Origin: Gammaproteobacteria bacterium
Lineage (GTDB): Bacteria; Pseudomonadota; Gammaproteobacteria; Steroidobacterales; GCA-2729495
Direction: 5' to 3'
NCBI GenBank assembly: GCA_027293165.1
Contig: JAPUGB010000084.1
Span: forward strand, 1-36,970
DNA length: 36,970 nt
Shown here: in pieces, positions 1 through 36,970 of the stretch
Numbering within the stretch: position 1 is the stretch's first letter
How the letters are laid out: each line of letters begins with the position of its first letter
Notes under the pieces: generated by a model
Databases searched by the model: none
What the model saw: only the letters and a program-made list of their open reading frames with translations
What the model was told of the DNA's origin: nothing
Position numbers and translations under genes: made by a program

Positions 1-62
1 TTGCGCGCCGCCGCATCAGTGAAGATGATGGGATCGGGTCCGCTGGCCTGGTTGTCAGTCAT
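1..62 (-). CDS. erpA: ErpA-like iron-sulfur insertion protein, N-terminal fragment
   Basis: The first 20 codons of a minus-strand gene run off the left edge. They begin with ATG at 62-60 and read MTDNQASGPDPIIFTDAAAR. The 'FTDAAA' stretch matches the start of A-type Fe-S carriers of the ErpA/IscA/HesB family, which deliver Fe-S clusters to apo-proteins in the cytosol. The three metal-binding cysteines lie outside the window and cannot be checked. The neighbouring bactofilin and DUF6776 genes are the usual upstream neighbours of erpA in Pseudomonas-like genomes, which supports ErpA over IscA. The identification rests on a short fragment plus synteny. Confidence 0.7.
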   Translation of the reverse strand, partial: MTDNQASGPDPIIFTDAAAR

Positions 63-126
63 TGAATTCATGCTGCTCATCTATCGGGCGTAGTTCGTCG
101 TTACTGGACCTAATTCTAGTCGATTC

Positions 127-585
127 TTACCTATCGCGTACGCTGGTCGTTGCACTGCGCAATATCGGCTTCACCTTGGAATCTGTTACTTCCGGTTCGC
201 TCTCTCTGTCCGGCTGGTGCTGTTCCTTTGGCACCTCGTGTATCAGTTTGCCATTAATCTCAGCACCTGCAGCAATTTCAATCAGCTGGTAGTGCACATT
301 GCCGATCACTTTGGCGGTCGCACCGAACTCAGCTTTGTCGCCAACGAACACGTCGCCCCTGACGGTTCCGCTCAAAGCCAAGTGCGGAACTCGAATATTG
401 CCCTCAACACAGCCTTTTTCACTGACACTGAGAAAAGCGTTCCAATCCCGGCCGGACGTCACGCCACCGTTAACAGTACCATCTATATGGGCGCCGCCAG
501 TGAAGCACAAGTCCCCCTCCAACCGAGTCCCCTCTCCAATCAGGGTTTGAATGGCCACCGGTCGACGCCTTTTTCGACCAATCAT
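127..585 (-). CDS. Bactofilin (polymer-forming cytoskeletal protein)
   Basis: Predicted 152-residue bactofilin, a small beta-helical protein that polymerises without nucleotide and scaffolds envelope or cell-wall machinery. The core is a series of short repeats rich in G, V and I with the typical phrases 'IGEGTRLEGDL', 'GAHIDGTVNGGV' and 'GTVRGDVFVG', flanked by a basic N-terminus (MIGRKRRRP) and a disordered charged C-terminal tail. The open frame extends 17 codons further upstream, but I chose ATG 585 because GGAGG lies about 10 nt before it and bactofilins normally begin just before the basic segment. It lies between the DUF6776 gene and erpA on the same strand, probably co-transcribed. 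No membrane segment is visible. Confidence 0.9.
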   Translation of the reverse strand: MIGRKRRRPVAIQTLIGEGTRLEGDLCFTGGAHIDGTVNGGVTSGRDWNAFLSVSEKGCVEGNIRVPHLALSGTVRGDVFVGDKAEFGATAKVIGNVHYQLIEIAAGAEINGKLIHEVPKEQHQPDRESEPEVTDSKVKPILRSATTSVRDR

Positions 586-680
586 AAGTACATTTCCTCC
601 AACTAGGCCCCGGCTGAACGGGCGCTCAGACGCCACCGCCGCCGGCTCGTATATGTTGTTTCTAGACGCAGAACTCTAGC

Positions 681-1421
681 CTAACCCGGTTTGACCGCCC
701 AATCGAAGGATTCTTCCACAGTTTTGGCAGATTTTCCCTTCGGAGTGATCCTGACTATGACGCGCTGCGGCGCAAAACCACGCGGCAGGACCAGATCGGC
801 CTTGAGGTCCTGGAAATAGCGGAATGAGAAGTTCAGGCGGCTCGCGGGGACCTCATCGGTCAGTAGCTCCCGAAGGCCCAGCCGGACGGGCTCCCCCTGG
901 CGCACGCCTTCGATGCTCAATTCAACGTGCCCGGCCACTTGTCGGTCACTGCGGAAGGCCTGGGCTAGGACCAGCTGCATATTGAATGTCCGCGGGCCAA
1001 TTGCCCGGGACAGGCTGAAGTTCTGAATCCTCAGGCCCGCCGTGTCGTCCGGCGAGACGATCCCTCGATAGAATGCGATATCTTCCTGCTGGTCCAGGAT
1101 CTTAGACTGAAGATCCACCAAACTGACTTCGACCCGCCGGTAGGCTTCGCTGTCAACCTTGGCGGCCGTAGTCAGCATGGCAATATTCTCCCGCAATGCA
1201 AGATTCTCGGCCCTTTGCCCACCGAGCTCGTTGCGCAGTGCAGCAATCTCGCGTTCCGCCTGGATTCGATTGAACCCTGCCTGACTCTGGCCGGCAACAT
1301 ACAAACCAAGGCCCGCTGACACCATGGCGACAGCGGCCAACATCCACAACAGGATTTTGCGGATCGGAGCGTGAGATCTGATGACGAGTTTGGGAGGGCT
1401 CATACTGCGAGCATATGCCAT
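681..1421 (-). CDS. DUF6776 family membrane-anchored coiled-coil protein
   Basis: A 246-residue protein with a basic N-terminus, one membrane segment at about residues 24-44, a heptad-like coiled coil at about 50-115 (repeated E, L and A, e.g. 'IAALRNELGGQRAENLALRE') and a C-terminal beta-rich domain ('FRYFQDLKADLVLPRGFAPQ'). This arrangement and its place directly upstream of a bactofilin gene match the uncharacterised DUF6776 family of Gammaproteobacteria. The topology suggests a single-pass inner-membrane protein with a periplasmic domain. No enzymatic motif is seen. A second in-frame ATG at residue 7 (MSPPK) is an alternative start; neither has a clear Shine-Dalgarno. The conserved neighbour hints at work with the bactofilin, but that is inference. 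Confidence 0.8.
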   Translation of the reverse strand: MAYARSMSPPKLVIRSHAPIRKILLWMLAAVAMVSAGLGLYVAGQSQAGFNRIQAEREIAALRNELGGQRAENLALRENIAMLTTAAKVDSEAYRRVEVSLVDLQSKILDQQEDIAFYRGIVSPDDTAGLRIQNFSLSRAIGPRTFNMQLVLAQAFRSDRQVAGHVELSIEGVRQGEPVRLGLRELLTDEVPASRLNFSFRYFQDLKADLVLPRGFAPQRVIVRITPKGKSAKTVEESFDWAVKPG

Positions 1422-1525
1422 GTTCGGCAGCAGATGTTAAGGGCCGGCTAACAAAAACAGAAACCCGACGGACCCCAACTGCTGGCATGCCGGTTGATCC
1501 AACGGCCCAGATCACGACGGCTCCA

Positions 1526-2065
1526 TCAATAATCAGGGGCTGCGAGCCATTCCTTTGGCCACCAGCGCGGTTGCTCAGGAATGCCATTGGGAAACAACAG
1601 CGGGCCGAGTTCCAGAAGTGCCTGCGCATAGACTTGGCGCTTGAAATATATGACTTCTTTGACCGGTCGCCAATAATCAACCCATCGCCAGCGATCGAAC
1701 TCAGGCTCGTCCGTCGTATCGAGGCGGAAACTTTGATCGGTGGCGATCAGCCGCAACATGAACCAACGCTGCTTTTGCCCAATACACACCGGATCCGTGT
1801 TCCTGCGAATGTAACGGTTGGGTAGCCGGTACCGCAGCCAGTCATGCGTCTCGCCTATAATTTTAACGTCTCTGTGGGATAGCCCGATCTCCTCGGCCAA
1901 TTCACGATACATCGCCTGTTCTGGCGTCTCGTGCACGCGGATACCGCCCTGGGGAAACTGCCAACCACCTTGGTTGAGACGCCCCCCTAGCAACACCCGG
2001 CCATTGCCGTCGGTCACGATTATGCCGACGTTCGCCCTATATCCATCTGTGTCAATATGATCCAT
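1526..2065 (-). CDS. rppH: RNA pyrophosphohydrolase RppH (Nudix)
   Basis: A 179-residue Nudix hydrolase that removes pyrophosphate from the 5' end of triphosphorylated mRNA and so opens it to RNase E decay. The N-terminus 'IDTDGYRANVGII' and 'GGWQFPQGGI' are diagnostic of RppH. The Nudix box G-x5-E-x7-REL-x-EE-x-G-L spans residues 40-62 (E46, R54, E55, E58, E59). The C-terminal 'FDRWRWVDYWRPVKEVIYFKRQVY' region is also typical. The frame is open for 34 codons upstream to 2167, but that extension would overlap the divergent permease gene. ATG 2065 gives the family length (E. coli 176 aa) and has AGGG nearby. It is the promoter-proximal gene of the leftward group. Confidence 0.95.
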   Translation of the reverse strand: MDHIDTDGYRANVGIIVTDGNGRVLLGGRLNQGGWQFPQGGIRVHETPEQAMYRELAEEIGLSHRDVKIIGETHDWLRYRLPNRYIRRNTDPVCIGQKQRWFMLRLIATDQSFRLDTTDEPEFDRWRWVDYWRPVKEVIYFKRQVYAQALLELGPLLFPNGIPEQPRWWPKEWLAAPDY

Positions 2066-2184
2066 GACGCTTACCCTGGCTCGCTGCCATTCTTCCACAA
2101 TCCCATTTATGCTGTCACGGCACCGATCCGGCTTGAGAACTCCTGGAGCGCGTGCGTCAGGGCTCACTTTGTGGATTTGAATGG

Positions 2185-3162
2185 ATGACCCGCAGCCAAC
2201 TGCTTCTAGGCCTGATTATTCTGGCGATCACATCGCTGTTTATCGCCCTGCTCAGCGGCAGTTCTACGCAAGGGCCCGGTGAAGTCCTGGCATCGATACT
2301 TGGCACCGGAGACGATGCAACCCGCGATATCGTACTCAAGCTCCGCCTCCCGCGGGCGCTGACGGCGTTTGGCACCGGGGCCGGGCTCGCGCTGGCCGGT
2401 GTCATGATGCAGGTACTGCTACGCAACCCACTGGCCGATCCATACATTCTGGGGACATCAGGCGGGGCAGCCGCGGCTGCCTTGATCGCGATGGCGCTGG
2501 GCGTCTCCGGCCTGCTTCTGGATACGTGGGCATTTTTCGGCGCGCTCGGCAGCACGCTGATGGTATTCGCGATTGCCCGCAGCCAGCAGGGACGGACGCC
2601 CGGTCGCTTGCTGTTGACCGGGGTCGTCGTCGCTGCGGGCTGGGGTGCGCTGGTCAGTCTCGTACTGGCGCTGTCGCCGGATAAAAATCTGCGTGGAATG
2701 TTGTTCTGGCTGATGGGCGATTTCGCCTTCGCCACCGACCCACTGCCGGTGCTGATCGTAATGGCCCTTGCGACGATCGCCGGAATGGCGCTTGCCCGCT
2801 CGTTGAACGTGTTGGCAACCGGCGAGCAACAGGCTGCTTTGCTCGGTGTTGCGGTCGGACCGATGCGTTCTCTACTGTATTTTCTGAGTGCATTGCTGAC
2901 CGCCATCGCGGTTACCACAGCGGGCACGGTCGGTTTTGTTGGCCTTATCGTTCCGCACCTGGTACGTCTGGCCGCAGGCGCCGATCATCGGACAGTCGTG
3001 CCGTGCTCAGCGCTGGCCGGCGGTTCTTTGCTGGTTATCTCGGATACCGTGGCGCGCACGATTGTATCGCCACGACAACTTCCAGTTGGCGCAATCACAG
3101 CACTGGTGGGCGTGCCGCTGTTTCTTATTCTGCTCCGACGCAGCCGGGTGACCGTCGATTAG
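2185..3162 (+). CDS. btuC: FecCD/BtuC-type ABC transporter permease (probably cobalamin)
   Basis: A 325-residue polytopic inner-membrane permease of the FecCD family, with about ten hydrophobic segments. Family signatures include 'LRLPRALTAFGTGAGLALAG', 'QVLLRNPLADPYILGTSGGA' and, near the end, 'GTVGFVGLIVPHLVR' followed by 'LPVGAITALVGVPLFLILL'. This family imports cobalamin, haem or ferric siderophores. Cobalamin is favoured because an ATPase, a corrinoid adenosyltransferase and a BtuF-like binding protein lie 5.4-8.8 kb downstream. The gene stands alone here: divergent from rppH (119 bp between starts) and convergent with tyrA (8 bp between stops). ATG 2185 is preferred over an in-frame ORF start at 2152 that would lengthen the N-terminus without a visible ribosome site. 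Confidence 0.85.
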   Translation: MTRSQLLLGLIILAITSLFIALLSGSSTQGPGEVLASILGTGDDATRDIVLKLRLPRALTAFGTGAGLALAGVMMQVLLRNPLADPYILGTSGGAAAAALIAMALGVSGLLLDTWAFFGALGSTLMVFAIARSQQGRTPGRLLLTGVVVAAGWGALVSLVLALSPDKNLRGMLFWLMGDFAFATDPLPVLIVMALATIAGMALARSLNVLATGEQQAALLGVAVGPMRSLLYFLSALLTAIAVTTAGTVGFVGLIVPHLVRLAAGADHRTVVPCSALAGGSLLVISDTVARTIVSPRQLPVGAITALVGVPLFLILLRRSRVTVD

Positions 3163-3170
3163 AGCTTTGG

Positions 3171-4256
3171 TCAACCCCGGCGCTGCAAATAGTCTCTGCC
3201 TCGCTCCATGAGTTTGACAAAGGCGTCTTCGTCACCGTTACGCACGCTCTCCGTAATCGCCTGAATCGCGCGGCTCAATCCCTCAAGCGGCTCCAGGCCA
3301 AAACGATTCAGCGATTGAATCTCGAAGTACAGGTGGGGATTTTCTTCGGCTACCTTGTACGCCACATCCAGCTGTGCATCAAATGTTGTACTGGACATAT
3401 TTTCCAGGCGCGGTACGTCTTCCCCGCTTTCGGACAGTACTTCGAAAAATGCAATATTCAGCGCATGCGATAGACCCAATACATAGGCGATCAGACGATC
3501 GTGGTCTTCGAGCGCCATCTCGGACTGTTGCGCCATGGTCGGGTCAAACAGAGATCGCGCTTCGCGCGTTGCCTCAGCCGAACCCGCATCGAGAAAGATT
3601 ACGTGTTTCCCCGACAGCAAGCGGGTGTCGGGACCAAACATTGGATGAATCGATGTCACCTTGGCACCGGAATTTGCCATGGCGCGGAGGCCGTCAAGCA
3701 ACGGGGATTTCAACGAGCCAATATCGAAAATTAGTCCCTCGCGACCTTGTTTCGACATGTCCAACAAAATCTCGGCCGCCGCGCGCAGTGGCGTGGCAAT
3801 GACCGTTACGGCAAAACGATCATCGGTGGCTCGCCAGTCTTTAACGCAGTCAACGTCGACTCGCTTAACCAGCGGATCGGCCAGCGTAATCTCAAAGCCC
3901 TGAGACTCTAGAAAATCTACGAACCAGTGCCCCATTCTGCCACCGCCGATGACGAGAGCCTTGCGCCCCTGACCCTGTCCCTCGGCCTTGACGCGCGCCT
4001 GTTCCTGATCTGTCAGAGAAAAGCGAATCAACAGTCGCATCAACTGTTCCGTTAGTTCCGGTGACAGGTCAAGCGCGTTCGCCTGTTTGGACGCCGCATC
4101 GAGAACGACTTTCTCGCGGGCAAAATCGCGGGTAGCCCTTCCATCGGCCCGCTTGCTCGCACCGACCTCCTCGACCACGGACTGACGCTCGGCGATCAAC
4201 TCGATGATTTGCCGATCCAGTTTCGACAGGCGATTGCGCAGTTCTCTGAGCTTCAT
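3171..4256 (-). CDS. tyrA: Bifunctional chorismate mutase / prephenate dehydrogenase
   Basis: A 361-residue T-protein catalysing two steps of tyrosine synthesis: chorismate to prephenate, and NAD-dependent oxidative decarboxylation to 4-hydroxyphenylpyruvate. Residues 1-90 are an AroQ-type mutase helix bundle ('LRNRLSKLDRQIIELIAERQ'). From about residue 98 the dehydrogenase begins with the dinucleotide motif GGGRMG (104-109) and later shows 'TSIHPMFGPD', the conserved histidine loop of TyrA. The length is close to E. coli TyrA (373 aa). ATG 4256 is chosen; an in-frame TTG two codons earlier is possible. The neighbours are unrelated, and it is convergent with the permease gene and divergent from adhC. 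Confidence 0.94.
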   Translation of the reverse strand: MKLRELRNRLSKLDRQIIELIAERQSVVEEVGASKRADGRATRDFAREKVVLDAASKQANALDLSPELTEQLMRLLIRFSLTDQEQARVKAEGQGQGRKALVIGGGRMGHWFVDFLESQGFEITLADPLVKRVDVDCVKDWRATDDRFAVTVIATPLRAAAEILLDMSKQGREGLIFDIGSLKSPLLDGLRAMANSGAKVTSIHPMFGPDTRLLSGKHVIFLDAGSAEATREARSLFDPTMAQQSEMALEDHDRLIAYVLGLSHALNIAFFEVLSESGEDVPRLENMSSTTFDAQLDVAYKVAEENPHLYFEIQSLNRFGLEPLEGLSRAIQAITESVRNGDEDAFVKLMERGRDYLQRRG

Positions 4257-4413
4257 TAGCAAAAACGGGTGACCGAGTGAAAGTTCTTTTACAGAGTCCC
4301 GAACGGCGCCGCAAGTCGAGCACTTGGTCGACAGCGAGAATTGGCCGCTGGCCCCTGCTCAGACCGCAATCTACAATACAGATCGTCATTACCCTGAGGG
4401 GTAAAGAGAATAA

Positions 4414-5544
<1,131 letters not shown>

Positions 5545-5547
5545 ATA

Positions 5548-5612
5548 CCGCCGAGGCTGGGCCTACGGCGGCAAGACTGGCGGAATACCACCAACAGCCC
5601 TGGTATCACCGC
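5548..5612 (+). repeat. Two tandem stem-loops between adhC and the GGT-family gene
   Basis: Directly after the adhC stop, CCGCCG (5548-5553) pairs with CGGCGG (5566-5571). Next, GCGG...ATACCA (5580-5590) pairs with TGGTAT...CCGC (5601-5612) around a 10-nt loop. Neither is followed by a T tract, so they are not standard intrinsic terminators. They may protect the adhC mRNA 3' end or assist Rho-dependent termination. The rest of the 127-bp gap shows no clear promoter. Confidence 0.4.
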
Positions 5613-5671
5613 TAGTCTCAAGAAGGGCGCAGGCGAGCTCGCGACTGAAGGGAGCCTATCGATAACGCGAC

Positions 5672-7204
5672 ATGCAACTGGCCATAGCAACTACTTCTGA
5701 GTTGGCGGCCCGTGCCGGAGCCGTTGTGGCCCGCTCCGGAGGCAACGCCGTGGACGCCGCCATAGCAGCGGCGGCGGTATCTATCTCGACCGAGCCCGGC
5801 GTGTGCGCTCCAGGTTGCGGCGGCTATCTGACCATCTGGCCACCCGATTCGGACCCAGTAACCTTGGACGGCAATATCTTCGTACCGGGCCGTGGCCTGC
5901 CGGCGAAGCCTCGCGAGGAGGGAGGCATTGAGGTCAGCATGGACTACGGTGGCGGCGTCACAACCATCATTGGACCCGCTTCTGTCGGAGTGCCGGGTGG
6001 CATCGCGGCTTTGGGAGCGGCATCGGAATGTTATGGCGACTTACCGTGGAAAGTGGTGCTCGAACCCGCGGTGGCTGCTGCCCGGGATGGTTTTCCACTG
6101 CCTGAAGCCTGTCACGCCTACTTGCTGCTTTCCGGCAAGCTTATCTTCGGGCGTGCGCCCGACGGATATAACGCCCTGCACCATGCAGACGGTCGGCTCA
6201 AATCAGTCGGTGAGTTGATTCGGGTGCCGCATCTTGCGGACAGCCTGGATCGGCTGGCGCGGTATGGGCCCCGGGAATTCTACGAAGGCGAACTTGGCCG
6301 AACCATCGCCGCGCACATTCAGGGTAGCGGGGGCAGCCTGACGTTCGAAGATCTGAATTCCTGCCACGCGATACCGCGACCAAGCCTCAAGATCGACAGC
6401 GGTCTCTGGCAGGTTGCAACCAACCCGGCGCCAGCGGTCGGTGGTTCAGTGTTGGCTGCGATGCTGTTGCTGATGTCAAAGCATGGCGTGACCCGTTGGG
6501 ATCGGGATACCTTGAGTACACTAATCGACGTGCAATTGGCGGTTTTGACCTACCGGCGCGAGCGGCTGGACCTCAGCGACCAAATCGAGGCCGATGCAGC
6601 GGAGCTATTGAATGTATCCGATACAGGCGATGCCCGGGCGCTAATGGGAGCACCATCGACGGTCCATACTTCATGCGTTGACAGCCAGGGCCTGGCCTGC
6701 GCCATCACATTGTCGGCCGGCTACGGGTCCGGAGAAATGCCAGCCGGCACCGGTCTTTGGCTCAATAACTGCCTAGGCGAGCTGGAGCTCAATCGCCGCG
6801 GACTGATGGCAGGACCACCAGGCGCGACGATACCGTCGAACATGGCGCCGACCACGGCCCGTGCAACCAACGGCACGGTGATGGCCATCGGTTCGCCAGG
6901 CGCCGACCGGATTACGACCGCCATACTGCAAGTGCTGGTTAACTATTTCCAAGTCGGTATGTCGCTGCGGGAAGCAGTGGAACATCCAAGAGCTCATGTT
7001 GAGCTGGACGGTGACCTCGGGCATCGGGTCGCCTATGAGCCGGGGCTGGCGATAAATGAACTTGATGTTCCCCAGCGAGCATATGATGGCTTGTCAATGT
7101 ATTTTGGCGGCGCCGGAGCGGTCACGTGGTCGACCGAGCGTGGATTCGAAGTCGCTGCTGATCCGCGGCGGGCCGGGGGCACCTGGAGCTCCGTTGAGCA
7201 GTAA
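5672..7204 (+). CDS. Gamma-glutamyltransferase family protein, no signal peptide
   Basis: A 510-residue Ntn-hydrolase of the gamma-glutamyltranspeptidase family, which cleaves or transfers the gamma-glutamyl group of glutathione and related compounds after self-cleavage. N-terminal family features are 'ARSGGNAVDAAIAAAAV' and 'GVPGGIAALG'. The self-processing site and nucleophile threonine are in 'APSTVHTSCVDSQG', matching TTHYS of E. coli Ggt. The substrate loop 'PSNMAPTTA' has Ser-Asn where E. coli has Ser-Ser. The protein starts straight into the catalytic fold without a signal peptide, so it is probably cytosolic, unlike classical periplasmic Ggt. Its substrate is therefore uncertain. GGGAG lies about 14 nt before the ATG, longer than usual. 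It lies 20 bp upstream of pdxH on the same strand. Confidence 0.82.
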   Translation: MQLAIATTSELAARAGAVVARSGGNAVDAAIAAAAVSISTEPGVCAPGCGGYLTIWPPDSDPVTLDGNIFVPGRGLPAKPREEGGIEVSMDYGGGVTTIIGPASVGVPGGIAALGAASECYGDLPWKVVLEPAVAAARDGFPLPEACHAYLLLSGKLIFGRAPDGYNALHHADGRLKSVGELIRVPHLADSLDRLARYGPREFYEGELGRTIAAHIQGSGGSLTFEDLNSCHAIPRPSLKIDSGLWQVATNPAPAVGGSVLAAMLLLMSKHGVTRWDRDTLSTLIDVQLAVLTYRRERLDLSDQIEADAAELLNVSDTGDARALMGAPSTVHTSCVDSQGLACAITLSAGYGSGEMPAGTGLWLNNCLGELELNRRGLMAGPPGATIPSNMAPTTARATNGTVMAIGSPGADRITTAILQVLVNYFQVGMSLREAVEHPRAHVELDGDLGHRVAYEPGLAINELDVPQRAYDGLSMYFGGAGAVTWSTERGFEVAADPRRAGGTWSSVEQ

Positions 7205-7224
7205 CGGACCACCGCCGACCGCCC

Positions 7225-7872
7225 ATGGCTACTCTTCCCGAACCCCTGCCACAGAATCCATTGCCGCTGTTGGACCAGTGGTTAACCGACGCGCTCGCCA
7301 CCAGTCGCCTGCCAAACTCCAATGCATTCGCGCTGGCGACAGTCGGCAGCAGCGAGAAACCTTCCGTTCGAATGGTGCTCTGTAAAGAACTGTCGCTAAC
7401 GCCCGGATATCTGGTGTTCTACACCGACTACGGATCGCCCAAGGCAGAGGACATCGCGTACCAGCCCCGCGTTGCTGCGGTATTTAATTGGACTGAACAG
7501 CGCCGCCAAGCACGGCTGGAGGGAATCGCGGTCAAATCGCCTGAAGAGGAAAGTGATCAGTACTTTGCAACTCGCGATGCGGAGAGTCGGATCGGCGCAT
7601 GGGCCAGCCAGCAAAGTCGACCACTGGCATCCAGGGAAGCGTTGCTGGAAGAATTCAAGCGCGTCGCGGAACGCTATCACGCCGATGCACCTGAATCGAT
7701 TCCCCGTCCGCCGGACTGGGGCGGTTACCGACTGTGGATCGAAGCAGTGGAGCTATGGGTCAGTGGCGAGGCAAGATTGCATGACCGCGCTCGCTGGGAG
7801 CGGCAGCTGTCGGTGGCCGCAGAGTCAGCCTTTTCCGCATCGCCGTGGCAGGTAACACGCCTCCAGCCCTAG
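7225..7872 (+). CDS. pdxH: Pyridoxamine 5'-phosphate oxidase
   Basis: A 215-residue FMN-dependent oxidase converting pyridoxine or pyridoxamine 5'-phosphate to pyridoxal 5'-phosphate in the cytosol. Family features include 'AFALATVGSSEKPSVRMVLC' (FMN-binding strand), 'VFYTDYGSPKAEDIA', 'SRIGAWASQQSRPLASRE' and the C-terminal signature around 'RPPDWGGYRLW' and 'LHDRARWER'. The usual C-terminal 'RLQP' ending is present and the length matches E. coli PdxH (218 aa). It probably shares a transcript with the preceding gamma-glutamyltransferase-family gene (20-bp gap). The PLP-dependent proteins further right (YggS, RocD) use its product, but there is no operon link. Confidence 0.95.
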   Translation: MATLPEPLPQNPLPLLDQWLTDALATSRLPNSNAFALATVGSSEKPSVRMVLCKELSLTPGYLVFYTDYGSPKAEDIAYQPRVAAVFNWTEQRRQARLEGIAVKSPEEESDQYFATRDAESRIGAWASQQSRPLASREALLEEFKRVAERYHADAPESIPRPPDWGGYRLWIEAVELWVSGEARLHDRARWERQLSVAAESAFSASPWQVTRLQP

Positions 7873-8127
7873 GCCCGGGAGCGATCAATCCGCGTACGAT
7901 CAACCCGCCGTCGGGCCTGGAAAGTCCAAGGACGGGCGAACAGGCAATGAAGCGTCGATTAAATTTACATAAATTGCGGATGGTGGGCGAGAAACTGCCG
8001 AAAAAGGAGGTTTATCGGCCGATCGAGGGAGCATGGTTTCGATTAGCAATCTTCAATGCAGCCCGGAACGGCCCCGTGTGGGGAGCAAAAACCCTTTAAC
8101 CGCGCGCTCGTTACCGAACTTTGTTGG
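7873..8127. other. Intergenic stretch after pdxH, no confident gene
   Basis: This stretch contains an in-frame ORF of 50 codons starting at ATG 7947 (a basic N-terminus, MKRRLNLHKLRMVGEKLP) and a 41-codon ORF from ATG 8033 that runs into the dyad at 8128-8173. Neither has a well-spaced ribosome site or recognisable family. An AAGGAGG at 8004-8010 is too far from the next ATG. I see no cobalamin riboswitch B12 box here. The 50-codon ORF cannot be excluded as a small basic protein. Confidence 0.3.
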
Positions 8128-8173
8128 CGAAATCGATAAGATCTACCGATGTCGGTAAAACTGACAGATTTCG
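8128..8173. promoter_or_regulatory. Nested dyad, candidate enhancer site for a sigma-54 activator
   Basis: TACCGATGTCGGTA (8144-8157) is a perfect inverted repeat with centre 8150.5. CGAAATC (8128-8134) and GATTTCG (8167-8173) form a second inverted pair with exactly the same centre. A further TTACCGA half-site at 8111-8117 matches the inverse of 8152-8158. The centre is about 117 bp before the predicted sigma-54 start, the usual distance for an activator (bEBP) binding site. The activator is not identifiable; GTTAC and GTAA fragments only loosely recall CbrB sites. Confidence 0.55.
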
Positions 8174-8241
8174 TGATTGCCCTACGAACCCGCCACATTT
8201 ACGATATATATGTAACTGTTTTCATTGATTTTTCTTGATGG

Positions 8242-8257
8242 TGGCACGGGACTTGCT
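8242..8257 (+). promoter_or_regulatory. Sigma-54 (RpoN) -24/-12 promoter
   Basis: TGGCACG (8242-8248), four bases, then TTGCT (8253-8257) matches the RpoN consensus TGGCACG-N4-TTGCW at every position, with GG at -24 and GC at -12. The predicted start is near 8268. The upstream 8195-8240 is AT-rich, as expected for a bendable or IHF-assisted region, though no full IHF consensus is present. No open reading frame begins downstream before the terminator at 8463, so the promoter appears to serve a non-coding RNA. Confidence 0.85.
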
Positions 8258-8267
8258 TCTAGTTAGC

Positions 8268-8489
8268 TGCGCACAAAAAAGGTTTCTGCGCCAAGCGACG
8301 GCAATTTCGAAATCTGACTACAGACATCGAAGCCAGAAGAACGGATCAGAAGAAGAAGAAAAACGAGTAGAAGAAGAGCATAACCAATAAAAACAATAAA
8401 TCCACCACAGCCTCGCCTCTGATGTAGAAACCGAATTCGCGACAACAACAATAACCCGTACACCCCGCATTTACTGCGGGGTTTTTTTT
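8268..8489 (+). ncRNA. Candidate CrcZ-like A-rich Hfq/Crc decoy small RNA
   Basis: About 222 nt lie between the sigma-54 promoter and an intrinsic terminator and contain no convincing plus-strand ORF. The RNA would begin with a small hairpin (GCGCA 8269-8273 with TGCGC 8287-8291). It carries A-rich runs: AAG AAG AAG AAA AAC at 8350-8364, AGAAGAAGAG at 8369-8378, AAT AAA AAC AAT AAA at 8386-8400 and AAC AAC AAT AAC at 8444-8455. Consecutive AAN triplets are the Hfq distal-face and Crc motif of Pseudomonas catabolite repression, and CrcZ/CrcY/CrcX are sigma-54-dependent RNAs with several such motifs and a GC-rich terminator. In Pseudomonas crcZ follows cbrB; here it lies between pdxH and an ABC ATPase gene. 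The identity is inference from promoter class plus motif content. It may instead be an unrelated Hfq-binding RNA. Confidence 0.65.
8463..8489 (+). terminator. Rho-independent terminator of the small RNA
   Basis: CCCCGCA (8463-8469) and TGCGGGG (8475-8481) form a perfect 7-bp stem around TTTAC, followed at once by eight T (8482-8489). It ends 76 bp before the ATG of the btuD-like gene, so it defines the 3' end of the small RNA and would insulate that gene from read-through. Confidence 0.93.
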
Positions 8490-8565
8490 GCAACATGGCT
8501 TTTGGGACCAAAGCCCGGTAGTAGCCGGTCTATGCCGGGGTTGTTGAAAGCAATACCATTGGCGT

Positions 8566-9333
8566 ATGACGAACTCGCTGGAGTGCGGCAATCTGGTGAT
8601 CTCGGTCGAGAGCCGCGTGCTGGTTCAAGACCTCCAACTAAGTATCGAGGCGGGCACTTTCGTTTGCATTCTCGGGCGCAACGGTGTCGGCAAGACACTT
8701 ACGCTGCATACGCTGGCGGGGCTGCGGCCGGTGCTCACAGGCGCCGTCAGCCTCGCAGGCACGGCGATGGTGAATCTATCGAGACGGCAAATCGCGCAAC
8801 GGCTCGGGCTGCTATTGCAAGCGCAGGACGACACTTTCCCGGTCACCGTAATAGAAAGCGCTTTGATGGGGAGGCATTCGCACCTGGGATTCTGGCAATG
8901 GGAATCCCAACAAGACCGTCTGATCGCAATGGATGCATTAAAGGTATTCGGGGTATCAGGACTCGAACAACGAATGATCCTAACGCTGTCTGGCGGCGAA
9001 CGTCGACGAGTCGCGCTAGCAACCCTGCTCGTCCAGAATCCCGGCGTCTGGCTGCTTGATGAACCCACGAATCATCTCGATCCGCACCACCAGCTGGAGG
9101 TATTGAATAAACTGAGTGCCCTGGCTCGAGACGGTAAATGCGTGATCGCCACACTGCATGATCCCATGCTTGCCGCCCGCTTTTCGAACAATGTGCTGCT
9201 TCTGCATGGCGATGGCGATTGGGAATTCGGGCCAACGAACGATTTACTGGTCCCGACAAATCTGGAGCGTTTGTACCGGACTCCCTTTGAAAGTTTTCAC
9301 AACGGTGATCGAACCATCATGGTGCCGGCGTGA
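8566..9333 (+). CDS. btuD: ABC transporter ATP-binding protein, BtuD/FecE type
   Basis: A 255-residue cytosolic ATPase for the FecCD-type permease family. The Walker A motif GRNGVGKT is at residues 37-44, the signature LSGGE at 141-145, Walker B 'VWLLDEP' at 161-167 and the switch histidine in 'ATLHDP'. The Q-loop glutamine is in 'LLLQAQDD'. The short, single-domain form and the neighbours (PduO-type adenosyltransferase, BtuF-like protein) indicate cobalamin import together with the permease at 2185-3162. The matching permease gene is not adjacent, which is unusual. It begins 76 bp after the small-RNA terminator. I see no cobalamin riboswitch in the 76-bp leader. Haem or siderophore transport remains possible. 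Confidence 0.85.
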   Translation: MTNSLECGNLVISVESRVLVQDLQLSIEAGTFVCILGRNGVGKTLTLHTLAGLRPVLTGAVSLAGTAMVNLSRRQIAQRLGLLLQAQDDTFPVTVIESALMGRHSHLGFWQWESQQDRLIAMDALKVFGVSGLEQRMILTLSGGERRRVALATLLVQNPGVWLLDEPTNHLDPHHQLEVLNKLSALARDGKCVIATLHDPMLAARFSNNVLLLHGDGDWEFGPTNDLLVPTNLERLYRTPFESFHNGDRTIMVPA

Positions 9334-9450
9334 TGCCGACTGATGCGCTCGCTGCCAGTCTGCTGCTGCAACTTTGCACCGTTGAGCCTGGTCGTTTACC
9401 CTGAATGCACGCTACCGCGAGCGGACCTCCCGGAGACTCCGCATCACCAG

Positions 9451-10014
9451 ATGGGCCATAGGCTGACAAAAATATATACCCGCACCGGAGACGACGGCTC
9501 GACCGGCCTCGGCGATGGCAATCGCGTACCTAAGGATTCGCCGCGGGTCGAAGCTTACGGTGCGGTCGATGAGTTGAACAGCAGTGTTGGTGTGATTCTC
9601 GCCTGTGATATTCCACCATCGGTTGATAAGTGCCTTACCGATGTGCAACACGCGCTGTTCGATCTGGGCGGGGAGTTATGCATGCCGGAAGCCAAGATCA
9701 TGACGCCCGCGCTGGTGGAGCGGCTTGAGACCGCACTCGATCAGTTTAACGCGGACCTGCCGCCGTTGAAGGACTTTATCCTACCCGGCGGGACATCATC
9801 TGCCGCCGCCTGCCATGTGGCGCGGGCGGTATGTCGACGGGCGGAAAGGCGGGCCTGGACGTTGGCAGATCAGGAAATGGTAAATCGGCATTCGTTGGAA
9901 TACCTGAACCGGTTGTCTGATCTACTATTCGTTCTGGCCCGGGTTTTGGCCCGCGGCGAAGGAGCCAATGAACAGCTGTGGAAGAGCGGACAGCCGAAAA
10001 ACGCCGAGTCCTGA
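9451..10014 (+). CDS. PduO-type cob(I)alamin adenosyltransferase
   Basis: A 187-residue ATP:corrinoid adenosyltransferase that makes the Co-C bond of adenosylcobalamin from cob(I)alamin. Diagnostic features are the N-terminal 'KIYTRTGDDGSTGLGDG' (ATP-binding), 'VEAYGAVDELNS', 'DFILPGGTSSAAACHVARAVCRRAERRAW' (read in two parts: the FILPGG loop and the R-rich helix) and 'YLNRLSDLLFVLAR'. The frame is open back to 9343, but the extra 36 residues are Cys- and Pro-rich and unlike the family, so ATG 9451 was chosen although its ribosome site is weak. It lies downstream of the ATPase gene and is convergent with the BtuF-like gene with only 2 bp between stop codons. The context supports corrinoid salvage. 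Confidence 0.93.
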   Translation: MGHRLTKIYTRTGDDGSTGLGDGNRVPKDSPRVEAYGAVDELNSSVGVILACDIPPSVDKCLTDVQHALFDLGGELCMPEAKIMTPALVERLETALDQFNADLPPLKDFILPGGTSSAAACHVARAVCRRAERRAWTLADQEMVNRHSLEYLNRLSDLLFVLARVLARGEGANEQLWKSGQPKNAES

Positions 10015-10016
10015 TC

Positions 10017-10955
10017 TTATTCAGTGGCAGCTGTACGCTCGATCATGGCGGCGGCTATCCCCGCCTGCCGCTCCCTGGCAATCTCTAGATCAGCGCAGAT
10101 TTGTCGAGCTCCGGCAATAATCCGTGTGCTGGACCGGTTGACCAGGTCGGCGCTGACCGAGAATAGATTATTGTTGCGAACCGCGGTCAGGTGCTGCCAG
10201 CGAAGCCATGGAGTCTGCCACTTATCGCGTTGCGGACCTGGTTGACCATTCTCCGTTACGCTACCGATGATCACTTCGGGATCGACGGCCAGTATCGATT
10301 CCAGAGTTACCGCTGGTGCAAGTCCATTCAGATCGGCAAATATATTTTGCCCGCCGCAGAGATCAATGATTTCATTAATTACGTGGCTTCCGGTTATCGT
10401 GAAGTACGGCTGGGACGAGACCTGATAAAAAACCCGCAGCGGTAAGCTGTTCTTATAACGCTGCCTTAGCGCTTGAAGCTCTGCGCGAAACTTGGCCGCC
10501 GCGATTGAAGCGGTCTGCCCGGTGCCTGCAAATTGACCGATCGTGAGAACGTGGTCCGCGATATCGTCCAGACGCAACGGTTCCAACGCCAGTACCTCAA
10601 ATCCAAGCTCGCGCAGACGAGTAACTACTTCGGGCGGGGTTCCTGAGGGCCAAACGAGAATCAGGTCCGGAGCCAGCCTACTGACGACTTCGTAGTCGAC
10701 GCGATAGGAGTCCCCGACCCTCGCAAGCTCCCGCGCGGCCGCGGGAAAATCGCTGAATGCAACCGCGCCAACCAGGAAGGTCCCGGCGCCCGCGGTGAAT
10801 ACCAACTCCGTCAAGTGAGGGGCCAGAGAGATAATCCGGGTTCGAGGCTCGCCAATTGTCGGCATGACATCGCCGCCGCCATCGGTTTTACCGCAGGCGC
10901 TGGCGCCGACCAGTGCGGCTAAGTAAATCCACGCAACGCAGCGGCCACCTCTCAT
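10017..10955 (-). CDS. btuF: BtuF-like cobalamin-binding periplasmic protein
   Basis: A 312-residue class III solute-binding protein (helical-backbone metal receptor family), likely delivering corrinoid to the BtuCD-like transporter. The N-terminus has a basic n-region, a hydrophobic core and 'GASACG', a weak lipobox, so it may be a lipoprotein. The mature part shows 'RIISLAPHLTELVFTAGAG', 'LVGAVAFSDFP' and 'LAPDLILVW', the standard BtuF opening, and later 'ILAVDPEVIIG'. It is transcribed on the strand opposite the ATPase and adenosyltransferase genes. Haem or siderophore binding proteins share the fold, and cobalamin is assigned mainly from the adenosyltransferase next door. Confidence 0.85.
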   Translation of the reverse strand: MRGGRCVAWIYLAALVGASACGKTDGGGDVMPTIGEPRTRIISLAPHLTELVFTAGAGTFLVGAVAFSDFPAAARELARVGDSYRVDYEVVSRLAPDLILVWPSGTPPEVVTRLRELGFEVLALEPLRLDDIADHVLTIGQFAGTGQTASIAAAKFRAELQALRQRYKNSLPLRVFYQVSSQPYFTITGSHVINEIIDLCGGQNIFADLNGLAPAVTLESILAVDPEVIIGSVTENGQPGPQRDKWQTPWLRWQHLTAVRNNNLFSVSADLVNRSSTRIIAGARQICADLEIARERQAGIAAAMIERTAATE

Positions 10956-10979
10956 ATCGGCACTTCGCGAACCGGGTGA

Positions 10980-11885
10980 TCAGAGAAGCCAGTCGTATAG
11001 CGTCAGCACCGCGAGGATCGGGCACCAGATTAACCAGAGAGTCCGCCACACCAACCCCATGGCCGCCTTCGCCCGCTCGGCGGCGCCTTTATCCGAGTCG
11101 GTGCTTTCGGTGTCGCCCAGCGCCCCGTGGCCAACATTTCCGAGCAAATCGGAACTGAGATCAAAAAACCGTTCTGCCCGATGTGCATAGAACGTTCGCC
11201 AAGCCTTGGTTGCCCCATCGAAACTCCCTGCCAACGCGTAACCAACCATCAGCAGCCGCGCCGGGAGCCATGCAAAGATGCCGTGCAAAGTTTCGATAGC
11301 CACGACAGTTTTTGGCCCGGTTCCAAGTTCACTTGCCCGCACCGATTGATATGCGGCGCGTCTGCGCATCAGATCGAGTACTCGAAACAACCAGGCGCCT
11401 GTTGGGCCTAATAGTACAAACCACAGAACGACTCCGAAAATTCGGTTATTGGCCTGAATATATATCGCTCGTTCAACGCTAATGGATCGGTCTGGTTCAT
11501 CGATCGGCGGTTTGCGTTCCAGTAGTTCCTTGCCGGTGCGTTCGGCCTCCTCAGTCGCATCGTTTTCGACAGCAGTGCAGTAATCGTTGGCTTCCTCAGC
11601 CAGGTCACGCGGTCCCAGTGAAAACAGCAAAACGAGAACCGCAAAAACAAAATACGGTATCTGTACAAACTTGTCCTGGAGCAGAATCGATATCACGGCA
11701 ACTGGCAACACGATAACGATTGCCAGCACTGCGACCCCAGCCATGGCCAGGCCGCGCTTGGTCGTTGTAATCCTGGCGAAACCCCGATCGAACAATGGAT
11801 CGAGCCAGCGAAATTCCCGGAGATGGAAAAGGTGTGTGAGCAAGCGCTCTACACCTAGTCCCAATAGCAATGCGAGGAAATTCAT
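10980..11885 (-). CDS. ampE: AmpE-like inner-membrane protein
   Basis: A 301-residue membrane protein with hydrophobic segments at about residues 1-12, 46-70, 75-92, 150-168 and 282-301. The start 'MNFLALLLGLGVERLL' and 'LFSLGPRDLAEEANDYCTAV' match the AmpE family, which is related to cobalamin-synthesis CobD/CbiB proteins. AmpE is encoded with AmpD and was described as a modulator of beta-lactamase induction; its biochemical role is unclear. It is 44 bp downstream of ampD on the same strand, giving the classical ampDE operon. No ampR or ampC lies in the window. The C-terminal 'LIWCPILAVLTLYDWLL' is typical. Confidence 0.88.
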   Translation of the reverse strand: MNFLALLLGLGVERLLTHLFHLREFRWLDPLFDRGFARITTTKRGLAMAGVAVLAIVIVLPVAVISILLQDKFVQIPYFVFAVLVLLFSLGPRDLAEEANDYCTAVENDATEEAERTGKELLERKPPIDEPDRSISVERAIYIQANNRIFGVVLWFVLLGPTGAWLFRVLDLMRRRAAYQSVRASELGTGPKTVVAIETLHGIFAWLPARLLMVGYALAGSFDGATKAWRTFYAHRAERFFDLSSDLLGNVGHGALGDTESTDSDKGAAERAKAAMGLVWRTLWLIWCPILAVLTLYDWLL

Positions 11886-11929
11886 ATTTGCAAGATAGTC
11901 CGGTAGCGGGGTTCGATTAGATCCATTCC

Positions 11930-12490
11930 TCAGCCAGAATCCTTCAATAGCGCATGCAGCCGTTGCCAGTCAAATGACGGTCCCGGGTCGGTCTTGCGCC
12001 CTTCTGCGATGTCACAGTGTCCGACGATGGCCGCATTTTCGAGCGATGGAAACGTACGTCTCAGCGCAATTATGACACTTGCCAGGCGCTCATACTGTTC
12101 ATCCATGTAAGCAGCGTCATCGGTCCCTTCCAATTCGATGCCCACCGAAAAGTCATTGCAACTGTCTCGGCCTTCGTAGCACGAATCGCCGGCGTGCCAA
12201 GCCCGTTTCGACAGCGACACGTATTGAACCAGCTCACCATCGCGCCGAATCAGGAGGTGAGCTGATACGCGCATGCCCGCTATGTCGCGAAAGTACGGGT
12301 GTGCGTCTGATTCCAGCCCGTTGGTGAAGAACTGATCGATCCAGGGCCCTCCAAATTCGCCAGGAGGCAGCGATATTCCATGGATCACTATTAGATTAGG
12401 GTCACATCCAGGTGGGCGATCGTCATAATTCGGAGAGACAATCTGACGGGCCTCGCGAACAAGCCCATTTCCGGAATCTATCGATAACAT
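11930..12490 (-). CDS. ampD: 1,6-anhydro-N-acetylmuramyl-L-alanine amidase AmpD
   Basis: A 186-residue cytosolic zinc amidase of the Amidase_2 family that removes the peptide from anhydro-muropeptides during peptidoglycan recycling. Zinc ligands are visible as H37 ('VIHGIS'), H158 and D168 ('GHCDIAEGRKTDPGP'), and the catalytic glutamate as E119 ('VGIELEG'). 'RRDGELVQYVSLSKRAWHAG' is the usual substrate-binding region. The absence of a signal peptide and the length near 187 aa fit AmpD rather than periplasmic AmiD. ampE follows at once. The gene is on the same strand as chpC, 76 bp after it, so read-through from the chemosensory operon is possible. Confidence 0.95.
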   Translation of the reverse strand: MLSIDSGNGLVREARQIVSPNYDDRPPGCDPNLIVIHGISLPPGEFGGPWIDQFFTNGLESDAHPYFRDIAGMRVSAHLLIRRDGELVQYVSLSKRAWHAGDSCYEGRDSCNDFSVGIELEGTDDAAYMDEQYERLASVIIALRRTFPSLENAAIVGHCDIAEGRKTDPGPSFDWQRLHALLKDSG

Positions 12491-12566
12491 GCGGGCGGCA
12501 GCTCCGTTCTCAGGTCACGAGAGACAGGCACGGCGATTCGAATTGAGCCTTGGTAGCCCTAAAATG

Positions 12567-13040
12567 CTAAGAAACTTCCCCAAGCTGCAGCTGCAGTGTG
12601 GCTTCGAGTTTTTCCAGATCGGGCACCAGGGCGCGTTCATTGATCATTCTGACTTGGCAAAATACCGGGCTATCCTGTTGCACCTCGTAATCCTCGTCCA
12701 GCTTGATAACTTTTCTGTTGATACGAATCATCTGCGGAAAACCTTCGGCAATGATTCCCAGGTATCCGGTCGCAAGCACCTTGGAAAGCGCATGAAACAC
12801 CACGACACGTGTGCGCCCTCCCGGCTCGGTTGGCTTCAGCCCACACAGTTCTTCAAACCAAACGACCGGTATCAACTTGTCGTTCCAGCGAATCAGCCCT
12901 CGAAACCAGGCCGGAGAGTCGGGACTTCGCTCGGGCTCTGAATAACGCACCACTTCGGCCACACAGGCCCTCGGTACGATCAGTCGATTCCCGTTAAGAG
13001 GCACAAGCAGGCTATACAGATCTTCGAATTTGTCCGGCAT
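12567..13040 (-). CDS. chpC: CheW-like protein ChpC
   Basis: A 157-residue single-domain CheW-like adaptor, last gene of the Pil-Chp group. CheW features include 'LYSLLVPLNGNRLIVPRACVAEV', 'WFRGLIRWNDKLIPVVWFEELCG' and 'TGYLGIIAEGFPQMIRI', ending 'ALVPDLEKLE', which is typical of ChpC in Pseudomonas. It would link the chemoreceptor to the ChpA kinase in addition to PilI. It lies 51 bp after chpA. In P. aeruginosa chpB (methylesterase) lies between chpA and chpC; here it does not. Distinguishing ChpC from other CheW homologues depends on position. Confidence 0.87.
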   Translation of the reverse strand: MPDKFEDLYSLLVPLNGNRLIVPRACVAEVVRYSEPERSPDSPAWFRGLIRWNDKLIPVVWFEELCGLKPTEPGGRTRVVVFHALSKVLATGYLGIIAEGFPQMIRINRKVIKLDEDYEVQQDSPVFCQVRMINERALVPDLEKLEATLQLQLGEVS

Positions 13041-13091
13041 CAGAGCGCCCGCGCGGCTGGGACGGTGTGGTGGATGGGCATATCAGATGAT

Positions 13092-16000
13092 TTAACTGCG
13101 TCGGTGCTCGGCCACCGACGGCAGCAGACCGTGAATCGCGCTGAGTAATTCCTGTTCCTGATACGGCTTGCCTACATAGTCATTGACGCCAAGTTCGATC
13201 GCCCTGGCCCGGTGCTTTTCACTGACCCTGGAGGTAACCATGATAATTGGCGTATCGGCGATTTCCGGGGCATTGCGGACGTACTTGGCAAACTCGTATC
13301 CGTCCATACGCGGCATTTCGACATCCAGGAGAATGATATCTGGCACATGGTCTTGCAATACTTTTACCGCTTCGACTCCGTCAATTGCTGTCATTACGCG
13401 CATACCATTACGTTCAAGTAGCCGCTGAGTTATTCGTCGCATCGTAATCGAGTCGTCGACCACTAAAGCCAGCAGTGGTTGATCCTCGGGTTCTTGACTC
13501 GGTAGCGGCTGGGCCAATGGCGCCAACTGGTCCGTGGATCGAACCAGTGCCACCACATCAAGGATGACGGCTATACGGCCATCGCCGAGAATCGTTGCGC
13601 CGGATACGCCTTTTACTGTCGCGAGTTGCGGGCCTATGGGCTTCACCACGATTTCCCGGTTATCGAGCATTTCATCCGCTATCAGTGCGGCGGAATGTTC
13701 GCCAGCGCGCACCAGGATAATCGAAACCTGATCCTCGTCACTGTCAAGCCGCGATGAGCCCAGTCCAAGGTACTGGCCAAGATGTCGGAACCGGAACTTC
13801 TGCGAGCCGTATTCTATGGCGGGGTCGTCACCGGTCATCCGCTCGTCAAATTCCCTTCTTGGAATTCGAATGATTCCCTCTACCGTCGGCAAAGGTAACG
13901 CATATACTTCAGTACCGACGCGCACCACGAAGGCTTGGGTAACTGCCAGCGTATAAGGCAAGCGCACGGTAAACATGGAACCCCGGCCCGGCGTGGATTT
14001 GATACTCAGCGTACCGCCCAGCTTTGCAACCTCACTGGAGACCACATCCATACCGATACCCCTGCCCGCAGTTTGTGTAAGGCGGTCGGCGGTGCTGAAT
14101 CCTGAACGCAAAATGAGCTCCATCGCCTCTTCGTCCGTGACCGCCTGTCCGGGGCGAAGAAAACCAAGCAGTTCCGCTTTCGCCTTTATCGCCGGTATAT
14201 CCAATCCTCTTCCGTCGTCGAAAACATCAATAACAACCTCCGACCCCTCGCGACGAAATACAATTGAAATCCGCCCTGTTGCCGGCTTACTGAGATTCTC
14301 ACGCTCATCTGTACTTTCAATGCCGTGAATCACCGCATTACGCAGCATATGCTCGAATGGCGGGAGCATCTTTTCCATCACCTGGCGATCCAATTCACCA
14401 CTGCTGCCTTCGGCTAGTAGCTCGACTCGCTTACCACTCTCGGTTGCTATCTGACGAACCAGCCGCGATAACCGGGGCACATGCTGATGAAATGGCACCA
14501 TACGCGTGCGCATCAGATTGTCCTGCAGTTCGGCTGTTGTGCGCGCCTGCTGTATCAATAAAGCCTCAGTCTCGCTGGCAATATTCTGAAGCAAATCCTT
14601 CAGGCTGCTTACGTCACTCGCCGTCTCTGCGAGCGCTCTTGACAGTTGTTGAATCGTCGAATAGCGATCCAGCTCCAGCGGATCAAACGCATCATCCTTT
14701 GTCGGCTCACCTTGATGCCGATACAGGATTTGAGCCTCGGTCTCGATTTCCAATTTGCGCAGTTGCTCGCGGAGTCGAACAACGGTCTGATCGAGTTCCT
14801 CAAGGTTGAACTGGATTGAACCGACTTGTTGATTTATTCGCGAGTGATAGATGCTTATTTCGCCGGCGCTGTTGAGAACATCCTCCAACAACTGTGAATC
14901 GACCCGCGCCATCTCCACACGACTGGCGCCTTCGGGCTCGGAAAGCTGCGGCGGAACCTCCGGCCACGGCTTCGCCGCGATCGATTCAGCTTCGTCCGGC
15001 AATTCGTCCCTAGTCAGCTCACGGGCGAGTTCTCCGAGCCGCTCGAGTCCCTGGTAACGCATGGCCGGTTCCGCCATTTCGTCACCGCCAGTCGGCGCAG
15101 GCAAACCTTCCGCCGGTGGCCCGCTCCCCGCTACGATCGTATCGATCTCGGGCTCGGCGCGCTTCGGCTCCATCGGGGGCTTTGCAGAGAGAACCGCCGA
15201 ATCCGATTCAGCCAGATGCGCCGATCTGAGGCGCTGGAGCAAGCCCGGCGGCGGCGGGCCAACGGACCCGGAAAGCACCTGTTCGCACATTCGGTGCAGT
15301 TCGTCGATGCTGGCCTGCAACAGATCCCGGATTCCGGCCTGCAGAGCGACACCCCCGTCGCTCAGTTGATTCAGTAAGGTCTCCAATTCGTGGCTGAAAT
15401 CGCCTATCCGCGAAACGCCAGCCATTCGCGCGCCACCTTTTAGGGTATGTAGATGTCGCTGTAGCTCGGCCATCGCGGCAGCGCCATCGCCACCATCGGC
15501 GAGCCGCAAAAGGGCCGAATCGGCAGCTTCGAGGATTTCCGTTGCCTCATCGGAAAAAATTGCTGCAATTTCCGCGTCAAACTCCTGCACCGGTGACGGG
15601 CTTTTGGCGATTTCTTCTGCAGGCAGGGGCGGACTCACATGCTCGTCGACAACGTCAGTCGCTTCGTGACTTTCTTGCCCCGGCCGCGCATCGCCATCTA
15701 GCTGTTCAAGCAACGGTTGCATTCGCCGAACGAGACCAGCGGTTTCCGGTAGCTCAATGGACTTGTCGCCCAGGTGGTAGAGCACAGCTTCGATGGCAAT
15801 AACCGCCTCAACGCAAATTGCCAACATCTCTTCGGACACCCCGGTACCCTGCTCGTAGGCAACTTCGATCAATTTATTCAATGGCCGAAGCACCACCGCC
15901 GCTTCCCGAGCCTCAGCCATAGTCACGCTGCCGAGAAGCGTATGACACGATCGAAATACCGGCTCAGGAATGGGATAAGGGGCTGCTGAATTTTTGCAGT

Positions 16001-18422
16001 CTTCGATGAAGCTGTTCATGACGCCAATATGAGTAGCAGCTTCTTTGGACAGAATGTCCAGTAAGACTGGATCAATCGAACTCGGCTGATCCGGCTCAGG
16101 TTGCAACTCAATTTTCCGGACGACCTGAGAGTCGTCAATTGCTTCAGCGGGAATCATTTCTTCAATCGAAGACTTTTCAATGCCTTCCTCCACCGGCTCC
16201 TCAGCGATTTCACCGGCTGCATAGGCATTCACTGTCGCTATGATCTGCGTGACGTCGTGGCCCGGCGGCGTCCCTATCTCGAGCTGCTCCAATAAATCTG
16301 GCAGCACCGCCACTGCGTCAGTTAAGGACTGCAGCATCTCGGGTCCTGGGGTAAGAGTTTTGTTGATCAGCCGATTCAACAGGTTTTCAACGCTCCAGCA
16401 AATCTCACCGATCAATTCCGCCCCAACCATCCGACCACTGCCCTTCAACGTGTGGAACGAGCGGCAAACGGTAGTCAGCGCCATGGGGCTCGCGTCGTCC
16501 CTCCAGGCTGGAAAGTTAGCGGCGATAGATGCAATCTCTTCCCGCGCCTCTTCGATAAAAATCTCGAGGAGGGCAGGGTCAAGCTTTTGCTTCTCCGCGC
16601 TGACGACCGGCGGCTCATGCTTCGCAGCCCCTTCAACAGCCGGTGTCGGATTTGCCAACGCGGCAAGAGCCTCCAGGTCCAATTTGGGCATTTTGACAGT
16701 TGCGTCGTAGCCGGCTGCGTCATGCCCGACCAATGCATCTGACGGATCTGCTTCGGTGATCGCGGACAGGCTTCGCTCAGCGTCGTCCAACATGTACGCT
16801 GGTTCCTTTCTTCCTGCTTGTATCGTCTCCATGTAGTATTCGAGACTTACCATCGCGTCCGCAAGGCGGTTCACGTTCTCTGAATGCTGCCAGTGCTCGC
16901 TACTCCGGACGATGCGGGCGATCGCATCACTTATTCCGTTGACAACTTCAACCCCACGCTTTTGTTCCAGCATTGTGAGACCGGCATTGATTCCGAGCAT
17001 CAGAGTCGGCAGATTGTCGAGCTCCAGGCTATCACCGGGTTTCTCATGTAACTGACCAATGGTTTCCTTGATCCGAGCCAAATTAACAATGCATTCACGC
17101 ATGACGGCTTTGGTGACTTGCTGAAACTCAGCGTCGGTATCTGCTTCATTTTCCTGTGGCGCTATCTGGCTGATCAATTCTGCATCGAGGCGATCCTCTA
17201 CGCTTAACAAATCCGCCGCCATCTTTTCCATGGTTCCTTGGTCCGGCGGTTCCTGTTGCTGCACGATTGCCAACAACTCATGGCTTTGATCCTGGACGAT
17301 CTGTCTCAGAGCACCGAGACCCAGCACTCCGAGTGTGTCGCTGATCTTCTTTAGCAGTTCGGCCTGCGGCCCCAGTTTTTCGACGCTGTCCATACCCGTC
17401 CTGACATAGATATCCAGAACATCCTTGACCTTGGCCAGATCCTCACGGATAGCGTCCGCAACCGTCTTCATCAGTTCGGCGCTGGGGCCTGCCAGTGCTT
17501 CCCTGACGATCTCGACCTGCTCGTCGCCGGCCGACATATCGGATAAATTGAAAGCAGCGCGTATTTCCCGAACACGCCCCCCCCCAGCACTCGATCGGGC
17601 AATGTAATAGAGAAGGTTATTGATCAATTCAGTCGGGGGTTGCTGAGCATATTCAGCCTCGCCAGAAGACTGCAGGCGTTTGATTTCGCGATCGGCCTGC
17701 CCCAGCAAGCGCTTGATTGCAACGCTGAGCTCAAGCCCGCCATTTGAAAGGGCCTCGAGGACCCCTCCAACCACCCACCAAAGTTGATGGACCTCGTCCG
17801 ACTTGGCTGCTTGTTCCAGCCGCTGTGCGGCGGCAGACATTTTGCGAACTTCGCGCTTGACGTGCCCGCCTTTAACGAGGCCCAGCAAACCGAGTTGAAA
17901 CTGTGGGCGAAGGCCTTTGCTTAAGGCGGCTATGTCTTCACCGCTCGGCTTCCGGCGTTTAACAGAATCCGCCTCAGTCGGCTTTTTGCCGAGATTCAAG
18001 AGCAGCAGGGTGCCCTCCGACAGCAGGCGCCGCCCCCTTGCAGCACGCAGGTCATTGAGTAGAGGCAGTAGCACCAGTGGGATATCGCGCCCACCGGCGA
18101 GGATTCGGTCCACGTAAATTGGCAGCTGGACCATTGCGCGGCTCAGCGCTTCGATGCCTTCCTCGGACTCACCTTCCTTATGACGATGTTTGGCCATGAA
18201 GCGACAGGTTTCTTCCATCTCTTCCGCGAGCAGACTGGCGCCGTACGTTTCGGTGAGATGCAGCGCTCCCTTCGCCATGTGCAGCAGACTCGCACATCGT
18301 TCTAGAGCTTCTACGCTGCCACTGCCGTCGGCAAAACTTTCGAGAAAGCCGCGAGCATCGTCCAGCGTCAACGAAAGCGCTTCTCCGACTAGATACAGGG
18401 ATTCAGGTTTCGCAACACTCAT
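13092..18422 (-). CDS. chpA: ChpA hybrid chemosensory histidine kinase of the type IV pilus Chp system
   Basis: A 1776-residue CheA-like kinase. Candidate phosphotransfer (Hpt) sites are H48 ('LLHMAKGA'), H657 ('SFHTLKGSGRM'), H827 ('SCHTLLGSVTM', with the conserved lysine replaced by leucine) and H992 ('HLHTLKGGARM'). Residues 190-600 hold further helical, His-less Hpt-like segments. A dimerisation region (about 1180-1310) precedes the ATPase with N-box 'EHMLRNAVIHGIE' (N1362), 'DVFDDGRGLD' near 1400 and 'GRGIGMDVV' near 1453. A CheW domain (about 1490-1630) and a receiver with phospho-acceptor D1700 ('ILLDVEMPRMDGYEF') and K near 1751 finish the protein. It should phosphorylate PilG and PilH to control pilus extension and retraction. 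It is shorter than P. aeruginosa ChpA (about 2470 aa, more Hpt modules). A G9 tract lies in codons 280-282. Confidence 0.95.
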   Translation of the reverse strand: MSVAKPESLYLVGEALSLTLDDARGFLESFADGSGSVEALERCASLLHMAKGALHLTETYGASLLAEEMEETCRFMAKHRHKEGESEEGIEALSRAMVQLPIYVDRILAGGRDIPLVLLPLLNDLRAARGRRLLSEGTLLLLNLGKKPTEADSVKRRKPSGEDIAALSKGLRPQFQLGLLGLVKGGHVKREVRKMSAAAQRLEQAAKSDEVHQLWWVVGGVLEALSNGGLELSVAIKRLLGQADREIKRLQSSGEAEYAQQPPTELINNLLYYIARSSAGGGRVREIRAAFNLSDMSAGDEQVEIVREALAGPSAELMKTVADAIREDLAKVKDVLDIYVRTGMDSVEKLGPQAELLKKISDTLGVLGLGALRQIVQDQSHELLAIVQQQEPPDQGTMEKMAADLLSVEDRLDAELISQIAPQENEADTDAEFQQVTKAVMRECIVNLARIKETIGQLHEKPGDSLELDNLPTLMLGINAGLTMLEQKRGVEVVNGISDAIARIVRSSEHWQHSENVNRLADAMVSLEYYMETIQAGRKEPAYMLDDAERSLSAITEADPSDALVGHDAAGYDATVKMPKLDLEALAALANPTPAVEGAAKHEPPVVSAEKQKLDPALLEIFIEEAREEIASIAANFPAWRDDASPMALTTVCRSFHTLKGSGRMVGAELIGEICWSVENLLNRLINKTLTPGPEMLQSLTDAVAVLPDLLEQLEIGTPPGHDVTQIIATVNAYAAGEIAEEPVEEGIEKSSIEEMIPAEAIDDSQVVRKIELQPEPDQPSSIDPVLLDILSKEAATHIGVMNSFIEDCKNSAAPYPIPEPVFRSCHTLLGSVTMAEAREAAVVLRPLNKLIEVAYEQGTGVSEEMLAICVEAVIAIEAVLYHLGDKSIELPETAGLVRRMQPLLEQLDGDARPGQESHEATDVVDEHVSPPLPAEEIAKSPSPVQEFDAEIAAIFSDEATEILEAADSALLRLADGGDGAAAMAELQRHLHTLKGGARMAGVSRIGDFSHELETLLNQLSDGGVALQAGIRDLLQASIDELHRMCEQVLSGSVGPPPPGLLQRLRSAHLAESDSAVLSAKPPMEPKRAEPEIDTIVAGSGPPAEGLPAPTGGDEMAEPAMRYQGLERLGELARELTRDELPDEAESIAAKPWPEVPPQLSEPEGASRVEMARVDSQLLEDVLNSAGEISIYHSRINQQVGSIQFNLEELDQTVVRLREQLRKLEIETEAQILYRHQGEPTKDDAFDPLELDRYSTIQQLSRALAETASDVSSLKDLLQNIASETEALLIQQARTTAELQDNLMRTRMVPFHQHVPRLSRLVRQIATESGKRVELLAEGSSGELDRQVMEKMLPPFEHMLRNAVIHGIESTDERENLSKPATGRISIVFRREGSEVVIDVFDDGRGLDIPAIKAKAELLGFLRPGQAVTDEEAMELILRSGFSTADRLTQTAGRGIGMDVVSSEVAKLGGTLSIKSTPGRGSMFTVRLPYTLAVTQAFVVRVGTEVYALPLPTVEGIIRIPRREFDERMTGDDPAIEYGSQKFRFRHLGQYLGLGSSRLDSDEDQVSIILVRAGEHSAALIADEMLDNREIVVKPIGPQLATVKGVSGATILGDGRIAVILDVVALVRSTDQLAPLAQPLPSQEPEDQPLLALVVDDSITMRRITQRLLERNGMRVMTAIDGVEAVKVLQDHVPDIILLDVEMPRMDGYEFAKYVRNAPEIADTPIIMVTSRVSEKHRARAIELGVNDYVGKPYQEQELLSAIHGLLPSVAEHRRS
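17577..17585 (-). repeat. Nine-base poly-G tract inside chpA
   Basis: Nine consecutive C on the plus strand, i.e. G9 in the chpA coding strand, encode three glycines at residues 280-282 within 'SSAGGGRVRE'. Homopolymeric G tracts of this length are prone to slipped-strand changes. A one-base change would stop ChpA production well before the kinase domain. It is the longest homopolymer I noticed in the window. Confidence 0.9.
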
Positions 18423-18452
18423 ACGTATAGGACAGGTGACGAGAATCGCCGG

Positions 18453-20543
18453 TCAGGCTGTTTTCTGGGCGGCGAAGTCTTCGCTCTGCTCATCCTCCGC
18501 GTCCACGTCCACCGACAATTTCTCCACTTCAACATTCTCCAGCGCTGTAGAAGCGGCTTTCAAGTCTGGCAGACGGAACCCAGCAATTGATCTTCGAAGT
18601 TCACTGGCCAGTTTCGAAAGTTTGCTTATGGAAGCAGTTGTTGCATTGGTACTCCGATCGGTCTGAGCGCTAATTTCATCGAGCTGGCCCATGTTGCGCA
18701 GAATACCCTGCGCAGCATTGGACTGTTCCCGTGAAGATCCAGAGATATTTTGAACGAGCATCGCAATCTGATTGGATACCTGTTCGATCTCTTCAAGCGC
18801 AGCGCCCGCGTTCTCAGCCAGCAATGCGCCGCCAACTACATCGGTGGTGCTTCGTTCCATGGATACGACGGCTTCGTTGGTATCGGACTGAATTGTCCGT
18901 ACCAGTACTTCGATCTGTTTGGTCGCGTTGGCGGAACGCTCGGCAAGTCGCTGAACTTCGTCTGCTACCACTGCAAATCCACGTCCAGCTTCGCCGGCCA
19001 TCGATGCCTGGATCGACGCATTTAGAGCAAGAATATTCGTTTGCTCGGCAATATCATTAATCAGGTCCACTATGTCGCCAATCTCTTGCGAACTTTCACC
19101 AAGCCGTTTAATACGCTTCGATGTATCTTGGATCGTTTCGCGAATAGTGTTCATACCCTCAATTGTTCTGCGTACAGCGCTTCCGCCCTTGTGCGCCACG
19201 TCCACGGCATGTCGTGCAACATCGGACGATCGTTCCGCGTTGCCAGACACCTCATCGACTGATGCGGCCATTTGGGCAATCGAGTCGGACGCCGCTTTGA
19301 TTTGCCTGCGCTGCCCATCGCTGGCTGCGCCAAGCTGCCGCGCACTGACCTCGGCCTGTTTTGCTTCGCCATCCACAAGGATTGCGCTGTCACTAATCGT
19401 CATTACGAGGTCCCTGAGCGCCTCGACTGCATAATTGACCGAATCGGCTATGGCTCCGGTCACGTCCTCACCGACGGTCACGCGAACCGTCAGATCACCG
19501 TCCGCAAGACTGCCCAATTCATCCAGCAGCCGAAGAATAGCCTCCTGATCCTGCTCGGTTTGTGCAGCAAGCTTGACCGTCGCTTTACGACTACCCGCAG
19601 CGCGCTGATAAACCCAGGCCATGATCAAAAGCACCAGTCCTGCGAGCGACAGCAGTACTACCGGATGAGTCAACTGATCGATACGCGGAGGCATGCTGAA
19701 TGACAGCACTGAACTTTGCTGTCCGGATCCGACCGGCAAGCCAGCAAGCACGGCCACGATTTCGGGTTTAAGTGCCACATCGTCCAGTTGCCGATTTGCC
19801 TGGCGTATCGCTATGACCCGATCAGATATGACGAGCATGTTTTGGACACTGCTTGCCATTTCACTGGACAGGCCGGCAAGGCGCCCCACCATTTGCTCCG
19901 CTGCCTCGCCAGCTACGGGGCTAATCGCCAATTGAGCATCACCGGCCCGTAAGCCTTGCACGATTTGATTCAGCTCCACCTCGCTGTCCAGCATCTTACG
20001 GCTGGATTCCGCAGGCTCGCTGACTCCCCGGGCCAGGGCTTGGGCGTTGCTCAGCTGTCCCTCGGCGAGCAGCCGCAAGCGTCCCAGATGTGCTCCCAAC
20101 GCGGGCTGCGGCGCTAACGAAACCTCTTCTTCCAGCAAGTAAATGGTTTCGGTGAAACGGTCTACGACTTCAGCCAGCGTGTTGGCGGCGGCATGCAGGG
20201 CACGGACATCTTCCTGCCCCTCCAAAAGCTCCTCGACGCTGGAGCGAGTCAGCAGTAGGCGATCCCTTTGTGCTGGTGACAGCTTCGCGGCATCGATCGA
20301 ATCGAGTCCACGACGTGTCTCCGCCAGAGCGACAAAAGCCTCGTCGGCTCCACCCAGAGCAATGCGGGCCTGCAGATTAGCGGCCTGTGCGTAGGCCAGG
20401 CTCGCAATTGCCGTACTCCCCGCCTCAGACCGGGTGCGATCTGCGTCTGCAACATACAGCTTAAAGCCGGCCGACCCGATCAGCGCGAGGAGCAAGAAAG
20501 CGAGAGCCGGCAGGTACCGTGCTCCGTTGGTTTTTTCCGCCAT
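18453..20543 (-). CDS. pilJ: PilJ methyl-accepting chemotaxis receptor
   Basis: A 696-residue inner-membrane chemoreceptor that signals to ChpA through PilI. It has TM1 at about residues 9-30, a long helical periplasmic sensor (about 32-290) with repeated PilJ-type helical modules, TM2 at 293-312, a HAMP region (about 313-375, 'LGSLADGDLTVRVTVGED') and a cytoplasmic coiled-coil signalling domain with hairpin tip 'EQTNILALN' at 500-508 followed by 'GRGFAVVADEVQRLAERS'. The C-terminal acidic tail has no CheR-docking pentapeptide. It lies between pilI (97-bp gap) and chpA (30-bp gap). The methyltransferase gene pilK, usually next, is absent, so adaptation by methylation would need enzymes encoded elsewhere. 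Confidence 0.95.
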   Translation of the reverse strand: MAEKTNGARYLPALAFLLLALIGSAGFKLYVADADRTRSEAGSTAIASLAYAQAANLQARIALGGADEAFVALAETRRGLDSIDAAKLSPAQRDRLLLTRSSVEELLEGQEDVRALHAAANTLAEVVDRFTETIYLLEEEVSLAPQPALGAHLGRLRLLAEGQLSNAQALARGVSEPAESSRKMLDSEVELNQIVQGLRAGDAQLAISPVAGEAAEQMVGRLAGLSSEMASSVQNMLVISDRVIAIRQANRQLDDVALKPEIVAVLAGLPVGSGQQSSVLSFSMPPRIDQLTHPVVLLSLAGLVLLIMAWVYQRAAGSRKATVKLAAQTEQDQEAILRLLDELGSLADGDLTVRVTVGEDVTGAIADSVNYAVEALRDLVMTISDSAILVDGEAKQAEVSARQLGAASDGQRRQIKAASDSIAQMAASVDEVSGNAERSSDVARHAVDVAHKGGSAVRRTIEGMNTIRETIQDTSKRIKRLGESSQEIGDIVDLINDIAEQTNILALNASIQASMAGEAGRGFAVVADEVQRLAERSANATKQIEVLVRTIQSDTNEAVVSMERSTTDVVGGALLAENAGAALEEIEQVSNQIAMLVQNISGSSREQSNAAQGILRNMGQLDEISAQTDRSTNATTASISKLSKLASELRRSIAGFRLPDLKAASTALENVEVEKLSVDVDAEDEQSEDFAAQKTA

Positions 20544-20640
20544 CGTTGCAATTCTCCGCGTTTAATGCCGGGTGACGCCACGCGAGGCTCGTCCCGCGAC
20601 TCGCTGAACGTATGCTGCACCATACATGCGCTAAACCTGC

Positions 20641-21210
20641 TTACTCCGCCGCTACGTGCTGGAACTCTTTGGTCTCCAACAGCTTTGCCATATTGAAAAT
20701 TGGCCAGGTGTCATCGCCGCGGTTATACGAGCCGTCGAGGTAGCGCTCGCACCGAACCACCGTATCCGGACACTCCTGCGCAAATTCCGTTACCAGGAAG
20801 CGCCGAAAGCCGATGACCTCGTCGACAACGATACCCAGCGGAAATTCGCGACTGTTCAGCACCAATACACGAGCGGCATGACCACCACCGGTGCCGGCCC
20901 CCAAAAACTGCTTTAGATCAACCAACGGAAGCAGCTGCCCCCTGACGTTTACCAAGCCGACCACCCAAGGCTTTGCTCCCGGCACCCGCGCGGCTTGGGA
21001 CGGAATTATCATTACCTCGCGCACCTCATGGCGTGCGACCAAAAGCCAGTCAGTACCCAACCGAAACCCAATCCCTACCCATTCCTGCGCGTCACCTTTA
21101 GCGGCAGCGGGACCGGCCAAAGCAAGCTTGCTGCGGCGTTCAAGTTCCTGCAACAACTCAAACGGCGTGTCCCTCAGAGCTGTCAGAGCATTACCCGGCT
21201 CGGTACTCAT
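20641..21210 (-). CDS. pilI: PilI CheW-like adaptor
   Basis: A 189-residue CheW-family coupling protein that connects the PilJ receptor to the ChpA kinase. After an N-terminal helical extension ('LRDTPFELLQELERRSKLAL', typical of PilI) the CheW domain shows 'EWVGIGFRLGTDWLLVARHEV', 'PWVVGLVNVRGQLLPLVDLKQFL' and 'PLGIVVDEVIGFRRF'. Its ATG overlaps the TGA of pilH by 4 bp (ATGA at 21210-21207), indicating translational coupling. The gene order pilG-pilH-pilI-pilJ is the canonical one. Confidence 0.94.
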   Translation of the reverse strand: MSTEPGNALTALRDTPFELLQELERRSKLALAGPAAAKGDAQEWVGIGFRLGTDWLLVARHEVREVMIIPSQAARVPGAKPWVVGLVNVRGQLLPLVDLKQFLGAGTGGGHAARVLVLNSREFPLGIVVDEVIGFRRFLVTEFAQECPDTVVRCERYLDGSYNRGDDTWPIFNMAKLLETKEFQHVAAE

Positions 21211-21572
21211 TGTCCCAGGGCGGCTTCAACCGCCTGCACAATCTGATCCGCATCAACGGGTTTGACCAGATACTCCACCGCGCCCTGGCGCAAACCCCAG
21301 ATGCGGTCCGTTTCGAGCCCTTTGGTACTAATAATAACGATCGGTATCGACGACGTTGTGATATTGCGTTTGAGTTGCCTTGTGGCCTGGAAACCGTTCA
21401 TGCCAGGCATAACAACATCCATGATGATCACCTGCGGCTGGACCTTCTCGGCTTTAGCAATCGCCTCTTCACCATCGCTGGCGACTACCGTATCGAAGCC
21501 GTGTTTTTCAAGCGCGCGCGCGAACAGATGCTGCTCCGTTGGAGAATCGTCAACAATCAACACCAAGGCCAA
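21207..21572 (-). CDS. pilH: PilH CheY-like response regulator
   Basis: A 121-residue single receiver domain, the second response regulator of the Chp system, linked to pilus retraction in P. aeruginosa. Acidic pocket 'IVDDSPTEQ', phospho-acceptor in 'VIIMDVVMPGMNGFQATRQL' and the conserved lysine in 'LVKPVD' are present. The frame is open to 21632, but I start at TTG 21572. This has AGGAG 8 nt upstream (complement of 21581-21585), gives MALVLIVDDSP aligned to the PilH N-terminus, and gives the same length as P. aeruginosa PilH. The ATG at 21632 would overlap pilG and add 20 unlike residues. Translationally coupled to pilI. Confidence 0.93.
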   Translation of the reverse strand: MALVLIVDDSPTEQHLFARALEKHGFDTVVASDGEEAIAKAEKVQPQVIIMDVVMPGMNGFQATRQLKRNITTSSIPIVIISTKGLETDRIWGLRQGAVEYLVKPVDADQIVQAVEAALGQ

Positions 21573-21591
21573 TCTGCGCACTCCTATTGGT

Positions 21592-22029
21592 CTAGCCGGA
21601 AACCTGCCGCGCAATCGCCCCAAGAAGCTCATCTTTGGTAAAGGGCTTCGTCAAATATTGCTCGGAACCAACAATTCGTCCACGCGCCCGATCGAACAAG
21701 CCGTCCCTGCTTGAGAGCATAATGACGGGCGTATCCTTAAAGTTGCTGTTGTGCTTGATTAGCGAACAGGTCTGATAGCCGTCAAGACGTGGCATCATGA
21801 TGTCTACAAAGATAACGTCCGGACGGTGATCAGCGATTTTCGAAAGGGCATCGAATCCGTCCACTGCCGTGAAGACCCTGCATCCCTCCTTGGACAACAG
21901 CGTTTCAGCCGTACGACGTATGGTCTTACTATCATCGATGATCAGGATTTTCAGCCCCTGAAGTTTCGAAGCCGCCTCGTCAACCACCTGCGCCTCCCTG
22001 ACTGGAGCGGGATTTCCCTCTTTTAACAT
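21592..22029 (-). CDS. pilG: PilG CheY-like response regulator
   Basis: A 145-residue receiver protein, first gene of the Chp operon, linked in Pseudomonas to pilus extension and cAMP signalling. It has 'KILIIDDSKTIRRTAETLLSKEG', the phospho-acceptor aspartate in 'VIFVDIMMPRLDGYQTCSLI', threonine-serine switch in 'VIMLSSRDGLFDRARGRIVG' and lysine in 'YLTKPFTKDELLGAI'. The sequence from 'DDSKTIRR' onwards is of unmistakable PilG type. The N-terminus is about 20 residues longer than in P. aeruginosa. It is divergent from gshB with a 278-bp shared upstream region, as in Pseudomonas. Confidence 0.95.
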   Translation of the reverse strand: MLKEGNPAPVREAQVVDEAASKLQGLKILIIDDSKTIRRTAETLLSKEGCRVFTAVDGFDALSKIADHRPDVIFVDIMMPRLDGYQTCSLIKHNSNFKDTPVIMLSSRDGLFDRARGRIVGSEQYLTKPFTKDELLGAIARQVSG

Positions 22030-22168
22030 AATGTAATCTATGCATCCAAGGAACCGAGCTGGCTGGAGCGCACTCGTTGCCGGAACAATGCGTGATTGAC
22101 CCCTGTATATTGCTCAAGGACCGCTGCTGAGAAAACCCGTATACCCCGCGACCAAACGTTCAATCGGC

Positions 22169-22183
22169 CTGCCGGACCGGCAG
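22169..22183. promoter_or_regulatory. 15-bp palindrome in the pilG-gshB divergent region
   Basis: CTGCCGG-A-CCGGCAG is a perfect inverted repeat with a one-base centre, 140 bp before the pilG ATG and 125 bp before the gshB ATG. No T tract follows on either strand, so it is not a terminator. It could be an operator for either gene. The rest of 22030-22307 shows no convincing -35/-10 pair that I would annotate. Confidence 0.35.
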
Positions 22184-22307
22184 AACCCTAAGCGCACACT
22201 GCCCGGATAATACTCGGCTGAGGCCGATATTTCAGCAGGTCTTGGACCTAATATGATGCCAACAGGAGCGATAGGATAAGTCCCTGCTGCCCCAACCGGA
22301 GAACTTT

Positions 22308-23276
22308 ATGAGCAGTATTCATGTCGGTGTCGTAATGGATCCGATCGCCGAAATCAGCCCGGCGAAGGACAGCACCCTTGCAATGCTACTGGCGGCTCAG
22401 AAACGCGGCCATGAATTACACTACTTCGAGCAGATCGATTTGCGCCTTTTAAACGGGAAAGCGCTCGGCAACGAACGTAAACTGAAGGTTAGCGATGATC
22501 AAGACTGTTGGTTCGAGCTGAGCCCCGTGACAAGCATCAACCTGGCCGAATTGGATGTCGTATTGATGCGCAAAGATCCACCCTTTGACACTGAATATAT
22601 CTACACAACCTATATCCTGGAGCAGGCGGAAGAAAGCGGGGTGCTTATAGTTAACCGCCCGGCCAGCCTGAGGGACATAAATGAAAAAGCATTCACATCG
22701 TGGTTCCCACATTGCTGTCCCGATACCTTGATTACCCGGTCGATCCGGGAACTGAAAACGTTTCTGAAAGACCAAGCAAAAATAGTGGTGAAACCCCTAG
22801 ACGGCATGGGGGGACGATCGGTTTTCATCGTGGAGAAAAGCGAAGCGAACGTAAACGTTATTTTCGAGACTATTACCGGAGATGAGACCCGCTACACCAT
22901 GGCACAGCGGTATGTTCCGGAAATCCGTGACGGCGACAAACGGATTATCCTCGTGAACGGTGATCCGGCTGATTTTGCTCTCGCGCGCATCCCGCAGGGC
23001 GATGACAGCCGGGGAAACCTCGTCATGGGGGCAAAAGCGCAGACCAGGGAACTCACGGACCGTGACCGATGGATTTGTCAGCAAGTTGGCCCTGTTTTGA
23101 AGGAGAAGGGAGTGTTATTCGCCGGGCTCGATGTGATCGGCGATTACCTGACGGAAATCAATGTCACCAGTCCGACGGGCATTCGCGAACTGCAGAAGCT
23201 GGCGGGCTGCGATCCTGCCGAATCCCTGTTCGACAGCATCGAAGAGACCCTGAGAGAGCGTCAGGCCGCCGCTTAG
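22308..23276 (+). CDS. gshB: Glutathione synthetase
   Basis: A 322-residue ATP-grasp ligase joining gamma-glutamylcysteine and glycine. Conserved features are 'GVVMDPIAEISPAKDSTLAML', 'VLMRKDPPFDTEYIYTTYIL', 'IVVKPLDGMGGRSVFIV' (ATP-binding lysine and glycine loop), 'GDKRIILVNGDP' and 'LTEINVTSPTGIREL' (metal-binding Glu/Asn). The length is close to E. coli GshB (315 aa). GGAG lies 6 nt before ATG 22308. The neighbourhood pilG-gshB-tonB-like-yqgE-ruvX is conserved with Pseudomonas. It supplies the glutathione needed by AdhC encoded at 4.4 kb. Confidence 0.96.
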   Translation: MSSIHVGVVMDPIAEISPAKDSTLAMLLAAQKRGHELHYFEQIDLRLLNGKALGNERKLKVSDDQDCWFELSPVTSINLAELDVVLMRKDPPFDTEYIYTTYILEQAEESGVLIVNRPASLRDINEKAFTSWFPHCCPDTLITRSIRELKTFLKDQAKIVVKPLDGMGGRSVFIVEKSEANVNVIFETITGDETRYTMAQRYVPEIRDGDKRIILVNGDPADFALARIPQGDDSRGNLVMGAKAQTRELTDRDRWICQQVGPVLKEKGVLFAGLDVIGDYLTEINVTSPTGIRELQKLAGCDPAESLFDSIEETLRERQAAA

Positions 23277-23304
23277 TGGTCGATTTTGCCTGGACGGCGC
23301 GGCC

Positions 23305-23340
23305 GCGGGGGCCCCCGCCCTCGGGGACCGTGTGCCGAGG
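23305..23340 (+). repeat. GC-rich hairpins after gshB
   Basis: GCGGGGGCCCCCGC (23305-23318) is a perfect 14-bp palindrome, followed at once by CCTCGG (23319-23324) pairing with CCGAGG (23335-23340). They start 28 bp after the gshB stop. There is no T tract, so this may be a Rho-assisted stop or an mRNA 3' barrier. The remainder of the 250-bp gap to the TonB-like gene contains an isolated TATAAT at 23424-23429 without a good -35, and otherwise nothing I can assign. Confidence 0.4.
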
Positions 23341-23526
23341 CCTGCGCTGACCAGGCCAGGGCGCACTGTCCTGGGAAGGCCCAAATAATGTGATGGAATA
23401 CCGCCGATGGGCAGCACAGCACGTATAATTGAGCTATTCGTGTTAGGGCTATGGATAGTCTGCGGAAAAGGCTGTAAGGGTTGCTTGCCCTACTAGCCGG
23501 GCGCTGCGCCGGGGAACGCTGGTCTG

Positions 23527-24447
23527 ATGGATGGAGCCAATAGTGCGGGACCGCTGATTTCGATGCCGAACTGGGCCGGGAATCACCTTTCTTCCACGAT
23601 GTTCCTTGCCGCCCTGTTTCATGGCGTCGTGATCATGGGTGTTACTTTTACCGGAGCAGATAATCCGCCTGTTTCCGACGACGCAACAACCCTCGAAGTT
23701 GTCCTGATCACTGGGGAATACGAAAAACAGCAGGCGCCCGACGATGCACAGCTGCTCGCCGAGCGCAACCTGAGAGGCGCCGGAAACGCAAGCGACGTCC
23801 CGGTGCAGATTGCGTATGGACGCAATTATCGTCCAAGAATGCCCGGACCTGAGCAGGACGGAGATCCCGAAGCGTTGGACCAGGGGATGCTCACTCCCAT
23901 GATGCGAGTGGCGGTAGACACTCATAACAAAGACAGCCGGAACAAGATTCCTGATGATTATCATGATCAGGCTCAACCCAAGCCGGCTTTACGAGGAATG
24001 CCGGGCGCGGAAAACCCTGTTGAGATCTTAGCAGCGCCGGACAGTGAAACACTTTTGCCGAGTACCGCCCCGCGCGAGCTCGTCATCAGCGCGACCACGC
24101 GCGAATCCCGAATTGCCGCCTATCTGGACTCATGGAAACGCAAGGTTGAACGAGTCGGTACGATGAACTTTCCGCACGACATCAGCTATCGTAACCTTCT
24201 GAAGAATCCAACGTTGGAGGTTGCAATTGCGGCAGACGGAACACTCGAGGAAGTGGTTGTACTGACCTCATCCGGCGAACGCCGACTGGATCAAGCTGCT
24301 ATGGAGATTCTTATTCTGGCGGCGCCGTTTGAAGCTTTTCCGGAATTTTTGCACAAAGATTATGATGTGCTGCGTTTTGCCTATGAATGGAGATTCAGTG
24401 GGGAAACAACAGGCCGTACCAACGTAACGATGGCAGGCGAATCGTAG
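23527..24447 (+). CDS. TonB-like energy transducer protein
   Basis: A 306-residue protein with one membrane segment at about residues 21-41 ('LSSTMFLAALFHGVVIMGV'), a long polar periplasmic linker, and a TonB C-terminal fold from about 225 to 300 ('NPTLEVAIAADGTLEEVVVL', 'SGERRLDQAAMEILILAAPFEAFP', 'YDVLRFAYEWRF'). The linker lacks the Glu-Pro/Lys-Pro repeats of classical TonB. The position between gshB and yqgE is that of tonB3 in P. aeruginosa, which is known to be needed for type IV pilus assembly and twitching. No exbB or exbD is nearby. By synteny I infer a pilus-related or envelope function rather than ordinary siderophore energisation. Confidence 0.85.
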   Translation: MDGANSAGPLISMPNWAGNHLSSTMFLAALFHGVVIMGVTFTGADNPPVSDDATTLEVVLITGEYEKQQAPDDAQLLAERNLRGAGNASDVPVQIAYGRNYRPRMPGPEQDGDPEALDQGMLTPMMRVAVDTHNKDSRNKIPDDYHDQAQPKPALRGMPGAENPVEILAAPDSETLLPSTAPRELVISATTRESRIAAYLDSWKRKVERVGTMNFPHDISYRNLLKNPTLEVAIAADGTLEEVVVLTSSGERRLDQAAMEILILAAPFEAFPEFLHKDYDVLRFAYEWRFSGETTGRTNVTMAGES

Positions 24448-24468
24448 GGACATCGCGCTCAGAAACTT

Positions 24469-25065
24469 GTGCCCCAATTCAATCCGGACGATACTGAAAG
24501 CGTGAGTGATACCACCCATATGACTGGGCATCTGCTGATCGCGATGCCGACGATGATGGATCCGAACTTTCACCAAACCGTCACTTATATCTGTGAACAC
24601 AGTGATCTGGGAGCCCTTGGGCTTGTCATAAATCGACCTCTCGATATGGGCCTTGGAGAGGTTCTGGAACAACTATCGCTCGACTCCCCCGATGAGACCC
24701 TCACGGCACAACCGGTACTGCGTGGTGGTCCCGTTCAAACCGAACGCGGATTCGTATTGCATGAATCAACGCGCGAATGGGAAGCCACCATGCCGGTGGG
24801 CGAAGCCATATATGTCACAACCTCTCAGGACATATTGTCCTCGCTGGCGGCCGGGAATGGCCCTGAGCGCGCACTTATCGTGCTGGGGTATGCGGGTTGG
24901 GGTGCCGGTCAGCTGGACGCCGAAATTCGCGAAAACGCCTGGCTGAGTGTCCCGGCAGATCCACGGATCGTCTTCGAAACCCCATTCGAACGACGTTGGG
25001 AAGAGGCAGCCCGGAAACTCGGGGTCAATCTGACGACTCTGAACACACAGGCCGGCCATGCATGA
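24469..25065 (+). CDS. yqgE: YqgE/AlgH family protein (UPF0301)
   Basis: A 198-residue cytosolic protein of the YqgE/AlgH family with unknown biochemical role; algH was named for an effect on alginate regulation in Pseudomonas. Family phrases are 'TGHLLIAMPTMMDPNFHQTVTYICEH', read as LLIAMP and DPNF, then 'GALGLVINRPLDMGLGEVLEQL', 'LRGGPVQTERGFVLH' and 'GYAGWGAGQLDAEIRENAWL'. The start is uncertain: GTG 24469 opens the frame, GTG 24502 or the ATG before TGHLL would give lengths nearer to homologues; none has a strong ribosome site. It is followed by ruvX, as in most Gammaproteobacteria. Confidence 0.9.
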   Translation: MPQFNPDDTESVSDTTHMTGHLLIAMPTMMDPNFHQTVTYICEHSDLGALGLVINRPLDMGLGEVLEQLSLDSPDETLTAQPVLRGGPVQTERGFVLHESTREWEATMPVGEAIYVTTSQDILSSLAAGNGPERALIVLGYAGWGAGQLDAEIRENAWLSVPADPRIVFETPFERRWEEAARKLGVNLTTLNTQAGHA

Positions 25066-25149
25066 CGCTTGGGCCGAACTATCGGTCCAGAGCCGACGGC
25101 TCCGTTCACAGTTTTTTCTCGCATGGCCCGACGCCAGAAAATACCGGCA

Positions 25150-25587
25150 ATGAATGTGAGCGTGCTGGCCCTCGATTTCGGCGCCAGGCGAATCGGCCTG
25201 GCTGCGGCATCAACGCATACCCGCAGCAGTTCCACGGTCGGCACGATAAAGGCCCGGGACGGCGTTCCTGACTGGCCGGCACTGGATAAGGAAGTGCGGG
25301 AGTGGGAACCGAATCTGCTGGTGATCGGCCTACCCTATAATATGGACGGGACGGAATCTGCCATGACCGCTCGTGTATTGCAGTTTGTGGACGTTCTGAT
25401 CGAGAGGTACGGCCTCCCGGTTGAAACCGTCGACGAACGCCTAACTTCGGTGGAAGCGCGAGATCTACTAAAAGAACAACGGCGGAAGGGAATCAGAACC
25501 AAGAAGCTCAGACGTGAAGACGTGGACAGCCTGGCGGCCAAGCTAATTGCGGAAAACTGGATTAATCAATCCAGCCCAAAGCTTTGA
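25150..25587 (+). CDS. ruvX: Holliday junction resolvase-like YqgF/RuvX
   Basis: A 145-residue RNase H-fold nuclease (YqgF), implicated in 16S rRNA maturation and as a putative Holliday junction resolvase. The first catalytic aspartate is in 'LALDFGARRIGLA'. 'LLVIGLPYNMDGTESAMTAR' and 'ETVDERLTSVEARDLL' (catalytic Glu region) and the C-terminal 'REDVDSLAAKLI' (third acidic residue) are present. The open frame extends upstream to TTG 25069, but homologues begin a few residues before the DFG strand, which fits ATG 25150. ATG 25123 is an alternative. pyrB follows after 6 bp. Confidence 0.92.
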   Translation: MNVSVLALDFGARRIGLAAASTHTRSSSTVGTIKARDGVPDWPALDKEVREWEPNLLVIGLPYNMDGTESAMTARVLQFVDVLIERYGLPVETVDERLTSVEARDLLKEQRRKGIRTKKLRREDVDSLAAKLIAENWINQSSPKL

Positions 25588-25593
25588 TCTGAT

Positions 25594-26571
25594 ATGAACG
25601 AGTCCGAGACCGGATGCCTGCAGCTCACCGAATCGGGAAAGCTCCGACATTTATTGACACTTCGGGGGCTGCGCCGCGACTTTATTAGCGACCTGCTCGA
25701 TCGTTCTGAACATTATCAGCACAAACCGGGCACGCCGCCGAGCAGAGACAAAGCTCTTGATGGCCGCACCGTTGTGAATCTATTTTTCGAACCCAGTACC
25801 CGAACCAGGGCTTCGTTTGAACTTGCCGCCAAGCGAATGAGTGCCGACGTGCTGAACCTCGACGTTAACATGTCATCGCGTAAAAAAGGCGAAAGTATTC
25901 TTGACACAATCTACACTTTGCAGGCTATGCAGGCGGATGTGTTCGTTGTCAGGGATGCCAGCGCAGGCATACCGGAATTCATAGCACGCAATGTTCAACC
26001 GTATGTGAGCGTGCTGAACGCCGGCGAAGCCGACGTTTCCCATCCGACCCAAGGCCTTCTGGATCTGCTCACGATACGCCAGCACAAGCAGAATCTCGAT
26101 GGCTTGACGGTAACGGTGATCGGAGACCTCAAACATTCGCGAGTCGCACGATCCCTGGGAGAGGGCCTCTCAATCATGGGGCCCAACGAATTGCGCCTGG
26201 TGGCACCGCCTGAACTAGCTCCTGACATGGAATTATATCCCCAAGGTGTGCTCGTCGACGATATAGATGAAGCCATCAATGGTGCAGACGTGATAATGAC
26301 ACTCCGAATTCAAAGGGAACGCATAAAGGGAAAATCCAGCCTGATGACAAACCACGAGTACTTGCAAAAGTACGGACTGACTGAAGAGAGGCTGAGCCGG
26401 GCGCGACCTGACGCAATCGTCATGCACCCAGGACCAATGAATCGTGACGTCGAGATCGCCGGCCCGGTCGCCGATGGGCCACAATCGGTTATCACCCAAC
26501 AGGTCAACAACGGCCTGGCGATCCGGATGGCGGTTCTGGCCGCGGTATTTGAGTCGCGGCAGGGTCAATGA
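25594..26571 (+). CDS. pyrB: Aspartate carbamoyltransferase catalytic subunit
   Basis: A 325-residue enzyme condensing carbamoyl phosphate and aspartate in pyrimidine synthesis. Carbamoyl-phosphate motifs STRTR (residues 68-72, within 'FFEPSTRTRASFEL') and 'SHPTQGLLDL', the 'SSRKKGES' lysine loop and 'MHPGPMNRDVEI' are intact. The N-terminal extension ('LQLTESGKLRHLLTLRGL') resembles the Pseudomonas type that normally associates with a pseudo-dihydroorotase PyrC'. Here neither pyrR upstream nor pyrC' downstream is present. Instead the TGA overlaps the ATG of a PyrK-like gene by 4 bp (26568-26571), indicating tight coupling. Confidence 0.95.
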   Translation: MNESETGCLQLTESGKLRHLLTLRGLRRDFISDLLDRSEHYQHKPGTPPSRDKALDGRTVVNLFFEPSTRTRASFELAAKRMSADVLNLDVNMSSRKKGESILDTIYTLQAMQADVFVVRDASAGIPEFIARNVQPYVSVLNAGEADVSHPTQGLLDLLTIRQHKQNLDGLTVTVIGDLKHSRVARSLGEGLSIMGPNELRLVAPPELAPDMELYPQGVLVDDIDEAINGADVIMTLRIQRERIKGKSSLMTNHEYLQKYGLTEERLSRARPDAIVMHPGPMNRDVEIAGPVADGPQSVITQQVNNGLAIRMAVLAAVFESRQGQ

Positions 26572-27461
26572 ACGACGCCATTCGAAACACAATCTTTGTC
26601 GAAGACGCAACGGTCATCCAACAACTAGGCTTCCCGGAAGACCAGTTCATTCTCCGCCTACATGCTCCGCAATGTGCCGCACGGGCGCGGCCGGGCATGT
26701 TTGCACATGTGCGCTGCGATGCGGACATTCCAATGCGGCGCCCATTATCGATCATGCGTTCCTCCCCCGGAGAAGAGTCCGTAGATTTTTTTTATAAAAT
26801 CGTGGGACCGGGGCTGAAAGCGCTGAGTCAGGCCAAGGCTGGAGATTGCATCAATATCATTGGCCCAATAGGCAACGGTTTTCGGCTCCATGAGGAGAAT
26901 TCGGTGCCACTGATGATTGGCGGCGGAGTCGGAATCCCGCCTATCGTGTTCCTGGCGGAACACCTGCGCCGCGGCAGCAAACAAAAGTTCAGCCCAGCGG
27001 TCTTTATGGGATCAGAGTTGCCATTTCCGTTCGAGACGGCACACTCTGTATTGCCGCTGACCGGCATCCCACAGACGACATCGGCTACGATGCCGCTGCT
27101 GGAGAACCTCGAGATTCCGGCCCGGCTCGCCAGCCTACGGGGCTATGCCGGCTGTTACCAAGGCTATGTCACAGACCTGGCGCGAGATTGGCTCGCATCA
27201 CTGCCGTCTGAGTCGCTCCGCGAGATAGAGATATTCGCCTGCGGCCCCGAGCCGATGTTGCATGCGGTCGCGCTCATTGCGAGCGAATACGGTCTGCCCT
27301 GTCAGCTGTGCCTGGAAGAGTTCATGGCCTGCGCCATGGGAGGCTGCGCTGGTTGTACTGTGGCAGTGCATACCGACTCAGGCGTTAGCATGAAGCGCGT
27401 CTGCGTCGATGGACCGGTGTTTGAAGCTGCCACGATTTATACGGGTGACGGTAATCCCTAA
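26568..27461 (+). CDS. pyrK: PyrK-like dihydroorotate dehydrogenase electron transfer subunit
   Basis: A 297-residue ferredoxin-reductase-type flavoprotein. FAD-binding 'RRPLSI' is at residues 57-62, the nucleotide site 'GGGVGIPP' at 118-125, and the NAD-site 'CGPEPML' at 225-231. The C-terminus carries four 2Fe-2S cysteines C255, C260, C263 and C279 ('EEFMACAMGGCAGCTV' and 'KRVCVDGPVFEA'), the exact PyrK signature. PyrK passes electrons from class 1B dihydroorotate dehydrogenase (PyrD) to NAD. Most Gammaproteobacteria use the quinone-linked class 2 enzyme and have no PyrK. The 4-bp overlap with pyrB supports a pyrimidine role. No pyrD is in the window. The partner could also be another dehydrogenase. 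Confidence 0.87.
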   Translation: MNDAIRNTIFVEDATVIQQLGFPEDQFILRLHAPQCAARARPGMFAHVRCDADIPMRRPLSIMRSSPGEESVDFFYKIVGPGLKALSQAKAGDCINIIGPIGNGFRLHEENSVPLMIGGGVGIPPIVFLAEHLRRGSKQKFSPAVFMGSELPFPFETAHSVLPLTGIPQTTSATMPLLENLEIPARLASLRGYAGCYQGYVTDLARDWLASLPSESLREIEIFACGPEPMLHAVALIASEYGLPCQLCLEEFMACAMGGCAGCTVAVHTDSGVSMKRVCVDGPVFEAATIYTGDGNP

Positions 27462-27561
27462 ACACTGAACGGCAAAACCCGGCCGGCGACTGCAGCCCGG
27501 ACTGGTCAGAAAAGTCTAATGCGCGAACGGAGGAATTCGCGGGATGGACAGCCAGCCCGGT

Positions 27562-28617
27562 CTATGCGAAGTGAATCTTGGCCTCGAGATCGGTGCGTGA
27601 GTCTGCGTTCGCCAGTGCCTCTTCCATCGAAATCCGACCTTCTTTATACAGCGACAGCAGCGCCTGATCGAAAGTTTGCATTCCCGCCTCGCTACTCGAC
27701 CGGAACGATTCCTTGACCCGGCCGAGGTCCGCCCGATTTATCAGCTCGGCAATATGCGCGGTGTTCAACATGACTTCTACGGCGGCGACGCGCTTGCCGT
27801 CGGTGCTGCGAACCAAGCGCTGCGAGATGATCGCGCGCAGGTAGTGTGACAGGTCCATGTAAACCTGACGATGTTGCTCCTGCGGAAACAGATTGATCAT
27901 ACGGTCCAGGGTTTCCGGAGCATTATTTGCGTGCAGGGTCGCAACCACGAGGTGGCCGGTTCCGGCCAGGTGGATCACGGCCTCCATCGACTCCCGGTCG
28001 CGAATTTCACCAACCAGGATGACGTCCGGCGCCTCCCGCATTGCACTCTTTAGCGCTCGGGAGTAAGACAGGGTGTCTATACCGACCTCGCGCTGATTCA
28101 CGATGGACTTTTTGTTCGGGTGCAGATACTCGATCGGATCTTCGATCGTAACTATGTGCGACGAAGATTTCTCATTGCGATAATTGATCATTCCGGCAAT
28201 CGTCGTCGTCTTGCCGGATCCAGTCGCTCCGACCATCAAAACCAATCCGCGGCGGAACATTATCAGATCGTTGAGAATTGGAGGCATACCCAGTTCGCTC
28301 AGGGTCGGCACCTCCGCGGTCAAATGGCGCATAACCATGCCAACATTCCCACGCTGATGAAATACGTTGACCCGGAATCGCCCCAGGCCCGACTTGGAGA
28401 TGGCGAAATCGAGCTCGAGTTCTCGATTGAAATAGTCCATCTGCTCTTCGTTCATCAGCTCCATGGCCGCTTGCCGCACCATTTTTGGAGTCAGTTCCAG
28501 TTTATTGACCGGCATGATTTTGCCCTCGATCTTGATCTTGACCGGCGCATGACTGGTGAAAAACATATCCGAGGCTTTCTTCTCGACCATGAGTTTGAAT
28601 AAAGGTTGAACGTTCAT
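27562..28617 (-). CDS. PilT/PilU family ATPase, third paralogue
   Basis: A 351-residue hexameric secretion/retraction ATPase of the PilT family. Walker A GATGSGKT is at residues 130-137, an Asp box in 'VTIEDPIEYLHP', Walker B 'VILVGEIRDRESM', and the His box 'ATLHANNAPETLDR'. It is closer to PilU than to PilT in its N-terminus ('PLFKLMVEKKASDMFFTSHA') and in 'LHANNA'. The AIRNLIRE motif of PilT is replaced by 'HIAELINR'. The PilU-type long C-terminal tail is missing. It is the third of three tandem paralogues, after pilT and pilU with a 41-bp gap, probably one operon. It likely assists pilus retraction as an accessory motor. P. aeruginosa has only pilT and pilU at this locus. Confidence 0.9.
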   Translation of the reverse strand: MNVQPLFKLMVEKKASDMFFTSHAPVKIKIEGKIMPVNKLELTPKMVRQAAMELMNEEQMDYFNRELELDFAISKSGLGRFRVNVFHQRGNVGMVMRHLTAEVPTLSELGMPPILNDLIMFRRGLVLMVGATGSGKTTTIAGMINYRNEKSSSHIVTIEDPIEYLHPNKKSIVNQREVGIDTLSYSRALKSAMREAPDVILVGEIRDRESMEAVIHLAGTGHLVVATLHANNAPETLDRMINLFPQEQHRQVYMDLSHYLRAIISQRLVRSTDGKRVAAVEVMLNTAHIAELINRADLGRVKESFRSSSEAGMQTFDQALLSLYKEGRISMEEALANADSRTDLEAKIHFA

Positions 28618-28658
28618 AGATTGTTAATTAGTTAAGTAAACCGCACGTCGACTGACGA

Positions 28659-29819
28659 TCACGCAAGGGCCTTCCCGCCACCTTCATCATGTAATTGCAG
28701 GGTGTCAGACTGACCTTTCTCGAGAATTTGTTCTCGGTTGCTTTCCAGTTTGATTTTTAATCGCAACTCGTTCTTGGAATCGGCGTTTCTCATTACCTCC
28801 TCGTAAGCGATGGTTCCTTTTTCATACAAAGTGAAAAGCGCCTGATCGAACGTCTGCATTCCAAGACGCGTCGACTTCGCCATGATCTCCTTAATCCGCG
28901 CCACCTCACCTTTGAATATGAGGTCGGATATAAGCGGCGAAGCCAGCATGATCTCCATTGCCGCCACGCGTCCCTCTCCATTTTGTCGGGGTATGAGTCT
29001 CTGGGAAATCAGGGCTTGAACATTCAGTGACAGGTCCATCAACAGCTGCGAGCGTTTTTCTTCGGGGAAAAAGTTGATGATCCGGTCGAGAGCCTGATTG
29101 GCGTTATTGGCATGCATGGTTGCCAGGCAAAGATGCCCGGTTTCGGCGAATTGGATCCCATATTCCATGGTTTCCCGCTCGCGAATTTCGCCGATCAGGA
29201 TCACGTCGGGCGCCTGTCGGAGAGTATTCTTCAATGCCGCATGCCAAGACTCGGTATCAACACCGACCTCGCGCTGGGTAATGACGCAGTTTCCGTGAGG
29301 ATGTACGTATTCGACCGGATCCTCAATCGTAACGATATGTCCACGCGAGGCGTTATTGCGATGGCCCACCATGGCCGCAAGCGTCGTTGACTTACCGGAA
29401 CCGGTCGCACCAACGATGATAACGAGCCCACGGGTCGTCATCGCGATGTCCTTCAGGTTCCCCGGAAGCTCGAGTTCCTCGACCGTCGGAATCTTCGTAA
29501 TGATCGTACGCAGAACAGCGCCAACCTGTCCCTGCTGAATGAACGCGCTTACCCGAAATCGGCCGATTCCCTGCGGGTTAATCGCAAAGTTACATTCTTT
29601 CGTTGCATCAAAATCTCTCGCCTGCCGGTCGTTCATGATCGAACGGACCATCACCGCGGATTGGTCGGGAGCCAGCTCTTGTTGCGCAGCCCGGTGGACT
29701 TCTCCGTCAATCTTGATCGCCGGAGGAAACCCGGCAGTTATGAACAAATCGGAACCGCCTTTGGCGACCAGCTTTTTCAGCAGGGTCTGCATCATTCGGG
29801 TTGCTTGGTCGCGTTCCAT
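28659..29819 (-). CDS. pilU: PilU, accessory type IV pilus retraction ATPase
   Basis: A 386-residue PilT-family ATPase with Walker A GATGSGKS at residues 137-144, 'VTIEDPVEYVHPHGNCVITQREVG', Walker B 'VILIGEIRERETM' and 'ATMHANNANQALDRIINFFP'. The N-terminal 'GGSDLFITAGFPPAIKIDGEV' and 'TKECNFAINPQGIGRFRVSAF', plus a C-terminal tail beyond 'LRLKIKLES', match P. aeruginosa PilU (382 aa). The PilT AIRNLIRE motif is replaced by 'LISDLIFK'. PilU works together with PilT in depolymerising the pilus. It lies 48 bp downstream of pilT. Confidence 0.94.
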   Translation of the reverse strand: MERDQATRMMQTLLKKLVAKGGSDLFITAGFPPAIKIDGEVHRAAQQELAPDQSAVMVRSIMNDRQARDFDATKECNFAINPQGIGRFRVSAFIQQGQVGAVLRTIITKIPTVEELELPGNLKDIAMTTRGLVIIVGATGSGKSTTLAAMVGHRNNASRGHIVTIEDPVEYVHPHGNCVITQREVGVDTESWHAALKNTLRQAPDVILIGEIRERETMEYGIQFAETGHLCLATMHANNANQALDRIINFFPEEKRSQLLMDLSLNVQALISQRLIPRQNGEGRVAAMEIMLASPLISDLIFKGEVARIKEIMAKSTRLGMQTFDQALFTLYEKGTIAYEEVMRNADSKNELRLKIKLESNREQILEKGQSDTLQLHDEGGGKALA

Positions 29820-29867
29820 TACCTTAATTCCGTCTGAAGATTAGTCCTCCGCATTGCGGACCTGACT

Positions 29868-30908
29868 TCAGAAATTCTCCTTGTTGACGGCCTTGAAGCG
29901 CGCCTCTTCCTTACTGATCTGGCCCTTGACCATCAGGTCCTGGAGATCCTGATCCAATGTCTGCATGCCCTGGCCCTGGCCGGTTTGAATCGCCGAATAC
30001 ATTTGGGCGATTTTTCCTTCTCTGATCAGGTTACGAATTGCCGGAGTCCCGATCATGATTTCGTGGGCGGCCACACGGCCGCCTCCGACTCGCTTAAGCA
30101 GGGTCTGGGAGATTACGGCACGTAGTGACTCGGAGAGCATCGACCGAACCATCTCCTTCTCCTGTGCCGGAAATACATCGACAACACGGTCAATGGTCTT
30201 GGCGGCAGAACTCGTATGAAGCGTCCCGAACACCAGATGTCCAGTCTCAGCTGCCGTTAATGCCAGGCGAATGGTTTCCAGATCCCGCATCTCGCCAACC
30301 AGAATCACATCGGGATCTTCGCGCAACGCCGACCTTAGCGCCTCACTGAAACCCAGAGTGTCACGATTCACTTCGCGTTGATTGATCAGCGACCGTTTGC
30401 ACTCGTGAACGAATTCAATTGGATCCTCGATCGTCAAAATATGGTCTGGTTTGTTCTCATTCACGTAATGAACCATCGCCGCCAGCGTAGTTGACTTGCC
30501 CGAACCGGTCGGACCCGTAACCAGGACGATGCCGCGCGGGTACATGGCTATATCTTTAAAGATATTTGGAGCTTTTAAGTCCTCAAGGCTAAGAATTTCG
30601 GATGGAATCGTTCGGAAAACCGCCCCTGCACCTCGCGCTTGATTAAAAGCATTCACGCGAAACCGTGCCAGTTTAGGAATTTCAAACGAAAAGTCTGTTT
30701 CAAGAAATTCCTCAAAATCCTTCCGCTGTTTGTCGTTCATGATGTCGTATATCATGCTGTGCACATCTTTATGGGTAAGCGCAGGCATGTTGACTCTTTT
30801 CACATCGCCGTCCACACGAATCATCGGAGGAACACCAGCCGAAAGATGAAGGTCGGACGCGTTGTTCTTAACTGAAAAGGCCAGCAACTGAGCAATATCT
30901 ACTGCCAT
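29868..30908 (-). CDS. pilT: PilT, type IV pilus retraction ATPase
   Basis: A 346-residue hexameric ATPase at the base of the pilus, powering retraction and twitching. Walker A GPTGSGKS is at residues 132-139, Asp box 'LTIEDPIEFVHE', Walker B 'VILVGEMRD' at 201-209 with E206, His box H231 ('GTLHTSSAAKTIDR'), and the retraction-specific motif AIRNLIRE at 290-297, which identifies true PilT. ATG 30908 is chosen (GGGG 7 nt upstream, family N-terminus 'DIAQLLAFSVKNNASDLHLSAG'); an in-frame TTG two codons earlier opens the frame. It is divergent from yggS (about 100 bp), as in Pseudomonas, and leads the three-ATPase group. Confidence 0.96.
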   Translation of the reverse strand: MAVDIAQLLAFSVKNNASDLHLSAGVPPMIRVDGDVKRVNMPALTHKDVHSMIYDIMNDKQRKDFEEFLETDFSFEIPKLARFRVNAFNQARGAGAVFRTIPSEILSLEDLKAPNIFKDIAMYPRGIVLVTGPTGSGKSTTLAAMVHYVNENKPDHILTIEDPIEFVHECKRSLINQREVNRDTLGFSEALRSALREDPDVILVGEMRDLETIRLALTAAETGHLVFGTLHTSSAAKTIDRVVDVFPAQEKEMVRSMLSESLRAVISQTLLKRVGGGRVAAHEIMIGTPAIRNLIREGKIAQMYSAIQTGQGQGMQTLDQDLQDLMVKGQISKEEARFKAVNKENF

Positions 30909-31012
30909 AACCAATCCCCACGAAGGAGCCGTGCAACCAATATGTGTGTGACGGATTTACCATAACCGGTCACTACTGATTGGCTAGTATAGACATCCAA
31001 CACGGACGGATC

Positions 31013-31714
31013 GTGACGCGTATCACGAAACACTTGAAGGATTTGAAAAATCGCATCGCGGCTGCAGCCATTGAGGCAGGCCGGGATCCTGCCGATATTC
31101 AGATTCTTGCCGTCAGCAAAAATCAGCTCAGCGACGCGGTCCGGGAGGTCGCCGCTGCCGGCATCACGCGGTTTGGCGAAAACTATCTCCAGGAAGCCTC
31201 AAAAAAAATTCCAGAATGCGGCGAAGATCTAGAGTGGCATTTCATTGGAGCTATCCAGTCGAACAAGACCCGCACGATCGCTAGTTCTTTCGATTGGGTA
31301 CAGACCATTGCATCATCGCAAATTGCTCAGCGACTAAGCCGTCAACGGCCAGAGGACAGCCCCGATTTGCAGGTATGCATTCAGGTCCAGCTGGACCCTG
31401 AGGGCAAACACGGTGGTGCTCCTGTTGGTGAAGTGCCGACCTTAGCCAAGCAGATTGACAACTTGCCGCGCCTCCGGCTGCGCGGACTGATGGGCATGCC
31501 GCTACCAACACCGGACATAGAGAAGCAACGTCAGCCGTTCCGCGAACTTCACGTCCTGATGGAACGCCTTCGGGACCAAGGGCACCACATTGATACACTG
31601 TCGATGGGAATGTCCGGCGACCTAGAGGCTGCGATACTCGAGGGCGCCACCTTGCTTCGGATTGGTACCGGCATATTCGGGCCGCGGGAAGCTCCACCGA
31701 CAGCAGCAGAGTAA
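31013..31714 (+). CDS. yggS: YggS family pyridoxal phosphate homeostasis protein
   Basis: A 233-residue PLP-binding TIM-barrel protein involved in vitamin B6 homeostasis rather than known catalysis. The PLP lysine is K36 in 'ILAVSKNQ', as in E. coli YggS. 'FGENYLQEASKKI', 'WHFIGAIQSNKTR', 'LRGLMGMPLPTPD' and 'LSMGMSGDLEAAILEGATLLRIGTGIFGPR' (the phosphate-binding SMGMS) are standard. The frame is open from TTG 30980, but GTG 31013 with GGACGG just upstream reproduces the normal N-terminus and length (234 aa in E. coli). proC follows after 9 bp, a widely conserved pair. An A8 run lies at 31201-31208. Confidence 0.95.
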   Translation: MTRITKHLKDLKNRIAAAAIEAGRDPADIQILAVSKNQLSDAVREVAAAGITRFGENYLQEASKKIPECGEDLEWHFIGAIQSNKTRTIASSFDWVQTIASSQIAQRLSRQRPEDSPDLQVCIQVQLDPEGKHGGAPVGEVPTLAKQIDNLPRLRLRGLMGMPLPTPDIEKQRQPFRELHVLMERLRDQGHHIDTLSMGMSGDLEAAILEGATLLRIGTGIFGPREAPPTAAE

Positions 31715-31723
31715 GATATATTG

Positions 31724-32563
31724 ATGAGTACCGCCGACAGACAGATCGGATTTATCGGTGGGGGAAACATGGGCCAGGCGATCATTCGCGGCCTGATACA
31801 GGCAGGTCACCCCCCACAGCTGCTTAGCGTGGCTGATCCTGATAGCGCATGCCAGGATGAGTTGCGTAATCTGCATGCGGGGTTGTATATCAGTCCGGAC
31901 AATCTCGCCGTCGCCGAAAAAGCTGACGTTTTGGTACTCGCTGTCAAACCGCAGATGATGCGAACCGTTGCCGAAGAAACTGCTGCGTCGGAACGTCCGG
32001 CCGATCAGTTGATCGTATCGATTGCCGCTGGCACAACCATTGGATCATTGCTTGCCTGGTTTGGGTCTGAGGTTCCGGTAGTTCGGGCTATGCCGAACCA
32101 ACCCGCGTTGATAGGCGCAGGATTATCAGTCCTGACGCCCAGCGCGAGTGTAACCGAACCCCAGCGGGAACTCGCTGACTACATTGCCAGCTCTATAGGT
32201 ACCGCAGTCTGGCTCGACAACGAAAGCCTGATGGACGCGGCAACCGCGGTGTCGGGCAGCGGCCCGGCATATTTCTATCTGCTGATGGAGTTGATTGAAA
32301 ACTCGGCACTCGATTTCGGGTTCAGCAAAGACGTAGCCAGTCGGCTCACGGTCGGTACGGCGCTGGGTGCCGCCAGGATCGCAGACACCGTCGGGTCCGA
32401 CCTCGCCGATCTGAGAAGGCAAGTAACGTCGCCGGGCGGCAGCACGGCCGCGGCGCTCAAGGTTCTGGAGGATGCGGAAATTCGTGATATCTTCCGCAGG
32501 GCGCTGGAGGCGGCCCGGGACCGGTCCGCCGAACTGGGAGAATCGGGCTCCAGTAACGACTGA
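31724..32563 (+). CDS. proC: Pyrroline-5-carboxylate reductase
   Basis: A 279-residue NAD(P)H-dependent enzyme making proline from pyrroline-5-carboxylate. The Rossmann motif is 'IGFIGGGNMGQAIIRGL'. 'VLAVKPQMM', 'VVRAMPNQPALIGAGLSVL' and the C-terminal signature 'AVSGSGPAYFYLLMELIEN' followed by 'DLRRQVTSPGGSTAAALKVLE' are all present. ATG 31724 was chosen; an in-frame TTG at 31721 immediately precedes it. It is 9 bp after yggS and upstream of yggT, the standard yggS-proC-yggT order. RocD encoded at 34.5 kb produces the pyrroline-5-carboxylate precursor from ornithine. Confidence 0.96.
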   Translation: MSTADRQIGFIGGGNMGQAIIRGLIQAGHPPQLLSVADPDSACQDELRNLHAGLYISPDNLAVAEKADVLVLAVKPQMMRTVAEETAASERPADQLIVSIAAGTTIGSLLAWFGSEVPVVRAMPNQPALIGAGLSVLTPSASVTEPQRELADYIASSIGTAVWLDNESLMDAATAVSGSGPAYFYLLMELIENSALDFGFSKDVASRLTVGTALGAARIADTVGSDLADLRRQVTSPGGSTAAALKVLEDAEIRDIFRRALEAARDRSAELGESGSSND

Positions 32564-32649
32564 GATCAGTGTTGCGCCAGGCTGACTGATTCGGGGAACA
32601 ACCAGCAGTCGCCTGACGGGCCCACCAAATCATATGGAAGAGCCGCAGC

Positions 32650-33231
32650 ATGCAAGATGCGCTGATTTTTGTTTTCCGGGTACTGATTGAACTTTACATC
32701 ATTACTTTCGTTCTGCGATTGATCCTGCAGTGGATAAGGGCGGACGCGCGCAATCCACTGATGCAATTTATTCTCCGGGTGACCAACCCGCTGGTTGTTC
32801 CGCTGCGCCGCTACGTTCCCAACGCTTGGGGATTCGATACAGCCACCTTCATCGTACTGTTCGTCATCCAGGCCCTTGCGACAACGGCTTTACTCAATGT
32901 GGCCTGTACGGTCGCGCCTCACGTTGGCCAGATAATTTCGCTGAGCCTTTTGCGCCTGGTTCACCTCGTGCTGAATGTTTATCTATTTCTGATTCTGGCC
33001 TATGTAATACTGAGTTGGATCGGCCAGGGCGGCTATAATCCTGCCGTTAGTCTACTGGGCAACATCGTGCAACCCGCATTACGGCCGCTGCGGCGATGGA
33101 TTCCGCCGATTGCCGGCATCGATTTATCCCCATTGTTTGCACTCATCATCATCGGATTTGTCATGCGCCTGCTGCCTTCAGGCCGTGCAATTACGGGGCT
33201 GGCCTGCGTGTCGATGAGCGGCATCATGTAG
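32650..33231 (+). CDS. yggT: YggT family membrane protein
   Basis: A 193-residue inner-membrane protein with two YggT repeats, each with a hydrophobic helix pair followed by a basic, Pro-containing loop: 'NPLMQFILRVTNPLVVPLRR' in the first and 'NPAVSLLGNIVQPALRPLRR' in the second. The function is not settled; YggT proteins are linked to osmotic tolerance and cell-division-related phenotypes in other bacteria. The position downstream of proC is conserved. The 86-bp gap from proC contains no clear promoter. Confidence 0.92.
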   Translation: MQDALIFVFRVLIELYIITFVLRLILQWIRADARNPLMQFILRVTNPLVVPLRRYVPNAWGFDTATFIVLFVIQALATTALLNVACTVAPHVGQIISLSLLRLVHLVLNVYLFLILAYVILSWIGQGGYNPAVSLLGNIVQPALRPLRRWIPPIAGIDLSPLFALIIIGFVMRLLPSGRAITGLACVSMSGIM

Positions 33232-33291
33232 GCCTGTGGCAACGGCTTCCAGAACCTCTGGCAGAGAGCGGGGACGATCGGCCAGAGTGAC

Positions 33292-33741
33292 TTACTCTGC
33301 CTGTGCCTGATGCTTCAAGCGAACCACGTCCGACGCTGACACGTACAGCAGATCGGCGATCTTACGGACGAGGTATTCCTCGTATCTATCGAGCTTGTCG
33401 TCGGCGAGTGCCACCTGCCACAACATAGCAATAACCTGTTGTTTCGCCCCAATGTCGAGTTCCTTGCGCAGCGAGCGCGTGAAATCATGCAGGCAAACCG
33501 CGTCGTCTAGAGCAACTTCCGCACGGCTTAGCAGAACGCCAGCTTCGCTCTCCGACATGCGAAAATGCGTCGCCAGAAGCCTGGCGATTTCCTCATCCTC
33601 GCCGTCGCTCTGATCAAAATCGGCTCTCGCCATTTCCACCAGAAGGGCTGCAAGCGCAAGTCGCACTGTTCCATCAGAGCCCTGATCAGCCTCCGCGGGA
33701 AATTCGTCCAGACCGAGTAATTCTCTAAGCTGCTTTATCAT
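33292..33741 (-). CDS. TerB-like family protein
   Basis: A 149-residue all-helical protein of the TerB/DjlA N-terminal type. Features are 'RLALAALLVEMARADFDQSDGEDEEIARLL', with an acidic D-x-D/E-x2-E loop likely binding metal, and the second half 'LDIGAKQQVIAMLWQVALADDKLDRYEEYLVRKIADLLYV', repeating the same loop (ADDKLDRYE). Short TerB-like proteins of this kind are widespread and mostly uncharacterised; the name does not imply tellurite resistance. It is 8 bp after the hydrolase gene on the same strand, so co-transcribed. Confidence 0.85.
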   Translation of the reverse strand: MIKQLRELLGLDEFPAEADQGSDGTVRLALAALLVEMARADFDQSDGEDEEIARLLATHFRMSESEAGVLLSRAEVALDDAVCLHDFTRSLRKELDIGAKQQVIAMLWQVALADDKLDRYEEYLVRKIADLLYVSASDVVRLKHQAQAE

Positions 33742-33749
33742 GAATCCCT

Positions 33750-34382
33750 CTAAGACAGGCTATCTACCAGCGCCGCTCTCAGCTGAATGAGCTGGCCGTG
33801 GAAAAAGTGACCGGCACCCGGAAACACAATCAGTTCCGGCCCGGGATGTAGCTCGTTCACCCAGGCCACCACCTCGTCACAGCTTACAACATCATCTGCA
33901 TCTCCCTGAATGATTAACCACGGGCAGATCGGTTGTGCAGATGCCAAGCCTTTTAACCTATCAACCGGTGGCGCAATACTGATCAACTGATCCGTATCGG
34001 TTTCTAGAGCAGCCCGGTATGAAACCAGCGCACCGAAGGAAAATCCAGCTAGCCAAAGCTTGGCGGTAGGGTACGTCTCGGTTACCCAGCGCACGACAGC
34101 CAGAAGGTCACCGGTCTCGCCAATGCCATCGGCATACTTCCCTTCGCTAGCACCAACGCCGCGAAAATTGAACCGTACCGCCGGCATGCCCAAGTCGTTT
34201 AGCGCCCGGGCGATCGTATGCACGACCTTGTTCATCATGGTTCCTTGATGTAATGGATGTGGGTGGCATACCACGCCAACACTTGTACCCTGGCTATCCC
34301 TGGGCGCCTCGAGCAAGGCCTCGATCTGCCCGGCCGGTCCGGCAATGGACAGTTCTTCCTTCACCGGTGCGCGGGCATTCAT
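33750..34382 (-). CDS. Alpha/beta hydrolase (COG2945-type)
   Basis: A 210-residue small alpha/beta hydrolase without signal peptide. Family marks are 'VVCHPHPLHQGTMMNKVVHT', 'RFNFRGVGASEGKYADG', nucleophile serine in 'LAGFSFGALVS', acid in 'IIQGDADDVVSC' and histidine in 'FPGAGHFFHG'. This is the triad order of the cytosolic COG2945 group, whose substrates are unknown; esterase or thioesterase activity is plausible. The frame is open to 34481, but ATG 34382 fits the family start and avoids overlap with the divergent rocD leader. It is followed at once by the TerB-like gene. Confidence 0.88.
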   Translation of the reverse strand: MNARAPVKEELSIAGPAGQIEALLEAPRDSQGTSVGVVCHPHPLHQGTMMNKVVHTIARALNDLGMPAVRFNFRGVGASEGKYADGIGETGDLLAVVRWVTETYPTAKLWLAGFSFGALVSYRAALETDTDQLISIAPPVDRLKGLASAQPICPWLIIQGDADDVVSCDEVVAWVNELHPGPELIVFPGAGHFFHGQLIQLRAALVDSLS

Positions 34383-34519
34383 AGACCGATTATTGCACCA
34401 ACCTGTGGCGACCGTGTCGAGTCCGCAGGCTTGCCAACCGAATATATTCCGGTAGTGACAGCCGCGGGGATAAACTAACATCCTCTAATGTCCGGACTGT
34501 GCGGCACCGAGGTTTAGTC

Positions 34520-35725
34520 GTGAGCAAGGCTATTGAATTGGAGCAGCGTTTTGGGGCTGCAAACTATAATCCTCTTCCGGTGGTTCTCACCCGTGGCCGG
34601 GGTTGCCATGTTTGGGACGAGCACGGCAACAAGTACCTCGACATGATGGGGGCGTACTCAGCGGTTAGCCACGGCCACGCACATCCGCGCCTGCTTGCCG
34701 TTCTCGGCGAGCAGGCCAGCCGTCTAAGTGTCGTATCCCGTGCTTTTCATACCGACCGCCTGGGACAATTTCTCGAGCGGGCCTGTGAGGTTACGGGCAT
34801 GGATATGGCGTTGCCGATGAACACCGGGGCCGAGGCCGTCGAAACTGCCCTGAAGGCGGCGCGTCGCTGGGCCTATGAACGCAAGCAGGTGCCGGCGGAT
34901 CAGGCCGAAGTCATCGTTTGTGAGGGCAATTTCCACGGCCGCACTCTGGCTGGTATCGCGATGTCTTCCGAACCCGAATACCGCGAAAATTTTGGACCAT
35001 TGCCGGGCGGCTTTCGCCTGATTCCGTTCGGTGATGCGAATGCACTGGACAGCGCGATTACACCCAACACCGCGGCGTTTCTGGTTGAACCTATACAGGG
35101 AGAAGGCGGCATTGTTATTCCGCCCGATGGTTACCTTGCACGATGCTCGGAAATCTGCCGACGCGAAAACGTGCTGTTGCTCTGCGACGAAATCCAGACC
35201 GGTCTTGGACGCACCGGGCAGTTGCTGGCATGTCACCACGACAAGGTGCAACCGGATGGCTTGCTGCTCGGCAAGGCTTTGGGTGGTGGAATCCTCCCCG
35301 TCTCTTTATTTCTCGCACGGCGGGACGTTATGGAACTGTTTCGCCCTGGAAGTCATGGAAGTACATTCGGCGGCAACCCGCTTGCCGCGGCTGTCGCCAA
35401 AACAGCGCTGGACGTATTGCTGGACGAAGACCTGATCACTAACAGCAGGTCGATGGGCAAATACCTTCTTGACGGTTTGAGAAAACGGAGTTCGCCGGTA
35501 CTAGCCGACACGCGGGGACGAGGCCTGTTTATCGGCATGCAACTCAATCCCGACATGATAAGTGCACGGGCATTCTGCGAACGGCTAATGACGCAGGGGA
35601 TACTGACCAAAGACACGCACGCGACTGTCGTACGCCTCGCACCACCGCTGATCATTCAGAGGCAGGAAGTCGATTGGGCCCTGACACGCATTGAGCAGGT
35701 GCTGAGGGAAATCGAAGCTCAGTAG
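34520..35725 (+). CDS. rocD: Ornithine aminotransferase
   Basis: A 401-residue class III PLP aminotransferase converting ornithine and 2-oxoglutarate to glutamate semialdehyde (pyrroline-5-carboxylate) and glutamate. 'GAANYNPLPVVLTRG', 'DMMGAYSAVSHGHAHP', 'MNTGAEAVETALKAARRWAY', 'NFHGRTLAGIAMSS', 'CDEIQTGLGRTGQLLAC', the PLP lysine K252 in 'LGKALGGGILPVS' and 'GSHGSTFGGNPLA' follow Bacillus RocD closely. GTG 34520 is preferred over GTG 34499 because GAGG lies 7 nt before it and the length equals that of RocD. The product feeds ProC (31.7 kb). It is divergent from the hydrolase gene with a 137-bp gap. Confidence 0.94.
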   Translation: MSKAIELEQRFGAANYNPLPVVLTRGRGCHVWDEHGNKYLDMMGAYSAVSHGHAHPRLLAVLGEQASRLSVVSRAFHTDRLGQFLERACEVTGMDMALPMNTGAEAVETALKAARRWAYERKQVPADQAEVIVCEGNFHGRTLAGIAMSSEPEYRENFGPLPGGFRLIPFGDANALDSAITPNTAAFLVEPIQGEGGIVIPPDGYLARCSEICRRENVLLLCDEIQTGLGRTGQLLACHHDKVQPDGLLLGKALGGGILPVSLFLARRDVMELFRPGSHGSTFGGNPLAAAVAKTALDVLLDEDLITNSRSMGKYLLDGLRKRSSPVLADTRGRGLFIGMQLNPDMISARAFCERLMTQGILTKDTHATVVRLAPPLIIQRQEVDWALTRIEQVLREIEAQ

Positions 35726-35819
35726 GCACTCGGCGCACGCGGTCGGTAAGCTGCCACGCGTTTTGCATTTTATTACCGGCAACAGTTAAATATTGGCGGA
35801 TGACAACGGAAGGAAAAAC

Positions 35820-36446
35820 ATGGAATTAATATCGGCAACGTTTGGCCGTAACCAAAAAATTCCCGAGACATGCGCTTTTGGTATCCCCGATCCGGACTCG
35901 CATATGCGCCTCGGCCAAAATCGCAACCCACAACTTAACTGGAGCGGGATACCCGATAATGCCCGGTCACTGGTCTTGTTGTGCATCGACACGGATGTGC
36001 CCTCGGCGCTGGATGACTTCAATAAGGAAGGCAGGGTGGTTCCTGCGGATTTGCCCAGGGTAGATTTTTTTCATTGGGTCATGGTTGACATCTCACCGGC
36101 TGACGGGTCCGTGGGCGAGGGAGAATGCTCAGATGGTATTGTTGCTGGCGGCAAAGACAACCCAGCGGGGCCGCCGGGCTCAAGACAAGGTATCAACGAC
36201 TATACCGGCTTCATGGCGGATGACCCGAAAATGAAGGGCGATTATTACGGCTACGAAGGGCCGTGTCCGCCGTGGAACGACTCGATCCTGCACCACTATC
36301 ATTTCACTCTGTACGCAACCGACCTGGATAAATGTCCCGTTGAAGGCCGTTTTACCGGTCAGCAGGTACAAGCAGCCATCGAGGGCCACGTGCTAGCCGA
36401 GGCGAAACTCACCGGTATTTATGCGCTGAATCCTGATCTTGCCTGA
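35820..36446 (+). CDS. YbhB/YbcL-type PEBP (Raf kinase inhibitor-like) protein
   Basis: A 208-residue phosphatidylethanolamine-binding-protein-fold protein. 'NRNPQLNWSGIPDNARSLVLLCIDTDVP' contains the P-x-L-x-W motif and the anion-pocket D-x-D, 'DFFHWVMVDI' the second pocket strand, and 'YEGPCPPWNDSILHHYHFTLYATD' the G-x(4)-P-x-H-like turn. No signal peptide is visible, so it is cytosolic. Bacterial members have no established substrate. ATG 35820 is chosen because AGGA lies 5 nt upstream; an in-frame TTG at 35793 is unlikely. It is convergent with the FKBP gene (76-bp gap without a clear terminator). Confidence 0.9.
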   Translation: MELISATFGRNQKIPETCAFGIPDPDSHMRLGQNRNPQLNWSGIPDNARSLVLLCIDTDVPSALDDFNKEGRVVPADLPRVDFFHWVMVDISPADGSVGEGECSDGIVAGGKDNPAGPPGSRQGINDYTGFMADDPKMKGDYYGYEGPCPPWNDSILHHYHFTLYATDLDKCPVEGRFTGQQVQAAIEGHVLAEAKLTGIYALNPDLA

Positions 36447-36522
36447 CAGAATCCGCCACCGGTCCGTCGGAGAGTTGTTGCAGATTTGCGCCCGGCCTGG
36501 CTTCTCGTCAGGGCTTTCGATT

Positions 36523-36970
36523 TCAGTCGACTGCGAGCAACTCGACTTCAAACACCAGCGTCGCGTTAGGTGGAATAACGCTGCCGGTGCCCTGCGCCCC
36601 GTATCCCCATTCTGCAGGGATAATCAAAATACGCTTGCCGCCCACTCGCATGCCGGCTACACCCTCATCCCAGCCGCGGATAACGCGCCCGGCACCGATG
36701 GGAAACTCGAATGGCTGACCGCGGTCTACCGAGCTGTAGTATTTTGTGCCCCGATAATCGGGGTTCTCCGGAGCGTATAACCAACCGGTGTAGTGAACCG
36801 TAGCGCTCACCCCAGCCGCTGCCTCTGCACCCTCACCTACGACAACATCTTCAATCAGCAATCCGGTGACGGCGCCGCTCGACGTCGACTCATTGCTGCC
36901 CATGGCTTGCTCTTCTGTTTGTTGGCAAGAGGCAACCAGTACCAGACTGAGCAACCACACACCACCGTTT
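36523..36970 (-). CDS. FKBP-type peptidyl-prolyl isomerase lipoprotein, 5' end cut
   Basis: A minus-strand gene whose start probably lies beyond the right edge, since the frame is open to 36970 and the visible GTG at 36960 would give a signal peptide too short and without positive charges. Lipobox 'LVASC' suggests export and lipid anchoring. A single FKBP domain follows: 'VHYTGWLYAPEN', 'GQPFEFPIGAGRVIRGWDEGVAGMRVGGKRILIIPAEWGYG' (read as VIRGWDEGV and GGKR-x3-IP) and 'IPPNATLVFEVELL'. It isomerises X-Pro bonds in periplasmic proteins. The extended 'YAPENPDYRGTKYYSS' insertion is like other lipoprotein FKBPs. Confidence 0.9.
   Translation of the reverse strand, partial: NGGVWLLSLVLVASCQQTEEQAMGSNESTSSGAVTGLLIEDVVVGEGAEAAAGVSATVHYTGWLYAPENPDYRGTKYYSSVDRGQPFEFPIGAGRVIRGWDEGVAGMRVGGKRILIIPAEWGYGAQGTGSVIPPNATLVFEVELLAVD

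Follow-up and report, generated by a model that had tools for sequence, protein, structure and literature searches.

A predicted sigma-54-dependent, ARN-rich small RNA with a PrsR-type activator site beside B12 genes, and its possible capture of Hfq

What is the product of a sigma-54 promoter that is followed by an A-rich stretch, no open reading frame and an intrinsic terminator? The question is raised by positions 8242-8489 of the window, the whole stretch of 36,970 nt analysed here, which is contig C236 of a draft genome (G000; 2.36 Mb, 92.7% complete) from an uncultured gammaproteobacterial lineage. The initial annotation had proposed a CrcZ-like RNA at this place, and the elements it named were all found: an exact TGGCAC-N5-TTGC promoter at 8242-8256, AAN runs of five (AAG AAG AAG AAA AAC), five (AAT AAA AAC AAT AAA) and four triplets (AAC AAC AAT AAC) together with two AGAAGAA runs, a terminator stem with T8, and within the predicted transcript no ORF longer than a single Met codon. 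The promoter is the sole exact TGGCAC-N5-TTGC in the 37-kb window, for which shuffles expect 0.08, and the 8242-8489 segment folds 2.8 standard deviations better than shuffles. Two activator sites fall outside the coordinates given by that annotation. The features are as follows.

7953-7969, plus strand: distal copy of the activator site, CGTCGATTAAATTTACA, recurring in several f1 and most f7 loci
8150-8166, plus strand: proximal activator site TGTCGGTAAAACTGACA, 17 nt, PrsR-type, ending 74-75 nt before TGGCA in 30/30 f1 loci
8242-8256, plus strand: sigma-54 -24/-12 promoter TGGCACGGGACTTGC
8268-8489, plus strand: predicted small RNA of about 222 nt, its start inferred from the -12 element
8281-8286, plus strand: 5′ arm (GGTTTC) of the long-range stem P1; 3 of 6 pairs changed on both sides, 97.7% of cells paired
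8306-8331, plus strand: conserved hairpin TTCGAAATCTG..CAGACATCGAA, from the alignment and the stem test
8335-8402, plus strand: repeat block of ARN/AAN triplets, enclosed by P1 as part of its loop; putative site for the distal face of Hfq
8427-8432, plus strand: 3′ arm of P1 (GAAACC), from the covariation of P1
8433-8459, plus strand: GAATTCGCGACAACAACAATAACCCGT, the segment conserved best, including four AAN triplets; putative Hfq site and/or pairing seed
8462-8489, plus strand: intrinsic terminator, stem 8462-8482 and T8 to 8489
8566-9333, plus strand: btuD-like ABC ATPase, a separate unit downstream

A BLAST search of 60 related genomes aligned the unit in about 30 of the 37 genomes of family f1 and in none of the 23 genomes outside it. 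In many loci the similarity started at the promoter (query position 62-63, approximately position 8242) and stopped at the terminator. As the initial annotation had anticipated, the promoter was conserved in relatives, GGCA and TTGC being retained in all 30 f1 loci, and no ORF was common to the aligned loci. A covariance model gave f1 hits of 91-226 bits, apart from one at 24.7 bits, and hits of 24-54 bits in families f6 and f7. Twenty of the weaker hits were inspected individually. All 11 f7 loci and four f6 loci displayed an activator site 74-76 nt off, a sigma-54 site, ARN runs and a terminator; in L223 no close activator site was found by the pattern used. L221 and L224, which had no recognisable sigma-54 site, were rejected, as was L227, where the match was the end of a PEP-CTERM-like gene. 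The unit is not confined to the window, and diverged versions are present in two more families of the order. A class-wide covariance search revealed nothing convincing outside f1 in the genomes drawn; the matches (24.9-32.2 bits) were far shorter than the RNA and were discarded, the one sigma-54-like site near them showing no resemblance. The public records containing ATTCGCGACAACAACAATAACCCGT were metagenome bins without exception; their labels read Gammaproteobacteria, Chromatiales, Nevskiales, Pseudomonadota and, in one case, Rheinheimera.

The A-rich character of the RNA is organised in triplets. ARN runs of at least three triplets covered 58 of 224 nt in the window sequence as against 20.7 in dinucleotide shuffles, and none of 200 shuffles reached 58. 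In 30/30 f1 loci the coverage exceeded the shuffle mean, and no more than 1.5% of shuffles attained the observed value; in the f6 and f7 loci it was about 2-5 fold over the mean. The AAN triplets had been expected to be conserved in relatives, and across f1 their positions 1 and 2 hold while position 3 drifts. In 11 disjoint pairs, changes were seen in 24 of 442 cells (5%) at positions 1 and 2 and in 38 of 220 (17%) at position 3 (Fisher P = 3e-6); across the triplet analyses the ranges were 5-7% and 17-21%, the size of the effect being only approximate since the runs were taken from a single member of each pair and the alignment may be biased towards A-to-A matching. For A residues alone, 6.9%, 3.5% and 20.1% changed at triplet positions 1, 2 and 3, and 12.8% outside the runs. 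Judged from these alignments, the drift has the form that the Hfq distal face (A-R-N) would be expected to impose, and not that of a coding sequence. Several ARN/AAN runs are under selection, as in a decoy of the CrcZ type. A coding reading was rejected: L001 holds no ORF of more than one codon, none is common to the loci, and third-position changes such as AAG to AAC would be non-synonymous. A CsrA sponge was likewise rejected on finding that GGA motifs are not conserved in the alignment. The comparisons support an RpoN-dependent, ARN-rich, untranslated RNA with conserved promoter, triplets and terminator.

The f1 alignment retains GGCA..TTGC, the hairpin TTCGACATCTG..CAGACATCGAA, the A-rich block and the segment ATTCGCGACAACAACAATAACCCGT. 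Pairs of P1 switched from U-A to C-G and from U-A to A-U. In the named stems 93.1% of cells were paired, compared with 20-48% in slid versions, and 5 pairs had changed on both sides compared with 1.3 in shuffles. A separate alignment of the f7 loci gave a comparable long-range stem around ARN loops, with 7 pairs changed on both sides. The f7 loci, L212 included, also contain an extra hairpin CTCTTTT..AAAAGAG just 5′ of the terminator, and in L212 and other f7 loci a GGATTTAGACGCCAGAAGAA core is nearly invariant.

The activator site has the form GTCG(A/G/C)-N6-T(T/G)AC(A/G) in all f1 loci, the proximal copy of the window ending in TGACA. Without exception in f1, and in nearly all f6 and f7 loci, the site stops 74-76 nt short of the -24 element. 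A second copy is found further upstream, at a distance from -24 of approximately 271-283 nt in several f1 loci (among them that of the window), of 208-209 nt in L027 and L030, and of 252-267 nt in most f7 loci (L210, L212, L214-L219, L225, L229). The second copy in f7 has its own conserved sequence of the CGTCGAATAATTTGACA type. Many loci also have an IHF-like site (YAANNNNTTGAT type) some 33 nt before the -24 box; in the window this site is weak. Another PrsR-type site with a sigma-54 promoter was noticed in the genome of the window (L118; G000:C248:865-960, minus strand), behind a glycosyltransferase-like gene and before a short terminator-ended region that could be a small gene or another RNA.

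Upstream of PEP-CTERM genes, Haft et al. 2006 (PMC1569441) described a 17-nt motif ending in TTTACA and followed after 32-92 nt by a sigma-54 site, and assigned this pair of motifs, motif 1 and motif 2, to PrsR. Compared by that published description, the layout at the RNA fits motif 1 followed by motif 2, its 74-76 nt falling within the 32-92 nt range. The pattern GTCG-N7-TTACA-N40-70-TGGCAC-N5-TTGC was found 18 times in 30 genomes, and not once with the reversed-pattern control. Of the 18 sites, ten are followed by ORFs whose PEP-CTERM tails are clear and one more by an ORF with a diverged tail; one of the ten, L163, heads a tandem pair, and the tail of this first copy looks disrupted. A search of G000 for rpoN and hfq, as proposed in the initial annotation, recovered both: one RpoN, and one Hfq with a YLVNGIKLQG segment. 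The PrsR of G000 scored 700 bits (cut-off 502.6) and has a histidine kinase adjacent, the putative PrsK. PrsR was present in most other f1 genomes as well, and fell below the family cut-off in G007, G014, G018 and G027, all of which carry the RNA. Two of these four are bins 94-98% complete, and G007 and G014 do have exosortases. Gaps in the bins or another activator may account for the four. No exosortase was detected by TIGR02602 in G000, the 92.7% complete genome of the window itself; this and the four genomes weigh against the explanation favoured below. The RNA is apparently, on the evidence of its promoter region, switched on by the same regulator as the PEP-CTERM proteins, which are secreted and associated with exopolysaccharide, and not by carbon catabolite control. 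In the open-access literature searched, no paper was found that describes an RNA belonging to the PEP-CTERM/exosortase regulon.

A kinship with CrcZ could not be upheld. The Rfam CrcZ model (RF01675) gave no match in the window region even at E ≤ 10, and in the 60 genomes none above the gathering score of 95, with one weak match at 22.9 bits. No sRNA family reached threshold in the window, in the region at E ≤ 10 or in ten related loci, where the same search returned cobalamin riboswitches only, in three loci. The CbrB subsites TGTTAC/GTAACA (PMC6296734) are not at the RNA promoter, where the conserved site is the PrsR-type GTCGR-N6-TKACA. The search for crc suggested earlier likewise found no Crc-type protein in G000 among the three fuller of four exonuclease-family hits, the fourth being partial, in a bin 92.7% complete. 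The closest PDB match of the ExoIII-type protein of G000 was an exodeoxyribonuclease at 311.6 bits, ahead of Crc at 256.8. Across nine genomes the ExoIII relatives retain those catalytic motifs that were checked, with the exception of a final SDHAP motif, which four hits did not show. Of the earlier proposal, the sigma-54 control, ARN runs, terminator and lack of translation stood, whereas the relationship to CrcZ and CbrB did not. The RNA may be said to resemble CrcZ in logic, at most by analogy, and is not a CrcZ homologue.

The best explanation, and in our view a moderately probable one, is a stand-alone RNA, induced through PrsR and sigma-54, that would capture Hfq. The mechanism may be depicted as follows: The kinase PrsK would phosphorylate PrsR, or a closely related NtrC-type activator, which would bind upstream of the promoter, to the 17-nt site at 75 nt and, in some genomes, also to a more distant copy at about 270 nt. 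Starting near 8268 and stopping at the T8 terminator (8489), sigma-54 transcription would yield a single-copy regulatory RNA, in which the long-range stem would expose a loop of ARN triplets. AAC-AAC-AAT-AAC and the ARN loop would provide the distal-face site for Hfq, and the U8 tail the proximal-face site. With the exopolysaccharide/PEP-CTERM programme active, Hfq would be loaded with the RNA, and Hfq-bound mRNAs would be released or re-routed. Here sequence comparison demonstrates the promoter, the activator site, a conserved structure, selection on the ARN triplets and the non-coding nature; we infer that PrsR is the activator, that Hfq is bound and that the main output is titration.

Each part of this explanation has a competitor. 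The activator might be another sigma-54 partner (PilR-, NtrC- or NorR-like) reading a similar TGTCG..TTACA site, a view favoured by the persistence of the RNA in the four genomes with PrsR below cut-off and by the further activators of the genome; it is unlikely, however, as PEP-CTERM genes of the same order share the site, its orientation and the sigma-54 layout. As for the output, the RNA might belong to the same regulon but act by base pairing, as an Hfq-dependent sRNA of class II type; it would then use its ARN runs and U-tail only for loading onto Hfq, with the unstructured segments AAGCCAGAAGA and CGCGACAACAACAANAACCCGT pairing with target mRNAs. The combination of ARN motif and terminator is the class II layout, a GCCAGAAGA core is common to f1 and f7, and the near-invariant CGCGACAACAACAANAACCCGT segment of 22-25 nt, in the 3′ part, is under tighter constraint than a sponge alone would require, a hint of base pairing. 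Beyond the ARN runs and the short core, however, the f1, f6 and f7 sequences differ while the ARN content stays, and base pairing as the main function is possible but somewhat doubtful.

The gene neighbourhood suggests a further reading, in which the segment would act in cis, as leader or attenuator of the B12 uptake genes that follow it. The initial annotation had called the neighbourhood unrelated, yet it is not arbitrary: btuD or a cobalamin adenosyltransferase lies downstream in nearly all f1 loci with a contig reaching that far, and several f6 and f7 loci also carry the RNA beside B12 genes. This conserved position speaks for a leader, but one gene intervenes in some genomes. A minus-strand gene separates the RNA from btuD in L006, and the B12 gene has a plus-strand gene ahead of it in L219 and L211, which makes the RNA a unit of its own. 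The downstream gene varies between loci, the terminator is strong with no competing antiterminator seen, and sigma-54/PrsR-type control has no known link to B12. A leader of btuD was rejected on gene order, and we regard the cis-acting reading in general as highly improbable. Cobalamin riboswitches were observed downstream of the RNA in three loci of one genus (L018, 2622-2867; L026, 2526-2771; L226, 2645-2860); Rfam gave no match near the B12 genes in the window.

Elsewhere in the window, three consecutive PilT/PilU-like ATPase genes, recognised from their translations, are located at 27562-30914 on the minus strand, and a chemotaxis-type cluster at 12567-22029.

For the putative Hfq-capturing RNA, the larger proposal is that the PEP-CTERM/exosortase regulon holds it, that a PrsK/PrsR matrix signal resets global post-transcriptional control through it, and that the CrcZ strategy had a second origin, without Crc and outside the Pseudomonadaceae; we consider the case for this whole to be evenly balanced. 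A conserved RNA in the PEP-CTERM/exosortase system would add a post-transcriptional arm to it, and may link matrix production to global RNA control. If true, a CrcZ-like, sigma-54-driven ARN-repeat RNA arose outside the Pseudomonadaceae where no Crc was found, which bears on how general a device of regulation Hfq titration by RNA may be. Both claims can be tested directly, through the fixed 75-nt spacing of the activator site and through the phase signature of the triplets.

Among known systems, the PEP-CTERM regulon promoters, as far as the motif description in Haft et al. 2006 (PMC1569441) goes, have in common with this locus the 17-nt motif followed by a sigma-54 site within the published spacer range. 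They precede PEP-CTERM genes and a few others, whereas the product here is a predicted non-coding RNA and the spacer is fixed and longer. CrcZ, CrcY and CrcX of the Pseudomonadaceae share the sigma-54 promoter with an upstream activator site, the ARN/AAN runs, the intrinsic terminator and the absence of translation. CrcZ, however, has a 398-position model and lies beside cbrB, while the present RNA is about 222 nt long, lies beside B12 genes and has another activator site and apparently another regulon, with no Crc-type protein found. Class II sRNAs such as ChiX and CyaR combine an ARN motif with a U-rich terminator, as does this RNA, which differs in its sigma-54/PrsR-type control and in far more ARN triplets. 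The Qrr sRNAs of Vibrio are likewise sigma-54-dependent and under an NtrC-type activator; compared with these, the RNA described here is single copy and ARN-rich, with another activator and another sequence.
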